Position numbers and translations under genes: made by a program. Below the pieces are notes generated by a model that saw only the letters and a list, made by a program, of their open reading frames with translations, made no database searches and was not told the DNA's origin. A DNA stretch of 64,000 bases, from contig NZ_QASA01000001.1 in the NCBI RefSeq assembly GCF_003340495.1, positions 1,674,001-1,738,000 of the forward strand, given 5' to 3'. The DNA comes from Adhaeribacter pallidiroseus (lineage in GTDB: Bacteria > Bacteroidota > Bacteroidia > Cytophagales > Hymenobacteraceae). Shown piece by piece: positions 1-64,000 of this stretch (positions within the stretch are counted from its first letter, which is position 1; the number at the start of each line of letters is the position of its first letter).

Positions 1-205
1 GTAGGCTGATCTGCGTACGGTTCCAGCCCAGTTCGTGTTCTACCAGCATCCGGGCGATAGCGCTGGCTTCTTCGGGGCCATAAACGCGGGCAAGTTCCCG
101 GGTGATGTAGTCCAGTAAGTTTTGCAGATTTTTCAACGGTGCAGTTTTTAGCGAATAACGTAGATCGTACCAATACAGCTCAATCAGGAATACTTCAAAA
201 GGCAC
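1..205 (-). CDS. prmC: PrmC N-terminus (release factor glutamine methyltransferase), cut by window edge
   Basis: Partial gene of 68 codons running off the left edge. PrmC methylates the glutamine of the GGQ motif of peptide chain release factors in the cytoplasm. The visible part matches the helical N-terminal domain of this family: an LxNLLDYI segment, then EEASAIARMLVEHELGWNRTQ. The methyltransferase domain with its NPPY motif lies outside the window. The start is GTG at 205: the codon before it is an in-frame TAA, and GGAG lies five bases upstream, so no ATG start is available. Divergent to ribD with about 75 bases between them, an arrangement that is common in Bacteroidota. The identity rests on a short segment plus context. 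Confidence 0.66.
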   Translation of the reverse strand, partial: MPFEVFLIELYWYDLRYSLKTAPLKNLQNLLDYITRELARVYGPEEASAIARMLVEHELGWNRTQISL

Positions 206-222
206 TTACTCCGGCAAATGAA

Positions 223-230
223 CAAAGGTA
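223..230 (-). promoter_or_regulatory. Candidate -7 box for prmC
   Basis: On the minus strand this reads TACCTTTG, an exact match to the Bacteroidota -7 consensus TAnnTTTG, about 18 bases before the GTG start. No clear TTG is visible at -33, only an AT-rich stretch, so this is a weak call. Confidence 0.35.
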
Positions 231-281
231 GCTATTTCTGGGTGTCCGGAGGTTTAAAATTTAAAAATAGATAATTCTGCC

Positions 282-1319
282 ATGACAATAGCGGATGAAT
301 GGTACATGCGCCGGGCTTTGGAACTGGCCGCCCTGGGTATACATACCACCCGGCCTAACCCGATGGTAGGTTGCGTGATCACCCACAAAGGAAAGATTAT
401 TGGGGAAGGCTGGCACCAACAATATGGTGGTCCGCACGCCGAAGTAATAGCCGTAAACGCCGTGGTGGATAAAAGCTTGCTACCGCAATGTAAAATTTAC
501 GTGACGTTGGAGCCTTGTTCGCACTTCGGGAAAACACCGCCTTGCGCTGATTTTTTAATCCAGCACGGCGTAAAAAGTATTTTTATCTGCAACACCGATC
601 CTAATCCGTTGGTAGCCGGACGAGGCATCCGAAAATTGCTCGATGCTGGGTGTGAAGTACACGTGGGTTTACTAGAAGCAGCGGGCTTAGAATTAAACAA
701 ACGATTTTTTAAATTTCACCAAGTTAAACAGCCCTACATTATACTAAAATGGGCCGAAACGGCCGATGGTTTTATCGCGCACCCGACAGGCGAACCTTTA
801 GCGGTAAGCGGGGCATTAGCTAAAAAACTGGTGCATAAATGGCGCACCGAAGAACAAGCCATTATGGTAGGTACCCGCACGGCTTTAGCCGATAATCCCC
901 AATTAAATGCCCGCGAATGGACCGGAAATTCACCTGTCCGGATAGTGATCGATAAAACCTTGCGCTTACCCGCTAATCTTTATTTGTTTGATCAAACCCA
1001 GCCCACTTTAATCTATAACTACCAACGCCAGGAGCAAGACGGAAACCTGGAATACGTGAAAATAGAAGCTGCTCCAGATTTAACAGAACATATTTTATTG
1101 GATTTATACCGCCGGTCTATCCAATCGGTGCTGGTAGAAGGCGGAACCACTTTGCTAAATTATTTTCTAACAGCTAACAATTGGGATGAGATCCGGATTT
1201 TACGAAGTCCGCAGCGGCTGAACGCCGGAGTAATTGCGCCCGTTAAGCCGTTTGCCAACCTTATGCAAACCAGGGCGTTGGGCGAAGATCAGTTGCTGAT
1301 TTTTAAAAAAACTAACTAG
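282..1319 (+). CDS. ribD: RibD, bifunctional riboflavin biosynthesis deaminase/reductase
   Basis: Cytoplasmic enzyme of riboflavin synthesis that deaminates the pyrimidine intermediate and then reduces its ribosyl chain. The N-terminal cytidine-deaminase-like domain (about 1-145) has the zinc ligands H52 in PHAEV, C79 in EPCSHFG and C88 in KTPPC, with E54 as the proton shuttle. The C-terminal RibD reductase domain (about 150-345) has ILKWAETADG, GTRTALADNPQLNAR and LVEGGTTL. The length of 345 residues is normal for the fused enzyme. The ATG is preceded by an AAATTTAAAAA motif 15 bases upstream. Other rib genes are not nearby. I see no FMN riboswitch in the short leader. Very secure. Confidence 0.97.
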   Translation: MTIADEWYMRRALELAALGIHTTRPNPMVGCVITHKGKIIGEGWHQQYGGPHAEVIAVNAVVDKSLLPQCKIYVTLEPCSHFGKTPPCADFLIQHGVKSIFICNTDPNPLVAGRGIRKLLDAGCEVHVGLLEAAGLELNKRFFKFHQVKQPYIILKWAETADGFIAHPTGEPLAVSGALAKKLVHKWRTEEQAIMVGTRTALADNPQLNAREWTGNSPVRIVIDKTLRLPANLYLFDQTQPTLIYNYQRQEQDGNLEYVKIEAAPDLTEHILLDLYRRSIQSVLVEGGTTLLNYFLTANNWDEIRILRSPQRLNAGVIAPVKPFANLMQTRALGEDQLLIFKKTN

Positions 1320-1440
1320 ACGGATATGTAAGTTGTTATTAAGAACGGATAGGAGTATATTTTTAAAATTAAGGGGTAAAGCAGGCGGCAGCAACAAAAG
1401 AACGAATTTAAACTTGTACCAAAGAAACAAAAATAAAAAA

Positions 1441-1923
1441 ATGGCCGAAAGCGTAATCATTGATCAAACTTTAACGAAAGACGAAAAATACCAAGCCTTG
1501 TTACCGCAAATAGAAGCCTTAACCACCGGCGAAACCGATGTAACGGCCAACCTGGCCAACGTAATGGCCGCTTTAAAGTTTGGCCTCGGTTTTTTCTGGG
1601 TTGGCACTTACCTGGTAAAAGACGGCGAACTCGTGCTCGGCCCGTTTCAAGGACCAGTAGCCTGCACCCGCATTGCTTTTAACCGGGGTGTTTGCGGGGC
1701 TTGTTACACCCGCCAGGAAACCATTCTGGTACCCGACGTGGAAGCTTTCCCGGGACATATTGCCTGCAGCTCCGATTCCAAATCCGAAATTGTAGTGCCT
1801 GTTTTTAAAAATAACCAAATAGTTATGGTGCTGGACGTAGACAGTGATCAACTAGATAGCTTCGACGAAACCGATAAACGGTATTTAGAGCAGTTGGCTG
1901 GTTTAATGGGAAGTTGGTTTTAG
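1441..1923 (+). CDS. msrC: Free methionine-(R)-sulfoxide reductase (fRMsr, GAF domain)
   Basis: GAF-fold enzyme of 160 residues that reduces free methionine-R-sulfoxide, an oxidative-stress repair role in the cytoplasm. The three catalytic and resolving cysteines are C75 (VACTRI), C85 (GVCG) and C109 (HIACSS). Their spacing of 10 and 24 residues is the same as the C84/C94/C118 pattern of E. coli YebR. The fold end DVDSDxxxxFDExD is also present. An open frame extends upstream to 1333, but the ATG at 1441 gives the family's usual length and sits behind an A-rich leader, so I use it. The gene follows ribD by about 120 bases on the same strand and may share its transcript. Confidence 0.93.
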   Translation: MAESVIIDQTLTKDEKYQALLPQIEALTTGETDVTANLANVMAALKFGLGFFWVGTYLVKDGELVLGPFQGPVACTRIAFNRGVCGACYTRQETILVPDVEAFPGHIACSSDSKSEIVVPVFKNNQIVMVLDVDSDQLDSFDETDKRYLEQLAGLMGSWF

Positions 1924-2008
1924 TGCTGTTTGTAATTAGATGATTTTGTGAGGAGGCTAGGCGCAATAAGAAATTGTGGACACAAGTTGTTAGTAGAAAA
2001 CATTATTT

Positions 2009-2407
2009 TTAAAATCGATATCTAATTCCCCAGCTTCCCCTTAAGAGACTTGATTCCCTCAAAATGGGAGCTAATTCCATTTGAAAGCCAAAGCTCTTTT
2101 TTTCGAACGGATAAATATTTAATCCAACAGGAACAACTAAGCCTTCTAAAATCTGAATTCTTCCACCTACGCCTGCATAGGCATTAATCGTTTCATTTCT
2201 TTTAAAAATATAGCTAACTACTACTTCCAGGCTGGTATCATCAAAGTAATTGTCTGTACCTATCCGTAATTCGGGCAGAAACTTATTGTTTACTTCATAG
2301 CTAAGGCCAACAAACGGTAGACTTGATTGATTAAAACTAACGCCAAATTGGGCAAAGGAAGTAGTAGCGGTAAACAAGAAAACAATTACCAGGTGGAATC
2401 TTCTCAT
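2009..2407 (-). CDS. Small secreted outer-membrane beta-barrel-like protein
   Basis: Unrecognised 132-residue protein. Residues 1-19 form a signal peptide ending in TTSFAQ, a typical Bacteroidota cleavage site. The rest alternates polar and hydrophobic residues in short strands with glycines, and the last residues are WGIRYRF, ending in the aromatic residue typical of an outer-membrane barrel. It is too short for a full eight-strand barrel of usual size but resembles small porin-like proteins. It lies downstream of psd on the same strand with 54 bases between them, so co-transcription is possible. Function unknown. Confidence 0.6.
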   Translation of the reverse strand: MRRFHLVIVFLFTATTSFAQFGVSFNQSSLPFVGLSYEVNNKFLPELRIGTDNYFDDTSLEVVVSYIFKRNETINAYAGVGGRIQILEGLVVPVGLNIYPFEKKSFGFQMELAPILRESSLLRGSWGIRYRF

Positions 2408-2461
2408 TAGATTACTTTTCTAAAAATTATTCAGGTTACATCCAAATAGGGTCAGAATTAA

Positions 2462-3142
2462 TTACCCAAAAAAGGAACCGCCGGTTTTAAGTTGGGCGAT
2501 TACGGTTTGGCCGCCTTTGGTTTTTTCGCCTAAGTTTACTTTGATATCGGTATCTACGGGAACAAAAATATCGACGCGCGAGCCAAATTTGATAAAACCA
2601 AATTCCTCGCCCTGGTTTACTTCGTCGCCCTCGGTCACGTACCACACAATCCGGCGGGCCATGGCTCCGGCTATTTGCCGAAATAAAATGTCCGGGCCGG
2701 CATCCGATGTAACTACTACCGTGGTGCGCTCGTTTTTGGTGCTCGATTTGGGGTGCCAGGCCACAAAATAATTGCCGGGGTGGTATTTAAAATACTTCAC
2801 AATGCCGGATACCGGGTTGCGGGTAATATGTACGTTAATCGGCGACATAAAAATAGAAATCTGCTTGCGGGTATCTTTAAAAAACTCCGGCTCGTGTACA
2901 TCCTCAATTACAACTACTTTGCCGTCGGCGGGCGCTATTACTAAATCTTCGTGGGTGATTAAGTTTCGGAAAGGGCTGCGGAAGAACTGTAATAACAGCA
3001 GAAACAAGATTACCGAAATAGCAACGAAAATTTTATTAAAGGTTTCGTGAGGCGCATTAAACCGAAAAATTAAAAGGTTCACGATAAGTAATCCCAGAAA
3101 GGTAAAAAGTAAGATTTTACGTCCTTCTTTGTGAATTTTCAT
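2462..3142 (-). CDS. psd: Phosphatidylserine decarboxylase proenzyme, short (archaetidylserine-type) form
   Basis: Converts phosphatidylserine to phosphatidylethanolamine at the inner membrane. Two hydrophobic helices lie at about 9-27 and 35-52. The catalytic core has APADGKV (70-76), MSPINVHITRNP (99-110) and the self-cleavage site G187-S188 in KFGSRVDIFVP, where the serine becomes the pyruvoyl group of the small subunit. The length of 226 residues fits the short class found in Bacteroidota, not the 300-residue E. coli form. It lies downstream of cdsA on the same strand, which supplies CDP-diacylglycerol for the same pathway, though 324 bases separate them. Confidence 0.95.
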   Translation of the reverse strand: MKIHKEGRKILLFTFLGLLIVNLLIFRFNAPHETFNKIFVAISVILFLLLLQFFRSPFRNLITHEDLVIAPADGKVVVIEDVHEPEFFKDTRKQISIFMSPINVHITRNPVSGIVKYFKYHPGNYFVAWHPKSSTKNERTTVVVTSDAGPDILFRQIAGAMARRIVWYVTEGDEVNQGEEFGFIKFGSRVDIFVPVDTDIKVNLGEKTKGGQTVIAQLKTGGSFFG

Positions 3143-3466
3143 GTAAGATTGTTTTATGCTGCAATATTAGTAAAATAATTGCTGTCTCTTTTACCTGATT
3201 CGGCATAAAAGAGGACGAGTAAAATTTAAAATTAACCAGCAATTACTTAGGTTTTCCGGAAAAATACGGCTCTCGCATTATCCGGATGGTGAAAATATAC
3301 GCAGGAGAACGGTTCGTAGCCTGATGTTTTTGTGAATTTAAAGAAAAGTTTACTTGATCCTCAGTACAGAACTTATTTCCTTGCAAACAATATTACCAGG
3401 TAAATAATTAATTTCTAGTTGTTTTAGGTAGCGCAACGAACAACGAATCACAAGCAACTGTTTATG
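3143..3466. other. Spacer between psd and cdsA
   Basis: No gene seen. It holds one diverged copy of the 104-nt dispersed element at about 3361-3464, which ends three bases from the cdsA stop codon. Confidence 0.6.
3361..3464 (+). repeat. 104-nt dispersed element, copy 1 (diverged)
   Basis: The last 34 bases divide into heptads GCGCAAC GAACAAC GAATCAC AAGCAAC plus TGTTTA. This is the same plan as the better conserved copies at 23399, 38110 and 51271. The left end, AGTACAGAAC, resembles their AGTAACAGGAC with one base missing. The middle is not conserved. Confidence 0.5.
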
Positions 3467-4303
3467 CTAAAACAATTTTAAATATGCCACAATAAACGGA
3501 ACTACTAACAATAAACTATCGAACCGGTCCAGGATGCCGCCGTGCCCCGGAATTAAAGTGCCCGAATCTTTTACCTGTAAACTACGCTTCAGCAACGACT
3601 CAATCAAATCGCCGAGTACACCAAACACCGCCACAATCAGGGCAATGCCCAACCAATACGGCAAAGCTAAATCCTGGAAGTAAAGCGACAACAGATAACC
3701 TACCGCCAGGGAAAATACCGCCCCGCCCAGCCAGCCTTCCCAGGTTTTACCCGGCGAAATCCGGGGGAAAAGCTTGTGGCGGCCAAAAGTTTTCCCGGCA
3801 AAGTAAGCGCCGGAGTCGGAGGTCCAGAGGAGCAGCATGGTGCCCATGATTACCTGCCAACTGTAATGGCCCTTTAAAAAGCCTAAAATCGGCAGCATGC
3901 TAAATGAGCCACCCACGTACAACATGCCCAATAAGGTAAGCGCAATATTCACGAAGGGTTGTTCTTTTTTCCGGAACAATTCCGAAATAAAAACAAAGAA
4001 TAAAATGGGGGGTAAGGCGTATAAAGCACTTAAGGGTACCAGATGCAATTGCAGCAGAAAAGTTAAAACAAATAAAGCGCAACCCAGTACCATACCAGCG
4101 TTGTAGTTCGGCGAAAAGCCGCGGAAAGAAAGCAATTGGTAAAATTCACGGATACCCAATAAGGTTAAAGCCAAAAACAAAGCGGCGAAGGTCCACTGGC
4201 TCCAATAAATAGCCCCAATAAAAAGTGCTCCACCGGCAATACCTACTAAAACACGTTGCTGAAAATTATTTAACGACTTTTTATCAGAAGGTTCTTGGGG
4301 CAT
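3467..4303 (-). CDS. cdsA: Phosphatidate cytidylyltransferase
   Basis: Integral inner-membrane enzyme that makes CDP-diacylglycerol from phosphatidate and CTP. It has seven or eight hydrophobic segments over 278 residues. The signature lies near the C-terminus: SPGKTWEG, then GVLGDLIESLLKRSLQVKDSG and PGHGGILDRFDS, which carries the family's conserved acidic metal and CTP ligands. Length is normal. A seven-unit heptad array sits directly upstream of the ATG. The gene lies between a CPBP protease upstream and psd downstream on the same strand, a common Bacteroidota order. Confidence 0.96.
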   Translation of the reverse strand: MPQEPSDKKSLNNFQQRVLVGIAGGALFIGAIYWSQWTFAALFLALTLLGIREFYQLLSFRGFSPNYNAGMVLGCALFVLTFLLQLHLVPLSALYALPPILFFVFISELFRKKEQPFVNIALTLLGMLYVGGSFSMLPILGFLKGHYSWQVIMGTMLLLWTSDSGAYFAGKTFGRHKLFPRISPGKTWEGWLGGAVFSLAVGYLLSLYFQDLALPYWLGIALIVAVFGVLGDLIESLLKRSLQVKDSGTLIPGHGGILDRFDSLLLVVPFIVAYLKLF

Positions 4304-4315
4304 GTTCTGGATTTA

Positions 4316-4364
4316 GTTACAGGTTGCAAGTTGCAAGTTGGAGGTTATCAGTTACAAGTTAAAA
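4316..4364 (-). repeat. Seven-unit heptad array upstream of cdsA
   Basis: On the plus strand it reads GTTACAG GTTGCAA GTTGCAA GTTGGAG GTTATCA GTTACAA GTTAAAA, seven consecutive 7-mers beginning GTT. On the minus strand, the sense strand of cdsA, these are NNNNAAC units. This is the same unit that closes the 104-nt dispersed elements. It ends 13 bases before the cdsA start. Confidence 0.8.
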
Positions 4365-4557
4365 ACAAGATGGTATATACCGAATGCCGCTCTAATTTTA
4401 AATTATTTACTAAAACTTACGCGTCATTAACTAATTATGAATAGTGATGCAGTAGGAATTTTTTTGGCGGTGCCCCTATTAAGAACCTACCAGAATAGCT
4501 TTTATTTTAGAATTTCCGCAATCCGAACGAATGTAAAACTTAAATTCGGCGTAAATT

Positions 4558-5502
4558 TTAAACGGAAGTAAGTCGGGAGGAAGCAGACGGTACGTTTTTA
4601 AAGCCGCGATGCAGATAAAACAGTGTGAACACACTAAGTATTACGGAAAATAAAATACTGGCCCAAGGCATTACGGCCGTAGAATCAATATCGTAGTTAA
4701 TGATTTTCTTTTGTTGCAAGTATAGCGTGAGTACGATAAAGCCGTTGTTCATGAAATGTCCCGCAATGGGTATCCCTATATTGCCGGACCAGTGGTACAA
4801 ATAGCCCAATATAGCGCCCAGTAACAGGCGCGGAATAAAGCCGTAAAATTGCATGTGGATGGCCCCAAATATAAAAGCCGTCAGCCAAATCGCTACGTGT
4901 GCATTGCGAAGAACCAGAATCATATTTTTTTGCAGTAAGCCTCTAAAAACAAATTCTTCGCCAATGGCCGGAATTAAACCAAATACCAGCATGCCAAACC
5001 AAAACTGCCCGGCATTATCAAAAATGGTTAATTGCTGGGTCAGTACTTTTAATGTTTCTTCTTTGGTTTTAGCCCAGGTTTCAAAAGCTTTTAAAGCTTC
5101 CGGAAATTGAAGATTGGCGTTCCAGTTAATAATCCAGGAGTTTGCCGGCATAATAAATAAAATGAGCAAGGCACTCAATAAGCCTAAACCCAGGGGTACA
5201 TATTTTTGCGGAGTTAAATAGCTATTAGCTGCCTGGCCACTGCTATATAAGTAAAACAACGGCGCTAAGGTAAAGGCAAATAAATGCGTCACTCCCTGAA
5301 ATAAATTAATAGCTACCTTGCCGTTGGGCTTCAGGCCGGGGTTTTGCATGAGCTGCAAGGTTTCCGTTAAGCTAACTTTAAAGAGCAGGTTAATTAAAGC
5401 TACCGCCACAAAGTTGCCGATGAAAAAGCCAGCAGCCATAAATAACAACACAACCAAGATAGCCGTAATCGGGTGGAGGTCTTTCGAAATAAAACCTTTC
5501 AT
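4558..5502 (-). CDS. CPBP family intramembrane metalloprotease
   Basis: Multi-pass membrane protein of 314 residues of the CAAX protease and bacteriocin-processing family. Motif 1 is E182-E183 with R187 (EEFVFRG), motif 2 is F212-GAI-H216 and motif 3 is H249 with N253 in HFMNN, giving the complete set of catalytic and metal residues. About seven hydrophobic helices surround them. The open frame continues upstream to 5724, but that part overlaps the divergent dusB and has no hydrophobic or family character. ATG at 5502 gives a membrane N-terminus. It lies upstream of cdsA on the same strand. Its substrate is unknown. Confidence 0.88.
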   Translation of the reverse strand: MKGFISKDLHPITAILVVLLFMAAGFFIGNFVAVALINLLFKVSLTETLQLMQNPGLKPNGKVAINLFQGVTHLFAFTLAPLFYLYSSGQAANSYLTPQKYVPLGLGLLSALLILFIMPANSWIINWNANLQFPEALKAFETWAKTKEETLKVLTQQLTIFDNAGQFWFGMLVFGLIPAIGEEFVFRGLLQKNMILVLRNAHVAIWLTAFIFGAIHMQFYGFIPRLLLGAILGYLYHWSGNIGIPIAGHFMNNGFIVLTLYLQQKKIINYDIDSTAVMPWASILFSVILSVFTLFYLHRGFKNVPSASSRLTSV

Positions 5503-5560
5503 AGCAGAAATTAAGTTTAGAAGTGGTAAATTTACGCGAATTTTTAAATAATCTGATTCT

Positions 5561-6553
5561 TTGATCAAGATAGGAAACATTACCCTGCCGGATTTTCCGT
5601 TATTGCTCGCTCCCATGGAAGACGTGAGTGATCCGCCGTTCCGGGCGGTTTGCAAAGCCAACGGGGCCGATTTGATGTATACCGAATTTATATCGTCGGA
5701 AGGTTTAATCCGGGCAGCGGCCAAGAGCCGCCAAAAGCTGGACGTTTTTGATTACGAACGTCCGATTGGTATTCAAATATTCGGTAGCGACATTGCGTCT
5801 ATGCGCGAATCGGCGGTAATTTCGGCGGCGGCTGGTCCGGACTTAATCGACATTAATTACGGTTGTCCGGTTAAAAATGTAGCTTGTCGGGGTGCTGGGG
5901 CGGCTTTGTTGCGCGATATACCCAAAATGGTGCAAATGACCGAAGCCATTGTAAAAGCCACCTCTTTGCCGGTAACCGTAAAAACCCGCCTGGGCTGGGA
6001 CGAATCAACCAAAAACGTAACCGAAGTAGCCGAACGTTTACAAGATATCGGCATTCAGGCTTTATCTATTCACGGCCGCACCCGCGTGCAGATGTACAAA
6101 GGCGAAGCCGATTGGCGTTTAATTGCCGAAGTAAAAAATAACTCCCGCATTCAAATACCCATTTTTGGCAACGGCGACATCGACACGCCGCAAAAAGCCC
6201 TGGAATACAAAAACCGTTTTGGCGTGGACGGCGTCATGATTGGCCGGGCCGCGATCGGGTATCCCTGGATATTCCGGGAAATTAAACATTATGTAAAAAC
6301 CGGCGAAATGCTGGCTCCGCCCACCTTAGAAGAACGCATTGCGAACTGCAAACTGCACCTGACGCGCTCGCTGGAGTGGAAAGGCGAGCGGCAAGGTATT
6401 TTTGAAATGCGCCGCCATTACGCTAATTATTTTAAAGGTTTGCCCAACTTTAAACCGTACCGCATGCGCTTGGTGCAAACCGAAGCACCAGACGAAGTAT
6501 ACCAGATTCTGGATGAAGTAGCCGCATCGGAATCGCTGATTTTAGCGGATTAA
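5561..6553 (+). CDS. dusB: tRNA-dihydrouridine synthase B, TTG start
   Basis: FMN enzyme reducing uridine to dihydrouridine in tRNA. The TIM-barrel domain has LAPMEDVSD (16-24), the catalytic C102 in NYGCPVK, KTRLGWD, SIHGRTRVQMYKG, FGNGDI and GRAAIGYPWIF, followed by a helical tRNA-binding domain. The family N-terminus runs KIGNI-x-L-x-DFPLLLAPMED. That match begins at a TTG codon at 5561. The first in-frame ATG would fall inside the APMED motif, so TTG must be the start. Length 330 is normal. It is divergent from the CPBP gene, 58 bases apart. Confidence 0.96.
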   Translation: MIKIGNITLPDFPLLLAPMEDVSDPPFRAVCKANGADLMYTEFISSEGLIRAAAKSRQKLDVFDYERPIGIQIFGSDIASMRESAVISAAAGPDLIDINYGCPVKNVACRGAGAALLRDIPKMVQMTEAIVKATSLPVTVKTRLGWDESTKNVTEVAERLQDIGIQALSIHGRTRVQMYKGEADWRLIAEVKNNSRIQIPIFGNGDIDTPQKALEYKNRFGVDGVMIGRAAIGYPWIFREIKHYVKTGEMLAPPTLEERIANCKLHLTRSLEWKGERQGIFEMRRHYANYFKGLPNFKPYRMRLVQTEAPDEVYQILDEVAASESLILAD

Positions 6554-6594
6554 AGTACGCTCTGAAACACAAAAGTGAAATAATTTATTTTTCT

Positions 6595-6640
6595 GCTCCT
6601 GAAAAATGTTACAAGGACTCAGGAGCGCTTCTTCTTTTTC
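6595..6640 (+). terminator. Probable dusB terminator hairpin
   Basis: GCTCCTGA (6595-6602) pairs perfectly with TCAGGAGC (6619-6626) across a 16-base loop and is followed by GCTTCTTCTTTTTC. It starts 42 bases after the dusB stop. Confidence 0.55.
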
Positions 6641-6672
6641 AAAATTGCTTCCAGTAATTCTAAGAAGAAGCG
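6626..6672. repeat. 11-bp inverted repeat after dusB
   Basis: CGCTTCTTCTT (6626-6636) is repeated inverted as AAGAAGAAGCG (6662-6672), loop 25 bases. It overlaps the end of the preceding hairpin, so the two structures compete for base 6626. Confidence 0.6.
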
Positions 6673-7170
6673 GAATAAAATTTGAAAATCAAGAAATAAC
6701 AAATTTTAAATTTAGAGCGCATTAGCTCCTAATTTTTTATTTTAAATCTTGATTAACAAACCAAAAAGTAAGCGGGTTAATAAAAACCACAGCCACTTTT
6801 CCGCCCCTACTTTTCAAATAAAGCTAAAGTAAGCTTTCTGCAAAAAAAATTAAAAAATCTTGTAAGGTTTTGATTGGCTTGTCGTCTGTTTGAATGAGTG
6901 GGGTGCTCTCCAGCGAAAACGACAGAGCCTGATTTTTTTTGTTTTATCTGTTACTTTTTGCGGAACAAGGAGTTACCCTGCATGTACCATTTAAACTCTT
7001 GTTCTATCCCCTGCAAAAGCAAACCTGGTAATTCAATTTCATGCTCTTTTAGATTTTACCGCGATATAATAGCGCAGCTATCCGGTAGGATCCAGAAAGT
7101 TTTATGAGCAATTGGTGCTATTTTTTATAGGTTCCTTCCTTTACATACTTTGTTTCTAAACTTATAAACT

Positions 7171-7938
7171 ATGAAAAACTTAATCTATCCAATAAACTGT
7201 TTTGTTTTATTGTTGTTGAGCTGGTTTTGGACACTGTCTGTTTTTGCGCAAACCATGCAGTACCGCGACCCTGCCCAACCCGAACTCGGTGCCTGGCAGA
7301 TTACTACCGACCCAATTTCTAAGAATACAGTTATTCGCTTCTTCGATGGAAACAAAAATCAGTTTTACGAAGAAATTATTGCGGGGAAATACATCAAACT
7401 AACCGACCGGAATATTTTCCGGATTAATCAATCCTTTGATCAGATGGTGCTAAAATCCATAGTAGCGGCCCAGGTAAAAGCCGATCCCCTGGATTCGCCT
7501 ACTTTCCGGAAACTATCGGATAGGCAAAGCAAAAAGCAAAGCAAAATATCCGCGAATCAAGCTTCTAACTTTAAAGCTAACGTGAGTTTAAAAGCGCATA
7601 CGTATCAGGTTGGGAAAACAATGTTGTTTTACTTGATTGTTCAGAACCCGGAAAAAAACAGGATAATTGTGGACCTTTCGGATGAGCAAGGCCAAAGCTT
7701 GTACCACGAAAGTTTTAGTTTCTTAAACTACCGCCGCCGCTTTGATTTAACCGGCATGACGCAGGGGCAGTACCAGTTACTGGTTACTACGGCTAACCGG
7801 AAACAAAAATACACCCGCAGGATACATGTAAAACCACAAACACCATTATTCCCCGAAAACCAACCAGACTCGTTGCGGCAGGTAAATCAAGAACTGGCTA
7901 ACCGCTCTAACCGATTGTATTTGCCACTCGTGAAATAA
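7171..7938 (+). CDS. Secreted hypothetical protein
   Basis: Unrecognised 255-residue protein with a signal peptide ending LSVFAQ (about residue 26). Residues 30-100 are rich in aromatic and charged residues and the middle (110-135) is basic and hydrophilic (SDRQSKKQSK). Residues about 140-222 look like a small beta-sandwich: VDLSDEQGQSLYHE, FDLTGMTQGQYQLLV and RRIHV. This echoes the motif order of T9SS type A sorting domains (G-x-Y strand, then final strand) but is not C-terminal, so I do not claim sorting. It is separated from its neighbours by 200-600 bases and is likely a single gene. Confidence 0.7.
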   Translation: MKNLIYPINCFVLLLLSWFWTLSVFAQTMQYRDPAQPELGAWQITTDPISKNTVIRFFDGNKNQFYEEIIAGKYIKLTDRNIFRINQSFDQMVLKSIVAAQVKADPLDSPTFRKLSDRQSKKQSKISANQASNFKANVSLKAHTYQVGKTMLFYLIVQNPEKNRIIVDLSDEQGQSLYHESFSFLNYRRRFDLTGMTQGQYQLLVTTANRKQKYTRRIHVKPQTPLFPENQPDSLRQVNQELANRSNRLYLPLVK

Positions 7939-8147
7939 AGTATTTGCTCTATTTTGATCGCATTATTTTATTTTAAATTTAAAAAAATTGCGTGGTTGCT
8001 GTGTAAAAACCGAACGCTTGCATCATGGATTCGCTATTTATATTTTCTAATTTCTAGCGGAAGATTTTTAGAGAAAAGAACTTCAGCGCGCTTATTTCCT
8101 TTTTTTATTCTTGGCTAATTTCGGGATTGCTCCGGTGTTTTAATTCT

Positions 8148-10820
8148 ATGCGTATGAACAAAATAATACCCGTATTGCTTATTTTATTAATGGGTTTTAT
8201 TGCTGCCCGGGCCAGTAATTTAACCGATACGGTAAACGTGCGCAAGACATATTTTACGCAGCAGCTAAAAAGCGAAGTAGAGTTGGATGGCATTCCGTCG
8301 GAGGAAGCCTGGAACGCGGTAGAGTGGGGCGGCGACTTTACGCAATGGCAACCCAACGAAGGGAAAGCGCCATCACAGCCCACTAATTTTAAAATTTTGT
8401 ACGACGAAAAGTTTTTATACGTCGCTTATCGCTGCCACGATGCAGCGCCCGATTCCATTGTTAAACGCATGGGCCGCCGCGATGAATTTCCGGGCGATTG
8501 GGTAGAAATAAACATTGACAGTTACCACGATAAACGCACGGCGTTTTCTTTTACCCTCTCCGTATCGGGGGTGCGCAACGACGAGTTTGTATCGAACGAT
8601 GGTAATAATTGGGATACCAGCTGGAATCCGATTTGGTTTGCTAAAGCCCACGTGGACGAAAAAGGCTGGACCGGCGAAGTAAAAATTCCGTTTAGCCAAT
8701 TACGCTACGGCAACGAACCCGAAAAAGTGTGGGGATTTCAGATTACCCGCCGGATATTCCGGGAAGAAGAACGATCCACCTGGCAATACATTCCGCAAAA
8801 TTCGGGGGTGTGGGTCAGTCGCTTCGGTGAATTGCACGGTTTAAAAGGAATACCCATGCACCGCCAGGTAGAGTTAGCTCCCTATGTAACGGCCCAAACT
8901 GATAAATACAAAAAAGAACCCGGTAATCCTTTTGCCACCGGTTCTGATAACAAGATAAATGCCGGCCTGGATGGTAAGTTTGCCATTACCAACGATTTAA
9001 TCCTGGATTTTACGGTGAATCCGGATTTTGGCCAGGTAGAAGCCGATCCTTCCCAGGTTCGGATTGATGGATTTCAGAACTTTTTTGAAGAAAGAAGGCC
9101 TTTTTTTATCGAAAGCCGCAATATTTTTAATTATCAGTTAACCGGCTCCGAAGCGGGCGGCGATTACGACAGCGATTTACTTTTTTATTCGCGGCGCATT
9201 GGCAGCTCCCCGCACCACGCGCCGGATTTAAACGATGGGGAATTTGCTTCGGCTCCCCAAAATACTTCAATTCTGGGAGCGGCTAAGTTTAGCGGTAAAA
9301 CCCGAAAGGGTTGGAGCATCGGCATTCTCGAAAGCATTACACAACGAGAAATGGCCACCATACATCGCAACGGAGAACAAAAAGAAGAATTGGTAGAACC
9401 CATGACCAATTATTTTGTGAGCCGCTTGCAAAAAGACATTAAGCAAGGCAATACCATTATTGGGGGAATTATTACTGGGGTAAACCGCGAAAAAGGTTTA
9501 GGAAATATGTTGCACAGTCAGGCGTATTCCGGCGGAATTGATTTTTTGCAATACTGGAAAAACCGGACTTGGTATATCCGGGGCAATTTGGTTTTTAGTC
9601 ATGTGCGGGGAAGTAAAGAAGCTATATTATCCACGCAAACCAGTTTTGAACATCTTTTTCAACGGCAAAACGCCCCCGAAATAGCCCTGGATAGTAACCG
9701 CACCACATTAAGCGGCATGGGCGGTACCGTAAGATTTGGGAAAATCGGGGGTAAATCAGGGAAGCTCGGCCAGGTTTTTAAATTTGAGACTGGTCTCACG
9801 GTCCGGTCTCCGGGGCTAGAATTAAACGATATTGGCTTTATGCTTACTTCCAACGAAATTAATCATTTTACGTGGGCGGGTTTGCATTACCAAAAGCCAT
9901 TTTTTATTTTCCGGAATGCCCGTTTAAATTATAATCATTGGTCGCGGTGGGATTATGGTGGCCAATTCTTATACCAAGCCTTTAACTTTAACTCCCACGC
10001 TACATTCAAAAACAACTGGCAAGCCGGCACCGGTTTAACCTGGAACCCCTACGATGTTTCGAACAACGCTTTACGTGGTACGCTGTCGGTGCGTCGCCCG
10101 GCTGGTATAGGGCACAACTTTTACGTAGTCACCGACTCCCGGAAAAAAATATACACCGTTTTGGAATATTTTCAATTCTGGGGTTTTGAAAAGGCGGTGC
10201 GGGGGCACGATTACGGTATTTCGTTGTATTTTCAACCATTGGATGCCCTTAAAATTAGTTTAAGCGGTAATCATTCGTATAACTGGCGCCGGCAAGATCA
10301 GTTTGTAAGCAGTGTTACGCAAAATAATACTACCCGCACCATTGTGGGCGAAGTAAAACAAAATACGCTGCGGTTTACGGGCCGGGTGAGTTACAACATT
10401 ACCCCGGATTTAACCTTGCAGTACTACGGACAGCCCTTTATTACCCGACCACTGTATAATAATTTTGCCTATGTGTTAGATCCTCTGGCTAAAAAGTACG
10501 ATAACCGGTTCTACGTTTTTCAGCCCACCGAAATAAGCTTCCTGGATGGGGAATACCGGGTACGCGAAAGGCAATCAGGTATGCTGGAATATAGCTTTAG
10601 CAAACCGGATTTTAATTTTGTGCAGTTCCGCTCTAATTTAATTGTGCGCTGGGAGTATAAAGCAGGTTCGGAGTTGTACTTGGTTTGGGCGCAAGGCAAT
10701 ACGCCCGATGCCTCAGCCGATTTAAACACGCCTTTGCCCAACAGTTTATGGAACAATGCCTTCGCCGAACAAGGCCGCCATTCTTTCTTAATTAAAGCTA
10801 CGTACCGGTTTTTGAAGTAA
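8148..10820 (+). CDS. DUF5916 outer-membrane barrel with N-terminal CBM9-like domain
   Basis: Large exported protein of 890 residues. A signal peptide ends ARASNL. Residues about 40-230 form a carbohydrate-binding family 9 type domain (ELDGIPSEEAWNAVEW, DEKFLYVAYRCHD, WVEINIDSYHDKRTAFSF, GWTGEVKIPFSQLRYG). The rest is the DUF5916 region: VNPDFGQVEADPSQVRI, ERRPFFIES, FYSRRIG, then many amphipathic strands, with LIKATYRFLK at the C-terminus as expected of an outer-membrane barrel. The family is widespread in Bacteroidota and its substrate is not established. ATG at 8148 (or 8154) starts the signal peptide; an upstream TTG frame adds seven unlikely residues. Confidence 0.88.
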   Translation: MRMNKIIPVLLILLMGFIAARASNLTDTVNVRKTYFTQQLKSEVELDGIPSEEAWNAVEWGGDFTQWQPNEGKAPSQPTNFKILYDEKFLYVAYRCHDAAPDSIVKRMGRRDEFPGDWVEINIDSYHDKRTAFSFTLSVSGVRNDEFVSNDGNNWDTSWNPIWFAKAHVDEKGWTGEVKIPFSQLRYGNEPEKVWGFQITRRIFREEERSTWQYIPQNSGVWVSRFGELHGLKGIPMHRQVELAPYVTAQTDKYKKEPGNPFATGSDNKINAGLDGKFAITNDLILDFTVNPDFGQVEADPSQVRIDGFQNFFEERRPFFIESRNIFNYQLTGSEAGGDYDSDLLFYSRRIGSSPHHAPDLNDGEFASAPQNTSILGAAKFSGKTRKGWSIGILESITQREMATIHRNGEQKEELVEPMTNYFVSRLQKDIKQGNTIIGGIITGVNREKGLGNMLHSQAYSGGIDFLQYWKNRTWYIRGNLVFSHVRGSKEAILSTQTSFEHLFQRQNAPEIALDSNRTTLSGMGGTVRFGKIGGKSGKLGQVFKFETGLTVRSPGLELNDIGFMLTSNEINHFTWAGLHYQKPFFIFRNARLNYNHWSRWDYGGQFLYQAFNFNSHATFKNNWQAGTGLTWNPYDVSNNALRGTLSVRRPAGIGHNFYVVTDSRKKIYTVLEYFQFWGFEKAVRGHDYGISLYFQPLDALKISLSGNHSYNWRRQDQFVSSVTQNNTTRTIVGEVKQNTLRFTGRVSYNITPDLTLQYYGQPFITRPLYNNFAYVLDPLAKKYDNRFYVFQPTEISFLDGEYRVRERQSGMLEYSFSKPDFNFVQFRSNLIVRWEYKAGSELYLVWAQGNTPDASADLNTPLPNSLWNNAFAEQGRHSFLIKATYRFLK

Positions 10821-11536
10821 GCATTTATAGAACGTAGGTACCTATGGAGAATTTTTTGAGTAATCAACTAAAATAACCCGCGAGGTGCGCTTATGTGTAA
10901 GGCTGCTTCCTGAATTTTAATGAAATTTTGTATAAATATAGTGGCAGCTAAGAGTTTAAAATTTAAAAAAATACAAACAGGCGGCTGCTATTTTTTATTA
11001 TGTAACTCACAAAATCATTCTTCAACTCCAATCTGATTCTACCTAATCCATCGCAGCGGTAGTTTTTTTGTTGCAAAACACCTTATACACATCAATCATT
11101 TTCATATAGAAAATAACGGTAGTTAATCAATCTAATCCCTGATTGCACTGGTTTGTAGCCTTTCCACTGAACTACATTACATATTCTTTAGCTGGTAATT
11201 GGTTAAAAATACTGAAAAATCAGTATTGCGGTAGGTTAATTACTTTTTTTATCTTACACTTTGTATTTCAGACTATTAAGCGCATTGTTTTATGCGTTAT
11301 TGGTATATGCCACAACAATTCCCAACTTTTTAATTATTGCTATTACAGCATCTTATATGCTGAACTAACCACTACCATTGAAGTCTTTATAACCCTATCG
11401 CTATAAGGAATAAATAAGCTGGCTAAATAGTTAATCACCTGATTGATTCCTGCGACTACCCTCAAGCAGTTAAATTTTCTAACTGGTTTACTTGTAAAAT
11501 TCTTTTTCATTGCGTCGTATTAAAACCCACCTCATT
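10821..11536. other. AT-rich spacer before the giant membrane protein
   Basis: About 700 bases without a supported gene. One AAATTTAAAAA motif is at 10959-10969. An 87-codon frame at 11143 begins with a non-ATG codon and has low-complexity composition; I do not accept it. Confidence 0.5.
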
Positions 11537-14500
11537 ATGAATCTCTCCTTGAGTTTATTTGCCTTGCCCATTTTGTTGATGGGCATTTATTTACTGCTTA
11601 ACCAGTGGGTAATACCTATGCTTACGCGGCGTACCACGGGTACGTTGTTGGTTCGTAACAGCCGCGATATTTCTGTTTCGTTACTCACAACAGTTGCTGA
11701 TTTTGTACGATTGGGAGCTTTTACCTATGGGGTGTTCGCATTGGCGGTTTTAGTAGTACGTTTGTTGGTAGGAGTAAGTGGGCGCCGTTACATAGAGCAA
11801 GTAGTTAACTATTCTGATTATTGGCACGGAGCGTTAGGTGAATTTAATTCTTTAAAGTGGATTACATTAGTGGCCGCTATTATTGCACTTGGCATTTTGC
11901 TGTACCGCTATCAAAAACGTAATTCAGAAGAAAAGTTTATCGCCCGCTTAAGGCAGACTGCCGAAGATTTAGATTCGGGTAAATTGCCTTATGAACCCCT
12001 GTCGCCTACCCCGGAAATGCTGGCTGTTGAAAAAGCTATCAATAATTTGCAGTTGCAAATAGCTAAAGTACAAGGACAATCAGAAAATAAGCTGGAGGCA
12101 CAACAATTAGATTATATCGAGAAGTTACAAAATGAAGAAGAGCGGTTGCGGCAAGTCTGGTTTTGGTACAGTGTCATACAGCAAATGAAACCTGAAGAAC
12201 CCACTCCTTACCAGCACGCTAATCTGAAAGAAGACGTGCTCACGGTGTTGTCAAGCAAAGGATTATTTAACGTATTTAGCAGTTTAAACAATGCATTAAG
12301 TAAAACGGTAGCCGTATTAGGATGCGTGGCTCTCTTGACTGTGGAGGTTCATCAAGCAACCGCCTATCTGGGAGAGTCTTTAGCTCAAAAGGCGCTGCAC
12401 GATGACCTGGTGCTAGCACAAGCGGCATTTGAAGAAATCAAAAAAGAAAATTTAGGTGAAGGACAATTAACGCCCGAAGATAATGCCTACCTAGACGCCT
12501 TTGCTGCTGATTTCGAAATTGATTTAGCATCTAGTCTTTTTAACCGGGCACCGTCAGCTGCGGATAGTAACAACTTCGCCATGCGTTCCATGGCAGTACG
12601 CGCTGAACTGCTGCAACGGTACGTTCACGTATCGGCAGAGCGGCGGCCCGATAATGATTTTGATGTTGAAGAAACTGATTCCGCTAGCTTAGTGCCCGCA
12701 GAAGCTGTGCCAGAGGAAGTCCGTACTTATTCGGCGCAGCACACCCGTAACTACTTAACATTTCAACGGGCATTTTATCACTCCTGGAGAGGAATTACCA
12801 CAACAACAGAGGCAAGCCCCTTTCGGAAGGCCAGTAAAGTTACCGGAAGTAAGGTGCCCCGTACGGCTACCGGTCGAGCTTTTCGGCGGGAAATGGTAAA
12901 AGTTGCCACTAGTTCTCGTCCGCTGTGGGAACGAATGAAGGCGAAAGCAGCTCCTCTGAAAGCTTCCTTCTTTGAGCCGGTTCCCGTTAAAGATCTTTCT
13001 AAACTATTTGTTGTTGACTTCTTAGGGGATTATGTAAATGCACAGATAAAATTTGATTCAGGAGAACTGGAAGCTTTAGTCGGCGAGCTAAAAGGAGATG
13101 TTTGGAAGAATGTGCACGATAAAGTAATATATGAGCACCTTAACCAACTGGCAAAGGATAGCCCGTACGAAGAAACTTTGCGAGCCCTACGTTCCCGCTC
13201 CATGGATCAGACTTTTAGTACTCAAAAATACGCGCGAATTACTGAAACTCTTAAACCTCACGTAAGCTCTACTACGCTAACGGAAATGGCGAACCGGCCA
13301 CCTACGCTCAAAGTAACGAAGCCCCTGCCGGATCAAGACGCCATTTTAACTACTCTGGATAATATTCACGGTGGACAACGGTCCGTCGAGAGCTTACGGC
13401 CAATCAACACGTTTGATGATTTTTTTCCAGGACAATTAGGTTCAGAAACCCGAACCATAGCAGGTCGGGCAGCTAGCCGTTTCCGATCGGGGAGTACGAT
13501 CGCCGGGGAAGCAGCCTCTATTGCCGGAGATGCTGCTAACATATTGAGTACTGCGGCCGAAGCCAGTTTTAAACGAGCCCGGAACTATCGGATATTACGG
13601 GGATTTAGTCGTATAGGGGGTGTATTAATTGGCGAAGATCCAGAAAACAAAAATAATCCTGAAGTAATGTTTACTAATATAATGTGGGAAGATCGGGGTG
13701 ATTCTATAAAGCTGATGCTTACGTCTAAGGGGAAAGATACTATCACAGGTAATTATTCTAAAAATCTGGTGCAGCAAGCGCTCGCTTATGCAGCCGATGG
13801 ACGCCCGACCACTATTACAATGGTGTCCGCACTAAAAACAGCACCGCTCAAAATTATATTGCACCCGGCTTTGCTTAACAGCCAGTTAGGTAACCAAGCC
13901 ATTCAACTCGATCGCCTTGTTGATAGTTATCAGAGTGCAAGAGTAGCAAAAGCCCGTAATCACGTACAATTAGCGCAAATGCTGTATCAAACCGCATATT
14001 GGCAGCAGTCAGTGGCAATCCGGCGTAACCAAACCTTAATGGACAAAAGAGAATCGGATTACCTGGCTAAACTAAACAAGCTATTGCCACAGCGCTGGGA
14101 AGTGATGGACACCGTTTGGCAAGTCCTGGGTACGACTTCAATTTTAAATTCGGATGAATTTCCATTTACAGCGAAACCTAAGTTCTTTGATTTAAACGTG
14201 GTGAAGTTGATTGATGACCATTTGCAACATAAATACTTTACGTATGTGGAATTTCGCGACCATTTAATTGCTGATTTAGAATCACAAGCAACTAACAAAA
14301 CCGATTTATCGCCGGTAGATCCGGTAGAATTTCAAGTATGGTCCGGTGTACGCGAACAACCGTATAAGCTGGATCGTAAACTTACTTTTCTGCAACCAAG
14401 TAAGTCACCAAGTTTGGATGATATATTATATCCCTTCCAGTTTATGGTGCAAACTGCTTTTACAACGCCTCCAATGGCGTTCATGGATCCTCAAAACCAG

Positions 14501-14881
14501 GCAGAATTGGATAGTGCTTTAACCTTCCATGATCAGGATCCCTGGCAATTTCCTAATTTAAATAAAAACAACCAGATCGGTGTTGCTGTTTGGGCGAAAA
14601 TGAAATGGTATGATCGTCAGGCTTTTCTACAAATGAAGCAATTTACCTTGTTGCAACGCATCTTTCGGTTAGCTTTTGATGGCCAATTAGGATTGGACTT
14701 TCCAATTGAAAAGCTTTTGGATTTACAAACAGATGCCTATGTAAAGATACCCTTTGAACGTACCCCGGAATGGAATGCCCCGGAAAACTGGAACTTGCTG
14801 CAGCACCTTCGTCAGTTGCAGCAAGTTCTTGAATTACGAGCTATCCAGGATTCAACGAAGGATAATAGCGAGAACGATTAA
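11537..14881 (+). CDS. Giant membrane-anchored protein of unknown function
   Basis: Unrecognised 1114-residue protein. Hydrophobic segments lie at about 2-21, 53-79, 106-124 and 256-275, so four membrane helices are likely, with a charged coiled-coil-like stretch at about 165-205 between the third and fourth. The remaining 830 residues are mostly hydrophilic and helical. Residues about 480-640 are low in aromatic residues. About 690-800 contains a compact, globular-looking block (GGVLIGEDPENKN, ADGRPTTITMVSA, LHPALLNSQLG, IQLDRLVD), and the C-terminal 300 residues are rich in tryptophan and aromatics. I see no nucleotide-binding, protease or nuclease motif. The frame opens at a TTG (11510), but ATG 11537 is the better start. 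It is a single gene beside decayed genes, so it probably belongs to an accessory region. Confidence 0.85.
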   Translation: MNLSLSLFALPILLMGIYLLLNQWVIPMLTRRTTGTLLVRNSRDISVSLLTTVADFVRLGAFTYGVFALAVLVVRLLVGVSGRRYIEQVVNYSDYWHGALGEFNSLKWITLVAAIIALGILLYRYQKRNSEEKFIARLRQTAEDLDSGKLPYEPLSPTPEMLAVEKAINNLQLQIAKVQGQSENKLEAQQLDYIEKLQNEEERLRQVWFWYSVIQQMKPEEPTPYQHANLKEDVLTVLSSKGLFNVFSSLNNALSKTVAVLGCVALLTVEVHQATAYLGESLAQKALHDDLVLAQAAFEEIKKENLGEGQLTPEDNAYLDAFAADFEIDLASSLFNRAPSAADSNNFAMRSMAVRAELLQRYVHVSAERRPDNDFDVEETDSASLVPAEAVPEEVRTYSAQHTRNYLTFQRAFYHSWRGITTTTEASPFRKASKVTGSKVPRTATGRAFRREMVKVATSSRPLWERMKAKAAPLKASFFEPVPVKDLSKLFVVDFLGDYVNAQIKFDSGELEALVGELKGDVWKNVHDKVIYEHLNQLAKDSPYEETLRALRSRSMDQTFSTQKYARITETLKPHVSSTTLTEMANRPPTLKVTKPLPDQDAILTTLDNIHGGQRSVESLRPINTFDDFFPGQLGSETRTIAGRAASRFRSGSTIAGEAASIAGDAANILSTAAEASFKRARNYRILRGFSRIGGVLIGEDPENKNNPEVMFTNIMWEDRGDSIKLMLTSKGKDTITGNYSKNLVQQALAYAADGRPTTITMVSALKTAPLKIILHPALLNSQLGNQAIQLDRLVDSYQSARVAKARNHVQLAQMLYQTAYWQQSVAIRRNQTLMDKRESDYLAKLNKLLPQRWEVMDTVWQVLGTTSILNSDEFPFTAKPKFFDLNVVKLIDDHLQHKYFTYVEFRDHLIADLESQATNKTDLSPVDPVEFQVWSGVREQPYKLDRKLTFLQPSKSPSLDDILYPFQFMVQTAFTTPPMAFMDPQNQAELDSALTFHDQDPWQFPNLNKNNQIGVAVWAKMKWYDRQAFLQMKQFTLLQRIFRLAFDGQLGLDFPIEKLLDLQTDAYVKIPFERTPEWNAPENWNLLQHLRQLQQVLELRAIQDSTKDNSEND

Positions 14882-15034
14882 GGGCAGATAAAAGGTAGGT
14901 GAACTATTATATGCTGTGATCTAATATTATAAAAATTAAAAAAAAATTAAAAAAGTGAATTTATATTATGATGCGCAGCATACATAAAAATGTTAGTGGC
15001 TTAAACTTATCCTACACTACTTTAATGTTAGCCA

Positions 15035-16101
15035 TTAATTTAGAGGTAATTCGGGGTTCTTTAGGCCAGGGCCATAAATGATAGCCAAGTATGGGTAAAA
15101 GCTTCGTTGATTGGTTAAAACAATAAAGGTTTCTTTCCGGTCATCGAAGCGTACAAAATCTGCGAGAGCCGGGCCACCACTATGACCTGATATTTTATAG
15201 CCCTGATCCATTTCCGATAAAAAGCCCATTCCAAATTTTCCTTTACAACTTGTTTTTAGCGGTACATTACTTAACAACAAAGCTTAGGTGGCGGGAATTA
15301 AAAATTCGCCTTTATCCACTGTTTGGGAAATTTTAGCCATATCCGTAATGAAAGTATGCACCCCGCCGGCCGTGTAGCCGGTACTCCCAAATGGCATGTC
15401 GCTCACCAGGTAGTTGTTATTTTTGTAGGCATAAACAGCGGCTTCTTTAGGCAAAACAGCGTGCGTCCGGATAAAGCTTTCGTTGTTGTTGTTTACAAAA
15501 GTATGCTGTATGACCAAGGGTTGGAGTACGTACGATTGTAATGCCTGGAAATACGGTTTTTTTTCAATAAGGTACTGCAAGATCCAATAGTCGGAGCTAA
15601 CATAAAAAGATTGGCTGCCGGGTGCATAGGTTATTTCTTGTTTTTTTGCTAATTCCAGTGCTTCTTTTGTGGTTTTAACTTTTCCAAAATCAGCAATCCA
15701 AATCTCGGATTGATGGCTAATTGTTTTATGGTAATTGGTTTCCCAAAGTAGGGGATAGAATCTAACAATTCTCCTAAGGTTTGTTCAGGTAAAAGTATTT
15801 TTTTGTCGAATAATCGGCCCAGTAGGAGAGAAGCAAATAATTTACTGCAGGAAGCTGTTTGGCATACGGTTTCTTTATCCACCGGGGCTTGCCACGAGAG
15901 ATTGGCAAAACCATATTGGCCCTGATGCACTACTTTCCCGTTTTTAACTACGGCAAATGTCAATCCCGGAATGTATTCCCGTTGCATAAAATCATGGAAG
16001 AATTCATCGGCTTCTTTTTGGGGGATTTTCTGAGCTAATGCCGTGGTGTTTATAATTAAAACCAGGAGGAGCAGACTAGCTAAATAAGGTACTGTTTTCA
16101 T
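15035..16101 (-). pseudogene. Broken class C beta-lactamase-type serine hydrolase
   Basis: Remnant of a secreted serine hydrolase of the beta-lactamase/esterase superfamily. The intact start (ATG 16101) encodes a signal peptide ending TTALAQ. The catalytic S84-x-x-K87 is in ASCSKLF, and a late HSGGP motif matches the family's H/K-S/T-G box. The frame shifts near 15,690-15,715 after TIKQLAI, and the shifted frame continues the family sequence. An in-frame TAA at 15284-15286 then splits the last part. With two lesions, no full-length product is expected. The plus strand across it has no alternative gene. Assembly error could explain one lesion but hardly two beside another heavily decayed gene. 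Confidence 0.82.
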
Positions 16102-16292
16102 GTACGGAAGGTTTAGATTAGTTGGAGAGATAACGGCATAAAGTTGCCCTTTTTGCTGGTCAGCATTCAATCGCATGTAAGGGTGAAAGTAATATAAGTG
16201 AGTCGGCAGTCTATCCCATAAACGGGGGATATTGTACACTTTTCTTATCAAGAATAGTCAGGAGATGTTATATTTGGTGAAGGCACTCTTGT

Positions 16293-18219
16293 ATGCGCAT
16301 TCCTCAACCATATTTTTTAAGGATACTTGTTTTATGGGGACTCGCATGGGGGTGGCCAAAAAATAGCCAGGCCCAGATGAGCCCCTCTATTTACCAGCAC
16401 CTGGACCAGGAAGACGGATTAGCCAGCAGTATTGTATTAGCCATTATGCAAGACCAAACCGAATATATGTGGTGGCAAGGGTAATGGCATGCAACGGTAC
16501 GATGGTCGGGAATTTAAGCATTACCGATACGACTATAATAATCCGAATAGTTTGGCTTCGGATATTGTAGAGGCATTGATACAGGATAAAACAGGGGCAA
16601 TTTGGGTGGCTTCTCCCGCCTAGGTTATCCGCTTCCTCCCGGAGTAACAACAGTTTATCCGCATTCCAGTTCTGGTGCGGGCGGTAAACCAGAATGTACC
16701 GCATCGCTGGCGGCTGCTGGAATGTAAGGGTAAAATCTTGTTACAGTCCGGAAGTCGGAAAGATGCTTACGTGTATAATTCTACATATCAAGCTTATATA
16801 GCTTTTAAGGCTGATTTTTAAAAAACCAGTTGTTCCGTAGAAACGAACCCGCCCGCCGGCCTTTCGCCGAGCCATGAACCTTACGTACGCTTAAAAGACA
16901 AACAAGGCACCTGGTGGGCAGCCGCAGCGCCGTTGTGGGTGAAACGGGCGGGCACATCCCGGTTTAGGCTAATTCCGCAGAACAACGAGTTTCGTTATGG
17001 CTTATTTTTAATTTGGTTTATAGTATAGCCCCAAATCGCGAAGGTACTATTTGGCTGGGCACGGATTAAGGCATTTATAATTTTAATCCCGAAAGGCAAC
17101 ACTTTTACACCGTAACCTCACCAGCCGAAAATAAAAAAGCCATAACTGAGCCCACTACGGTTACCGGGTTTTTGGAAACGAGCCAAGGCGAAATTTGGGT
17201 GGGTTCTATTAACAAAGGATTACAGGTTTATGATGCCCAGTTTCAATTGCAAAAAAGCTATGATCAGGTAAACCAAAAGGCTAAGTTGCAAATCTGGTGT
17301 TTAGTAGAAGATCAATTCCGTCGCGTTTGGGCAGGCACCAATAAGGGTACATTAGTTTTAATGCAGCCGGAAAAAAACTTAATTAATTACCTAAAACCGC
17401 CCGGACTATCAGGACCGATATTATCCATCGCTACGCGAGACGCGACCGGAACTATTTGGTAAGGAACCCATGCTGGATTGTTAATTCAACACCAACCACC
17501 TACCAATAAATTTAAAAAAATGATTTAAAAGAACAATTAGGGTTTTAGCAGATTGGACGAATAAAGCGCATTTTAACCTCTCCGGATGGTACGTTATGGA
17601 TAGCGCCTTCCCTAGCCGGCGTGCTGCCCATAAATGCTGGTACAGGCAAAGTTATACGGCATTATTCCACCCTTACCCGACCTAAAAGATTACTCAGCAA
17701 CGAAACCGGCGAAATAACCTGGTAGAAGGATAGCACCTTGCTTATATCCACGAATTTAGGATTGCACTATCTGGATGTAAAAAAACAACAATTACGGCGC
17801 TTACAACTGCTAACGGTTTACCCGCTAATACCATTTTAAATGTTGTATAAGCCTCAAATAAATGTTTATTTTTACGAGCCAGTAAAGTTTAAGCCGCTGG
17901 AATACGCAAACCCAAAATGTAACTAACTACGGTCCGCGGGATGGCGGAGCTCTCAGGACCTCTTCGGTGGCCCGGCAAGTGCTGCAATTATTCGCTTACC
18001 AAACTCCCGCCAAAAAGCTTAATCTGTATCCCTTAAGTGAGCGCGAAAAAGAAGTATTGCATTGGCTGGTAAACGGATATTCCTACAAAATGCTAGCCGC
18101 TCAGTTGTATATTTCATTAGCAACGGTCCGGTCGCACGTCAAAAAAAATATACGAAAAATTGCAAGTCAATTCTAAATCGGAGACAATAGTTATAGCTTT
18201 TAAAGACACTATTATTTGA
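16293..18219 (+). pseudogene. Decayed propeller sensor kinase fused to LuxR response regulator remnant
   Basis: The 5' part encodes a signal peptide (ending NSQAQ) and the repeats of two-component propeller sensors: IYQHLDQEDGLASSIV, GNGMQRYDGREFKHY, GAIWVAS, GEIWVGSINKGLQVYD, RRVWAGTNKG. Many frameshifts and stops separate them (for example after 16,480, 16,621, 17,459 and 17,723). From about 17,955 the frame changes to the linker and HTH of a NarL/FixJ regulator: SSVARQVLQLF, then LSEREKEVLHWLVNG and LATVRSHVKK. A run of eight A at about 18,143 shifts the last codons; corrected, the gene ends with a TGA at 18217. The kinase core and receiver domain are absent. I infer a deletion that joined a kinase gene to the regulator gene next to it. 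Confidence 0.8.
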
Positions 18220-18354
18220 GTAATTGCTACAAGAAATTAAAATTTTTAAAAAACCAGTTGATACGTACTTGCTTGAGGTATTTGGTTGGGATTTTAATAT
18301 AAATAAGATTTTGCGTAGCGGGCTATTAACAAGTATTAGCAAGAGTATTTCTTT

Positions 18355-18455
18355 GAAGCCGGTTCCCGTCGCCAGGCGTTGGTGCTACTTAACTTGTTGC
18401 GCTTAAGTTTACCTCGTGGCCGGCGGACCCCGTTAGGCTCTTCCGGGCGGGTCTA
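18355..18455 (+). repeat. GC-rich dispersed repeat, copy A
   Basis: Aligns over about 95 bases, at roughly 75-80% identity by eye, with the reverse complement of 18770-18867. The best blocks are GGTGCTAC (18381-18388) and GGCCGGCGG followed by GGCTCTTCCG (about 18417-18445). It is much richer in GC than the surrounding spacer. Confidence 0.7.
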
Positions 18456-18769
18456 AGCTTGTTTTGTTCGTGCCTCACCATGCCTCGTTCCTCGGCACCA
18501 CAACCTTAGAAGGCCCCTCTGAGCCAAACTGATGTCGTTTACGTTTGGTATCAGCTTTTCTGACTCATTCAGTTTAGTAAGGTTAGTGCAATGTAATTTT
18601 TTAATTTACTACTTGTAACATACCACAATTAAACTTTTTTATTTTATTTATTTCTTCCCGATTAAGCAGTAGCTATTCGCAGCTGACACCAGTTTGGCTG
18701 TGGAGCACCTGCTAGGGTTCCGGTACTGCAAAGCAGTATTCCGCAGTGAAACGAGGAAAGAGAGGCTAG

Positions 18770-18867
18770 CGAGGGCGGAAGAGCCAAACGAGGCCCGCCG
18801 GCCAGGAGGCAAAGCTTGAAAGCAGCAAGCTAGGTAGCACCAGCACCTAGAGGCTTGGGAAGGCTCC
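18770..18867 (-). repeat. GC-rich dispersed repeat, copy B (inverted)
   Basis: The reverse complement begins GGAGCCTTCCCAAGCCTCTA, then has GCTGGTGCTACC and GGCCGGCGGGCC followed by GGCTCTTCCG. It pairs with copy A across about 315 bases, so the two could form a long imperfect hairpin. Confidence 0.7.
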
Positions 18868-19065
18868 AGTAATAAGCCGTCGCTAATGGTCCTTTTAATT
18901 CCATTTAGCATAAGGATGTACTGCTTTACATTTTTTAATATAAATCCTATAACATTATTCTACCACAGCTTCCTTAATTTTTACAGTTCCTTTTAAGATA
19001 CTTTGTCTATATTTAACCACAATATTCTTCCAGTTGGCTTTATTCTTAACGTAAAAACTCATTCT

Positions 19066-20187
19066 ATGAATTCTCGTCGCGATTTTTTGCAAAAGCTTAC
19101 CCTTTCGGCCATTACCTTGCCTTTACTGCCCGGCAGTTTAAAACCTTTAAACTTACCCGAAGAAAATCCGGAACCCTATCAGGGCAAGGTGCTGCGGGTA
19201 GCTATTCTGGGTTTGGGCAGTTACGGCACCCGGGTGGCCGATGCCATGCAAACCTGCAAAAGAGCCAAGTTGGTAGGAGCCATCAGCGGTACACCCACTA
19301 AATTGAAGGAATGGCAAACTAAATACAACATTCCGGCAAAAAACTGCTACTCCTACGATAACTTCGACCAAATTAAAAATAACAAAGACATTGACGCCGT
19401 TTACGTCATTACCCCCAACGGCTTGCACCGCGACCAGGTTATTCGGGTGGCCAAAGCCGGTAAACACGCCATTTGCGAAAAGCCCATGGCCATTAATGCC
19501 CAACAAGGTCAGCAAATGATTGATGCCTGCCAAGCCGCTAATGTAAGATTACTGGTGGGTTACCGCATGCACTTCGAGCCTAAAACCTTGGAAGTAATCC
19601 GGATGCGCCAAGCGGGGGAGTTCGGAAAAATTAAATTTTTTCAGGGACTATCAGGCTTTACCATTGGCGACCCTAAGCAATGGCGCTTAAATAAAGAACT
19701 GGCCGGCGGCGGGGCCATGATGGATATTGGTATTTACTCGATCAACGGGGCCCGGTACATGGTAGGCGAGGAGCCCGTATGGGTTACGGCCCAAGAAACG
19801 AAAACCGATCCGGTAAAATTCAAAGAAGGCGTGGACGAAACCATCTTGTTTCAAATGGGCTTTCCGAGCGGCGCGGTGGCTTCTTGCTTATCGACGTACA
19901 GCATGAACGGTTTGGACAAGTTTTACCTGAACGGCGAGAAAGGTTTTGCCGAAATGCAGCCTTCCACCGGCTATGGTCCCATTAAAGGCCAAACGCATAA
20001 AGGCGAACTAAATCAGCCCCACATTACCCACCAAACGGTGCAAATGGACGAAATGGCCGCTATTATATTTGATAATAAAAAACCCGAAGTACCCGTGGAC
20101 GGTCAGGAAGGCCTACGCGATTTAAAAATTATTGATGCCATTTTCCTGGCGGCTAAAACCGGTAAAAAGGTAGAATTGAAGGCTTAA
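19066..20187 (+). CDS. Tat-exported Gfo/Idh/MocA family oxidoreductase
   Basis: NAD(P)-dependent sugar oxidoreductase family, 373 residues. The N-terminus has a twin-arginine signal (NSRRDFLQK, then a hydrophobic stretch), so it is probably exported folded with its cofactor, as glucose-fructose oxidoreductase is. The Rossmann domain has VAILGLGSYGTRVADAM, and the conserved CEKPMAIN carries the catalytic lysine. The C-terminal domain has GGGAMMDIGIYSINGARY and KEGVDETILFQM. ATG at 19066 starts directly at the Tat motif; the longer open frame adds 21 residues of no character. A strong hairpin follows the stop. The substrate cannot be read from sequence. Confidence 0.92.
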   Translation: MNSRRDFLQKLTLSAITLPLLPGSLKPLNLPEENPEPYQGKVLRVAILGLGSYGTRVADAMQTCKRAKLVGAISGTPTKLKEWQTKYNIPAKNCYSYDNFDQIKNNKDIDAVYVITPNGLHRDQVIRVAKAGKHAICEKPMAINAQQGQQMIDACQAANVRLLVGYRMHFEPKTLEVIRMRQAGEFGKIKFFQGLSGFTIGDPKQWRLNKELAGGGAMMDIGIYSINGARYMVGEEPVWVTAQETKTDPVKFKEGVDETILFQMGFPSGAVASCLSTYSMNGLDKFYLNGEKGFAEMQPSTGYGPIKGQTHKGELNQPHITHQTVQMDEMAAIIFDNKKPEVPVDGQEGLRDLKIIDAIFLAAKTGKKVELKA

Positions 20188-20261
20188 AAGCAGTTGGTTC
20201 TAAGTGGAACAAGCTGCTAAGCTTAAATTCTCTTCCGTTTTAAATAAATCAAGTATTTGTT

Positions 20262-20310
20262 AAAATAAGCTTTCTCTAATCTTCGGAACAAATTAAAAAA
20301 AGCTTATTTT
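20262..20310. promoter_or_regulatory. 12-bp inverted repeat, alternative to the 21-bp hairpin
   Basis: AAAATAAGCTTT (20262-20273) pairs perfectly with AAAGCTTATTTT (20299-20310). Its right arm covers the loop and the first four bases of the right arm of the 21-bp hairpin, so the two stems exclude each other. Confidence 0.7.
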
Positions 20311-20327
20311 AATTTGTTCCGAAGATT
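20278..20327. terminator. Perfect 21-bp hairpin upstream of the metallo-beta-lactamase
   Basis: Bases 20278-20298 are the exact reverse complement of 20307-20327, with an 8-base loop AAAGCTTA. The core of the stem is TCTTCGGAACAAATT. It follows the oxidoreductase stop by 90 bases and precedes the lactamase start by 79. A terminator for the first gene is the simplest reading; attenuation of the second is possible. Confidence 0.75.
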
Positions 20328-20405
20328 TTAAAATTTAAATTTTTTATCAAACCAACTTTCCGATTATAAATCCATTTAAATCTAAATAACAAACCCCTGG
20401 TTCTT

Positions 20406-21149
20406 ATGGTAAAGCATTTTTATTATTTATGGATCAGTTTAGTATTAATGGGCTGCCAATCCGCAAAAACCAACGAGAATCCATCAAACTTTACCTCCGA
20501 AAATTTAAGAATTTTAAAAATTGGGGAACAGGTGTATCAGCATACCTCGTACTTAAACACCGAAAGTTTTGGGAAAGTAGACTGTAACGGCATGATAGTT
20601 TTTGACGGGAAAGAAGCCGTGATTTTTAATACTACTGCCGACGATGTTTCTTCTGCTGAATTAATCAATTGGGTGCAAAACTCCTTGCATTGTAAAATTA
20701 AGGCCATTATTCCCACGCACTTTCACGCGGATTGCTTAGGTGGTTTAGCGGCTTTTCATCAGCAAGGCATTCCATCGTATGCCAGTAATGCCACCATTCA
20801 ATTAGCGCAGGCCAAAAATGTAACTGTTCCAAAAACCGGGTTTGCTGATTTACTCGAGTTAAAAGTGGGCGATAAACAAGTGTTAACCGAGTTTTTAGGC
20901 GAAGGCCACACCCGCGATAATGTGATCGGTTATTTCCCGAGTGAAAACATGATGTTTGGCGGCTGCTTGATTAAAGAAGTAGGTGCCGGCAAAGGCAACC
21001 TCGAAGATGCCAATGTTTCGGCTTGGCCCGCCACGGTAAATCAACTAAAAGCGAAATACCCCGACGTAAAATTAATTGTACCGGGGCACGGAAAATCCGG
21101 CGGAACGGAATTGCTGGATTACACCGTAAAACTTTTTTCGGGGCAGTAG
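20406..21149 (+). CDS. Subclass B1 metallo-beta-lactamase, lipoprotein
   Basis: Zinc hydrolase of 247 residues with all subclass B1 ligands: H105-F-H107-A-D109 in THFHADCLGG, H168 in GEGHT, C187 in FGGCLIK and H228 in VPGHGK. K190, three residues after the zinc-binding cysteine, and the GNLEDANVSAWPATV segment match the B1 substrate-binding lysine and loop. The B1 class hydrolyses penicillins, cephalosporins and carbapenems. Residues 1-17 form a lipoprotein signal with lipobox LMGC, so the enzyme should be membrane-anchored in the periplasm, as NDM-type enzymes are. The gene is single, with its own leader after a strong hairpin. Activity is inferred from motifs, not shown. Confidence 0.93.
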   Translation: MVKHFYYLWISLVLMGCQSAKTNENPSNFTSENLRILKIGEQVYQHTSYLNTESFGKVDCNGMIVFDGKEAVIFNTTADDVSSAELINWVQNSLHCKIKAIIPTHFHADCLGGLAAFHQQGIPSYASNATIQLAQAKNVTVPKTGFADLLELKVGDKQVLTEFLGEGHTRDNVIGYFPSENMMFGGCLIKEVGAGKGNLEDANVSAWPATVNQLKAKYPDVKLIVPGHGKSGGTELLDYTVKLFSGQ

Positions 21150-21352
21150 TTTTTTTCTTAAAAATTTAAAAAATCTTTGTAAAACAACTTTGTTCGGAAT
21201 TTTACCTTCTTTCTGCCTGATTTATTCTTACTCTTAATCTGCTTCATGGCCCGTACCGCAATCCGGATACAACAACAAGAGATTGGGCTACTTTTTACTT
21301 CGTGGGTTTGCGCACCTTTGTAAAATATTCACCCCTAATTAAAATTATAAGC

Positions 21353-22354
21353 ATGAAAAAAGTAAAATTAGGCCGTCAGGGATTAGAAGTACCCGAAATT
21401 GGCCTGGGCTGTATGGGCATGTCCAAAATTGCGCACCTGGATATTTACGGCCAAGCCGACGAGAAAGAAGCAATTGCTACCATTCACCGGTCATTGGAGC
21501 TAGGTGGAAATTTTTTAGATACCGCCGATTTGTACGGGCCATTAGCCAACGAACGCTTAATTGCCAAAGCCATTGCGGGTAACCGCGACCAATACATGAT
21601 TGCTACTAAGTTCGGGTTTGAAATTGATGATAACGAACAGTTAACCTGGCAAATAAACGGCAAGCCCGATTACGTAAAAAAATCGCTGGAGCGTTCGCTG
21701 AAAAACTTGGGTACCGATTACATCGATTTGTATTACCTGCACCGCCAGGACCCGAATACGCCCATCGAGGAAACCGTAGCCGCTATGGGCGAATTAGTGC
21801 AAGAAGGCAAAGTAGGTTATATCGGCCTTTCCGAAGTTTCGTCTGATACCGTTCGCCGGGCGCACCAGGTACATCCTTTATCCGCCGTTCAAACCGAATT
21901 TTCGTTGTTCGAGCGCACCCCCGAAGAAAACGGATTTTTAGATACTTTGCAGGAGCTTGGTATTGGCTTTGTGGCCTATTCTCCTTTAGGCAGAGGCTTT
22001 ATTTCCGGCGAAATTCAAAAGCCCGAGGATTTTCCGGAAGGCGATTTTCGTGCCGCGATGCCCCGTTTTCAGGGCGAACAATTTTATAAAAACCTGGAAT
22101 TGGTTCATGAAATTAAAAAACTGGCCGCGGAAAAAGTTATTACGCCGTCGCAGTTAGCTCTTGCCTGGGTGTTAAGTAAAAACATGGTGCCCATTCCGGG
22201 AACGAAACGCCGCACTTACTTGGAGCAAAACCTGGCGGCTGCGGAAGTTACCCTCAGTGCAGCCGAGCTGAACCGGCTGGAAGCTATTGTACCTTTAGGC
22301 ACTTCCACCGGCGCCCGATACGATGCCGCCAACATGGCTTTGATTAATCAATAA
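21353..22354 (+). CDS. Aldo/keto reductase
   Basis: NADPH-dependent TIM-barrel reductase of 333 residues, cytoplasmic. The catalytic tetrad is D56 (FLDTAD), Y61 (LYGP), K86 (ATKFGF) and H130 (YYLHRQD). The C-terminal nucleotide site has PIPGTKRRTYLEQN. The N-terminus, KLGRQGLEVPEIGLGCMGMS, places it with the AKR13-like group of broad-specificity carbonyl reductases. ATG 21353 begins at the family start; an open frame from 21302 adds 17 unrelated residues. It is followed after a hairpin by an AraC regulator on the same strand, probably its regulator. Confidence 0.94.
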   Translation: MKKVKLGRQGLEVPEIGLGCMGMSKIAHLDIYGQADEKEAIATIHRSLELGGNFLDTADLYGPLANERLIAKAIAGNRDQYMIATKFGFEIDDNEQLTWQINGKPDYVKKSLERSLKNLGTDYIDLYYLHRQDPNTPIEETVAAMGELVQEGKVGYIGLSEVSSDTVRRAHQVHPLSAVQTEFSLFERTPEENGFLDTLQELGIGFVAYSPLGRGFISGEIQKPEDFPEGDFRAAMPRFQGEQFYKNLELVHEIKKLAAEKVITPSQLALAWVLSKNMVPIPGTKRRTYLEQNLAAAEVTLSAAELNRLEAIVPLGTSTGARYDAANMALINQ

Positions 22355-22361
22355 AAATTTA

Positions 22362-22397
22362 AACAGGATAAGTTAACATCTGGGAGCTTATCCTGTT
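22362..22397 (+). terminator. Hairpin between aldo/keto reductase and AraC genes
   Basis: AACAGGATAAG (22362-22372) pairs perfectly with CTTATCCTGTT (22387-22397), loop 14 bases. It ends 20 bases before the AraC start, so it may reduce read-through or hold the regulator's leader. Confidence 0.6.
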
Positions 22398-22417
22398 ATG
22401 TTACAAATAAATTTTAC

Positions 22418-23338
22418 ATGAAAAAAACAGGTATTGCGCCTTACGTGATTCATTCGGTTTCGGAAGCGCACCGCTTATTAGGTTTGCCCAAACCCGAACA
22501 TCCCTTGGTAAGCATGGTTGATTTAAGCAGTTTGCGCGATACTTGCCACCAGTTAGTGGGCAGTTATGTGTATAGCTTTTACTCCATCTGCATTAAAAAA
22601 GACTTTAATGGTAAATTAAAATACGGGCAAAATTTTTACGATTTTGATGAAGGCATCATGACTTTTTTCTCGCCCGGCCAGGTAATTTCTACGGATGCTG
22701 CCGAAGAAGTAGCACTAAATGGCTGGTGGCTGCTCATAGATCCTGATTTTATCCGAAATTACCCTTTAGCTAAAAAGATAAAAGAATACAACTTTTTTTC
22801 GTACGCCGTGAGCGAAGCATTGCATCTTTCCGAAAAGGAAGAAGTTATGATTGCCGGCATTATGCAAAACATTGAACAAGAATACCGCTCCGCAATAGAC
22901 ACTTTCAGCCAGGACGTGATGATTTCTCATATTGAGTTGTTGTTGAACTACGCCAACCGGTTTTACAACCGGCAATTTATCACCCGCAAAAACGCAAACA
23001 CCGATTTACTGGTAAAATTAGAAGACTTACTCAACGAATATTTTGAAAAAAACCGATCGTTGGTGTTTGGTTTGCCCACGGTGCAGTATATTTCGGAGCA
23101 ATTAAACGTTTCGCCGAATTATTTAAGCGACGTGCTCCGCACTCAAACTGGGCAAAGTACCCAGCTCCATATTCAAAACAAAGTACTCGAAAAAGCTAAA
23201 GAAATATTAACTACTACTTCTTTATCCGTCAGCGAAATAGCCTACCAGTTGGGTTTCGAGTACCCGCAATCATTTAATAAATTGTTTAAAACCAAAATGA
23301 AAGTTTCCCCACTGGTATTCCGGAATTCCTTTAATTAA
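22418..23338 (+). CDS. AraC family transcriptional regulator
   Basis: DNA-binding regulator of 306 residues. The N-terminal cupin-like sensor domain (about 1-180) includes FDEGIMTFFSPGQVIS. The C-terminal double HTH (about 212-306) has VQYISEQLNVSPNYLSDVLR and the second helix pair with SVSEIAYQLGFEYPQSFNKLFK, the AraC signature. It lies 63 bases after the aldo/keto reductase on the same strand. Such pairs are common in Bacteroidota, and the regulator most likely controls that reductase in response to a small molecule, which is an inference from position only. Confidence 0.94.
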   Translation: MKKTGIAPYVIHSVSEAHRLLGLPKPEHPLVSMVDLSSLRDTCHQLVGSYVYSFYSICIKKDFNGKLKYGQNFYDFDEGIMTFFSPGQVISTDAAEEVALNGWWLLIDPDFIRNYPLAKKIKEYNFFSYAVSEALHLSEKEEVMIAGIMQNIEQEYRSAIDTFSQDVMISHIELLLNYANRFYNRQFITRKNANTDLLVKLEDLLNEYFEKNRSLVFGLPTVQYISEQLNVSPNYLSDVLRTQTGQSTQLHIQNKVLEKAKEILTTTSLSVSEIAYQLGFEYPQSFNKLFKTKMKVSPLVFRNSFN

Positions 23339-23398
23339 CTAATAGCTTGTTAATTGAAGCAAACTTAAAATTTAAAAAAACAGTGTTAATTTATAAGT

Positions 23399-23502
23399 AA
23401 GTAACAGGACAAAATTAAGTTGATTTAAACCTGAGTTTAAGTAATTGATTATTAATTTATTAACGATCGAACAACGAACAACTAAAAACGACCAACTACT
23501 TA
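23399..23502 (+). repeat. 104-nt dispersed element, copy 2
   Basis: Matches 51271-51374 over all 104 bases without gaps, about 11 mismatches (about 89% identity). The right end reads GAACAAC GAACAAC TAAAAAC GACCAAC TACTTA. It sits in the convergent gap between the AraC and TonB-domain genes. Confidence 0.85.
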
Positions 23503-23542
23503 AACTTACGAGGAAAACAGCTATTTCTCTGATTTAATGGTT

Positions 23543-24088
23543 TCACTTAAACTTTAGAAACAACGGAAGAGCGGCCGCTACCTTTTTTTTATTTTGCTGG
23601 GCTGGATTCCATTTCGGCATTGCTTTTAAAACAATAATTGCCGCCGCATCTGCCTGCTCCCCTTGCGATATTTCAATTCTAACGTCTTCTACTTCTCCGG
23701 TATCATTAATAATTATCACGACAATTTCGTTTGTATCGAAGCTATTTTGGCCGGTTCCAATGGTAAACCGGGAATTCTTCTCCAGGTAATCTTTTAAGCC
23801 ATTCAAGCCACCCGTAAACCAAGCAGGCTTTTCTGTAAAGGCGTAAACGGGTTTACCCGCTTTAGTTTTTAAATTTTCCATCGATATGGTATCGCCCGGA
23901 TTTAAAAATTCTTTGTTTTGGAACTTTGTGTATGATGTGTAAGAAGAGGATGTTGTTGTTGGTCCGTATTCTCTGTTATCTGTAAAAGCTGTTGGAGCAG
24001 CCAGCAAAGAAGCTTTTGACTCCCATATAAATAAAAGAAGCAGGAAAACAGATCGAATAAATGCGATGGAACTGATTAAATTCTGCAT
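23543..24088 (-). CDS. Secreted protein with TonB C-terminal-like domain
   Basis: Protein of 181 residues with an N-terminal signal or anchor helix (SVFLLLLFIW). The C-terminal half resembles the TonB C-terminal domain: PAWFTGGLNGLKDYLEKN, VVIIINDTGEVEDVRIEIS, AAAIIVLKAMPKWNPAQQN. In Bacteroidota such proteins are annotated as energy transducer TonB, although many lack the proline-rich span; this one has only a short linker, so its coupling to an outer-membrane receptor is uncertain. ATG at 24088 is preferred over an upstream start at 24139. It is monocistronic, between convergent and divergent neighbours. Confidence 0.75.
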   Translation of the reverse strand: MQNLISSIAFIRSVFLLLLFIWESKASLLAAPTAFTDNREYGPTTTSSSYTSYTKFQNKEFLNPGDTISMENLKTKAGKPVYAFTEKPAWFTGGLNGLKDYLEKNSRFTIGTGQNSFDTNEIVVIIINDTGEVEDVRIEISQGEQADAAAIIVLKAMPKWNPAQQNKKKVAAALPLFLKFK

Positions 24089-24398
24089 GGATACGCGCGT
24101 AATATTAGCATTAATAAGACAGACGGCAAGTGCTTCCAAAACAAGACCCTACGCAAAAAGTCTGGCCTTTATTTTATCAGATGTAGTCTGGACTTTATTC
24201 CATAAAACTTTTGATTAGAAAAAACAAGACGGCGTACATGCAGCAGATTAAACCTATCTGTAAGATTTATCAATCTAATAACTTATTGCAAAAATTTAAA
24301 TAAATAAGCGTTCCCTGTATGATTTACCGGATTATTCTGTTAAATTACCCTAAGTATAACTCTAGAAATTTGTAAAAATTTAAAAAAAGTTATTCTTT
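24089..24398. other. Divergent spacer before the GntR gene
   Basis: No gene. AAATTTAAAAA occurs at 24376-24386, 13 bases before the GntR start. No clear TAnnTTTG box seen. Confidence 0.45.
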
Positions 24399-25415
24399 AT
24401 GGAGCTACTGGATCGCATTGTAGAACATTCTACCGTTCCGAAATACTTACAGGTTGTAAATGCCGTGATCTCGGATATTGAATCCGGTATTCTCAAACAC
24501 GGGCAACGCATTCCGTCCATCAACGAAACCAGCGAAATGTATTACCTCTCGCGCGATACCGTGGAGAAAGCGTACAAAGAACTACGCGAAAAAGGAATTA
24601 TTACCTCTGTCCGGGGCAAGGGTAATTATATTTGTCAGAACTTTTCCACGGATAAAATACGGGTGTTGTTGTTATTTAATAAACTAAGCGCCTATAAAAA
24701 AACGGTGTACTACTCGCTGCTCAAATCCTTCGGCGAAGATGCGATTGTGGATTTGCACATCCATCATTACAACGGCAAAATTTGCGAAAACCTGATTCTG
24801 GAGAATTTAGGTAAGTACCATTACTTTGTGGTGATGCCGCATTTTTTTGAGCACACCGAAACCATTATGCAAACCTTGCACAAAATTCCGCCGCATAAAC
24901 TGGTTTTTTTAGATAAAAATCTGGCGCAGTACACCGGTGATTGTGCCGCCGTATACCAAGACTTTGAACGCGATATTTACAGCGCCCTGCATTCGGGTAT
25001 CGATTTATTATATAAATATCAAAAGCTCGTGCTGGTTTTCCCGAAAGATTTAAACTACCCACCCGAAATTGTAAAAGGCTTTCAACGGTTTTGCCAGGAA
25101 ACTTCTTTCGCCTATTCTGTCATAGATGGCCTAGATAGTGAATCCATCACCGCTAAAACCGCTTTTATTGTGCTGGAAGAATCCGATCTGGTGGATTTAA
25201 TCAAACATAGCCGCACCGAAAACTGGCAATTAGGTAAGGATATTGGCATTATATCGTACAACGAAACGCCTTTAAAAGAAATATTGGCTAATGGCATCAC
25301 GGTAATTTCCACGGATCACGCCAAAATGGGCGAAACAGCGGCTTACATGATGCTGCACAAACGGAAAGGCAAAGTTATTAATCCGTTTACCTTAATCCGG
25401 CGCAATTCTTTGTAA
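24399..25415 (+). CDS. GntR family regulator with periplasmic-binding-protein-like sensor domain
   Basis: Regulator of 338 residues. Residues about 10-80 are a GntR winged helix (DIESGILKHGQRIPSINE, YLSRDTVEKAYKELREKGII, VRGKGNYI). The rest (about 85-335) is a LacI-type ligand-binding fold with VLLLFNKLSAYKKTVYYSLLK at its start and GIISYNETPLKEIL followed by MGETAAYMM near its end. This architecture is frequent among Bacteroidota sugar regulators. The gene lies 208 bases upstream of the GH53 galactanase on the same strand, so it likely senses a pectin-derived sugar and controls the glycosidase genes; that is inference. Confidence 0.9.
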   Translation: MELLDRIVEHSTVPKYLQVVNAVISDIESGILKHGQRIPSINETSEMYYLSRDTVEKAYKELREKGIITSVRGKGNYICQNFSTDKIRVLLLFNKLSAYKKTVYYSLLKSFGEDAIVDLHIHHYNGKICENLILENLGKYHYFVVMPHFFEHTETIMQTLHKIPPHKLVFLDKNLAQYTGDCAAVYQDFERDIYSALHSGIDLLYKYQKLVLVFPKDLNYPPEIVKGFQRFCQETSFAYSVIDGLDSESITAKTAFIVLEESDLVDLIKHSRTENWQLGKDIGIISYNETPLKEILANGITVISTDHAKMGETAAYMMLHKRKGKVINPFTLIRRNSL

Positions 25416-25623
25416 CTCTTGATTGGTTTAATGGTTCTAATTTCAAAAAAGCCGCAGCATTTTTTTATCCTAAAAGCACCGCAGACGGGCTGGTTCAAAA
25501 TCTAATTTTTAAAATTTCTTAATACCAGCCGTTAACCTGCAAAAAGTAGGTGTGTTCCTGTGGTTTAAAAAAGTGTCTGCCGAAATTAGCCTTGGTCTTT
25601 TTAAATACCACCTGTTAAGATAC

Positions 25624-26658
25624 ATGAAGCGCTCTATAGTTTATAGTTTAGTAATATTTACCTTTTCGGGCACAGAACTACTTGCTCCTACCAATTTAGT
25701 AGCCCAGAACTTTGCCAAAGGCGCGGATATAAGTTGGTTACCCCAGATGGAAGCCACTAACTATAAGTTTTATAACGATCAAGGCCAGGAGCAGGATTGC
25801 TTTCAGATTTTAAAAGATCATGGTATCAATACTATCCGGCTGCGCACCTGGGTAAATCCATCCACTGACAAAGTGAGCGGGCATTGCAGCAAAGAAGAAA
25901 CGGTAGCCCTGGCACAACGCGCCCAGAAATGGGGCATGCGGGTGATGATCGATTTCCATTACAGCGATAGTTGGGCCGACCCCGGCAAACAGAAAAAGCC
26001 GGCCGCCTGGGAGGGACATGATTTTACCCAGTTGCAACAAGATGTATATCGCTATACCTTAGAGGTCATGTCGGCGCTAAAAGCAGTAAATATTTATCCG
26101 GAGTGGGTGCAAATAGGTAACGAAACGCCCGGTGGTATGATTTACCCCGAAGGAAGCACTGCCAACTGGTCGCAATTAGCGCAGTTAATCAACAAAGGTT
26201 ACGATGCTGTTAAAGCCGTTAGCCCTAAATCAAAAGTAATATTGCACCTCGACCAGGGAAACAACAAAGAACGCTTTCGTACCTGGTTTGATAATGCGCA
26301 AAAACACGGCGCTAAATACGATGTCATTGGTTTATCGTATTATCCTTTTTGGTTACCCGGCAATCCGGATTATACCCTATCAATTAATAATTTAGGTGAA
26401 AACTTAAAGGAATTAGCAGCTCGGTACAACAAAGAAGTAATGGTGGTGGAAGTGGGCGGCGAAGATACGAAAGCGCAAAATACCTACGATATGTTGGTGG
26501 CCGTGCAAAATAAAGTGAAGGCCGTACCCAACAAAAAAGGTTTAGGCGTAATATACTGGGAACCGCAAGGAGCCCGAAGCTGGAGTAACTATGGCCTAAG
26601 TGCCTGGGGTGCGGATGGTAAACCCACTAAAGCTTTAGATGCTTTTCTGGTGAAGTAA
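25624..26658 (+). CDS. GH53 arabinogalactan endo-beta-1,4-galactanase
   Basis: Secreted TIM-barrel hydrolase of 344 residues cutting beta-1,4-galactan side chains of pectin. The signal peptide ends NLVAQ. Family motifs are KGADISWLPQME near the start, INTIRLRTWVNP, VMIDFHYSDSWADPGKQ, the acid/base E167 in QIGNETPGGM and the nucleophile E276 in VMVVEVGGE, both on the expected strands of a clan GH-A barrel. ATG at 25624 begins the signal peptide; the open frame upstream to 25552 is not needed. Downstream of the GntR gene and convergent to the GH106 gene. Confidence 0.95.
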   Translation: MKRSIVYSLVIFTFSGTELLAPTNLVAQNFAKGADISWLPQMEATNYKFYNDQGQEQDCFQILKDHGINTIRLRTWVNPSTDKVSGHCSKEETVALAQRAQKWGMRVMIDFHYSDSWADPGKQKKPAAWEGHDFTQLQQDVYRYTLEVMSALKAVNIYPEWVQIGNETPGGMIYPEGSTANWSQLAQLINKGYDAVKAVSPKSKVILHLDQGNNKERFRTWFDNAQKHGAKYDVIGLSYYPFWLPGNPDYTLSINNLGENLKELAARYNKEVMVVEVGGEDTKAQNTYDMLVAVQNKVKAVPNKKGLGVIYWEPQGARSWSNYGLSAWGADGKPTKALDAFLVK

Positions 26659-26764
26659 TGTAAAATTTAAAAAATCACTGCTTTTTGTTTTTCAAAATCA
26701 CCTAGTAAAAAAGGTGTTTCCACCGGAAGGTAGAAAATGTTATTACTAGCAAGGCGTGATCTTA

Positions 26765-26808
26765 GGAGCCTTTACAAGTCTCCACGCGCTGGTGCTATCT
26801 CGCTTGCC
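26765..26808 (+). repeat. GC-rich dispersed repeat, copy C (partial)
   Basis: Begins GGAGCCTTTACAAGTCTCC and continues GCGCTGGTGCTATCTCGCTTG. It aligns with the first 45 bases of copy B (reverse complement of about 18825-18867), mismatches scattered. The following GC-rich bases, to about 26,840, do not align clearly. Confidence 0.6.
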
Positions 26809-27078
26809 CCCTCCGCCCTCCGGGCACCTCCCCTAAAAACAGGGAAGGAGATGCTGCAATTGCCTCTTTCTGCTTTTCCCGCACCTGGGCACCAGCATAT
26901 GAAGAGTCTCTCCAGAGCCAAACGAATGCCTGTTTCCTTTAGCCGCCGCTTTTACTTTTTTAGAATGATATTACTTTAACGTGCATTCGAGCGAAGCCCT
27001 TCATGACACAAAGAATAAAGAAAAATACGAGAACGAAAGATAAAATTCTATTTAAGGTTTCTAGCTGTTCATTTCCGT

Positions 27079-27129
27079 TATCCGGGAAGCATCTAACCCG
27101 TAAGTAACCGATTAGATCCTTCCCGGATA
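27079..27129. terminator. 18-bp hairpin between convergent glycosidase genes
   Basis: TATCCGGGAAGCATCTAA (27079-27096) pairs with TTAGATCCTTCCCGGATA (27112-27129) with one mismatch and a 15-base loop. Its place between two converging genes suggests a bidirectional terminator. Confidence 0.65.
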
Positions 27130-27198
27130 GCAGATTAAAGAGCAGGAGCTTCGCCTGGATTCATCTAGTTATCTTTAGCTCAAACGCACGTTATTTAC

Positions 27199-30018
27199 TT
27201 ATTTAACGGAGGCAGTGGTTTCGTGAAATGTAATGGTAACCGGTCCTAACAAACCAGACGGCATGGGTTGCCAATCTGCAGCATCGAAGGGCTTATAATT
27301 AATATTAACAAAGTTGATCTCGTGGTATTTACGCCATTCTATCTTTTGTTGATCGAGGTACCGGATGCGGTTGGCCATCAGGTTAGCTACCTCTACTGTA
27401 ATGGTGTTGGTACCAATTTTTAAATATTTACCAACCCGGGCCCGAAAGGGAATACTCCATAAAACACCCACTTCCTGATCATTTACCCACACCCGGGCGC
27501 TTTCCTTTACCTGGCCCAAATCCAAGAGGTATTCGCCGGCTTTTTTAGCGGGCATGGTAAAAGTGGTAGTATAGGTGCCCGTGCCGGAAAAATTAACTGC
27601 TTTTTTATCAGGTAGCTCCGTCCAGGAGTATAATTTTTTAAATTTATGATCGGCTGGTAAGGCCGGGCCGCCTTGCGTAAAATGCAAGTACCATTCTCCT
27701 GGTAAGCTCACGGAGGTTGCCGCTGGCCCCAGATATTCCCAAGCTGGTACTTGGGGGAGGGGCAGGGTCGACGTTTTTAAAATAAGTGATTCGCCGGCGG
27801 CTAATTGTACCTTTGCCAAGGTTTGGTCAGGAGTACTGGTAATGGCGGCTAATCCCACTTGCCCACTCTGCGGATCCAGAATTACCACTGCTTGCGCCGG
27901 GGTGTTCAAAGGAATACGGGTGTCTACCGCTTTAGCCGTGTGATTGACCAAGTAATAATACTTGCCAGTGGGTAATTCGCGCCGAATAAATTTTAAGCCG
28001 GTGTCGGTTAGCTTTTCGCGGAAAATGCCCGCTAATTCTAAAGCTGGGGGCAGGGCAGAAGCAAGTAAAATCTGGCCGGTACCGATTTTACATTGTTTCA
28101 GGCCTTTTCCAACTTCGGTAAAAGTTAATGAATGCTTAAGCTCCTGAAATTGTTTTTGGCGATGGAGTAAGTGATGCAGACCGGGTACTTCCTGAGGCAA
28201 TTGTTCCACTATAATAGTGGCTCCGGCTTTAGCCAGGTTTACCATTTTTTCTAGAGTGCTTAGCGGCATGTAAGTAGCCTGAGGTACCACCAATACTTGG
28301 TGGCGGACTACAAAATTTATTCGGATATCGTTTTTACTCGCTTGGGCCTGAGCCAGCATTTTATCCGAAACAAAGTCCAGCGAGTAGCCCATTTTAATTA
28401 AATTTTTGGTTTGTTTATAAAAAGCAGTAGGTTGGAGCCATTCATTAATTGCGTGTACCGTAAACAGTTTTTCGCGGCCTTCGGGTTGGTGATAGTTATC
28501 GTATATTGGCCAATAAAGGGCGATTTCGTTATCAGGTTTGCCCGTTTGCAGCACCCCTTGGACGCGGGTAATATAGGTGTTTATACCGGAAAAATGCGGC
28601 CATAAACTATTAGCTGGGGTTAAGTTTAATGAGGCGTAGAATAACCAGCCGGGCCAGGGTACATCTTCCGGCGAATAGGTTACACCATGGTAAAATACGT
28701 GATTGATTCCCGCTAAAAACAATTGCTCTACTTCGGGTTTGCCCTGCGAGAAAGCAGTTTTAAAATGCTCGCCCAGCCAGGTAAAAGTTTCGGACGATAT
28801 TAAGTTTTTGCCCGCCGCGTGTCCCCCGGAAGAGGCAAACTTTAGCATAATAGGATCAGGGTCTACATTACGGACATCGGCGCTGTCGCGGCGCAAACCC
28901 GGTAGGGGGAAATAGCTGGAGCCAAACGTTTCCCCTTCGGGTATGTCTACGGCAGCGTATAGATCCAATAAGTTACCGGGCGAGCCGTGCGCTTGGTTTT
29001 TGGTGATGCTGTTACGTTGGTGCGCCCAGTTCGACCACGGAATGGTAAAATTTTCCAGCAGCATTTCGCCCATGGTTTCGCGGTAATCGGCTTTTAAGCG
29101 AGCTACTACCGCGGTTTTTTCCGAACTAACCAGTTCGCGTAAATAGTGGCGCAAATCGTACCCCCGGCGTGCCTCAAATTCTTCAAAAAATTCCGGCGAC
29201 CAATCGGCGCCGTACACTTCGTAGCTATCGTTGTAAAAAGCCCGAAAGCCCAGGTTGTTTTGCTTAAAAGCCAGATTAAACCGGTTAAAATAAGCTTCTA
29301 CCGCTGTGCCAGATAGATGATCCAGGGTAAATCCTTCGCCGCCGGGAGCGGCTCTTTTAACTTTTTGCCCCGTGCGGCCTACAAAAGCTACGTAAATCCG
29401 CCAGGTTCCCGTTGGGGGAGTCCAGTTCAATTTTCCTTGTAAATCTACCTGATCCGATAAGTCCAGCACTTCGCCGTTGGGACCGTAGGCGGTAACCGCT
29501 TGCCAGGTAGCCAGTTGTTCTTTAAAATCTTTAGGTTGCAGCGTTCCGGGAATTTGTTGACCGGCTGGCAATGTATAATCCTGAATAATTAGTTTGGCCG
29601 CCGCAAACTCCGGCGTGATTTGGGGTCCGCCAAAAGGCCAACCGGTACCCTGGGTCATATCTACGCCCATGCCTAAGCTATTGGCTTTTTGTACCGTAAA
29701 TTGTAGCATCCGCATCCACTCCGGCGATAAATAAGGAAGATACCGGTTTTCGTAACCCACGGCGCCGTAGATAGGGGCAATTTCCACGCCGCCCAAACCT
29801 GCCTCGGCGTATTGCGCCAGTAAATGGCTTATATTTTTTTCGTCGACGGCACTGCCCATCCACCACCATCGGGTCCAGGGTCGGTTTTCTTTTTTTACGG
29901 TTGGCCAGCCTGAACTTAACGGGCTGGCAGATTGATTTTGGGCTAATAAGGGTAGCGTGCCCCCAAACAAATAGGCGGCCGTTACCAGTAAAAACCAAAG
30001 CTGCTTCGGGAAAAACAT
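27199..30018 (-). CDS. GH106 alpha-L-rhamnosidase-like glycoside hydrolase
   Basis: Secreted enzyme of 939 residues with a signal peptide ending PLLAQ. The N-terminal signature NRPWTRWWWMGSAVDEKN, LAQYAEAGLGGVEI and LGMGVDMTQGTGWPFGG is typical of GH106, which removes alpha-L-rhamnose from pectic chains such as rhamnogalacturonan. The catalytic barrel continues through YNDSYEVYGADWSPEFF and HAAGKNLISSETFTW. The C-terminus has a galactose-binding-like beta-sandwich (GTYTTTFTMPAKKAGEY, LDLGQVKESARVWVNDQEVG, NTITVEVANLMANRIR). It lies 93 bases downstream of rhaM on the same strand, which supports rhamnose as product. Confidence 0.9.
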   Translation of the reverse strand: MFFPKQLWFLLVTAAYLFGGTLPLLAQNQSASPLSSGWPTVKKENRPWTRWWWMGSAVDEKNISHLLAQYAEAGLGGVEIAPIYGAVGYENRYLPYLSPEWMRMLQFTVQKANSLGMGVDMTQGTGWPFGGPQITPEFAAAKLIIQDYTLPAGQQIPGTLQPKDFKEQLATWQAVTAYGPNGEVLDLSDQVDLQGKLNWTPPTGTWRIYVAFVGRTGQKVKRAAPGGEGFTLDHLSGTAVEAYFNRFNLAFKQNNLGFRAFYNDSYEVYGADWSPEFFEEFEARRGYDLRHYLRELVSSEKTAVVARLKADYRETMGEMLLENFTIPWSNWAHQRNSITKNQAHGSPGNLLDLYAAVDIPEGETFGSSYFPLPGLRRDSADVRNVDPDPIMLKFASSGGHAAGKNLISSETFTWLGEHFKTAFSQGKPEVEQLFLAGINHVFYHGVTYSPEDVPWPGWLFYASLNLTPANSLWPHFSGINTYITRVQGVLQTGKPDNEIALYWPIYDNYHQPEGREKLFTVHAINEWLQPTAFYKQTKNLIKMGYSLDFVSDKMLAQAQASKNDIRINFVVRHQVLVVPQATYMPLSTLEKMVNLAKAGATIIVEQLPQEVPGLHHLLHRQKQFQELKHSLTFTEVGKGLKQCKIGTGQILLASALPPALELAGIFREKLTDTGLKFIRRELPTGKYYYLVNHTAKAVDTRIPLNTPAQAVVILDPQSGQVGLAAITSTPDQTLAKVQLAAGESLILKTSTLPLPQVPAWEYLGPAATSVSLPGEWYLHFTQGGPALPADHKFKKLYSWTELPDKKAVNFSGTGTYTTTFTMPAKKAGEYLLDLGQVKESARVWVNDQEVGVLWSIPFRARVGKYLKIGTNTITVEVANLMANRIRYLDQQKIEWRKYHEINFVNINYKPFDAADWQPMPSGLLGPVTITFHETTASVK

Positions 30019-30111
30019 GCGGATTTAGGGATAAGTAACTGCTGGCTTAATTTTTAAAAATCAGTGCAATCTCCGGATGGCAGATAGTGGTTTAGAACGT
30101 CAATTTATACA

Positions 30112-30423
30112 TTATTCTAACCAAAATACCTCCCGGAGCGGTACGGATACCGGCGAATTATCCGGGTTCGTATCCATAATATCGGCCATGTAAGCCCACC
30201 ACTTTTGAACAATAAGGTTAGTTCCTAAATCCTGCGACGATTGCCCGGCTTGTTTTTGCACGGCAAACAGGGTTAGCGTTTCTTCGTCCAGAAAGATGGA
30301 GTAATCCGAAACGCCGGCAGCCTTTAACAACTGTACCAACTCCGGCCAAATAACCTGGTGCCGCCGCTGGTATTCCGCCACAAACCCCGGCTTTAATTTC
30401 ATCTTAAAAGCAAACCGTTGCAT
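30112..30423 (-). CDS. rhaM: L-rhamnose mutarotase
   Basis: Interconverts alpha and beta L-rhamnose in the cytoplasm, feeding rhamnose isomerase. The protein has 103 residues, like E. coli RhaM (104). The active-site residues fall at the same positions as in E. coli: Y18, H22, Y41 and W76 (AEYQRRHQVIWPEL, YSIFLD, KWWAYMADIM). The C-terminal PLREVFWLE is also typical. It is the first gene of a two-gene unit with the GH106 enzyme. Its ATG overlaps the end of a heptad element (TATTTATG), so that element is its entire immediate leader. Confidence 0.95.
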   Translation of the reverse strand: MQRFAFKMKLKPGFVAEYQRRHQVIWPELVQLLKAAGVSDYSIFLDEETLTLFAVQKQAGQSSQDLGTNLIVQKWWAYMADIMDTNPDNSPVSVPLREVFWLE

Positions 30424-30527
30424 AAATAGTTGTTGGTAGTTAATGGTTTGTTGTGAATCAAATACAAGTTTAGTTAGCTAAGTTATTACTGTAAATTTTA
30501 ATTTTATAGAAACGCGTTAAAGTACTT
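30423..30527 (-). repeat. 104-nt dispersed element, copy 3 (diverged), in the rhaM leader
   Basis: On the minus strand the last 34 bases read TCACAAC AAACCAT TAACTAC CAACAAC TATTTA, heptad-phased as in the other copies. The left end begins AAGTA, 105 bases away. The middle is not conserved. The final TATTTA runs into the rhaM ATG. Confidence 0.45.
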
Positions 30528-31099
30528 ATTTTAGGAAGATTATATTTAAAGACCATACTCTACTTTTATCTTTTTAAATTCCGGGTCGGCTTACAAGAAT
30601 AATGAGGGTAAAGCCTAATGTAAATTTTTTAAATTTTTTTACTGTCCTGGGCTATCCTGGGGGCAGCTTAGCCGCTATAACTTTAGGAACTACATTTTCT
30701 CAAATTTTTTTATTAGGCCAGTAGAAGGAAGATTCTGTTACCAATTAAACCTGGTTACCCGGTACTGTATTTTTAAATTCTAAGCAAAGAAACGGTAATT
30801 TTCTTCTTCTGAACTCTAAAAACCCTACTTAGCAGGATACAACAGGATGGCATTTTCCGCTGAATTTAGTTACATTAGAAGTTTATTAAACGGTAAGGCA
30901 GTTGCATGAGCAGATCAGAAAAGAAAGCTACCAACCGCTGAACCCAACTGTTTGCCGCCTGGCGCAATCTTCCGGCAATGCCCTTATTTAAAAAATTATT
31001 CCGGAAAGTTGTTGGAGGTGCGCAAACGAGTTTCACGGCAGTTAAAAATTTAGAACATTCACTTAAAACAAACAGATAGTTATTTTCAAAACTACACCT
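30424..31099. other. Divergent spacer between rhaM and the propeller-cytochrome gene
   Basis: Apart from the heptad element next to rhaM, nothing is recognised in about 570 bases. Runs TTTTTTAAATTT near 30,625 are reverse-strand versions of the recurrent AT motif. No open frame of note. Confidence 0.5.
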
Positions 31100-33835
31100 A
31101 TGAATAAAAGTACATCTTGTTTAAAATTATTGCTAACCGTCTCGGTATCGCTGTTTATTGGTACTTCGTGCCGGAATGCCAAAGAAGCCGAAACCAAAAC
31201 GCAAACAGCTGCTGCGGCTACTGCCGAACCGGTAGCTAACCCCAAAGTTGATAAATTAAAATTACCCACCGGTTTTAAAGCCGAACATTTATACAGCCCT
31301 TCGGAGAATAAACAAGGCTCCTGGGTAGCTATGGCATTCGACAACAAAGGCCGCTTAATAACCTCTGACCAATACGGGTTTTTGTACCGGATGGAGATTT
31401 CTCCGGTAGGCAAAGGTGGGGGTAAACCCAAAATTGAGCGCTTAAACGTGGGCATTGATAACACGGTGCAAGCCGATACTACCAAGCCCAAGGTGGGTAT
31501 GGGTTACGCGCAAGGTTTGTTATACGCCTTTAATAGCCTGTACGTGATGATTAATCACAACAGCAACCAGGAATTTGAAAAAGGCAGTGGCCTGTACCGC
31601 CTGCAGGATACGGATAACGACGACCAGTACGATAAAATTACTTTGCTTAAAGCCATGACCGGCGAAGGGGAGCACGGTCCGCATAGCATTAAATTATCGC
31701 CGGATGGCAAATCCTTGTACGTGGTAGCCGGTAACTTTACCGACAACCCGGGCATGAACGCCTACCGCATTCCGCAGGTGTGGGGCGAAGATAATCTGAT
31801 ACCATTAATTCCGGATCCGCGTGGTCACGCTACGGACCGCATGGCCCCCGCCGGCTGGATTGCCAAAGTGGACCCTACCGGCGCTAATTGGGAAATGATT
31901 GGGGCCGGTTTACGGAATACTTACGACATTGACTTTAACGAAGACGGCGAATTATTTGCGTACGATTCGGATATGGAATGGGATTTCGGGATGCCGTGGT
32001 ACAAACCTACCCGTATTTTGCACGTAACCAGTGGCTCGGAGTTTGGCTGGCGCCGAGGCAACACTTCCTGGTCGCCTACTTTTGCCGATGCCTTGCCGGC
32101 CGTTTTAAATATCGGACAGGGATCACCGACCAACTTTATGAGCGGCCGCAACGCTAAGTTCCCCGACAAATACCGCCGCGCCATGTACGCCTTCGACTGG
32201 AGCTTCGGGATTATCTACGCCGTGCATTTGCAACCGCAGGGCGCTTCCTATACTGCCACCGCCGAAGAATTTATTTCAGGTTCGCCGTTGCCCTTAACCG
32301 ACGGTACCATTGGTCCGGATGGCGCCATGTATTTCTTAACGGGAGGCCGCCGCATCGATTCGGATTTGTACCGGGTGTATTATACCGGCAACGAACCAAC
32401 TAATTCGTCCATAGCCAGTACCTTACCCGCCGCCGCTAAACAATTGCAACAAACCCGCAAAAAGTTAGAAGAATACCATACCGGCGCTAAAGCCGGGGCG
32501 GTGGAATTTGCCTGGCCCTACTTAAAAGATAACGACCGGTTTATCCGGTACGCCGCCCGGGTTGCCGTAGAACACCAACCGATAGCGCAATGGCAGCAAA
32601 AAGCCTTAACCGAGAAAGATCCGGTGATTGCCACCCAGGCTGCTTTAGCTTTAGCCCGCAACGGTGAAAAATCCGTGAAAAGTCAGATCTTAGCTAACCT
32701 GATGCAAGTAAACTATAGTCAGCTATCGGAAACGCAGCAGTTAGATTTACTTCGGGCCATGGAAGTTACTTTGTTCCGGATGGGCAAACCCGACGCCGCA
32801 CAAGCGGCTAAATTAGATACCTATCTGAGTGCCCATTATCCGGCCCAAAACAACAATGACTTAAACCGCATGCTTTGCAAAGTGCTGGTGTTTATTGATT
32901 CACCGACCGTGGTGCCAAAAACCCTGGCCTTGTACGAGCAAGCCAAAGACGATAACTCCAGCCAGAAAAACTTTACCGAGTCCTCGGATCTAATTTTACG
33001 CAACCCGCAATACGGTTTAGATATAGCCAGCATGCTGGCTAAAATACCACCGGCCCAGCAAATGTATTACGCCACGGCCCTGAGCGAAGCCAAAAAAGGC
33101 TGGACCCCGGCTTTACGCGATAAATACTTTGCCTGGTTTGCTTCCGCCTTTAAAAATTACGCGGGTGGCCGCAGTTTCGTGGGCTTCCTGGATCGGGCCC
33201 GGAAAATTGCTTTGCAGAATGTACCCAAAGATAAAACAGAATATTACAACCAGTTATCGGGTAATGCTTTACTAACCAGTTCGGGTTTAGATATGGCGGT
33301 TACGGCGGTGCAGCCCAAAGGTCCGGGTAAAAACTGGAAATTACCGGAAGCTCTAGCGGCCGTAGAAGGTAAATTAGAAAACCGCAATTTTGAGCAAGGC
33401 AAGGCCATGTTTGCCGCCAGTATGTGCAGCTCCTGCCACAATATGCGGGGCGAAGGTGGGTCCGTGGGTCCGGATTTAACCCAGCTGGGCACGCGTTTTT
33501 CCGTAAACGATATGTTGGAATCGATTATTGAACCCAGTAAATACGTGTCGGACCAATACGCCTCTACAGTGTTTTATTTGAAAGACGGCAGCTCGGTATT
33601 AGGCCGCCTGGTGAACGAATCCGGTGATAAATACTCCATTTCGCAAAATCCATTTGCCCCCGATATGCTCCGCGACCTTCCGAAGAAAGACGTGGTAAAC
33701 ACCAAAGTATCGAACGTTTCGATTATGATGCCCGGCATGATTAACCGCTTAAACGAAGAAGAATTAAAAGACCTGATTGCTTATTTAATGGCCGGCGGTA
33801 ATAAAGAACACACCGTTTACGCTTCCAAAAAATAA
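31100..33835 (+). CDS. Lipoprotein dehydrogenase: beta-propeller plus cytochrome c
   Basis: Exported protein of 911 residues with a lipobox (LFIGTSC). Residues about 45-440 form a sugar-dehydrogenase-like propeller of the type found in planctomycete membrane-bound dehydrogenases (LPTGFKAEHLYSPSE, EGEHGPHSIKLSPDGKSLYV, NTYDIDFNEDGELFAYDSDMEWD, PLTDGTIGPDGAMYFLTGG). Residues about 450-720 are helical repeats. The C-terminal cytochrome has heme motif CSSCH near residue 775 and GPDLTQLGTRF, followed by a small beta domain (FYLKDGSSVLGRLV). It likely oxidises a carbohydrate or alcohol and passes electrons to the heme. Substrate unknown; not in an operon. Confidence 0.88.
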   Translation: MNKSTSCLKLLLTVSVSLFIGTSCRNAKEAETKTQTAAAATAEPVANPKVDKLKLPTGFKAEHLYSPSENKQGSWVAMAFDNKGRLITSDQYGFLYRMEISPVGKGGGKPKIERLNVGIDNTVQADTTKPKVGMGYAQGLLYAFNSLYVMINHNSNQEFEKGSGLYRLQDTDNDDQYDKITLLKAMTGEGEHGPHSIKLSPDGKSLYVVAGNFTDNPGMNAYRIPQVWGEDNLIPLIPDPRGHATDRMAPAGWIAKVDPTGANWEMIGAGLRNTYDIDFNEDGELFAYDSDMEWDFGMPWYKPTRILHVTSGSEFGWRRGNTSWSPTFADALPAVLNIGQGSPTNFMSGRNAKFPDKYRRAMYAFDWSFGIIYAVHLQPQGASYTATAEEFISGSPLPLTDGTIGPDGAMYFLTGGRRIDSDLYRVYYTGNEPTNSSIASTLPAAAKQLQQTRKKLEEYHTGAKAGAVEFAWPYLKDNDRFIRYAARVAVEHQPIAQWQQKALTEKDPVIATQAALALARNGEKSVKSQILANLMQVNYSQLSETQQLDLLRAMEVTLFRMGKPDAAQAAKLDTYLSAHYPAQNNNDLNRMLCKVLVFIDSPTVVPKTLALYEQAKDDNSSQKNFTESSDLILRNPQYGLDIASMLAKIPPAQQMYYATALSEAKKGWTPALRDKYFAWFASAFKNYAGGRSFVGFLDRARKIALQNVPKDKTEYYNQLSGNALLTSSGLDMAVTAVQPKGPGKNWKLPEALAAVEGKLENRNFEQGKAMFAASMCSSCHNMRGEGGSVGPDLTQLGTRFSVNDMLESIIEPSKYVSDQYASTVFYLKDGSSVLGRLVNESGDKYSISQNPFAPDMLRDLPKKDVVNTKVSNVSIMMPGMINRLNEEELKDLIAYLMAGGNKEHTVYASKK

Positions 33836-33859
33836 AAAATTTAAAAATTTTAAATTTAG

Positions 33860-33908
33860 AGGCTGGTAGAGGCAGGTTTTATAGCTTGTACTTGCCAGCC
33901 TAATTTTT
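33860..33908 (+). terminator. Terminator after the propeller-cytochrome gene
   Basis: AGGCTGG (33860-33866) pairs with CCAGCCT (33895-33901) and is followed by AATTTTTG. It starts 25 bases after the stop codon. Confidence 0.55.
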
Positions 33909-34297
33909 GAGTTGTTTAAGCTTTTGAGAAGTTTATACTCGTATGCAGTTAAGTGCTGATAACAACGCGAAGCTATTCTTTAGGCAATAAGGTTATAGGT
34001 TTTAATGGTCTGTTGATTTTTCATAAAATATTATAAAAAGAACAGATTAAGAACAACTAAACAGCTTTTGTCAGTTATCAAGCATTAATCGCTGTTACGT
34101 AAGCAGCAGTTATTTCGGTATTTACGTTGATAAATGTAAGCTCGTGTGTTCTACTCCAAGGCAAGATTAAAAAGGAAAGTTGAATCGCCCGTAAACAAAG
34201 GGATCTCTACAGAAGAGCTAATTGAATTAAAACGCTGTACTGCTTGTTCTATTATCATTAAGCAAAGGGATTAGTGTTAAATGTAAATAAAAAGCCT

Positions 34298-34305
34298 ACC
34301 TTTGC
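34298..34305 (+). promoter_or_regulatory. Candidate -7 box for deaD
   Basis: TACCTTTG, an exact TAnnTTTG box. It would start transcription near 34,312 and leave a leader of about 160 bases before the deaD ATG. No good TTG is seen at -33. Confidence 0.4.
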
Positions 34306-34474
34306 CCCGGAATTTTGGAATCAGCGTACGGATTTATCTTCATTACCATTTTTGTCGCTCGATTTGTTGCATTAAAACCCGTCTCATTTTTGCCTTCATT
34401 AATGATAAATACCGGTTCCGATGCAAGCCTGCTGATGCCAGATTGCGTAAAACCATTTTTAAAAAAATTAATTC

Positions 34475-36235
34475 ATGAACAATTTAAGATTTGACGAGCT
34501 TCCGCTCTCGCCGGAAATGCAACGCGCTATTGCCGACATGGGCTTTGAAGAAGCATCACCGATACAAACCGAAGCTATTCCGGTATTAATGCGGGGCCAG
34601 GATGTTATTGGCCAGGCACAAACCGGAACCGGTAAAACCGCGGCTTTTGCCATTCCTACCATCGAGAGTATTGATGAGCATGATAAAAGCGTGCAGGCCC
34701 TGATTTTGTGCCCCACCCGGGAACTGGCGATCCAGGTTTCCGAAGAAGTAAATAAACTAATTAAATACAAGCGTAACATTAGCACGGTGCCCATATACGG
34801 TGGCCAAGCTTACGACCGACAGTTACGGGCATTAAAGTCAGGGGTACAAATTGTAATTGGTACGCCGGGCCGGGTAATGGACCACATTGAACGCGGTACG
34901 TTGCAACTAGATAAAGTTAAAAAAATTATTCTGGACGAAGCCGACGAAATGCTGGACATGGGTTTCCGGGAAGATATTGAGTTTGTATTAACGAAAATAC
35001 CCGCTGAACGCCAAACGATATTCTTTTCGGCCACCATGAGTAAGCCGATTATGGAGCTTACCAAAAAATACCAGACGAACCCGCAAATTGTGAAAGTGGT
35101 GCACCAAACCTTAACGGTGGCCAACATTGAGCAAGTTTACTACGAGGTGCGGAATAACATGAAAATGGATGTGCTTTCTCGTATCCTGGACATGTATAAC
35201 CTAAAGTCGGTGCTGGTATTTTGTAATACCAAACGCATGGTGGATGAGTTGGTAGCAAACCTACAAGCCCGTGGCTATTTTGCCGATGGTTTACACGGCG
35301 ACATGAACCAGACCCAACGAAGCAATGTAATGGCGAAATTTAAAGCCAGCACCTTGGAAATATTAGTGGCAACCGACGTAGCGGCCCGAGGTATCGACGT
35401 AGAAGATTTAGAAGCCGTGTTTAACTACGACTTGCCGCAAGACGAAGAAGCTTACGTGCACCGCATTGGCCGTACCGGCCGGGCTGGTAAATCGGGTAAG
35501 GCCTTTTCGTTCGTGTCGGGCCGCGATATTTATAAGTTAAAAGATATCATGCGCTTTACCAACGCTAAAATCAAATTGGCCAGCGTACCAAGCTACGAAG
35601 ATGTAGCCGAGGTAAAAACCAATTTGTTCTTAAGCCAGATAAAAGAAGTTATTCAGAAAGGTAATCTAACCAAGCATATTAGCCGCGTAGAGCGTTTGTT
35701 GGCCGAAGATTTTACGTCGCTGGAAATTGCCGCCGCCCTCATGAAAATGAGCATGCGCGAAGAAAAAGCCAAAGAAGTATCGAAAGAACTCGATGGCCCG
35801 CGCGAAGGCATGAGCCGCTTATTTGTAACCATTGGTAAAAAAGACCGCGTAAACCCGAAAGATATTGTAGATATTATTTCGGATAACACCAGCTTACCGG
35901 CCAACAAAGTAGGTGATATTAGCCTATACGATAAATTTTCTTTTGTGGAAGTACCCAAAGAATACACTTCCGAAATTGTAGATAAATTGGGTCGTACTAC
36001 GATGTTGGGCAAACCCGTTTCTTTTGAGAAGGCGCAGAAGAAAACGGCTGGTTCCGGCGACGAGCGCGGTGACCGGCCCCAAGGCCAGGATCGTGAAAGA
36101 AGTAGAGGCGATCGCGGCAGTTTCTCCGAAAGAAGTGGTAACCGGAGCGGCTTCTCCGACCGTTCCGACCGGGGTGGTTTTGGTTCCCGCTTTGGCGGCA
36201 ACTTCGATAAAAAGAAGAAACGCAGCAGCTATTAA
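34475..36235 (+). CDS. deaD: DEAD-box RNA helicase, DeaD/CsdA type
   Basis: ATP-dependent RNA helicase of 586 residues, active in ribosome assembly and mRNA unwinding, often at low temperature. It has the Q motif (FEEASPIQTEAIP), motif I AQTGTGKT (48-55), PTRELAIQ, DEAD at about 154, SATM, and HRIGRTGR at about 329. Residues about 445-520 form the DbpA/CsdA-type RNA-binding domain (MSRLFVTIGKKDRVNPKDI, ISLYDKFSFVEVP). The tail is rich in Arg, Gly and Ser (GDRG, FSDRSDRGGFGSRFGG), as in other Bacteroidota DeaD. A long leader and a strong terminator frame the gene. Confidence 0.96.
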   Translation: MNNLRFDELPLSPEMQRAIADMGFEEASPIQTEAIPVLMRGQDVIGQAQTGTGKTAAFAIPTIESIDEHDKSVQALILCPTRELAIQVSEEVNKLIKYKRNISTVPIYGGQAYDRQLRALKSGVQIVIGTPGRVMDHIERGTLQLDKVKKIILDEADEMLDMGFREDIEFVLTKIPAERQTIFFSATMSKPIMELTKKYQTNPQIVKVVHQTLTVANIEQVYYEVRNNMKMDVLSRILDMYNLKSVLVFCNTKRMVDELVANLQARGYFADGLHGDMNQTQRSNVMAKFKASTLEILVATDVAARGIDVEDLEAVFNYDLPQDEEAYVHRIGRTGRAGKSGKAFSFVSGRDIYKLKDIMRFTNAKIKLASVPSYEDVAEVKTNLFLSQIKEVIQKGNLTKHISRVERLLAEDFTSLEIAAALMKMSMREEKAKEVSKELDGPREGMSRLFVTIGKKDRVNPKDIVDIISDNTSLPANKVGDISLYDKFSFVEVPKEYTSEIVDKLGRTTMLGKPVSFEKAQKKTAGSGDERGDRPQGQDRERSRGDRGSFSERSGNRSGFSDRSDRGGFGSRFGGNFDKKKKRSSY

Positions 36236-36317
36236 TTTTAAAACTTTTGCTCTTAATCAGCGTATAAAAATCGATTACAAGCGGAAAAAATATAGGTTAA
36301 AATGTTTTAGATGCTTC

Positions 36318-36356
36318 AAAAAAGGCTTCATCCAAACGGGATGAAGCCTTTTTATT
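36318..36356 (+). terminator. Strong intrinsic terminator of deaD
   Basis: AAAGGCTTCATCC (36321-36333) pairs perfectly with GGATGAAGCCTTT (36339-36351), a five-base loop, and runs into TTTTATTTTATTTATTT. It is the clearest intrinsic terminator in the window. Confidence 0.9.
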
Positions 36357-36595
36357 TTATTTATTTAGCATACTCCTTCCTGCAAATCAACTAACAGAGA
36401 TTACTGCACGGCTCAGCCAAGTTTTTATTTGCTCCACCATGTAGGTATTATTTCCGGAATTAACCTTTTTTCTCCTTATTTATTAATCATTAATATTTTT
36501 TTAAGCTTAAAGGTACCAGGCTTAGGTTAAAACATCCGAAACGGCGGGATTTAGTTCTAATCCTGCGGTTGCAAAAATTTTAAAAAAGTGAAGGT

Positions 36596-37609
36596 ATGCG
36601 AAAAAATATACCCCTAATATTTTTGTATTTGCTGAGTTACTCGAGTTTCGGGCAAAAAACAGCTAATAGCAGCCTGGTTGTACCCCGGATGCGGGTTATT
36701 GTGGACAATGATTTTAGCGGCGATCCGGATGGATTATTTCAACTGGCGCATCTATTATTATCTCCTTCCGTGGAAGTGCGGGCCATTATTGGTTCTCATT
36801 TAAAAGTAGGCGATGGATTTGATTCTTCTAAAACCCAAGCGGCTAATGCCGCCAGTAAAGCCAAAGAGCTTTTACAGGTTATGGGAATAAAAAATAACTT
36901 TCCGGTGCTAGCGGGTTCCAATACCGCCCAGCTGAACGATAGTACTCCGGTGAAAAATGAAGCAGTAAACTTTATTATTAAAGAAGCCCTGCGAACCGAT
37001 ACCAAATTGCCTTTATACGTTCTTTGCGGTGCAGGCCTTACGGAAATAAGTTCTGCCTGGTTAGCGGCTCCCCATATTGCCGAAAAACTTACCTTAATTT
37101 GGATTGGTGGGCCGGAGTATCCGGATTTAGCCTTACCTCCGCCTAATTATTCCAATCCGGAATATAACCTGAATATAGATCAGGCTGCGGCCAGAACGGT
37201 TTTTAATCAATCAAATCTGGCCGTATGGCAAGTACCCCGTAATGCTTACCGGCAGGCTATTTTGCCGTATTCGCAATTACTGCAAAAAGTAAAACCCCAG
37301 GGTAAAACCGGCCAATATTTAAGTAACTTGTTAGAAAAGTTAATGATCCGTATCCTACCGTACGTAAATATCGGCGAAACGTATATTCTGGGCGATAGTC
37401 CTTTGGTATTGCTTACAGCATTGCAATCATCTTTTGAGGCCGATCCTTCGTCTAGTGCGTACACCATTAAAATGTCCCCCCGGATAAATGCGGAAGGTAA
37501 CTACGAATATTATCCTAAAGGCCGAAATATTCGGGTGTATACCCATCTGGATACTAATCTGATGTTTAACGACTTTTTTGCCAAATTGGAAATGTTTAAA
37601 AATAACTGA
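36596..37609 (+). CDS. Secreted nucleoside hydrolase-like protein
   Basis: Protein of 337 residues of the inosine-uridine nucleoside N-ribohydrolase superfamily. The signal peptide ends YSSFGQ, so it acts outside the cytoplasm. The calcium-binding start of the fold reads VIVDNDFSGDPDGLFQLAHLL, a variant of the usual DTDxGxDDA motif with aspartates at equivalent places. Also present are PVLAGSN, LYVLCGAGLTEIS, LIWIGGPEYPDLALP and the NLNIDQAAARTVF segment expected before the C-terminal metal aspartate region. The departure from the canonical motif suggests a substrate other than common nucleosides. Monocistronic. Confidence 0.84.
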   Translation: MRKNIPLIFLYLLSYSSFGQKTANSSLVVPRMRVIVDNDFSGDPDGLFQLAHLLLSPSVEVRAIIGSHLKVGDGFDSSKTQAANAASKAKELLQVMGIKNNFPVLAGSNTAQLNDSTPVKNEAVNFIIKEALRTDTKLPLYVLCGAGLTEISSAWLAAPHIAEKLTLIWIGGPEYPDLALPPPNYSNPEYNLNIDQAAARTVFNQSNLAVWQVPRNAYRQAILPYSQLLQKVKPQGKTGQYLSNLLEKLMIRILPYVNIGETYILGDSPLVLLTALQSSFEADPSSSAYTIKMSPRINAEGNYEYYPKGRNIRVYTHLDTNLMFNDFFAKLEMFKNN

Positions 37610-37795
37610 TTTTCCAGAGCAAGTTTTAACCCCAGACAAATGCCGTTTTATACGGGTGCGTTATTCCGATTATTCTAGTGTTCGCTAAGAACCACTGATT
37701 TTTTAAATTTTTAATTAGACCCGGCAGATTAAATCAGGGTACGCAACCATTCTTTTGCAACCTGATCGTCAGAGAAACTTTATATAGGATTGAGC

Positions 37796-37816
37796 GGTGT
37801 TTGAAAGGCAAACACC
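37796..37816. repeat. Compact 8-bp hairpin
   Basis: GGTGTTTG (37796-37803), loop AAAGG, then CAAACACC (37809-37816), followed by ATTTTC. It lies 187 bases after the nucleoside hydrolase stop and could be its terminator. Confidence 0.5.
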
Positions 37817-38109
37817 ATTTTCAGGATAAACTGGACTGGATTCGGTTTAGAGAATATTGCCAAGCCGGAATAAAAGTGAGGCAGCAGCTGCGCTGAAATC
37901 GCCCGAGTGGGTGGCTTTGTCCGGAACCCGATATTTTGCTAAATAAATTAAATATGGTTTACGGTTGGTTGTTGGTTATTTGCTTACCTAAAGCCACGTT
38001 GCCTATTGTATTAACGATGGTGCGTTTAGGACTTTAAAAAAGAAACTATTATTCCGATGTCAGATCAATAAGTGGCAGTCTTCTCTTCAAAAACCGGTTA
38101 TCTGTTGGT

Positions 38110-38213
38110 AAGTATCGGGACAAAAATAAACGTAAGGATATTTCAAGGTAATGTTTTAGTTAGCAATAGTTTACAGGTCGAACAACGAACAACTAATAAC
38201 GACCAACTACTTA
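38110..38213 (+). repeat. 104-nt dispersed element, copy 4
   Basis: Exactly 104 bases, like copies at 23399 and 51271. The left end is AAGTATCGGGACAAAA (versus AAGTAACAGGACAAAA) and the right end GAACAAC GAACAAC TAATAAC GACCAAC TACTTA. The middle 45 bases are largely different. Confidence 0.8.
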
Positions 38214-38461
38214 TTACCATTAAGTTTTATAGGAAGTAGCAAGGGCTCAATTGTTTATTTATATTTATAAAAATAGTACGTTTTTGCACCTACGCAGATC
38301 AGGTAAATTCCTTTTATTGACGTTGGTTGATCGTGTTTTTTTAAAAATCCAGAGGATAAAAGGTTAACTGTTTCTTGTGCTCTCTTCCTGATTCGAATTT
38401 TAAAAATGGAGGATCCTCATTTTCCTTAATTTAAAAAAACACCCCTAAAGGTATAAAGTAA

Positions 38462-38503
38462 AAATAGCGACCAGTACGCTAAAGGCTATATTGGTCGCTA
38501 TTT
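38462..38503. terminator. Terminator hairpin for the T9SS protein gene
   Basis: AAATAGCGACCA (38462-38473) pairs perfectly with TGGTCGCTATTT (38492-38503), loop 18 bases, 25 bases past the stop of the minus-strand gene. Flanking A/T runs suit termination on either strand. Confidence 0.7.
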
Positions 38504-38527
38504 AATTTAAATTCTACTTTTCGGTTC

Positions 38528-41500
38528 TTACTTTTCTCCCCGCATAATCTGCAGATGTTGCACCTCGTCTTTAGTTATTAATTTAACCAGGTAAATACCA
38601 TTTGGGGTATTATCGGCCTCCCAGTAAGCAGTAACGGTTTCGTGCGCTAAGGCAGTACCGGTCGGTAACCGACGTATGAGGGTGCCGTTTAAATCGTAAA
38701 CTTCCAGGGTATATTCTTGTGACTCGGGTAAAGAAAATTGAATTGCCGTTTTATCTTCAAAAGGATTCGGAAAATTGGTTAGTTTGATTATCTCCGGCAA
38801 CGATGATTCTGGCAAATAGTCATTTTCAGAAGCTTCATTTTGTGCCAATGAATCCGTGGAAACAACGCTGGAATCCGAGTAAGGAGCGCTTGCAGCCGTG
38901 CGGACTACTTTAAAATTTATAGTTAAGGCGGTGCCCATCGTACCGGTTCCACCAGCCAGAGTATAAGGAGTTGCTTTTAACGTGTAGGAGCCTAAACCCA
39001 GGGAAACACCCGCAAAATCACCGTTTTGATCGCCGAAAAGGGCATAAGGAGCGGCGGTTTCGGATTTATTAATGGTATACACGCCGCTTACGGCATAAAC
39101 CAAACTACCTACTTTGCCCGGGTTAGTGTTTGCCCGGATATTTAAATTTTTAGTTGGCAAATTCGTTAAATTAATAATGGTGCCATTCTCAATTGTTTGA
39201 ATTTCGGTGTCGGAATCTGCATTCATTAAACTGTAACTCACTACCTGTTGCCCTGCGCTACCACTGCTATTTACCGAAATGGTTACCTGGTCAGCGGTGC
39301 TGACTGCGTTGGCATTGTCCGTTACAATTAAACGAAACACATAGGTTCCCGCCACCAGATTGCTGACCGTAGGCTTGGCCACGGCTTTGTTGTTAAAAGT
39401 AGCCACATTGGGCCCGCTGGCCTGGCTCCATTGGTACTTAGTAATGGTACCATCGGCATCCGTACCGGAACCGTTCAGGGTAAGAGTGCTGGTGGGTAAA
39501 GTAATGCTGGTGTTAAAACCGGCCTCGGCTACGGGGGCCTGGTTGCCGCTGGTTTGTTTTATAACCCGGAACTTAACCACCAGGGGTGTACCCGCTACCC
39601 CGTTAATGGAAGGAGTAGCCGAAAGGGTATAATCGCCCAAAGCCGGTACCCAATTTTTATAATCGCCATTAGAATCGCCAAATACCGAATAAGGAGCACC
39701 GCCTTCGGAACGGGACAAGGTTTGCTGACCACTTAACCGGAAAGCCAGGCTTACCGCGTTGGTGTTGGTATTGGCCCGTACGTTCAGGTTGGTGGTAGGC
39801 AAAGTAGCCATGTTTAAGGTAGCATTGTCGGTTAGCTCAAAAAGTTCAGTGTCGGTGGTCGCGTTCATTAAGGTAAAACTTACTACCGGCGATCCGGAGG
39901 AATTAGCCGAATTAACGGTAACAGAAATCTGGTCAGCGTTGCTCTGGGCCTGATCATTGTCTCGCACTACTAAGCTAAAGGTATACGTGCCCGCCACCAG
40001 GTTGCTTACGGTGGGTTTTGCCACCGTTTTACTGCTAAAAGTAGCCGTATTAGGCCCACTGAGCTGCGACCAATCAAACTCTTCCACCGTGCCATCCGGA
40101 TCGGAGCCAGAGCCCGGTAAAACCAGGCTGTTGGTAGGTAAAGTAAGGCTGGTATTGCCCCCGGCTGAGGCTACCGGTTTCTGGTTTTCGGAGGGAGAAC
40201 TTATTACCTGAAAGTTAATTATTAAAGGCGTACCGGCCTGACCATTGTCGGAGGGAATGGCTTCTAAGGTGTAATTACCGGCCGTAGGTACCCAGCTTTC
40301 GTAATCGGAACCAGCCGCCCCAAATACAATATAAGGGGCATTTGCTTCGCTACGCTCCAGGGTTTCGGCCCCGCTTAATTTAAAAGTTACGGTTAAATTA
40401 TTGGTACTGGTATTGGCCCTGATGTTAAGATTGCGGGTGGGTAAAGTGCCTAAATTTAAAACAGCATTATTCGACAGGGTTTGAATATCCGTGTCGGTGT
40501 CAGCATTTACCAAGGTAAAACTCTCCACCAACTTATCAGGTTCTGGATCTGGGTCCGGATCGGGATCGGGGTTACTGGTTCCGTCGGAATCCAAAGCTAC
40601 CAGCCAATAATCCGTTTCGCCGAGCGAGGAACTGTTTTTATCATCGCCGGAGCCCGAAGCGGAAGTTCCGCTCAGCAGGCAATTACCATTATCCAAAGAC
40701 AGTAAATGATGCAGGTTGTCGTAGCTATCGCCACCATAAGTTTTATCCCATTTTTTGGTACCGGATGCACTAATTTTTAAAATCCAGAAATCGGCAGACC
40801 CTTTTGGCGAACTGGATTTATCCTGACCGGCCGGCGAAGTGGAAGTGCCGCCCAAGATAAAGCCTTTATCCGGAGTATTGGCCGCACCTTGCAGGTAGTC
40901 GTTATTTGCCCCGCCAAAGGTTCTATCCCATTGCTTGTTGCCATTAGCATCGGTTTTTAATACCCAAAAGTCACTTAATCCTTTCGAGTCACCTGATTTC
41001 TCGCCACTGGACGAGCTGTTAGAGCTGCCGGCCAGTAAAAAACCACCATCATTGGTTAGCAAACAGGTTTTAAGGGTTTCTTCCTGGTTGCCTCCGTAAG
41101 TTTTGTCCCACTGCTTATTTCCGGAGGCATCAATTTTAACTAACCAAAAATCGCCGTACTGATTACCACCATCCGATTTTTCGCCGCTTTTGGGCGAATA
41201 AGAATGGCCCGCCAGAATATAACCGTTATCGGAGGTTGGCTGCACCACTTGTAAAAAATCGTAACTACTGCCCCCGTAAGTTTTATCCCATTGTTTATTG
41301 CCCGCGGCATCTATCTTAACAATCCAATAATCCTGTTCGCCCCGCGACCCGGAAGTTTTGTTGTAAGAAGCCCGGCCGCTGGCTGTAGAATTCGAAGAAC
41401 CAGCCAGAATATAGCCGCCATCGCGGGTAGGACAAATGGATTTCAGGTGATCGTTGCCGGTTCCGCCGTAGCTTTTATCCCAGACTTTATCGCCGGAGGC

Positions 41501-41935
41501 ATTTATTTTTACCAACCAGTAATCATACTGACTCGAAGCGGTAAAGCTCCGGTCGCCGCTCACCGGCGAGTTAGTAGCGCCCCCCAAGATAAAGCCGCCA
41601 TCGGAAGTTTGTTGGGCCGTTTGCAAATAGTCGTTGCTGCTTCCTCCAAAAGTTTTATCCCAATTTCTGTTACCGGTCGCGTCGGTTTTTACGACCCAAT
41701 AGTCCTGAGCACCTTTGCTGTTATTGCTTTTGGTACCGCTATCGTTCGAGTTGGAGGTGCCCCCTAATAAGTACCCGCCTCCTTTAATGGGAATAGTAGT
41801 AAGCAAAGCATCGGATTGGCTGCCGCCAAAAGACTTGTCCCAGATTTTACGGTAACTGTCTTGGGTGAACCCTTTATGGCCGGAAAAAAAACAAAGCAGT
41901 AGCGGTAAAATTACTTGCGTAAATTTTCGGATCAT
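38528..41935 (-). CDS. Large T9SS-sorted surface protein with seven 60-residue repeats and PKD domains
   Basis: Secreted protein of 1135 residues. After a signal peptide come seven tandem repeats of about 60 residues (about 32-455), each beginning WDKTYGG or close to it and containing GGYILAGxSNS and DYWLVKID; they probably fold as a propeller. A (DP)n linker follows. Then three copies of a domain starting SFTLxNADTDTEIQ with NLNIRANT alternate with two PKD-type domains (PVAxAGxNTSxTLP, GSGSDPDGT, SGPNTATF). The C-terminus is a type A sorting domain (NFPNPFEDKTAIQFSLP, YTLEVYDLNGTLIRRL, NGIYLVKLIT). It should be secreted by type IX and anchored on the cell surface. Ligand unknown. Confidence 0.9.
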   Translation of the reverse strand: MIRKFTQVILPLLLCFFSGHKGFTQDSYRKIWDKSFGGSQSDALLTTIPIKGGGYLLGGTSNSNDSGTKSNNSKGAQDYWVVKTDATGNRNWDKTFGGSSNDYLQTAQQTSDGGFILGGATNSPVSGDRSFTASSQYDYWLVKINASGDKVWDKSYGGTGNDHLKSICPTRDGGYILAGSSNSTASGRASYNKTSGSRGEQDYWIVKIDAAGNKQWDKTYGGSSYDFLQVVQPTSDNGYILAGHSYSPKSGEKSDGGNQYGDFWLVKIDASGNKQWDKTYGGNQEETLKTCLLTNDGGFLLAGSSNSSSSGEKSGDSKGLSDFWVLKTDANGNKQWDRTFGGANNDYLQGAANTPDKGFILGGTSTSPAGQDKSSSPKGSADFWILKISASGTKKWDKTYGGDSYDNLHHLLSLDNGNCLLSGTSASGSGDDKNSSSLGETDYWLVALDSDGTSNPDPDPDPDPEPDKLVESFTLVNADTDTDIQTLSNNAVLNLGTLPTRNLNIRANTSTNNLTVTFKLSGAETLERSEANAPYIVFGAAGSDYESWVPTAGNYTLEAIPSDNGQAGTPLIINFQVISSPSENQKPVASAGGNTSLTLPTNSLVLPGSGSDPDGTVEEFDWSQLSGPNTATFSSKTVAKPTVSNLVAGTYTFSLVVRDNDQAQSNADQISVTVNSANSSGSPVVSFTLMNATTDTELFELTDNATLNMATLPTTNLNVRANTNTNAVSLAFRLSGQQTLSRSEGGAPYSVFGDSNGDYKNWVPALGDYTLSATPSINGVAGTPLVVKFRVIKQTSGNQAPVAEAGFNTSITLPTSTLTLNGSGTDADGTITKYQWSQASGPNVATFNNKAVAKPTVSNLVAGTYVFRLIVTDNANAVSTADQVTISVNSSGSAGQQVVSYSLMNADSDTEIQTIENGTIINLTNLPTKNLNIRANTNPGKVGSLVYAVSGVYTINKSETAAPYALFGDQNGDFAGVSLGLGSYTLKATPYTLAGGTGTMGTALTINFKVVRTAASAPYSDSSVVSTDSLAQNEASENDYLPESSLPEIIKLTNFPNPFEDKTAIQFSLPESQEYTLEVYDLNGTLIRRLPTGTALAHETVTAYWEADNTPNGIYLVKLITKDEVQHLQIMRGEK

Positions 41936-42894
41936 AGAAGAAGAAATTAGATAGATTAATGGTCAAGTTTAGATAGTGGTTAATGCGTTCAGAAATAGAT
42001 TATAGGTATTGATAAACAAAGCCATAAGTGATGTTTAAACGCAAGGCAATTTGGGCGAAGTGATAATAAAAGGACTCACTTGCATTTAACTTAGGTTAAA
42101 ATATTTAAAATTTTTTAAAATAGAGGATTAAATCGGCTGTGTAAAGCTGAATTATTTAATCTACCGCCATAAGCTAATTTGCCTCTTATAAAATAAATTA
42201 TATATTATTGGCAGGAACCTATGGTTGTAGTTTTAAAAGTAAGTTCTTGCAAAATAATAAATTTTATAATTGTTTATAAAAAAATGAAGCTAGATTTGGA
42301 TATATACTGGTCCATTTTTAGTACAAAGAAAAGTATAATTATAATATATACAAGTGTTTTTAAAGTTAATTAATGGTTAAAATTTAAAATTATTTGAAAA
42401 ATTATATTTAAAAAGGTTGCATACTTGTTGAAATTATTATAGGTATAACTTACTTGTTGAAAAGAATATTTACTCTAAATTTGTATAAAATAAAGGCTTT
42501 TAACCCGATATACTTGCTGGAAAAACTGAGCAGTAAGTAAACTTTCTTGGTTATTTAAGGCGCTGCTTTCTCTAAATAAAACCATACCCCGTCAAATACA
42601 GAAGTTTATAGCGGTAGTGTAATCCTGAGGCAGAAGTATAAAGTTTTTTTTTATTAAAACTTCTTATTCCAACAGCAGCAATAGCGGCCAAACCATAGCC
42701 CTGGCCAGTCCCACTTAGTAATTTTAAATTTTATCAAACCGTATACTTTGGGTGGTTCTAGCTACTATTATCCATCAGCTAATTTGTTATGACTTACTGG
42801 ACAAGCCGTTGCATTCTGCAAGCAGATTGCTTAACTTACAAACTGCGGCTGGGCAACCGGAATAACCTTTCATTTTATTAATTATATATGAGCA
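41936..42894. other. Very AT-rich divergent spacer
   Basis: About 960 bases with no credible gene; 42,060-42,540 is strikingly AT-rich. A TATACTTTG stretch near 42,745 resembles, but does not match exactly, a -7 box for the downstream gene. Confidence 0.5.
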
Positions 42895-45636
42895 ATGAGG
42901 CTTGGTAAACGCTTACTGATTCCCGGGTTGGCGTTATTGGTGGGCTGGTTTACATGGCACAGCACCCAAACAGAAGAACGAGTAGATTTTAACGCGGAAA
43001 TACGGTCCATTTTTAACACCAAATGCATTTCGTGCCACGGCGGGGTAAAAGAAAGCGCTGGTTTTAGCTTGTTTTCCCGGGCCGATGCGCTCCGAAAAAC
43101 CAAATCGGGTAAACCCGCCATTATACCGGGCAATGCCGATGCCAGTGAGTTGCTAAAACGCTTATTATCCCATGACGAAGAGGAGCGTATGCCGTACCAC
43201 GCCGCGCCCTTGAGTTCGCCGGAAATTGTAAAAATTAAAAAATGGGTCAATCAAGGAGCTTCTTGGGCCGATCATTGGGCCTATATTAAACCCCGGAAAC
43301 CTAATTTGCCGGCGGCTACTAATTGGTCCAACCATCCGGTAGATCGTTTTATTCAAGCCCGCTGGCAAGCTGATACGTTGCAACCCGCCGCGCCCGCGGA
43401 TAAACCAACGTTGTTACGCCGTTTAAGTCTGGATTTAATTGGTTTGCCACCCACTTTGCCGGAAATGCAGGCTTTTCTGGCGGATAAATCTCCGCGGGCT
43501 TACGAAAAACAGGTAGATCGTTTGCTGGCTTCGCCGCATTTTGGGGAGCGCTGGGCGGCCATGTGGCTCGACCTGGCCCGTTACTCCGACACCAAAGGGT
43601 ACGAGAAAGACGAATATCGCCAAATCTGGCGGTACCGCGATTACGTGATTCGATCTTTTAACCAAGATAAACCTTTTAGTCAGTTCACTACCGAACAATT
43701 GGCCGGCGACTTATTGCCCAACCCCACGGAGGAGCAAATAATTGCTACGGCTTACCACCGCAATACCGCCAACAACGACGAAGGCGGCACCGACGACGAA
43801 GAGTTTCGCACGACCGCTATTCTGGACCGGGTGAGTAATACCTGGGAAGTGTGGCAAGGCACAACTATGGGTTGCGTACAGTGCCACAGCCATCCGTATG
43901 ACCCTATCCGGCACCGGGAATTTTACGAATCCATGGCTTTTTTTAATAATACCCGCGACGAAGACGTGCCCGGTGAATACCCTAATTTAAATAAGTATAC
44001 TCCCACCGAAGAATCGCAGATAGCCGACCTAAAAGCCTGGCTGCAGCAGCAATTGCCCGTTCCGGAGGCAACTGCCGGAGAAAAACAGTTAGATAACCTG
44101 CTCCGGTTTACGGAGCCCAAAATTCATCCGCATTCGTTTAGCCAGCTCACCAACGCCGCTCTCGCCGACGGAAAATACCTGGGCGGCGGCCACCTGGGTT
44201 TTGCGCGCTTGCAAAAAGTTGATTTAACCGATAAAGCTAATTTGCTGTTGAGTGTCCGTTCGAGTCAAAATCAAGGTACTTTAGAAATCCGGCAAGATAA
44301 GCTGGACGGCGATTTGCTGGGGATTTACCAAAATACCAAAACGGGTAGGGGAGGCATTAATATCCGGAAGCTGGTAAAACTTAAACCTACTAGGGGAGTG
44401 CATGATTTGTATTTTGTTTTTAAAAATGCCACGCAAGCAAACCCTCAGGATTACGTGTGCCAACTGGAATGGGTATTATTTTCAGAGGCCTTGCCCGGCA
44501 GTAATCAGCCGGGTTACCCGGAAACGGAACAAACCATTCTGGCTTTGTTAAATACGCCTACCGAGCAAATTCCCGTGATGTGCGAAAACCCAGAAGGGCT
44601 GCGCCGCAAAAATAATGTATTTGTACGGGGAAACTGGTTAACCAAAGGTCCTGAAGTACAACCTACTACCCCCCGGTTTTTACCAAATTTTAAAAATTAC
44701 CCTAAAAACCGTTTAGGATTGGCACAATGGCTAGTAAGCCAGAATAATCCGCTCACCGCCCGGGTAACCGTGAACCGCTTCTGGGAACAATTATTTGGCG
44801 TAGGTTTGGTAGAAAGCCTGGAGGATTTTGGTTCGCAAGGCAGTAAACCTTCGCATCCCGAGTTACTCGACTGGTTGGCGTTAAACTTTCAGCAGAAGCA
44901 AAATTGGCAGGTGAAAAAATTGCTGCGGCTGTTGGTGCTTTCTAAAACGTATCAGCAGAGTTCGCGGGTTACGCCGGAGTTATTGTTTAAAGATCCGGCC
45001 AACCGGTTGCTGGCCCGCGGACCGCGCGTGCGGCTCACGGCTGAACAAATCCGGGACCAAGCCTTAACCACCGCCGGTTTGCTGAGCCGGAAAATGTACG
45101 GGCAAAGCGTAATGCCGCCCCAACCCAAAGGCGTGTGGCAAGTGGTTTACAGCGGCCTGCAATGGAATACCAGCAGCGGCGAAGATGCTTATCGCCGGGC
45201 CTTGTACACGTTTTGGCGGCGTTCCAGCCCGTATCCTTCGTTGTTGACTTTTGATGCGGCTGGTCGGGAAGTATGCGTATCGCGACGCATCCGGACCAAT
45301 ACGCCTTTACAAGCCTTAGTAACGTTAAACGATACAGTTTACTTAACCGCCGCTAAGGGATTAGCGCAACACATGCAACAAGCCAGTAAACAACCCGAAG
45401 CGCAGATTAAAGCCGGCTATTACCGTGCTTTGTTTAAATACCCCAATGCGCAAACCTTACAAGTGTTAACCCGGCTTTATCGGCAAACAGAGCAACACTA
45501 CGCAAAACAACCCCAGGAATTAATTAAATTCTTGCCGGAGCCGGCAAAAAATTTAAAAAATTCACCACAATTCGCAGCCTTAACTATCGTCGGTAACGCC
45601 ATCCTGAACCTGGATGAATTTATTACTAAAGAGTAA
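42895..45636 (+). CDS. Planctomycete-type cytochrome protein with DUF1549 and DUF1553 domains
   Basis: Exported protein of 913 residues. A signal or anchor helix is followed by a planctomycete cytochrome c domain with CISCHGG (about 43-49) and [17 protein letters not shown]1549 (about 140-345) includes [35 protein letters not shown] and a second heme-like motif [13 protein letters not shown] near 325. DUF1553 (about 605-850) has [44 protein letters not shown] and [17 protein letters not shown]. The family always travels with DUF1501 proteins, as here, 245 bases upstream of one. The biochemical role is unknown; degradation of a polysaccharide is often suggested. Confidence 0.92.
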
Positions 45637-45755
45637 AGTTGAAAAAAACTTCTGTTTGGCTGGTTACCGAATAAAAAGTAAAATAAAAGAAACACAGAAA
45701 AGAAAAAATTTAAAAAACAGAAATAACCCTTAAATCAGCCAAATAGTTCGGGTTG

Positions 45756-45859
45756 TAAATGCTTCAACAAGTTATGGTAATTTATGATTTATGCTGAAGC
45801 AATAATTTTGAACATCTTATTTATAGAACAACAAATAGCTCATTACGAACAACTATTTA
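45756..45859 (+). repeat. 104-nt dispersed element, copy 5 (right end clear, left end weak)
   Basis: Right end GAACAAC AAATAGC TCATTAC GAACAAC TATTTA (45826-45859), heptad-phased. The left end at the expected distance shares only GTAA and AAGTT with the other copies. It ends 22 bases before the DUF1501 start. Confidence 0.4.
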
Positions 45860-45881
45860 GAGTGCTTTAAAATATAATTGT

Positions 45882-47378
45882 ATGAATCTTTTTGAAGAAG
45901 CGTTTTTTCGGCAGAATGAATATTTTACCCGGCGGCATTTTTTACAACAATGTACTACGGGTTTAGGCGCTATGGCTTTATCGTCGCTTATTGGCTGCTC
46001 TAACCATAATTCTTTAGCTACGCCGGAAGCCACGGGTGGTATTTTGCGCGATTTAACCAAACCTTTTGCCCCCTTAGCGCCGCATTTTGCTCCGAAAGCT
46101 AAATCAGTAATTTTTCTGCACATGGCCGGGGCCCCCTCCCAACTAGAGCTATTCGACTATAAACCTACCCTGCACCAGTTAGATGGCCAGGATTGCCCAC
46201 CTTCCTTACTCGCGGGTAAAAAATTTGCTTTTATTAAAGGCGTACCGAAGATGCTCGGTCCGCAGGCTCAGTTTCAGCAACATGGCCAGTCTGGTGCCTG
46301 GGTATCAGAGCACTTACCGCATTTTTCGAAAATGGTAGATGAGGTTTCTTTCCTGAAAGCCATGCACACCGATCAGTTTAACCATGCGCCGGCGCAATTA
46401 CTCATGCAAACCGGTAATGCCCGCCTGGGCCGCCCCAGCATGGGCGCCTGGGTAACGTACGGCTTAGGGTCCGAAAACGAAAATTTACCGGGATTTATGG
46501 TTTTGCTTTCCGGTGGCAAAGCGCCGGATGCGGGTAAAGCTGGTTTTGGCAGCGGATTTTTACCTACGGTTTACCAGGGCGTAGAATGCCGCCAAAAAGG
46601 CGAGCCGGTGTTGTACGTTTCCGACCCTGCCGGCATGAGCCGCGATTTACGCAAACAATCGATTGCGGCCATCAACGAGATTAATCAATTACACTACCAG
46701 GAGATGCAGGACCCGGAAATTATTTCCCGAATTGCCCAGTACGAAATGGCTTTCAAAATGCAGGTGTCGGTACCCGAAGTGATGGATATTTCGCGGGAGC
46801 CGGCCAGCATGCACGCTTTATACGGCACGGAGCCGGGCAAAGCTTCTTTTGCGAATAATTGTTTGCTGGCCCGCCGCCTCGTGGAACGGGGTGTTCGGTT
46901 TGTGCAATTGTTTGATTGGGGCTGGGACTCGCACGGTAACGACCCTACTAACGCCCTGGATAAAGGTTTCGGTAATTTGTGCCGCAACATCGATCAGCCG
47001 GTTTCGGCTTTGTTGCAGGATTTAAAAATGCGGGGCTTATTAGAGGAAACGCTCGTAGTATGGGGCGCCGAATTTGGCCGCACGCCCATGCAGGAAAACC
47101 GCGAAGGCAAGCAAATGGAATTTAAAGGCCGCGACCACCATACCGAAGCTTTTACCGTGTGGCTGGCGGGCGGCGGCATAAAACAAGGCTATACCCACGG
47201 TGAAACCGACGAAATTGGCTACTACGGTGTTAAAGGCCGCACCGATATATTCGACTTGCAAGCTACCATTTTGCACCAATTGGGCATGGACCACGAAAAA
47301 TTAACGTACGCTTTTCAGGGTCGTAATTTCCGGCTAACCGATGTTCACGGCAAAGTAATAACTCCCATCATTGCTTGA
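45882..47378 (+). CDS. DUF1501 protein, Tat-exported
   Basis: Protein of 498 residues. The N-terminus has a twin-arginine motif (YFTRRHFLQQC) and a hydrophobic stretch ending in a cysteine. The alkaline phosphatase/sulfatase-like core has KSVIFLHMAGAPSQLELFDYKP near the start, FNHAPAQLLMQTG, RRLVERGVRFVQLFDWGWDSHG, VVWGAEFGRTPMQENREGKQM and GRDHHTEAFTVWLAGGG, the last carrying likely metal-binding histidines. Partner of the DUF1549/DUF1553 cytochrome protein just upstream; the pair is almost certainly one functional unit. ATG at 45882 gives the Tat signal at residues 14-38. Confidence 0.93.
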   Translation: MNLFEEAFFRQNEYFTRRHFLQQCTTGLGAMALSSLIGCSNHNSLATPEATGGILRDLTKPFAPLAPHFAPKAKSVIFLHMAGAPSQLELFDYKPTLHQLDGQDCPPSLLAGKKFAFIKGVPKMLGPQAQFQQHGQSGAWVSEHLPHFSKMVDEVSFLKAMHTDQFNHAPAQLLMQTGNARLGRPSMGAWVTYGLGSENENLPGFMVLLSGGKAPDAGKAGFGSGFLPTVYQGVECRQKGEPVLYVSDPAGMSRDLRKQSIAAINEINQLHYQEMQDPEIISRIAQYEMAFKMQVSVPEVMDISREPASMHALYGTEPGKASFANNCLLARRLVERGVRFVQLFDWGWDSHGNDPTNALDKGFGNLCRNIDQPVSALLQDLKMRGLLEETLVVWGAEFGRTPMQENREGKQMEFKGRDHHTEAFTVWLAGGGIKQGYTHGETDEIGYYGVKGRTDIFDLQATILHQLGMDHEKLTYAFQGRNFRLTDVHGKVITPIIA

Positions 47379-47549
47379 GTTGTCCTGGTTCTTTGATTTT
47401 GGAAACTAGCCGGTAATTGAACCAAGAAAGTAGAAAATACTCTCTGTTAAATAAAAATAACTACCAGATCAAATACAGTTTGAATGGATTTGCTTCAATG
47501 GTTAACTTTTAACTGTTTACGAAAAAAGCACTGCCGGATAAAGTGGATA

Positions 47550-47571
47550 TAAACACCAGTACTGGTGTTTA
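47550..47571. promoter_or_regulatory. Perfect 22-bp palindrome, possible operator
   Basis: TAAACACCAGT followed directly by its reverse complement ACTGGTGTTTA, with no spacer. It sits 26 bases before the start of the next gene, as an operator for a dimeric regulator would. No regulator can be assigned. Confidence 0.6.
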
Positions 47572-47597
47572 GCAGTAAGTTGGGCTAAATTGATAGA

Positions 47598-48128
47598 ATG
47601 AATTTCAATCCTAAAGAAGAAATAAATGAGTTATTGACCCTGAACAAAGAAATTGGTTTAAGAATAGACTGTTCCGGAAACCATCTGATGATAGAAAAGC
47701 AAAGGAATTCATGGGAGTTCATTTATTGGCTGGTGCTAATTATTGGAATTCCGGCCTATTACATATTGACCGACTACTCGATTAAGGGGTTGATTATTAT
47801 GATTGCTCTAGCCTTTGCATTTATATATTTAATTTATAATAGTTTACTAGCCTCCAATAGCCTAGTTTTTGATTTAGATAAAAGGATTCTTGCAATCTCG
47901 CCAAGAAAATGGATTTACAAGAAAGAGCGAAGATTGCTGTTTGATGAAATTAAAAATGTTTCCTTGGAGCAGAAATCTTTTGGAAGAGGGCAAAGACCTG
48001 GAAGAAGACTCAACATAGAAACTACCCACGGACAAATTATTTCAGCAGTAGACTTCAGAAGTGTGTCATTAGCTGAAACAGTAGAGAAGTTTCTAAAAAA
48101 TAGAATATTTACTAACAGAACAACTTAG
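47598..48128 (+). CDS. Hypothetical protein with two membrane helices
   Basis: Unrecognised 176-residue protein. Two hydrophobic helices lie at about 40-58 (FIYWLVLIIGIPAYYIL) and 63-86 (GLIIMIALAFAFIYLIY). The C-terminal 80 residues look like a small beta domain (SLVFDLDKRILAISPRKW, RRLLFDEIKNVSLEQ, RLNIETTHGQIISAVDF) with a final helix, similar in pattern to bacterial PH-like domains that follow two helices. The stop codon overlaps the first base of a long hairpin. A perfect palindrome lies just upstream. Its codons look AT-richer than those of the housekeeping genes. Confidence 0.72.
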   Translation: MNFNPKEEINELLTLNKEIGLRIDCSGNHLMIEKQRNSWEFIYWLVLIIGIPAYYILTDYSIKGLIIMIALAFAFIYLIYNSLLASNSLVFDLDKRILAISPRKWIYKKERRLLFDEIKNVSLEQKSFGRGQRPGRRLNIETTHGQIISAVDFRSVSLAETVEKFLKNRIFTNRTT

Positions 48129-48196
48129 TACAATGGTTAGTATAAAAGTCAGCCTCGGCCGACGGCCTCCGCCGCCTTTTATACTAACCATTGTAC
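48128..48196. repeat. Perfect 21-bp inverted repeat with GC-rich loop
   Basis: Bases 48128-48148 are the exact reverse complement of 48176-48196; the arms contain GGTTAGTATAAAA. The 27-base loop is GC-rich and itself contains CGGCCGACGGCC, so a second small stem is possible. It begins at the last base of the preceding stop codon. There is no T run as for an intrinsic terminator. Confidence 0.85.
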
Positions 48197-48358
48197 GCAA
48201 TCCGGAAAGTACCTAACATGCACTAAATAGAAAACTCCATAAAGTACTGATATTAAATTGTAAATAGACAATGACGCATGAATGACGCATTAAATACAAT
48301 GATGAAGTTAGAATGATTTTCAGGTTAGATGTAATTTTGTTTCAAACAAGAATAAATT

Positions 48359-49107
48359 ATGAAACAGCCACAATTAGGTAAAAAATTTTAGAGTTAAGAC
48401 TTGCAAAGGGATTAACACAAAGTGAGCTCGCTGAGAAATGCAATATCGGTTTGAGAACTATTCAGCGGATTGAATTAGCCGAAGTTACTCCCAGGAGTTA
48501 TACCTTGAAGTTAATTTCTGCAAGCCTGGATTATGAGGTGTTCCACGCATCTGGTAAACCTTCCTTAAAACCCACCCGGATAACTTATAAGTTCAAAATT
48601 AGACTTGAGCAGTTATACAAAACTGCTTTGAATTTATTTAGCTTAAAAACGCAGCCATTTCGGAAATCAGCAATTGTTTCTGTTCCATGTATTTCAATCA
48701 TTCTATTCTTCTCACTTACCGGATTTCAAGAATATGAAGAACTAGGGCCCTATTCTATAGCTCAATTAAATCTTAAATATGTTGATTGGTTTAATGCGGG
48801 GCAAATAGATTCTATTGGATTAATGTATCAGGAAAATGCCTGCTTTATTCCTTATAATCATGTAGAGATTCATGGCAGAAAAAATATTAAAAAGTACTAT
48901 CGCGCACTTTATAATTCAGGTTTCAGATTTTATAAAAATGAATCTAAAGTATTAATGGTGAAGGATTCAATTACGGTTGAAAGAGGTATTTGGCTTGCGA
49001 ATAACAATATTAATTACACAGGAACTTATTTAGCTCACTGGAAACTCTCTTCTAACGGAAGATGGCACATTGAAAACAGTATGTCAAATGGCGATAATAT
49101 CAAATAA
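48359..49107 (+). pseudogene. XRE-type HTH fused to NTF2-like domain, frameshifted in a poly-A run
   Basis: The intact reading would start at ATG 48359 (MKQPQLGKK) and give an XRE helix-turn-helix (LRLAKGLTQSELAEKCNIGL, RTIQRIELAEVTPRS), then a membrane segment (AIVSVPCISIILFFSLTGF) and an NTF2/SnoaL-like domain (YSIAQLNLKYVDWFNAGQID, HVEIHGRKNIKKYYRAL, HWKLSSNGRWHIENS). The run of six A at 48380-48385 puts a TAG into frame; seven A would restore it. The open frame after the shift begins at a TTG (48451) and lacks half the HTH. A DNA-binding domain tethered to an exported sensor-like domain is an odd but plausible membrane regulator. Either a real lesion, phase variation, or a sequencing error. 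Confidence 0.72.
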
Positions 49108-49138
49108 ACGCGAAAAAATAAGGCCAGCGTACAACACT

Positions 49139-49169
49139 GTGTAAAAATGCGTTGAAACGCATTCTACAC
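49139..49169. repeat. Interrupted hairpin after the HTH/NTF2-like gene
   Basis: GTGTA (49139-49143) and AATGCGTT (49146-49153) pair with AACGCATT (49156-49163) and TACAC (49165-49169), with a small internal mismatch. It starts 31 bases after the stop, preceded by GCGTACAAC, a sequence also found inverted at the end of the hairpin at 48196. Confidence 0.6.
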
Positions 49170-49190
49170 CAACCTTTAATATTTCTTTAA

Positions 49191-49769
49191 ATGACCGAAC
49201 TGGAAAAATACATACAAACGTACTTTGGCGTAAGCAACCAAGACTTGACTGCTATTAGTTCGTTCTTTAAAACCATGACTCTCACTAAAGGCGACTTTTT
49301 CCTGAAAACCGGCCAGCGTTCCGATAAGTTGGGTTTTGTACAAACAGGTATTATGCGCGAGTATGTTTATCTGCAAGACAAAGAAGTAACCATATGAATA
49401 TCCACCACAGGGTATTTTGTGGTAGATCTGGCGAGTTTTATTTTTAATCAACCGGCCCGGTGGAATATCCAAGCCTTAACCGATTGCGTGCTGTACGTTA
49501 TTGAAACCACCGATTACCAAAACATAGGACGAATAATCCCGCATTGGACCGAGCTGGAGAAGCTTTTTATAGCCAAATGCTTTATAGTGTTGGAAGACCG
49601 CGTATTACAACACCTTTCCTTATCCGCGGAAGAACGCTACGAGCAACTTTTTAACTTTAATAAAGAATTATTTAACCAGGTACCCTTACAATACTTGGCT
49701 TCTATGTTAGGGATGACTCCGGAAACGTTTAGTCGGATAAGAAAAAAAACAGCGGCAAAAACTTCTTGA
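49191..49769 (+). pseudogene. Crp/Fnr family regulator interrupted by one in-frame TGA
   Basis: A cyclic-nucleotide-binding-type regulator of 192 codons. The N-terminal cupin domain (LTKGDFFLKTGQRSDKLGFVQTG) and a C-terminal helical region (VPLQYLASMLGMTPETFSRIRKK) are in the same frame. A single TGA at 49395-49397 separates them, at a site where related proteins have a tryptophan (VTxWISTTGYF), so a TGG to TGA change is likely. Everything else is intact. The SRPBCC-type gene follows by 137 bases. This is either a recent null mutation, read-through, or a base error. Confidence 0.8.
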
Positions 49770-49905
49770 TTTTTGTCAAGAGCAAACCTTGATTTTGTGC
49801 GGAACTTTACAGCGTTCATTAACCAAGAACGACAAAGTCAAAATCAATTTTATTCACCGCAAAAATCCTCCTGGTAACTGGAGGTTTGCTCTAAGCAACC
49901 AAGTA

Positions 49906-50340
49906 ATGAAAGTCATTAACCCGAATGCACCCGTAAAATGCAGCAAATCAATAACTATCAATACCGATAGTAAAACCGTCTGGGCCATATTAACGAACAT
50001 CAACCACAGGGCCAATTGGCAAAAAGAGATTAGCCAACCGAAACTTCATGGCGAACTCAAACCCGAAACAACTTTTGATTGGAAAATCAGTGGTGCCAAA
50101 ATCTATTCTACTTTACACACGGTCAAGCCTAACAGTCAATTTGGTTGGATCGGCAAAACTTTTGGCATGTTTGCTATCCATAACTGGACATTAACCGAAG
50201 TAGACGGAAAAACCACGATACAAGTGGAGGAAAGTATGTCTGGTTTATTAGCTAGTCTATTCAAAAAGAACTTTAATAAAAGCTTGGAAAAAGGGATGCA
50301 ACAATGGCTTTACTTACTAAAACAAGAATGTGAAAAGTAA
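49906..50340 (+). CDS. SRPBCC (START-like) superfamily protein
   Basis: Small protein of 144 residues of the polyketide cyclase/SRPBCC ligand-binding fold: KSITINTDSKTVWAILTNINHRANWQKEI at the N-terminus, FDWKISGAKIYSTLH in the middle, and a C-terminal helix with SLEKGMQQWLYLLKQ. Such proteins bind or modify small hydrophobic molecules and are often adjacent to regulators. ATG 49906 starts directly at the fold; the open frame reaches back to 49789 but adds no recognisable sequence. It follows a broken Crp/Fnr regulator, a pair often seen in Bacteroidota. Confidence 0.84.
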   Translation: MKVINPNAPVKCSKSITINTDSKTVWAILTNINHRANWQKEISQPKLHGELKPETTFDWKISGAKIYSTLHTVKPNSQFGWIGKTFGMFAIHNWTLTEVDGKTTIQVEESMSGLLASLFKKNFNKSLEKGMQQWLYLLKQECEK

Positions 50341-50426
50341 ACCAAGTAAAAAGCGGTTGCTATCCGTTTGGCTGAGTAACTAGAGTTAATGGGATTTACA
50401 ATTTTAATTATACTTCTTTACCTTTC

Positions 50427-51224
50427 CTATTCCACTTTTACTGTAAAGTTTGAAGTATCGGTTTCCATAGTGCCATTTTCTAATAAATAAACCACTGCTT
50501 GCAGGCGGTACTCACCGGTTTTCGCAATCTTAGACGACCACATGGTCATGGTTGAATCGGGATTTGAATAAACAGTGTCTCTCGGTCTAGAATTATCGGA
50601 AAGGTTTGTAACAACACAATATTGCTTGATTTTTAATTGTTTCAAGTGAGATGCATCCGGAATAATCCAAACCTGAGAAAATGCTTTGTTTTGTTTAGCG
50701 ATGATGGTTTTTTTAAATGTTGCTTGAAAAAGCCGTCCTTTTTGTTGCAAGAGGTTACCATTTATATCATATTCGCGGAAATACATTACTTTTTCCCTTA
50801 AGTCATAAAATTTAAATACTTTAATTTTGGTAGGATAAGCAGTTATCCACCATTTTCCGTCGCGTAAAAGGGCCGTTGAATCTTGAAAGCCATCATAAAA
50901 CGCTATATATTCCGCAAATTTTTTACCTTTTAAATAATAGGCCTCTGATTTTTTTATTCTGCTGGGGTAATACTCCGATTGAATCCCCTGCTTGGTATCA
51001 TTTACATAAGTAGATATGGCATGCAATCTTCCTTTCTCATCAAAAGTATAAACTTCTCCATTTTTCATCCCATTAACCAAGGGTGCTTTTAAACGCATGA
51101 TATTAGATTTATCAAACTGAAATAAAGTATTGTCTTTTATCTCTTCTCTGAAATCGTTGTGCTTATCGGAACAAGCTAAAGGCAGCAGTATAGTAATGAG
51201 AAAAGTAAAAATTACCCCCTTCAT
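50427..51224 (-). CDS. Lipoprotein with MORN/YwqK-like repeats
   Basis: Exported lipoprotein of 265 residues (lipobox LPLAC). The N-terminal half has weak repeats of the type NGEVYTFDEKGRLHAISTYVND and KQGIQSEYYPSRIKKSEAYYLKGKK, similar to the MORN-like strands of YwqK-family proteins. The C-terminal half contains a beta-sandwich-like region ending SNFTVKVE. The open frame extends to 51284, but those extra codons read into the 104-nt dispersed element and lack a signal, so ATG 51224 is the start. Function unknown. Confidence 0.75.
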   Translation of the reverse strand: MKGVIFTFLITILLPLACSDKHNDFREEIKDNTLFQFDKSNIMRLKAPLVNGMKNGEVYTFDEKGRLHAISTYVNDTKQGIQSEYYPSRIKKSEAYYLKGKKFAEYIAFYDGFQDSTALLRDGKWWITAYPTKIKVFKFYDLREKVMYFREYDINGNLLQQKGRLFQATFKKTIIAKQNKAFSQVWIIPDASHLKQLKIKQYCVVTNLSDNSRPRDTVYSNPDSTMTMWSSKIAKTGEYRLQAVVYLLENGTMETDTSNFTVKVE

Positions 51225-51270
51225 AAAAGATGATTTTATGAGAAATTTAAAAATTAAGCTGTTTTGAATT

Positions 51271-51374
51271 AAGTAACAGGACAAAATTAAGTTGATAAAA
51301 TCCTGAGTTTAAGCAATTGATGATTAAAGGTATAACGATCGAATAACGAACAACTAAAAACGACCAACTACTTA
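51271..51374 (+). repeat. 104-nt dispersed element, copy 6
   Basis: About 89% identical to 23399-23502 over the full 104 bases, without gaps. Right end GAATAAC GAACAAC TAAAAAC GACCAAC TACTTA. It lies upstream of the lipoprotein start and ends three bases from the stop of the pseudouridine synthase gene. Confidence 0.85.
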
Positions 51375-51376
51375 TT

Positions 51377-51967
51377 TTAAAATATACTGAGTATTTCTTC
51401 TATCTGGTTAGTTACTTCTATTACTTGCCCAACTGGCAAATTTCCCAGGTGAAGCTCCCCAATACGCACTCTTATTAAACGCAAGGTTGGAAAACCAACG
51501 GCGGCCGTCATTTTGCGGATTTGCCGATTTTTGCCTTCGGTGAGCGTTAGGGACACCCAGCTTGTAGGACCGTGCCGGTCGTCGCGGATTTTTCGGGCTC
51601 GGGCGCTAAACTCCGGGTTAGAGGCTAATTTATAAGCCGCGCAAGGCTTGGTTTGGTATTTTTGGTTCCGCACACCGATTTCTACGCCTTGTTGCAGTTG
51701 GGCAATCGCTTCCGGAGTAATCAGGCCATCAACCTGGGCAAAGTATTCTTTCTCCATTTTACTACTGGTAAAGAAAGTACTTACTTTTCCGTCGGTGGTG
51801 AGCAGCAATAAACCTTCGCTGTCTTCGTCTAAGCGGCCAACGGCCATGGTGCCATCCGGAAACGGGTATAATTCACCTAAGCGTTTTTTCTTGTTTGCTT
51901 CTCCCACAAACTGGCTTAAATAACCATAAGGCTTGTGCAGCTTAAAATGGCGGTGCAACATTGCCAT
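51377..51967 (-). CDS. rRNA pseudouridine synthase, RluE-like
   Basis: Cytoplasmic enzyme of 196 residues converting uridine to pseudouridine in rRNA. The catalytic aspartate is in GRLDEDSEGLLLLTTDGKV, motif KMEKEYFAQVDG follows, and the C-terminal ITLTEGKNRQIRKM-type segment is VSLTLTEGKNRQIRKMTAAVGFPTLRLIRV, split here as LTEGKNRQIRKM and FPTLRLIRVRIG. The absence of an S4 domain and the start at HRHFKLHKPYGYLSQF fit the RluE group (which modifies U2457 of 23S rRNA in E. coli). Exact target unproven. ATG 51967 or 51961. Confidence 0.92.
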   Translation of the reverse strand: MAMLHRHFKLHKPYGYLSQFVGEANKKKRLGELYPFPDGTMAVGRLDEDSEGLLLLTTDGKVSTFFTSSKMEKEYFAQVDGLITPEAIAQLQQGVEIGVRNQKYQTKPCAAYKLASNPEFSARARKIRDDRHGPTSWVSLTLTEGKNRQIRKMTAAVGFPTLRLIRVRIGELHLGNLPVGQVIEVTNQIEEILSIF

Positions 51968-52431
51968 AATCTAAATAATTTAAGATTAGAAAAAGCAAAG
52001 ATAAGCAGGGTTTCGCTTTAATAGGCACTTTTCTATTCTTGCAAATCGCTACGGTCAGCAGTTAATGGCGCCTCCAGGCGACCTTTCTGAGGTTAATACA
52101 ATATCTTCAGGATCTCAAGTTAAAATTTAACCAGCCTAAAGCGTTCTAAACTCTATCCGAATAACCAAAAAAAGAGCCTTTAACTATAAAACAAGTTTAT
52201 GTACACAACCGGCAAATGATTGAAGCTTAACTTAAGACAGCTCTTTTATTCTGGGTTATTTCTCCAGCCTGGAAAAGGCTCCACGGGTAAGCTGCTAGGA
52301 GTACACCCCGCAGCCAGAATAGGGTGGATTATGTATACTATAGCATACGTGCAGGCATAATGCTAGCAATTAAGAATTTTTACATTCATATTTACTAAGC
52401 ACGCCAATGCAAAATTTAAAAAAATACACAA
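51968..52431. other. Divergent spacer
   Basis: No gene or structure recognised apart from AAATTTAAAAA at 52412-52422, ten bases before the GNAT start. Confidence 0.45.
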
Positions 52432-52830
52432 ATGCATATCACTTACCAAATAGGCGTTCTTCCAACGGTAACACAAGTAACCGCGCTGTATAATGCAGCC
52501 GGGTTACCAAGACCAACCCATGACCCGGAGCGAATGCAACAGATGTATGCTCATTCTAATTTGGTGGTAACGGCTTGGGAAGGCGATACGTTAATCGGAG
52601 TTTCCCGGTCCATTACGGATTGGGTCTGGAGTTGTTACCTGGCCGATTTAGCCGTTGACCCAAGTTATCAAAAATCCGGCATTGGTAAAAAGCTGATTCA
52701 GCTAACGAAAGAAAAAGCGGGAGAACAATCGATGGTGTTGTTGCTTTCGGTTCCGACGGCCCTGGAGTATTACCCCAGAGTAGGTATGCAAAAAGTAGAA
52801 AATGGCTTTATCTTACCCCGGGAAAAATAA
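52432..52830 (+). CDS. GNAT family N-acetyltransferase
   Basis: Acetyl-CoA-dependent acyltransferase of 132 residues. Motif A is LADLAVDPSYQKSGIGKKLI, with the acetyl-CoA pyrophosphate loop Q-x-x-G-I-G; later strands give MVLLLSVPTALEYYPRVGM, typical of small GNAT proteins. The N-terminal half has LPRPTHDPERMQQMY and VVTAWEGDTLIGVSR. Substrate is unknown. It stands alone on the plus strand, followed by a Crp/Fnr regulator 107 bases on. Confidence 0.9.
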   Translation: MHITYQIGVLPTVTQVTALYNAAGLPRPTHDPERMQQMYAHSNLVVTAWEGDTLIGVSRSITDWVWSCYLADLAVDPSYQKSGIGKKLIQLTKEKAGEQSMVLLLSVPTALEYYPRVGMQKVENGFILPREK

Positions 52831-52937
52831 TTATAGCCCTATTTTTTTTAATTTTGGAAGACGCCTTTTTTAAATTTATCGTCGTTTAAGCGCCTAATTA
52901 CGCGGGGACCTTTACTGCTTACCATAATTTTAAAAAT

Positions 52938-53513
52938 ATGGCCGAAAAGCTGTTGCAGCATTTGCAGAAATTTATAGTAGTACCGGCAGAAGCCAAGCCT
53001 TTAGTTGCGGGCAGCTTGCTGCCGTTCCAAGTAAAGAAAAAGCAGAATTTGCTCGAAAATGGCCAGATTTGCACATACAATTATTTTGTAGAAAAAGGTT
53101 GTTTGCGCTTATTTTTCATAAATGATAAAGGAATTGAGCAAACCACGCAGTTTTCCATTGAAAATTGGTGGTTATCGGATTACTCTTCTTTCTCCAGGCA
53201 GCAGCCCAGTACTTTCTTTATTCAGGCGGTAGAAAATACTACGGTGTGGGCTCTTAGCTGGCAAGCGCAGGAACAGCTTTTTTTAAATTTCCCGCCGCTG
53301 GAGCGGTATTTCCGGTTGGTGTACCAAAGAGCTTACGCCGCGGAACAGTGGCGGATAAAATATATTTATGATTTTTCGAAGGAAGAGATGTATCAGCATT
53401 TCAGTTCCCACTATCCGGGGTTTGTACAACGAATCCCGCAGTATTTACTGGCTTCTTTTTTAGGTTTTACCCCAGAATATTTGAGCGAAATCCGGAAAAA
53501 GAGCATTTCTTAA
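52938..53513 (+). CDS. Crp/Fnr family transcriptional regulator
   Basis: Regulator of 191 residues. The cupin domain (about 20-115) has LLPFQVKKKQNLLENGQICTYNYFVEKGCLRLF, quoted here by its parts QICTYNYFVEKGCLRLF and QFSIENWWLSDY. The C-terminal region ends FPPLERYFRLVYQRAYAAEQ and RIPQYLLASFLGFTPEYLSEIRKK, a shortened winged helix as in many Bacteroidota members. It is intact, unlike its relative at 49191. It is followed by an AhpD-like gene 69 bases downstream, its likely target. Confidence 0.9.
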   Translation: MAEKLLQHLQKFIVVPAEAKPLVAGSLLPFQVKKKQNLLENGQICTYNYFVEKGCLRLFFINDKGIEQTTQFSIENWWLSDYSSFSRQQPSTFFIQAVENTTVWALSWQAQEQLFLNFPPLERYFRLVYQRAYAAEQWRIKYIYDFSKEEMYQHFSSHYPGFVQRIPQYLLASFLGFTPEYLSEIRKKSIS

Positions 53514-53545
53514 ACCAGTTTAAGTTTTATCAGGCACCACCTGCA

Positions 53546-53553
53546 TAGCTTTG
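53546..53553 (+). promoter_or_regulatory. Candidate -7 box for the AhpD-like gene
   Basis: TAGCTTTG, exact TAnnTTTG, 29 bases before the ATG at 53583. Upstream AT-rich sequence could hold the -33 element but no clear TTTG is placed at the right distance. Confidence 0.4.
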
Positions 53554-53582
53554 TTTAAAATTAAATCCTAAAGCTCTAAGCT

Positions 53583-54020
53583 ATGAACAACCGTGTTAAC
53601 ATTGCCGAAACAGAACCCCAGGCCTACAAAGCCATGTATGCCTTAGTAAATTACCTGCAAACCACACCATTGAACAAAACTCGGTTAGAACTTATTCAGG
53701 TAAGAGCCTCCCAAATAAACGGTTGTGCTTTTTGTTTGAATATGCATACCAAAGATGCCTTAAAGAACGGCGAAACGGCTCAAAGGCTTTTTTTGTTAAA
53801 TGCCTGGAGAGAAACTAATTTATTTACCGAAGAAGAAAAAGTAATTCTGGCTCTGACAGAAGAAGTTACGCTTATTCACCAGGGTGGCGTTACCAACGAG
53901 ACCTACCAAAAAGCAGAACAACTCTTGGGTAAAAATTATGTGGCTCAGGTGATTATGGCAATAATTACCATTAACGCCTGGAACCGGATTGCCATTGCCA
54001 CCGAGTTGCCGGTTGGTTAA
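53583..54020 (+). CDS. Carboxymuconolactone decarboxylase family (AhpD-like) protein
   Basis: Helical protein of 145 residues. The redox motif C48-A-F-C51 with H55 (INGCAFCLNMHTKDAL) matches alkylhydroperoxidase-like members of the family, so a thiol peroxidase or reductase role is likely. The preceding VRASQ and following WRETNLFTEEEKVILALTE are also family features. The gene follows a Crp/Fnr regulator on the same strand, a frequent pair in Bacteroidota, and has its own candidate promoter. Confidence 0.92.
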   Translation: MNNRVNIAETEPQAYKAMYALVNYLQTTPLNKTRLELIQVRASQINGCAFCLNMHTKDALKNGETAQRLFLLNAWRETNLFTEEEKVILALTEEVTLIHQGGVTNETYQKAEQLLGKNYVAQVIMAIITINAWNRIAIATELPVG

Positions 54021-54171
54021 TTTAAAAAAATCCTGGTTCTGAAAAGCAAAACCTTCACGAAAGTATATGTACTAATAGTAATAATTAATTAGCAGATGAG
54101 ATAAAGCGGAAGAATCTAAGGGCACGTTTTTTATACTACTTCATCCCTTTACTTTTTTAAATTTTGATGGT

Positions 54172-54789
54172 TTAGAAACTAAAATCCGCGGTTAGCTGCA
54201 AAATTTCGTATTTGAATTCTTGCGCAGCTGCTCTTTGGGTAAGTCCTATGTGGTTAAAGCCGTGCGTAAAGCGGGCGTTTAAACTTATCTGCTTCCAAGC
54301 TTGGAAACCTAACCCACCCGTAATGCCGATACTACGTTCTTCGGTGCCGTGCGTAGAATTGGTAGTTTGTCCGTTACTTTCTTCTTCAGCCGCAATTAAT
54401 AAATCAAACTGAGGACCAGCCATTAATATTACTTTTGGTATAATCCGGTATTTAAGCAATAGCGGCAAAGACAAATAGCTATGCTTGTAATGGGTGCTCA
54501 AGTTGCGGTTCTCGCCGTTAAATTGGGCATATAAGTATTCTTGTTGCAGGGAAAAGTTATAGGGTAAGGGAACTTCTAACGAAAAACCAAGCAGAAAACC
54601 AGGCTGCCACGAAGCCTCCACCGGAACCATGGGCGGCGGGTAGCCTTTGTTGAAATTCATATTCGAGTAGTTCATCCCGAATTTAAACCCAAAACGAACA
54701 GACCGGTTTGAATCAAATACCTCATCAGTTTGCGCTAAACTATTGTAATACAAAAAACAAGAGAGTAATAGCAGTAAAAATTTTTTCAT
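54172..54789 (-). CDS. Outer-membrane beta-barrel (PorT-like porin family) protein
   Basis: Exported protein of 205 residues: signal peptide ending YNSLAQ, then RFGFKFGMNYSNMNF at the start of the barrel and amphipathic strands (LGFSLEVPLPYNFSLQQEYLYA, quoted in part as FSLQQEYLYA; LSLPLLLKYRI; GITGGLGFQAW; FKYEILQLTADFSF). The C-terminal phenylalanine and strand pattern fit the outer-membrane protein beta-barrel family common in Bacteroidota. ATG 54789 is used because the codon six bases upstream is a GTG with no added signal. Role unknown. Confidence 0.82.
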   Translation of the reverse strand: MKKFLLLLLSCFLYYNSLAQTDEVFDSNRSVRFGFKFGMNYSNMNFNKGYPPPMVPVEASWQPGFLLGFSLEVPLPYNFSLQQEYLYAQFNGENRNLSTHYKHSYLSLPLLLKYRIIPKVILMAGPQFDLLIAAEEESNGQTTNSTHGTEERSIGITGGLGFQAWKQISLNARFTHGFNHIGLTQRAAAQEFKYEILQLTADFSF

Positions 54790-54902
54790 TTGCACGGAAA
54801 GCTTATTCGTTATTTAGGTTATCGGTACCAGGTTAAGCATTAGAGCCGGCTACAAAAATGAAATAAAACGGCATCGGAATGTATGCTGACTACTTCCAAA
54901 AA

Positions 54903-56192
54903 TTATTTTTCAACTTTTTCCCCACTGATAAAAACCCCGTTCAGTTTTCTTACATTCCGGATATCTGTCAAAGGATCAGCATCTAACACCAAGAAGTCGG
55001 CCCAGTTGCCCCGGGTTAAGGTGCCGACATTTTTTAAGCCCAGGTAATGGGCGGCATTTTTAGTTGCGGCTGTAATAATTTGACGAGGAGTAAGTCCGGC
55101 TTCGGCCATCATTTCCATTTCCAGGTGCTCAAAGTAACCCATAAACCGGGCCGGCATGCCACTATCCGTGCCGAACACAATGGGAATACCTTGGTCGCTT
55201 AGTTTTTTTAAATTGGCCATGGCCGTAGGCAGTTGCTGCTGATACGTTTGGGCGCTTTTGCTTTGGCGCATTTGCGATTGGCGCGCCGGATCTATTAATG
55301 GTTGGATGGTAAGACTATCGTACTCGCGCCGGAAGAAAGGGTCCTGAAAGAACGCGGCCGTATCGCCGTATACAAACGTGGATAGTTCGCGGGTGAGGGT
55401 AGGGCAATAGCCTGCTTTCTTCTTTTTTAAAAGTTGAATAAAGGCGGCATCTACCGGTTGGTCGCGCACGCTGTGGGCCAGTAGATCTGAACCGGCCAAA
55501 AGTAAATCCCGGGCATCGGCCAGGGAATATAGGTGGGTAGCAATCTTGTAGCCGAGTTGGTGCGAACGTTTAATAACCGCCCGGTATACGGCAGCCGGCA
55601 TCTTGGGTGCTGTTCCGAGCTGGTCATCTACCCGGATTTTCATGAAATCGACACCCAGGCGGTGATTTTGTTCTACTACGGCCAAGGCTTCGGCGGGAGT
55701 TTTGCCGGTAATTACCTCGCCGGCAATAAATAACCGGGCCCGCTGCGTGGTGGTAGAATCGTGGATGGCCCGTAAAGGTTCGGCTTCTTTTTTATCACCT
55801 CCCAAACTTACCACGGTGGTGATGCCGTAACGGCCATAAAGTCCCAGATTATCTAACAAATTTTCCCTAGAGTAGTGGCCCGGTTCAATTCCTTTTACAT
55901 CACCCACGTGTCCATGCCCGTTGATTATGCCCGGCATAATAAACTTACCGGTTACATCCTCAATAATCGCCACTTCCGGGATTTTAACTTTGTTTCGGGG
56001 GCCCACGGCAACTACCTGGCCTTTGCGAATCAGCAGCACCCCGTCTTTAATTGGGGTACCTCCCTGGCCATTTAGGATAGTGGCCCCGGTAAATGCCTGA
56101 TAACCAGAATCAGATGTTGTTTGGTATATCTTACCCGAACTACAAGCCGAGATAAATAAGAATAAGCAAACAAGTATGTAAGTATGTTTCAT
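54903..56192 (-). CDS. Amidohydrolase family lipoprotein
   Basis: Exported metal-dependent hydrolase of 429 residues, lipobox FISAC. It belongs to the imidazolonepropionase/prolidase-like amidohydrolases: GTILNGQGGTPIKDGVLLIRKG is represented by ATILNGQGG and VLLIRKGQVV; the first metal motif is GHGHVG in place of HxH (INGHGHVGDVKG); later ligands are THLYSLADAR, LLAHSVRD and FGTDSGM. The first motif has G between the two histidines, as in many peptidase-like members. The substrate is not clear. ATG 56192 gives the lipoprotein signal. Confidence 0.86.
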   Translation of the reverse strand: MKHTYILVCLFLFISACSSGKIYQTTSDSGYQAFTGATILNGQGGTPIKDGVLLIRKGQVVAVGPRNKVKIPEVAIIEDVTGKFIMPGIINGHGHVGDVKGIEPGHYSRENLLDNLGLYGRYGITTVVSLGGDKKEAEPLRAIHDSTTTQRARLFIAGEVITGKTPAEALAVVEQNHRLGVDFMKIRVDDQLGTAPKMPAAVYRAVIKRSHQLGYKIATHLYSLADARDLLLAGSDLLAHSVRDQPVDAAFIQLLKKKKAGYCPTLTRELSTFVYGDTAAFFQDPFFRREYDSLTIQPLIDPARQSQMRQSKSAQTYQQQLPTAMANLKKLSDQGIPIVFGTDSGMPARFMGYFEHLEMEMMAEAGLTPRQIITAATKNAAHYLGLKNVGTLTRGNWADFLVLDADPLTDIRNVRKLNGVFISGEKVEK

Positions 56193-56478
56193 GGCGGCGA
56201 GTATAAACCTGTTTTTAATGCGAGTAAATACAGCTTGTCATACGGCCAATGAAAGGAAATATACCGGGTGCGCTTCATTAAATTTAAAAAAATTAATGAA
56301 GAAGGTGGAAAGATAAAGGAAACAGTACATTTACTACTCACAAAAACAGCAGTAGCAGTTTTAGAACTAGGCCGTTGCTTGGAACAGGATTAAAAAAAAT
56401 ACTTCCTTATGACCAAATTTCGGAAAAAGGTTATTAAAAATCTAAAAATTTAGGATTTGTGATTGTTCAGGGTCTGTT

Positions 56479-58482
56479 TTATTGTTTCAAAGAAGTATTT
56501 TGCCCGCCCGTTTTCACGCCGCTGGGCAAAGTGATTTTCCAGATATGCGCGTTCGATCGGCCCGCGTATTCCATAATGTATACTTCATTCCCGACCAACA
56601 CCGCATCCACCGGAGCATTAAAGTTTTCGACTAAGCGATAGGTTTTTACAAAATAATTATCGGTGGCCGGGTCGTAGGATAATTTTAAATGCAGTAAATC
56701 GCGTCCTTCTTTCCGGAGGAGGTCGTTGGTGCCGGCTCGGCCTCCACCCGTATAGCGCATCACAAAACCGTCGCCTTTAAATTCATCCGAAAGCACTTTT
56801 TTAGTATCAAAAAACAAAGCTAACGGCGAAGAGTGGGCGTTAAAAGTACTTACCGCCTGACCGGTAAGATCGCCATCTGTTACTTTACCAGATGCCACAT
56901 CGCGGTACTCATTGGCAGCCGGTCCCAGGTTTTGCACCCCCGGCGTAAATTTAACCCCTGCAGGTGGTTTGGGAAACGTAGGATCGTCGTGGAAATATTT
57001 TACAATCCAAGCGTGGGCGGATTTACTGATAAACGGATCTGTTTCGGGGCTTGGATTCCAGCCGGGATACTGCTGCGGATTATCAATCCCGCCAAATACC
57101 CAGGGAAAACCGTAATGGCGGCCCTGCCGGAGCCAGAACATATCTTCGGGCGCATCATAGTCCGGCGAGTTCGAAACACCGAATAAATTACCACTCGGGT
57201 CAAAAGCCATATCAAAGACGTTCCGCACCCCTTCGGCAAACAAATAACCATCCGCTTTTAATTTTTGCACGTCATCGGGCAAAAGTAAGTTTTTGGCATC
57301 GATGGGGAAGCGGTAAATTTTAGCGGTCAAGGCATTATCGCGGGCGTTGGGGTAAGCGCCCCGGTTATCCTGTACTTCGCCGTGGTCGGTGCGGGCTCCC
57401 GTATTCACGTAAATATATTTCCCATCCGGACTTACTTCCAGGGCATTCCAGCCGTGGTCGAAGGTAGTGGCATTGGTGCCGTATTCTACCGTATTAAATA
57501 CTTCGGTTAAGGTAGGTTTACCGGCGTTTCCAAAATCGTAACGAACGAGCCGGCCGGTAGTGCCTTTGCCATTATTGACGGAAGTGTTACCGCATAAAAA
57601 CAAACTGTTTTTGTAAAAAACGGCCCCTTGCAAACGGGTAATGCCATGGTCAGTCGCCGAGAATACTTTTTGGTAACGAGCGTCCTTTTTATCGATGTTG
57701 CTGATTTTGTACACGTCACCTTCAAAAGTATTGTACCAGAATTCGCCGGTTACTGGGTGCCGGAACAAACGAATGGCCGAGGGACCTATTTCCATAACGT
57801 GCGACACCTTAATATCCGGGCGTAAGGAAGTCGGGGTTTTTATCTCCGGACCTTCTTTATTAGCCTCGGCGGCTGGGGTGTTGGCAGTAGAGGCGGGTGG
57901 AGCTGCCGGCCCAATATTTTGCTTAGGTTCCGGCGATTTGGTAGCGGCAGTTTTGGTTTCTTTAGGAACCGAAGGAGCCGTAGTGGGTTTGGTAGTTGGT
58001 TTGGCAACGGCATTACCGGCCGGAGCCGCTGCCGTAGCGGATTTATCCGGAACTTCCCCTAATTTGCGCAAATAAGCCACCAACTGCCATCTTTGCTCTT
58101 CCGATAAAGATTCTTTAAAAGGCGGCATATTGCCCCGACCTTCCGCTAATTTCCAGAACAAGGCCCCATCACTTTGTTTTTGCACCACCGGGGCATGGAA
58201 ATTAGCCGGTTTTATTCCCATAGCTCCTCCGGCGGCCCCGTCGCCGTAACCGTTTTCGCCGTGGCAAGGCGAACAATACATCACAAAAAGCTCTTCGCCC
58301 TGGGTTAAAGTAAGCGGCTCTACCGGATAAGGATTTTTAATTTTATCGGCGGAAGGCGGGGCTACCCATCGGCCACCATCCTGCAAAATGGTAGAAGAGC
58401 CTTTATTGGATATATAGGACGAAAGAGCGCAAGTAGCAATGCTAGCGGCTAATAAATACGGGATAAATCTTGGTTTGCGCAT
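56479..58482 (-). CDS. Cytochrome c fused to PQQ-dehydrogenase-like beta-propeller
   Basis: Exported protein of 667 residues. A signal or anchor (IPYLLAASIATCALSSYI) is followed by a cytochrome c domain with C70-SPC-H74 and axial M119 (GNMPPFKESL). A linker rich in Ala, Pro, Thr and Lys (about 145-225) leads to a six-bladed propeller (about 230-667): HPVTGEFWYNTFEGDVYKI, DHGWNALEVSPDGKYIYVN, GVRNVFDMAFDPSGNLFGVS, HYGFPWVFGGIDNPQQYPGW, ending AVLVGNEVYIMEYAG. A sugar-type dehydrogenase passing electrons to its own heme is likely. A second copy without the heme lies at 62416. ATG 58482 starts the signal. Confidence 0.88.
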   Translation of the reverse strand: MRKPRFIPYLLAASIATCALSSYISNKGSSTILQDGGRWVAPPSADKIKNPYPVEPLTLTQGEELFVMYCSPCHGENGYGDGAAGGAMGIKPANFHAPVVQKQSDGALFWKLAEGRGNMPPFKESLSEEQRWQLVAYLRKLGEVPDKSATAAAPAGNAVAKPTTKPTTAPSVPKETKTAATKSPEPKQNIGPAAPPASTANTPAAEANKEGPEIKTPTSLRPDIKVSHVMEIGPSAIRLFRHPVTGEFWYNTFEGDVYKISNIDKKDARYQKVFSATDHGITRLQGAVFYKNSLFLCGNTSVNNGKGTTGRLVRYDFGNAGKPTLTEVFNTVEYGTNATTFDHGWNALEVSPDGKYIYVNTGARTDHGEVQDNRGAYPNARDNALTAKIYRFPIDAKNLLLPDDVQKLKADGYLFAEGVRNVFDMAFDPSGNLFGVSNSPDYDAPEDMFWLRQGRHYGFPWVFGGIDNPQQYPGWNPSPETDPFISKSAHAWIVKYFHDDPTFPKPPAGVKFTPGVQNLGPAANEYRDVASGKVTDGDLTGQAVSTFNAHSSPLALFFDTKKVLSDEFKGDGFVMRYTGGGRAGTNDLLRKEGRDLLHLKLSYDPATDNYFVKTYRLVENFNAPVDAVLVGNEVYIMEYAGRSNAHIWKITLPSGVKTGGQNTSLKQ

Positions 58483-58854
58483 GGATAATTTAAAAATCAG
58501 CACTTAGGGCTTCGCCAAAAAATTAAAGATTATGAATCAGAAATAAAGGTCTAAAAAGAATAACTGGAAAATTTTGGCTAGCCAATACTATAACCCCGAG
58601 CCAAGGCATAAAATTTAAAAAACTTATATCCTCTAGAAAACTGGCTAGTGCTTTATTGACTTTCTAGAATTTCTGTTTTACCTAACTTTAGTACTTACCC
58701 AAAAGAACTGAAAATGGCTGGTGCAGAAACAACCAACAACCTAAAAACTACGAATCCCGGTGCCGCAATTATTTTGTCTGTTCGGCTAAGTTTTAATTTA
58801 ACATCTTATAATATTAACCTCATTGTCAGAAAGGAGCATTCATTGTCTTGGTGC
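58483..58854. other. Spacer between dehydrogenase and PLP protein genes
   Basis: No gene. An AAATTTAAAAA motif is at 58611-58621. An AC-rich stretch near 58,727 (ACAACCAACAACC) recalls the heptad arrays but is not in clear phase. Confidence 0.4.
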
Positions 58855-60540
58855 TTAACTCGATAAAGGCGGCCCGATTGGTACAAAGATGGTTTGGTGC
58901 GAACTGGGGTAAGCGTATTTTTTGGCGGTGAATTTAGCCGTTAGGTATTCGCCCATGTGAATGTCCCCGGACATGGTATCGCCGGAAACTTTTCCGGAAA
59001 ACGTAAAGTTAATGCCGTCGCCGGGAGCGTGGTACATGCTCCGGAACTTTACCTGGTCGCCCTCCATGGTGCCCGACATATCCCGGATTTCAAAGTCGCC
59101 TTTGTGCGAGCCTTGTATCCAGTTGCCGTCTTGTTGTTCAATAAACAGAGTATGCTGGCTCTGGCTATTAAAGAATTGAATGGTCGCATCCCATCGGCCG
59201 GTAATAGTGGTAGCAGGAGCTTTTAATGTAGTCACACGGGTAGGGCGTTTCCGGGAAAGTGCGTCGTAAATGCGATCGGCCACAATCTTATCGTTGCCGG
59301 GTTGCATCATCCAGGAGCTAATCGATAAACCGGTTACATTTGGGTCGGGCGTGCCGTTGCGGTTACCGTTGTAGGTACTCAGGGCAATGCGGGGTTTAGT
59401 GCTCGACAATTCGTTGGCTACGTCTATCCCGATAATGTTTAGTTTGGCGGGATCCCAGGAAATAATTAGAGTAGGAGTACGGTTGGCTAAGCCGGTTGGT
59501 TCTTTTACCGAGGTCTGTACGCCATCAATTTTTTTAACCCGGTTGGCAATGGTATCTAAATAGCCCATCCAGGTTTTGTATTCTTTGTCATGGTCGCGTT
59601 TTACCCAGGTTTCCACGGCGGCCAACATACCCATTACTTCTTCGCGGCCTACTTTATTGTCGCGGCCCGGACCGTGGTGCGGAGCGCTGGCCTGCCAGGC
59701 CGCCATTAAAATATCCTTTTTACCTAATAATAAACCGGCGCATTGCGGTCCACGGATACCTTTACCCCCGCTGTAGGCTACTACCGAGGCTCCTTTCTGC
59801 AAATGTACGTTCGGGATGGTTAAAATCTCGGCGGCCGCATCTACCAGAATAGGTACATTCTTCGGTTTGGCAATGGCCGCAATACTTTCCAACGACAAAG
59901 GGCCCGATGCCGGTAACCCATCGGCGTTGGCGTAGATCATGGCCGTACGCGGGCTAATGGCACTGCGCAACTCGTCTTCTGAGTCTACCATAATAATTTT
60001 TACCCCGATGTTGCGGATGGCGTGGTCGTATACGTTTCGTGAGTCTTTCGGAATAATTACTTCTGTTTTATCAAACCCGGCCAGGTCCGGAATGCGGATC
60101 AGTTTTTCCGGGTTGCCCCCGGTGACGCAAGCGGCGGTTACGTGTTTCATCCCGGCCGCACAACCCGACGAAACCATGCCCCATTCGGCCCCGGTAATTT
60201 CCGAAAGCCGTTTCCCCACGCCCATGGCCAGTTCATCTAATTGCACAAAAAAACGACAGGCATATTCCATGGCTTCCCGTACTTCCGGCAGTTCTACCGA
60301 TGCCCCGATAATGGTAAAAGTACCGCGGCAATTAATAATGGGTTCTACCCCAATCGATTGGTAGATATTAGGGCCGGCTTTGAGCGGACCGGCTATTTCG
60401 GGGCTTTCGGTGCGCTTCATGTAATCTAACAAATCAAATTCGGTAGGCGCGGCCGGGTGGGCCATCGCTGATTGACCCGCGGCTACTACCCCGCTAATCG
60501 GTAAAACGGACAAGCCTTTTAAAATATCTCTGCGTTTCAT
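58855..60540 (-). CDS. Tat-exported SelA-like PLP protein with C-terminal beta domain
   Basis: Protein of 561 residues. It begins MKRRDILKGLSVL, a twin-arginine signal with a following hydrophobic stretch ending SAMAHP. Residues about 60-440 are a SelA-like fold type I PLP enzyme: EPIINCRGTFTIIGAS, WGMVSSGCAAGM, ILVDAAAE and the PLP lysine near 260 in YSGGKGIRGPQCAGLLLG. Cytoplasmic relatives carry out eliminations or aldol cleavages on sugars and amino acids. Residues about 455-555 are a lipocalin-like beta domain (ITGRWDATIQF, HTLFIEQQDGNWIQG, GDTMSGDIHMG). The exported PLP domain is unusual. Single gene between two propeller dehydrogenases. Confidence 0.88.
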   Translation of the reverse strand: MKRRDILKGLSVLPISGVVAAGQSAMAHPAAPTEFDLLDYMKRTESPEIAGPLKAGPNIYQSIGVEPIINCRGTFTIIGASVELPEVREAMEYACRFFVQLDELAMGVGKRLSEITGAEWGMVSSGCAAGMKHVTAACVTGGNPEKLIRIPDLAGFDKTEVIIPKDSRNVYDHAIRNIGVKIIMVDSEDELRSAISPRTAMIYANADGLPASGPLSLESIAAIAKPKNVPILVDAAAEILTIPNVHLQKGASVVAYSGGKGIRGPQCAGLLLGKKDILMAAWQASAPHHGPGRDNKVGREEVMGMLAAVETWVKRDHDKEYKTWMGYLDTIANRVKKIDGVQTSVKEPTGLANRTPTLIISWDPAKLNIIGIDVANELSSTKPRIALSTYNGNRNGTPDPNVTGLSISSWMMQPGNDKIVADRIYDALSRKRPTRVTTLKAPATTITGRWDATIQFFNSQSQHTLFIEQQDGNWIQGSHKGDFEIRDMSGTMEGDQVKFRSMYHAPGDGINFTFSGKVSGDTMSGDIHMGEYLTAKFTAKKYAYPSSHQTIFVPIGPPLSS

Positions 60541-61238
60541 ATAAATCAGGTAAAATGAGGCGGTTTCTATCTAAAAATTTAAAAAAATAACAAGGTAGTA
60601 CGTAAGAATACGGGACTTTTTAAGCCGGAACAAACGGTAACAAATTACAAATAATACAGGAGAAATACACGGATATCCCCGTAAGCGATCAGAATTTACA
60701 CTCGCTAATTTTTCCGGAATGCTTCTGTTTTTTTATTTTAAACGCTGGTACTTAACCAGCTAAGATTAACCTTTACCAAAAGTTTTTGGTGCTTTTATAA
60801 AGACACGCCGCCAGGGCGCAGGGGTGAAAAGAAATATTAAAAAAGGGGAGAAATCAAGTGAAAAATTTATGGAAGTTTATAAAAAGTAGTTCAATCAGAA
60901 AATAGCAAATGTAACAAGAACCAGTATCCTTAATAACGTGTCATTTTAACTACCCTGCCGCTCTAAATAATCTATTTTATTGGCAATAAACAGTCTTAAA
61001 ATTTTGGGTTTTCACCTTAGCTGTTAGGCTAAAGAAAAGTTTACTTGAATGGCATTTGCGCTGCTGCCTAATTTTATCGGGTGGTTACTCCCGAGCCTGG
61101 CTACGGAAATAGAACATGGTACTGCTGTTAGTTGGCACCAGCTAGTAAGGGGCATCAACTAGATAGGGCACGGAAGTAACTTCCGCGCCATAGAGTAGCC
61201 ATATTGCCATAGTAGGCGTTGAAATAACTAGGGATTTT
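60541..61238. other. Spacer of about 700 bases
   Basis: No gene. AAATTTAAAAA at 60575-60585. An AC-rich stretch near 60,628-60,655 (GGAACAAACGGTAACAAATT) may be another degraded heptad array, but its phase is unclear. Confidence 0.45.
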
Positions 61239-61820
61239 TCAATTAAAAGAATGGTCCAACACCAAGGCCAGTATGGCAAAAGTTTCGGGATTGAGGCGCA
61301 GGCGGAGTAATTGCATGGCCCGTTGTTTCTGGGTTTTTACGGTGTTGATGGAAATGCCTAAAGTAGCGGCAATTTCGTGGTTTTTCATGCCTTCCAGGTA
61401 GCCCATGCGGGAAATACGCTGACAGCTTTCGGGTAAGGTTTGCATAGCCTGGTGAATTTCCGCTAATACTTCCGACTGAATAATGTGGTTGATCACGGTG
61501 GCATCTTCTGCTTCCAAAGGGGCAAAGTTACTCTTATATTTTTCCACCACCTTTTCGTGGCGAACAATATTTAAGCTGGCATTTTTAACCGTAGAGTAAA
61601 GGAAATTTTTAATTGCCACCGGATTCTGGGAAACTTCTTCTTTATGATCCCAAAATTTAATGAAGGCCTCCTGCGCGGTGTCCTCGGCTTTGGTTTTGTC
61701 ACCTAAAATCTGAAAGGCAAAATATACTAACCGTGGGTAGTAGTTTTTAAAAAATTGTTCAAAAACTTCTTCCTGGGATAGTGCGACCAAGTCAGGCTCA
61801 GACTTTAGATTTAATTTCAT
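61239..61820 (-). CDS. ECF RNA polymerase sigma factor, FecI-like (sigma-70 family)
   Basis: Extracytoplasmic-function sigma factor of 193 residues. Region 2 is FEQFFKNYYPRLVYFAFQILG with AEDTAQEAFIKFWDHKEE; region 4 is LPESCQRISRMGYLEGMKNHEIAATLGIS, with the HTH in ISINTVKTQKQRAMQLLR. This is the common Bacteroidota form that pairs with a FecR-type anti-sigma factor, but no anti-sigma gene is adjacent here; the neighbours are spacers of 0.6-0.7 kb. Targets are unknown. ATG 61820. Confidence 0.92.
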   Translation of the reverse strand: MKLNLKSEPDLVALSQEEVFEQFFKNYYPRLVYFAFQILGDKTKAEDTAQEAFIKFWDHKEEVSQNPVAIKNFLYSTVKNASLNIVRHEKVVEKYKSNFAPLEAEDATVINHIIQSEVLAEIHQAMQTLPESCQRISRMGYLEGMKNHEIAATLGISINTVKTQKQRAMQLLRLRLNPETFAILALVLDHSFN

Positions 61821-62415
61821 AACCTTAAAGATTGGTAAGTTAAAATTTAAAGTAATTATAGTTAAAACTATTAAATAATATTAAAAACAAGATAATTTTT
61901 AAAGATAAATTTTAACAAAAGATCTACTTCTTTAATAAACCTCTAAAAATTTTAAGCTTAATTCGAAATAAATATTTTTAGGTAGACTACAATTAAGCTA
62001 GTAATCCATGTTTATGGATAGACTATTTTGTTTCCGTAATTTATTAAATACTAATTGAAATATAAAGGCTTTTTTTAAATTATAGAAATAGCTACCGCAC
62101 TTTCAAAAAAAATTATCAAAAGTATTTTATAAGTAAGTTTGTTCTTTATCTCTTTTTACCGTGAAGCACCCATCATAAAATTCACCTTAATGCTAGTAAA
62201 TATTTAGGTAAAGAGGACTAATGGAAACTGGTATTTAGTGTAAAATCATTATCCTGGAATTAAAAATCCCGGATTTTACGAGGTATAGAACCTGTAAAAT
62301 CCGGGATTTTTAATAAGAGCTTTGATCCTGTATAATTGGTACTTGAATCTTTATAATGATGATAATATTTTAAAAATTTACTTGTATTTAATTTGATCCA
62401 TACGATTATAAACCA
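61821..62415. other. AT-rich spacer between sigma factor and dehydrogenase paralog
   Basis: No gene seen. It holds a strong terminator-like hairpin at 62260-62313. Confidence 0.5.
62260..62313. terminator. Strong 20-bp hairpin, terminator of the dehydrogenase paralog
   Basis: Bases 62260-62279 are the exact reverse complement of 62294-62313; the core is AAATCCCGGATTTTAC. The loop ends AGGT and ACCT also pair, extending the stem. It follows the stop of the minus-strand gene by about 100 bases, with A/T runs at both ends. Confidence 0.8.
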
Positions 62416-63927
62416 TTACTCCGGTTTCACAAACTCGGTCATTTTAACTTTTGCATCTTTAGGTAAAGTTATTTTCCAAAGGTTGCCTGGGTTGCGCCCG
62501 CTGTATTCAATCACATAAACTTCGTTACCCACCAGCACGGCATCCGTGGCTTCTTTAAAGCCATCTACCAGGCGAGTGGTTTTTACGTAGTAATTATCCG
62601 CCGCTTTGTTGTAAGTCAGATCTAAATGTAATAAATCGGCTCCTTCTTCGGTAAAAGGCTTCATTAACACCGAACGGGCTCCCAAGGTGTAGCGGATTAC
62701 AAAGCCTTCGCCTTTTAAATCCTTAGCTAAAACATTCTTCTTGTCGAAAAATAAACCTAAAGGCGAAGCGTGGGGCGTGAACGTGCTAATGGTTACGGCG
62801 GTTTGATCGCCATCCACTACTTTGCCGGCATTGGTACGGTACTCGTTGGCAGCCGGACCCACATTTTGGATTCCCGGCGAGAACTTTACCCCGGTGGGTC
62901 TTGGGGGAAATTCCGGGTCGTTGTGAAAATACCGCACCTGCCAGGCGTGGGCAAATTTATTGATGAACGGATCGGTTTCCGGACTGGGTTGCCAATCGGG
63001 GTATTGCTGCGGGTTTTCGATACCGCCCATGACCCAGGGAAATCCGTAATGGTGGCCTTCCCGGAGCCAGAACATGTCTTCGGGCATATCGTAATCCGCG
63101 GAATTGGAAACCCCGAATAAATTACCCGTACCATCAAAAGCTAGGTCGAAGGCGTTGCGAATGCCTTCCGCGTAAAGGTAGCCTGCGGCTTTTAATTGCT
63201 CTAAGTCGTTGGGCAAAAGCAGGTTTTTAGCTGTAACCGGAAAACGAAAAATGTTGGCGGTTAAAGCACCGTTGCGGGCATTCGGGTAAAAGCCGTCGTT
63301 ATCCTGTACTTCGCCGTGGTCGGTGCGGGCTCCGCTGTTTACGTAAATATATTTTTCATCCGGGCTAATTTCCAGAGCATTCCAACCATGGTCGAAAACA
63401 GTTTTGTTAGTACCGTATTCCACTGTATTAAACACCTCGGTGAGAATGGGTTTTCCGGAGGCCGGAATATCGAACCGCACCAGACGGCCGGTAGTACCTT
63501 TACCGTTGTTAGCCGTAGTATTGCCGCACAAAAATAAGCTGTTTTTTAAAAAAATGGCACCCTGCAACCGGGGAATGCCATGGTCCTGGGCCGTGAAAAT
63601 TTTTTGACTGGTGGGGTTATCTCCCTTGTTGTTTTTAATCCGGTACACGTCCCCATCGAAGGTAGTGTACCACAAGCTGCCGGTAGAAGCCTGGTACAGC
63701 AGCCGCACGGCTTTGGGTTCCACCAACATCCAATGTTTAATCTGGATATCGGGCCGCAAAGCACGTAATGGTTTTACAGCCGGAGTTGGGGCATCTTGTA
63801 TATTCGGGGTAATTTTTTCGGGATTGGGAGTCGGTGGTTTACTATCCTGGGCAGAAGCTAAAAAAGGGGTAATTTCCATCACCCCTAAAAAATACATAGT
63901 AACTAATACAGAACGAAAAACAGGCAT
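62416..63927 (-). CDS. PQQ-dehydrogenase-like beta-propeller, paralog without heme
   Basis: Exported protein of 503 residues with a signal peptide ending FLASAQ. A short Pro-rich segment leads to a propeller closely similar to that of the 56479 gene: LRPDIQIKHWM, DHGWNALEISPDEKYIYVN, NGALTANIFRFPV, HYGFPWVMGGIENPQQYPDW and AVLVGNEVYVIEYSG. No cytochrome c domain is present. The likely role is oxidation of a sugar or related compound with an external electron acceptor. The two propellers flank the PLP and sigma genes, pointing to duplication followed by gain or loss of the heme module. ATG 63927. Confidence 0.88.
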   Translation of the reverse strand: MPVFRSVLVTMYFLGVMEITPFLASAQDSKPPTPNPEKITPNIQDAPTPAVKPLRALRPDIQIKHWMLVEPKAVRLLYQASTGSLWYTTFDGDVYRIKNNKGDNPTSQKIFTAQDHGIPRLQGAIFLKNSLFLCGNTTANNGKGTTGRLVRFDIPASGKPILTEVFNTVEYGTNKTVFDHGWNALEISPDEKYIYVNSGARTDHGEVQDNDGFYPNARNGALTANIFRFPVTAKNLLLPNDLEQLKAAGYLYAEGIRNAFDLAFDGTGNLFGVSNSADYDMPEDMFWLREGHHYGFPWVMGGIENPQQYPDWQPSPETDPFINKFAHAWQVRYFHNDPEFPPRPTGVKFSPGIQNVGPAANEYRTNAGKVVDGDQTAVTISTFTPHASPLGLFFDKKNVLAKDLKGEGFVIRYTLGARSVLMKPFTEEGADLLHLDLTYNKAADNYYVKTTRLVDGFKEATDAVLVGNEVYVIEYSGRNPGNLWKITLPKDAKVKMTEFVKPE

Positions 63928-64000
63928 GGAGTTTTTCCGGTTATTTTTTTGACGATGTGGGTAAATCTATTATGCTGCCCCTGAAAAGGATGTTTTTTTA
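63928..64000. other. Right edge
   Basis: Leader of the dehydrogenase paralog; nothing else visible. Confidence 0.5.

Follow-up and report, generated by a model that had tools for sequence, protein, structure and literature searches.

The window analysed here, a 64,000-nucleotide stretch (C1:1674001-1738000) of the 6.43 Mb genome of Adhaeribacter pallidiroseus, contains a cdsA-like gene preceded by a short array of heptads, which lies in the spacer between this gene and a Rce1-like CAAX protease gene (Table 1). The gap between the cdsA start codon and the array is 9 nt. Read on the + strand, the seven units are TTAGTTA, CAGGTTG, CAAGTTG, CAAGTTG, GAGGTTA, TCAGTTA and CAAGTTA; on the sense strand of cdsA they read TAACTTG, TAACTGA, TAACCTC, CAACTTG, CAACTTG, CAACCTG and TAACTAA, with the unit TAACTGA present once. 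The seven 7-mers that an earlier note had placed upstream of cdsA, at 4316-4364, were thus recovered with slightly shifted borders (4313-4361), while its description of each unit as ending in AAC proved loose, the fixed core of the unit being CA-R-GTT-R. An Rfam search around cdsA matched nothing, and no matching array was detected at the other edge of the spacer. Three congeners (G003, G004 and G006) lack the array in their orthologous spacers; in an empty-site comparison, the congener counterparts did not align with the cdsA spacer.

Table 1. Genes, arrays and repeats located in the window (positions are those of the window).
Feature	Positions	Strand	Remarks
104-nt element heptad tail	3426..3465	+	AAC strand; family D4
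cdsA-like gene (CTP_transf_1)	3467..4303	-	leader contains the array; Pfam match, E 8e-63
Spacer cdsA / CAAX protease gene	4304..4557	.	contains the cdsA array
CARGTTR heptad array, seven units	4313..4361	+	GTT strand directed away from cdsA
Rce1-like CAAX protease gene	4558..5724	-	upstream neighbour of cdsA; start codon uncertain
104-nt element heptad tail	23464..23503	+	
104-nt element heptad tail	30423..30454	-	inverted copy; inverted pair I17
104-nt element heptad tail	38175..38214	+	
104-nt element heptad tail, diverged copy	45821..45860	+	
104-nt element heptad tail	51336..51375	+	
Dispersed 104-113 nt element	23390-23502, 38101-38213, 51262-51374		~80 further genome places

The earlier note had united the cdsA array with the heptad phase that closes the 104-nt elements. 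Heptad-phased AAC tails were indeed found at all six places in the window, but their unity with the cdsA array was not confirmed. The tail occurs in 84 near-identical copies in the genome (at most 3 mismatches in 35), and the copies have a conserved element sequence in common, as is typical of dispersed mobile repeats. Among 12 sampled copies the tail was directed outward in 7, at a median distance of 129 nt from the gene faced by its AAC side, and on these grounds the element was rejected as part of the array system; it is best regarded as a dispersed repeat in its own right. As the geometry of the arrays (see below) is missing from it, it also provides a control, showing that this geometry is not common to all intergenic repeats of the genome.

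The cdsA array is one of a genome-wide class. The pattern CAAGTTNCAAGTTNCAAGTT (up to 2 mismatches) gave 140 matches in the own genome versus 0 for the reversed pattern, and three CARGTTR units (1 mismatch) gave 191 matches in the 6.4 Mb genome versus 0, which confirmed the previously suspected extension of the heptads beyond cdsA. The genome was analysed as a sample of 60 stretches of 20 kb. An unbiased part of 904 kb comprised 40 stretches, the window and the stretches on either side of it; most of the remaining stretches were chosen for holding arrays, which biases the presence of arrays, but should not bias their orientation or distance. Genes were identified with our own hexamer-based caller, which is exact for the stop codons of the genes it calls and less so for their start codons. 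Autocorrelation at lag 7 in 148 kb of spacers (at least 18/28 matches) revealed 49 segments, against a mean of 7.2 and a maximum of 12 in 20 dinucleotide shuffles. The lack of such an excess over shuffled spacers had been named beforehand as the result that would speak against the heptads; in the sampled spacers the excess is clear. The same spacers contained 34 segments at lag 8 (6.5 in shuffles) and showed a weaker excess at lag 9 (21 versus 6.2), AT-rich DNA making up part of the excess, chiefly at lags 8 and 9. In coding DNA, 13 lag-7 segments were found in 734 kb. The words among the lag segments include CARGTTR, GTTGTTN, TTAGAYN and GGACYAT heptads, GTTNNAAR octads and nonads such as GGATTACAC. 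With head-to-tail 7-nt units that are dispersed and mainly intergenic, the arrays can be classified among the bacterial intergenic heptad repeats.

Analysis of the units revealed a simple grammar. Arrays contain 3 to 10 units, and the internal units have the form CA[A/G]GTT[A/G], the four variants being similarly frequent; the CA-GTT backbone positions are conserved at 0.88 or above (mostly >0.96) and the two R positions are free. The longest G-run, GG, is present in 58% of the internal units, and GG units tend not to adjoin. In own and congener arrays alike, 65% of adjacent unit pairs differ at a given R site, and octads likewise have more unlike than alike neighbours (99 versus 53). This pattern was found by exploration and was repeated in separate data; the CARGTTR arrays of other phyla did not show it. 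The unlike neighbours argue against freshly slipped repeats, and the simple recent tandem duplication suggested earlier was not supported, since fresh slippage should make neighbours alike; they would fit arrays surviving through mismatching neighbours. An all-or-none purge of identical neighbours was rejected, since alternation at one R site is independent of that at the other (neighbours alike at both sites, 46 versus 44.3 expected), so that only a site-additive purge would fit. Two other candidates were rejected: a 14-mer parent unit, as sameness at lag 2 is close to that of a first-order chain, and a likeness of the unit to the tRNA anticodon loop, which octads and other words do not fit.

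It is the geometry of the arrays, not their period, that is their striking property. In 1.264 Mb we detected 68 CARGTTR arrays of at least three units, and 0 in the reversed sequence. The GTT strand runs away from the nearest gene end in 59 of the 67 arrays located outside genes, and these outward arrays are divided between 5' ends (31) and 3' ends (28). The median distance from array to start or stop codon is 4 nt, and 48 of 65 arrays are both outward and within 10 nt, compared with 6.9 of 65 expected for random placement and orientation. The first GTT directly follows the stop codon (TAGTT or TARGTT) in 9/25 cases, versus 51/986. Among the eight exceptions, several adjoin another array, rRNA genes or doubtful gene calls; one exception to the anchoring consists of identical arrays situated just before the 23S gene in apparent rRNA operon spacers (C1:440193, 1832456 and 4556890). 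Octads and other non-palindromic words gave outward:inward ratios of 7:0, 12:1 and 6:1, which are small numbers for patterns picked after looking, the count for GTTGTTN taking in some 104-nt tails. The array feature is real and tightly organised. The genes behind the arrays are of mixed kinds, including the trp operon and purH/purN. Several CARGTTR arrays were also observed in the spacers of a putative phage tail or contractile injection system cluster (C1:1590001-1610000).

The pairing of the two edges of a spacer was analysed independently of any word, by a masked local alignment in which the left and right edges were both read outward and compared with each other; a whole-edge k-mer test was weak, with AT-rich noise dominant. 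A score of 28 or higher was reached by 5.7% of the 647 spacers from the own genome, compared with 0.15% when edges were paired at random and 0.3% when they were aligned in direct orientation; the corresponding values in congeners were 9.0%, 0.7% and 0.4%. These percentages take in some ordinary short hairpins. Array-type pairs were identified in 23/581 tandem, 7/136 convergent and 2/164 divergent spacers, the shortage in the last group being not significant (p 0.10). Paired arms are usually at least 100 nt apart, and numerous arrays lack a counterpart at the opposite edge of the spacer. Changes between the arms showed no bias of G.U over A.C in tandem spacers (19 G.U-compatible versus 24 A.C changes, a small sample).

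Four anchor regions were compared in up to six congeners of a genus set of seven. Among the relatives searched, CARGTTR arrays were found in congeners only, in 4 of the 7, one of these with a single match. In orthologous spacers the word varies by species, yet the two edges of such a spacer agree in word; thus, spacer C19 carries CARGTTR in the genome of the window, octads in G004 and AGTTATG in G003 and G006. Array spacers are approximately twice as long as their counterparts in the array-poor G001, G002 and G005 (247 versus 127 nt, 12 spacers), while non-array spacers are not lengthened (116 versus 110), and they are less conserved (medians of 0.58 versus 0.71 and 0.60 versus 0.77). Arrays shared between species often differ at R positions (34/78, 20/79) and rarely in the GTT core (6/78, 2/79, 6/79); the counts come from ungapped matches, in which gain or loss of units can inflate the R values. 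Loop inversions between congeners, as a trace of recombination between the arms, were sought and none was convincing. In G001, itself without CARGTTR arrays, the orthologue of the spacer at C1:1496543-1496704 has GTTAACA/TAACTGT-type heptads at both edges, which are close to the TAACTGA word of MacGregor. Two array spacers (genome positions 4293090-4293345 and 4294843-4295099) contain inner GTCATTCAGGAGGAACC-type and GGAGGGG...GGTGG-type elements, common to congeners.

A scan of GTDB species genomes with the exact degenerate CARGTTR 24-mer revealed at least 117 stretches in many phyla, versus ~0.2 expected, with arrays recurring in Bacteroidota, Chloroflexi, cyanobacteria and others. Cross-phylum arrays located up to 15 nt from an ORF end were outward in 29 of 29 cases, as judged from simple ORF calls, and other Cytophagales carry other heptad words (small samples). 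The CARGTTR word therefore looks recurrent rather than inherited, with the geometry accompanying it. Two Chloroflexi contigs (CAADGT010000101.1 and CAADGT010000154.1) contain CARGTTR satellites of 24 to 34 units, as compared with the short arrays of the genus of the window.

Of the explanations considered, a neutral one acting at the level of DNA is the best supported. The cdsA array may belong to a large set of heptad or octad arrays that are lineage-specific and short-lived and that grow in weakly constrained spacers, a reading to which we give slightly less than an even chance. Units would arise by local slippage or template-switch synthesis, and a strand folding back within the spacer would allow one edge to be copied onto the other by quasi-palindrome template switching. 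The outer boundary of the arrays may be set by the coding sequence; arrays with identical neighbouring units would be lost by slippage, so that arrays of unlike neighbours remain, and a dedicated regulatory function would not be needed. Template switching is an established route to the homogenisation of arms (PMC8604942, PMC7202029), and RNA:DNA hybrids have been reported to promote it in yeast (PMC3820800). Such growth and foldback is favoured by the inverted edge matches, by species-specific words matched within a spacer, and by the pairs in divergent spacers, where a single transcript need not span both arms, as well as by the lack of G.U bias, the longer and faster-evolving spacers, the mixed genes and the absence of the cdsA array in three congeners. 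Several observations count against it. Loss of constraint would not predict so sharp an outward polarity, nor a median distance as short as 4 nt, and for the many arrays that lack a partner the polarity calls for more than foldback copying. Unlike neighbours are not a direct product of slippage, and the loop inversions that recombination between the arms should leave were not found. The conserved GTT core with changing R sites looks like selection or continued homogenisation; together with the outward polarity, it keeps a functional reading open.

The likeliest of the functional readings is one in which a protein acting at gene boundaries would bind the arrays, either as RNA of the AAC strand (a protein of S1, Csp or KH type) or as DNA, and would recognise the CA-GTT backbone; a binding protein has been proposed for TAACTGA (MacGregor 2015, PMC4679880). 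The strong backbone beside two free R positions, the persistence of the GTT core between species and the exact anchoring at codon boundaries would all be in keeping with it. It is nevertheless unlikely, as arrays occur about as often at 3' as at 5' ends, i.e. on opposite transcribed strands, the orthologous spacers of congeners hold different words, the cdsA array is not conserved, and array spacers evolve faster than other spacers. The repeat-counting RNA or protein invoked previously was not supported, in view of the variable number of units, the similar frequency of arrays at 5' and 3' ends, the lack of an RNA-pairing signature and the absence of the cdsA array in three congeners. Selected RNA or DNA hairpins spanning the spacer (a terminator, an insulator or a protection of mRNA ends) would account for inverted pairs far above chance and for arms kept complementary across species by concerted word change. 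We consider them improbable, given that the arms are usually far apart and that pairs occur in divergent spacers too; the lack of wobble asymmetry led us to reject an RNA stem, and the presence of arrays in the spacers of the trp operon argues against strong termination.

An origin of the arrays from a mobile element that inserts between genes, as its remnants or termini, is very improbable. They resemble REP, MITE and foldback elements in their intergenic location, inverted arms and many copies, and the greater length of array spacers than in array-poor congeners and the patchy distribution within the genus would agree with such an origin. Unlike these elements, however, the paired arrays have a word specific for each spacer, widely separated arms and ends lying within a few nt of codon boundaries, where random insertion would not place them. 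No common element sequence was seen in the inspected array spacers, where sharing was limited to the array word and to some inner repeats unrelated to it, and the 104-nt repeat, a true dispersed element, does not have the array geometry. G-quadruplex-type elements, like the heptads of Xanthomonas and Nostoc, match the arrays in geometry, inverted pairs and number per genome (PMC4692102), but four G-tracts are not available in units with GG at most, in which the GG units are seldom neighbours, and we regard this explanation as scarcely credible.

A further reading reaches beyond the genus. An undescribed DNA process present in several phyla might place arrays of heptads or octads, in inverted orientation, at the two ends of a spacer where it borders on translated sequence, in a word that varies with the lineage and is common to both edges. 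The quadruplex heptads of Xanthomonas and the TAACTGA heptads of Beggiatoaceae would then be dialects of this process, and neither quadruplexes nor a dedicated binding protein its cause. We put this forward as a rather doubtful generalisation. The two published accounts of heptads rest on abilities of the word, namely quadruplex folding and binding of a translational regulator; since a different word has the same geometry here, and CARGTTR arrays with outward orientation recur across phyla, a common cause should lie in the gene boundaries or in DNA synthesis, not in the word. The open question of why seven bases, why codon boundaries and why outward is thereby made testable.

The STRR heptads of heterocystous cyanobacteria are likewise tandem heptanucleotides in intergenic DNA, with a different word, and the comparison with cyanobacterial heptads drawn in the earlier note is a fair one. 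Its remark that it knew of no described equivalent in this group does not apply, as TAACTGA heptads are known from Beggiatoaceae, cyanobacteria and five Bacteroidetes, where they are mixed with related heptamers and located mostly upstream of start codons (MacGregor 2015, PMC4679880). The arrays described here share with them the period of 7 and an AAC strand facing the start codon within a few nt; they differ in that 5' and 3' ends are used alike and in the main word, which is CA[A/G]GTT[A/G] and not a direct repetition of TAACTGA. The GGGAATC / GGGGA(C/T)T (GGGNATC) heptads of Xanthomonas and Nostoc, which were tied to G-quadruplexes, amount to ~185 repeats per genome and are mostly intergenic (Rehm et al. 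2015, PMC4692102). Close to ORFs, those upstream occupy the non-coding strand and those downstream the coding strand, in some cases with an overlap of the stop codon; the heptads form inverted pairs, vary between close relatives and are fewer in divergent spacers (PMC4692102). Neither of these studies shows a function (PMC4692102, PMC4679880). The likeness of the arrays to the Rehm heptads extends to the period, the similar number per genome, the mainly intergenic location, the close inverted pairs, the variation between close relatives, the occasional overlap with a stop codon and the outward strand rule at ORF ends. The differences are the lack of G-runs in CARGTTR, the coexistence of other words and octads in the genome of the window, the congener-specific word shared by the two edges and the tendency of adjacent CARGTTR units to differ. 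Searches of open-licence papers turned up no account of CARGTTR arrays, nor of a word shared by opposite spacer edges. The CARGTTR arrays are thus a variant of the known heptad repeats, in which the two edges of a spacer are often matched in word and the word differs between congeners.
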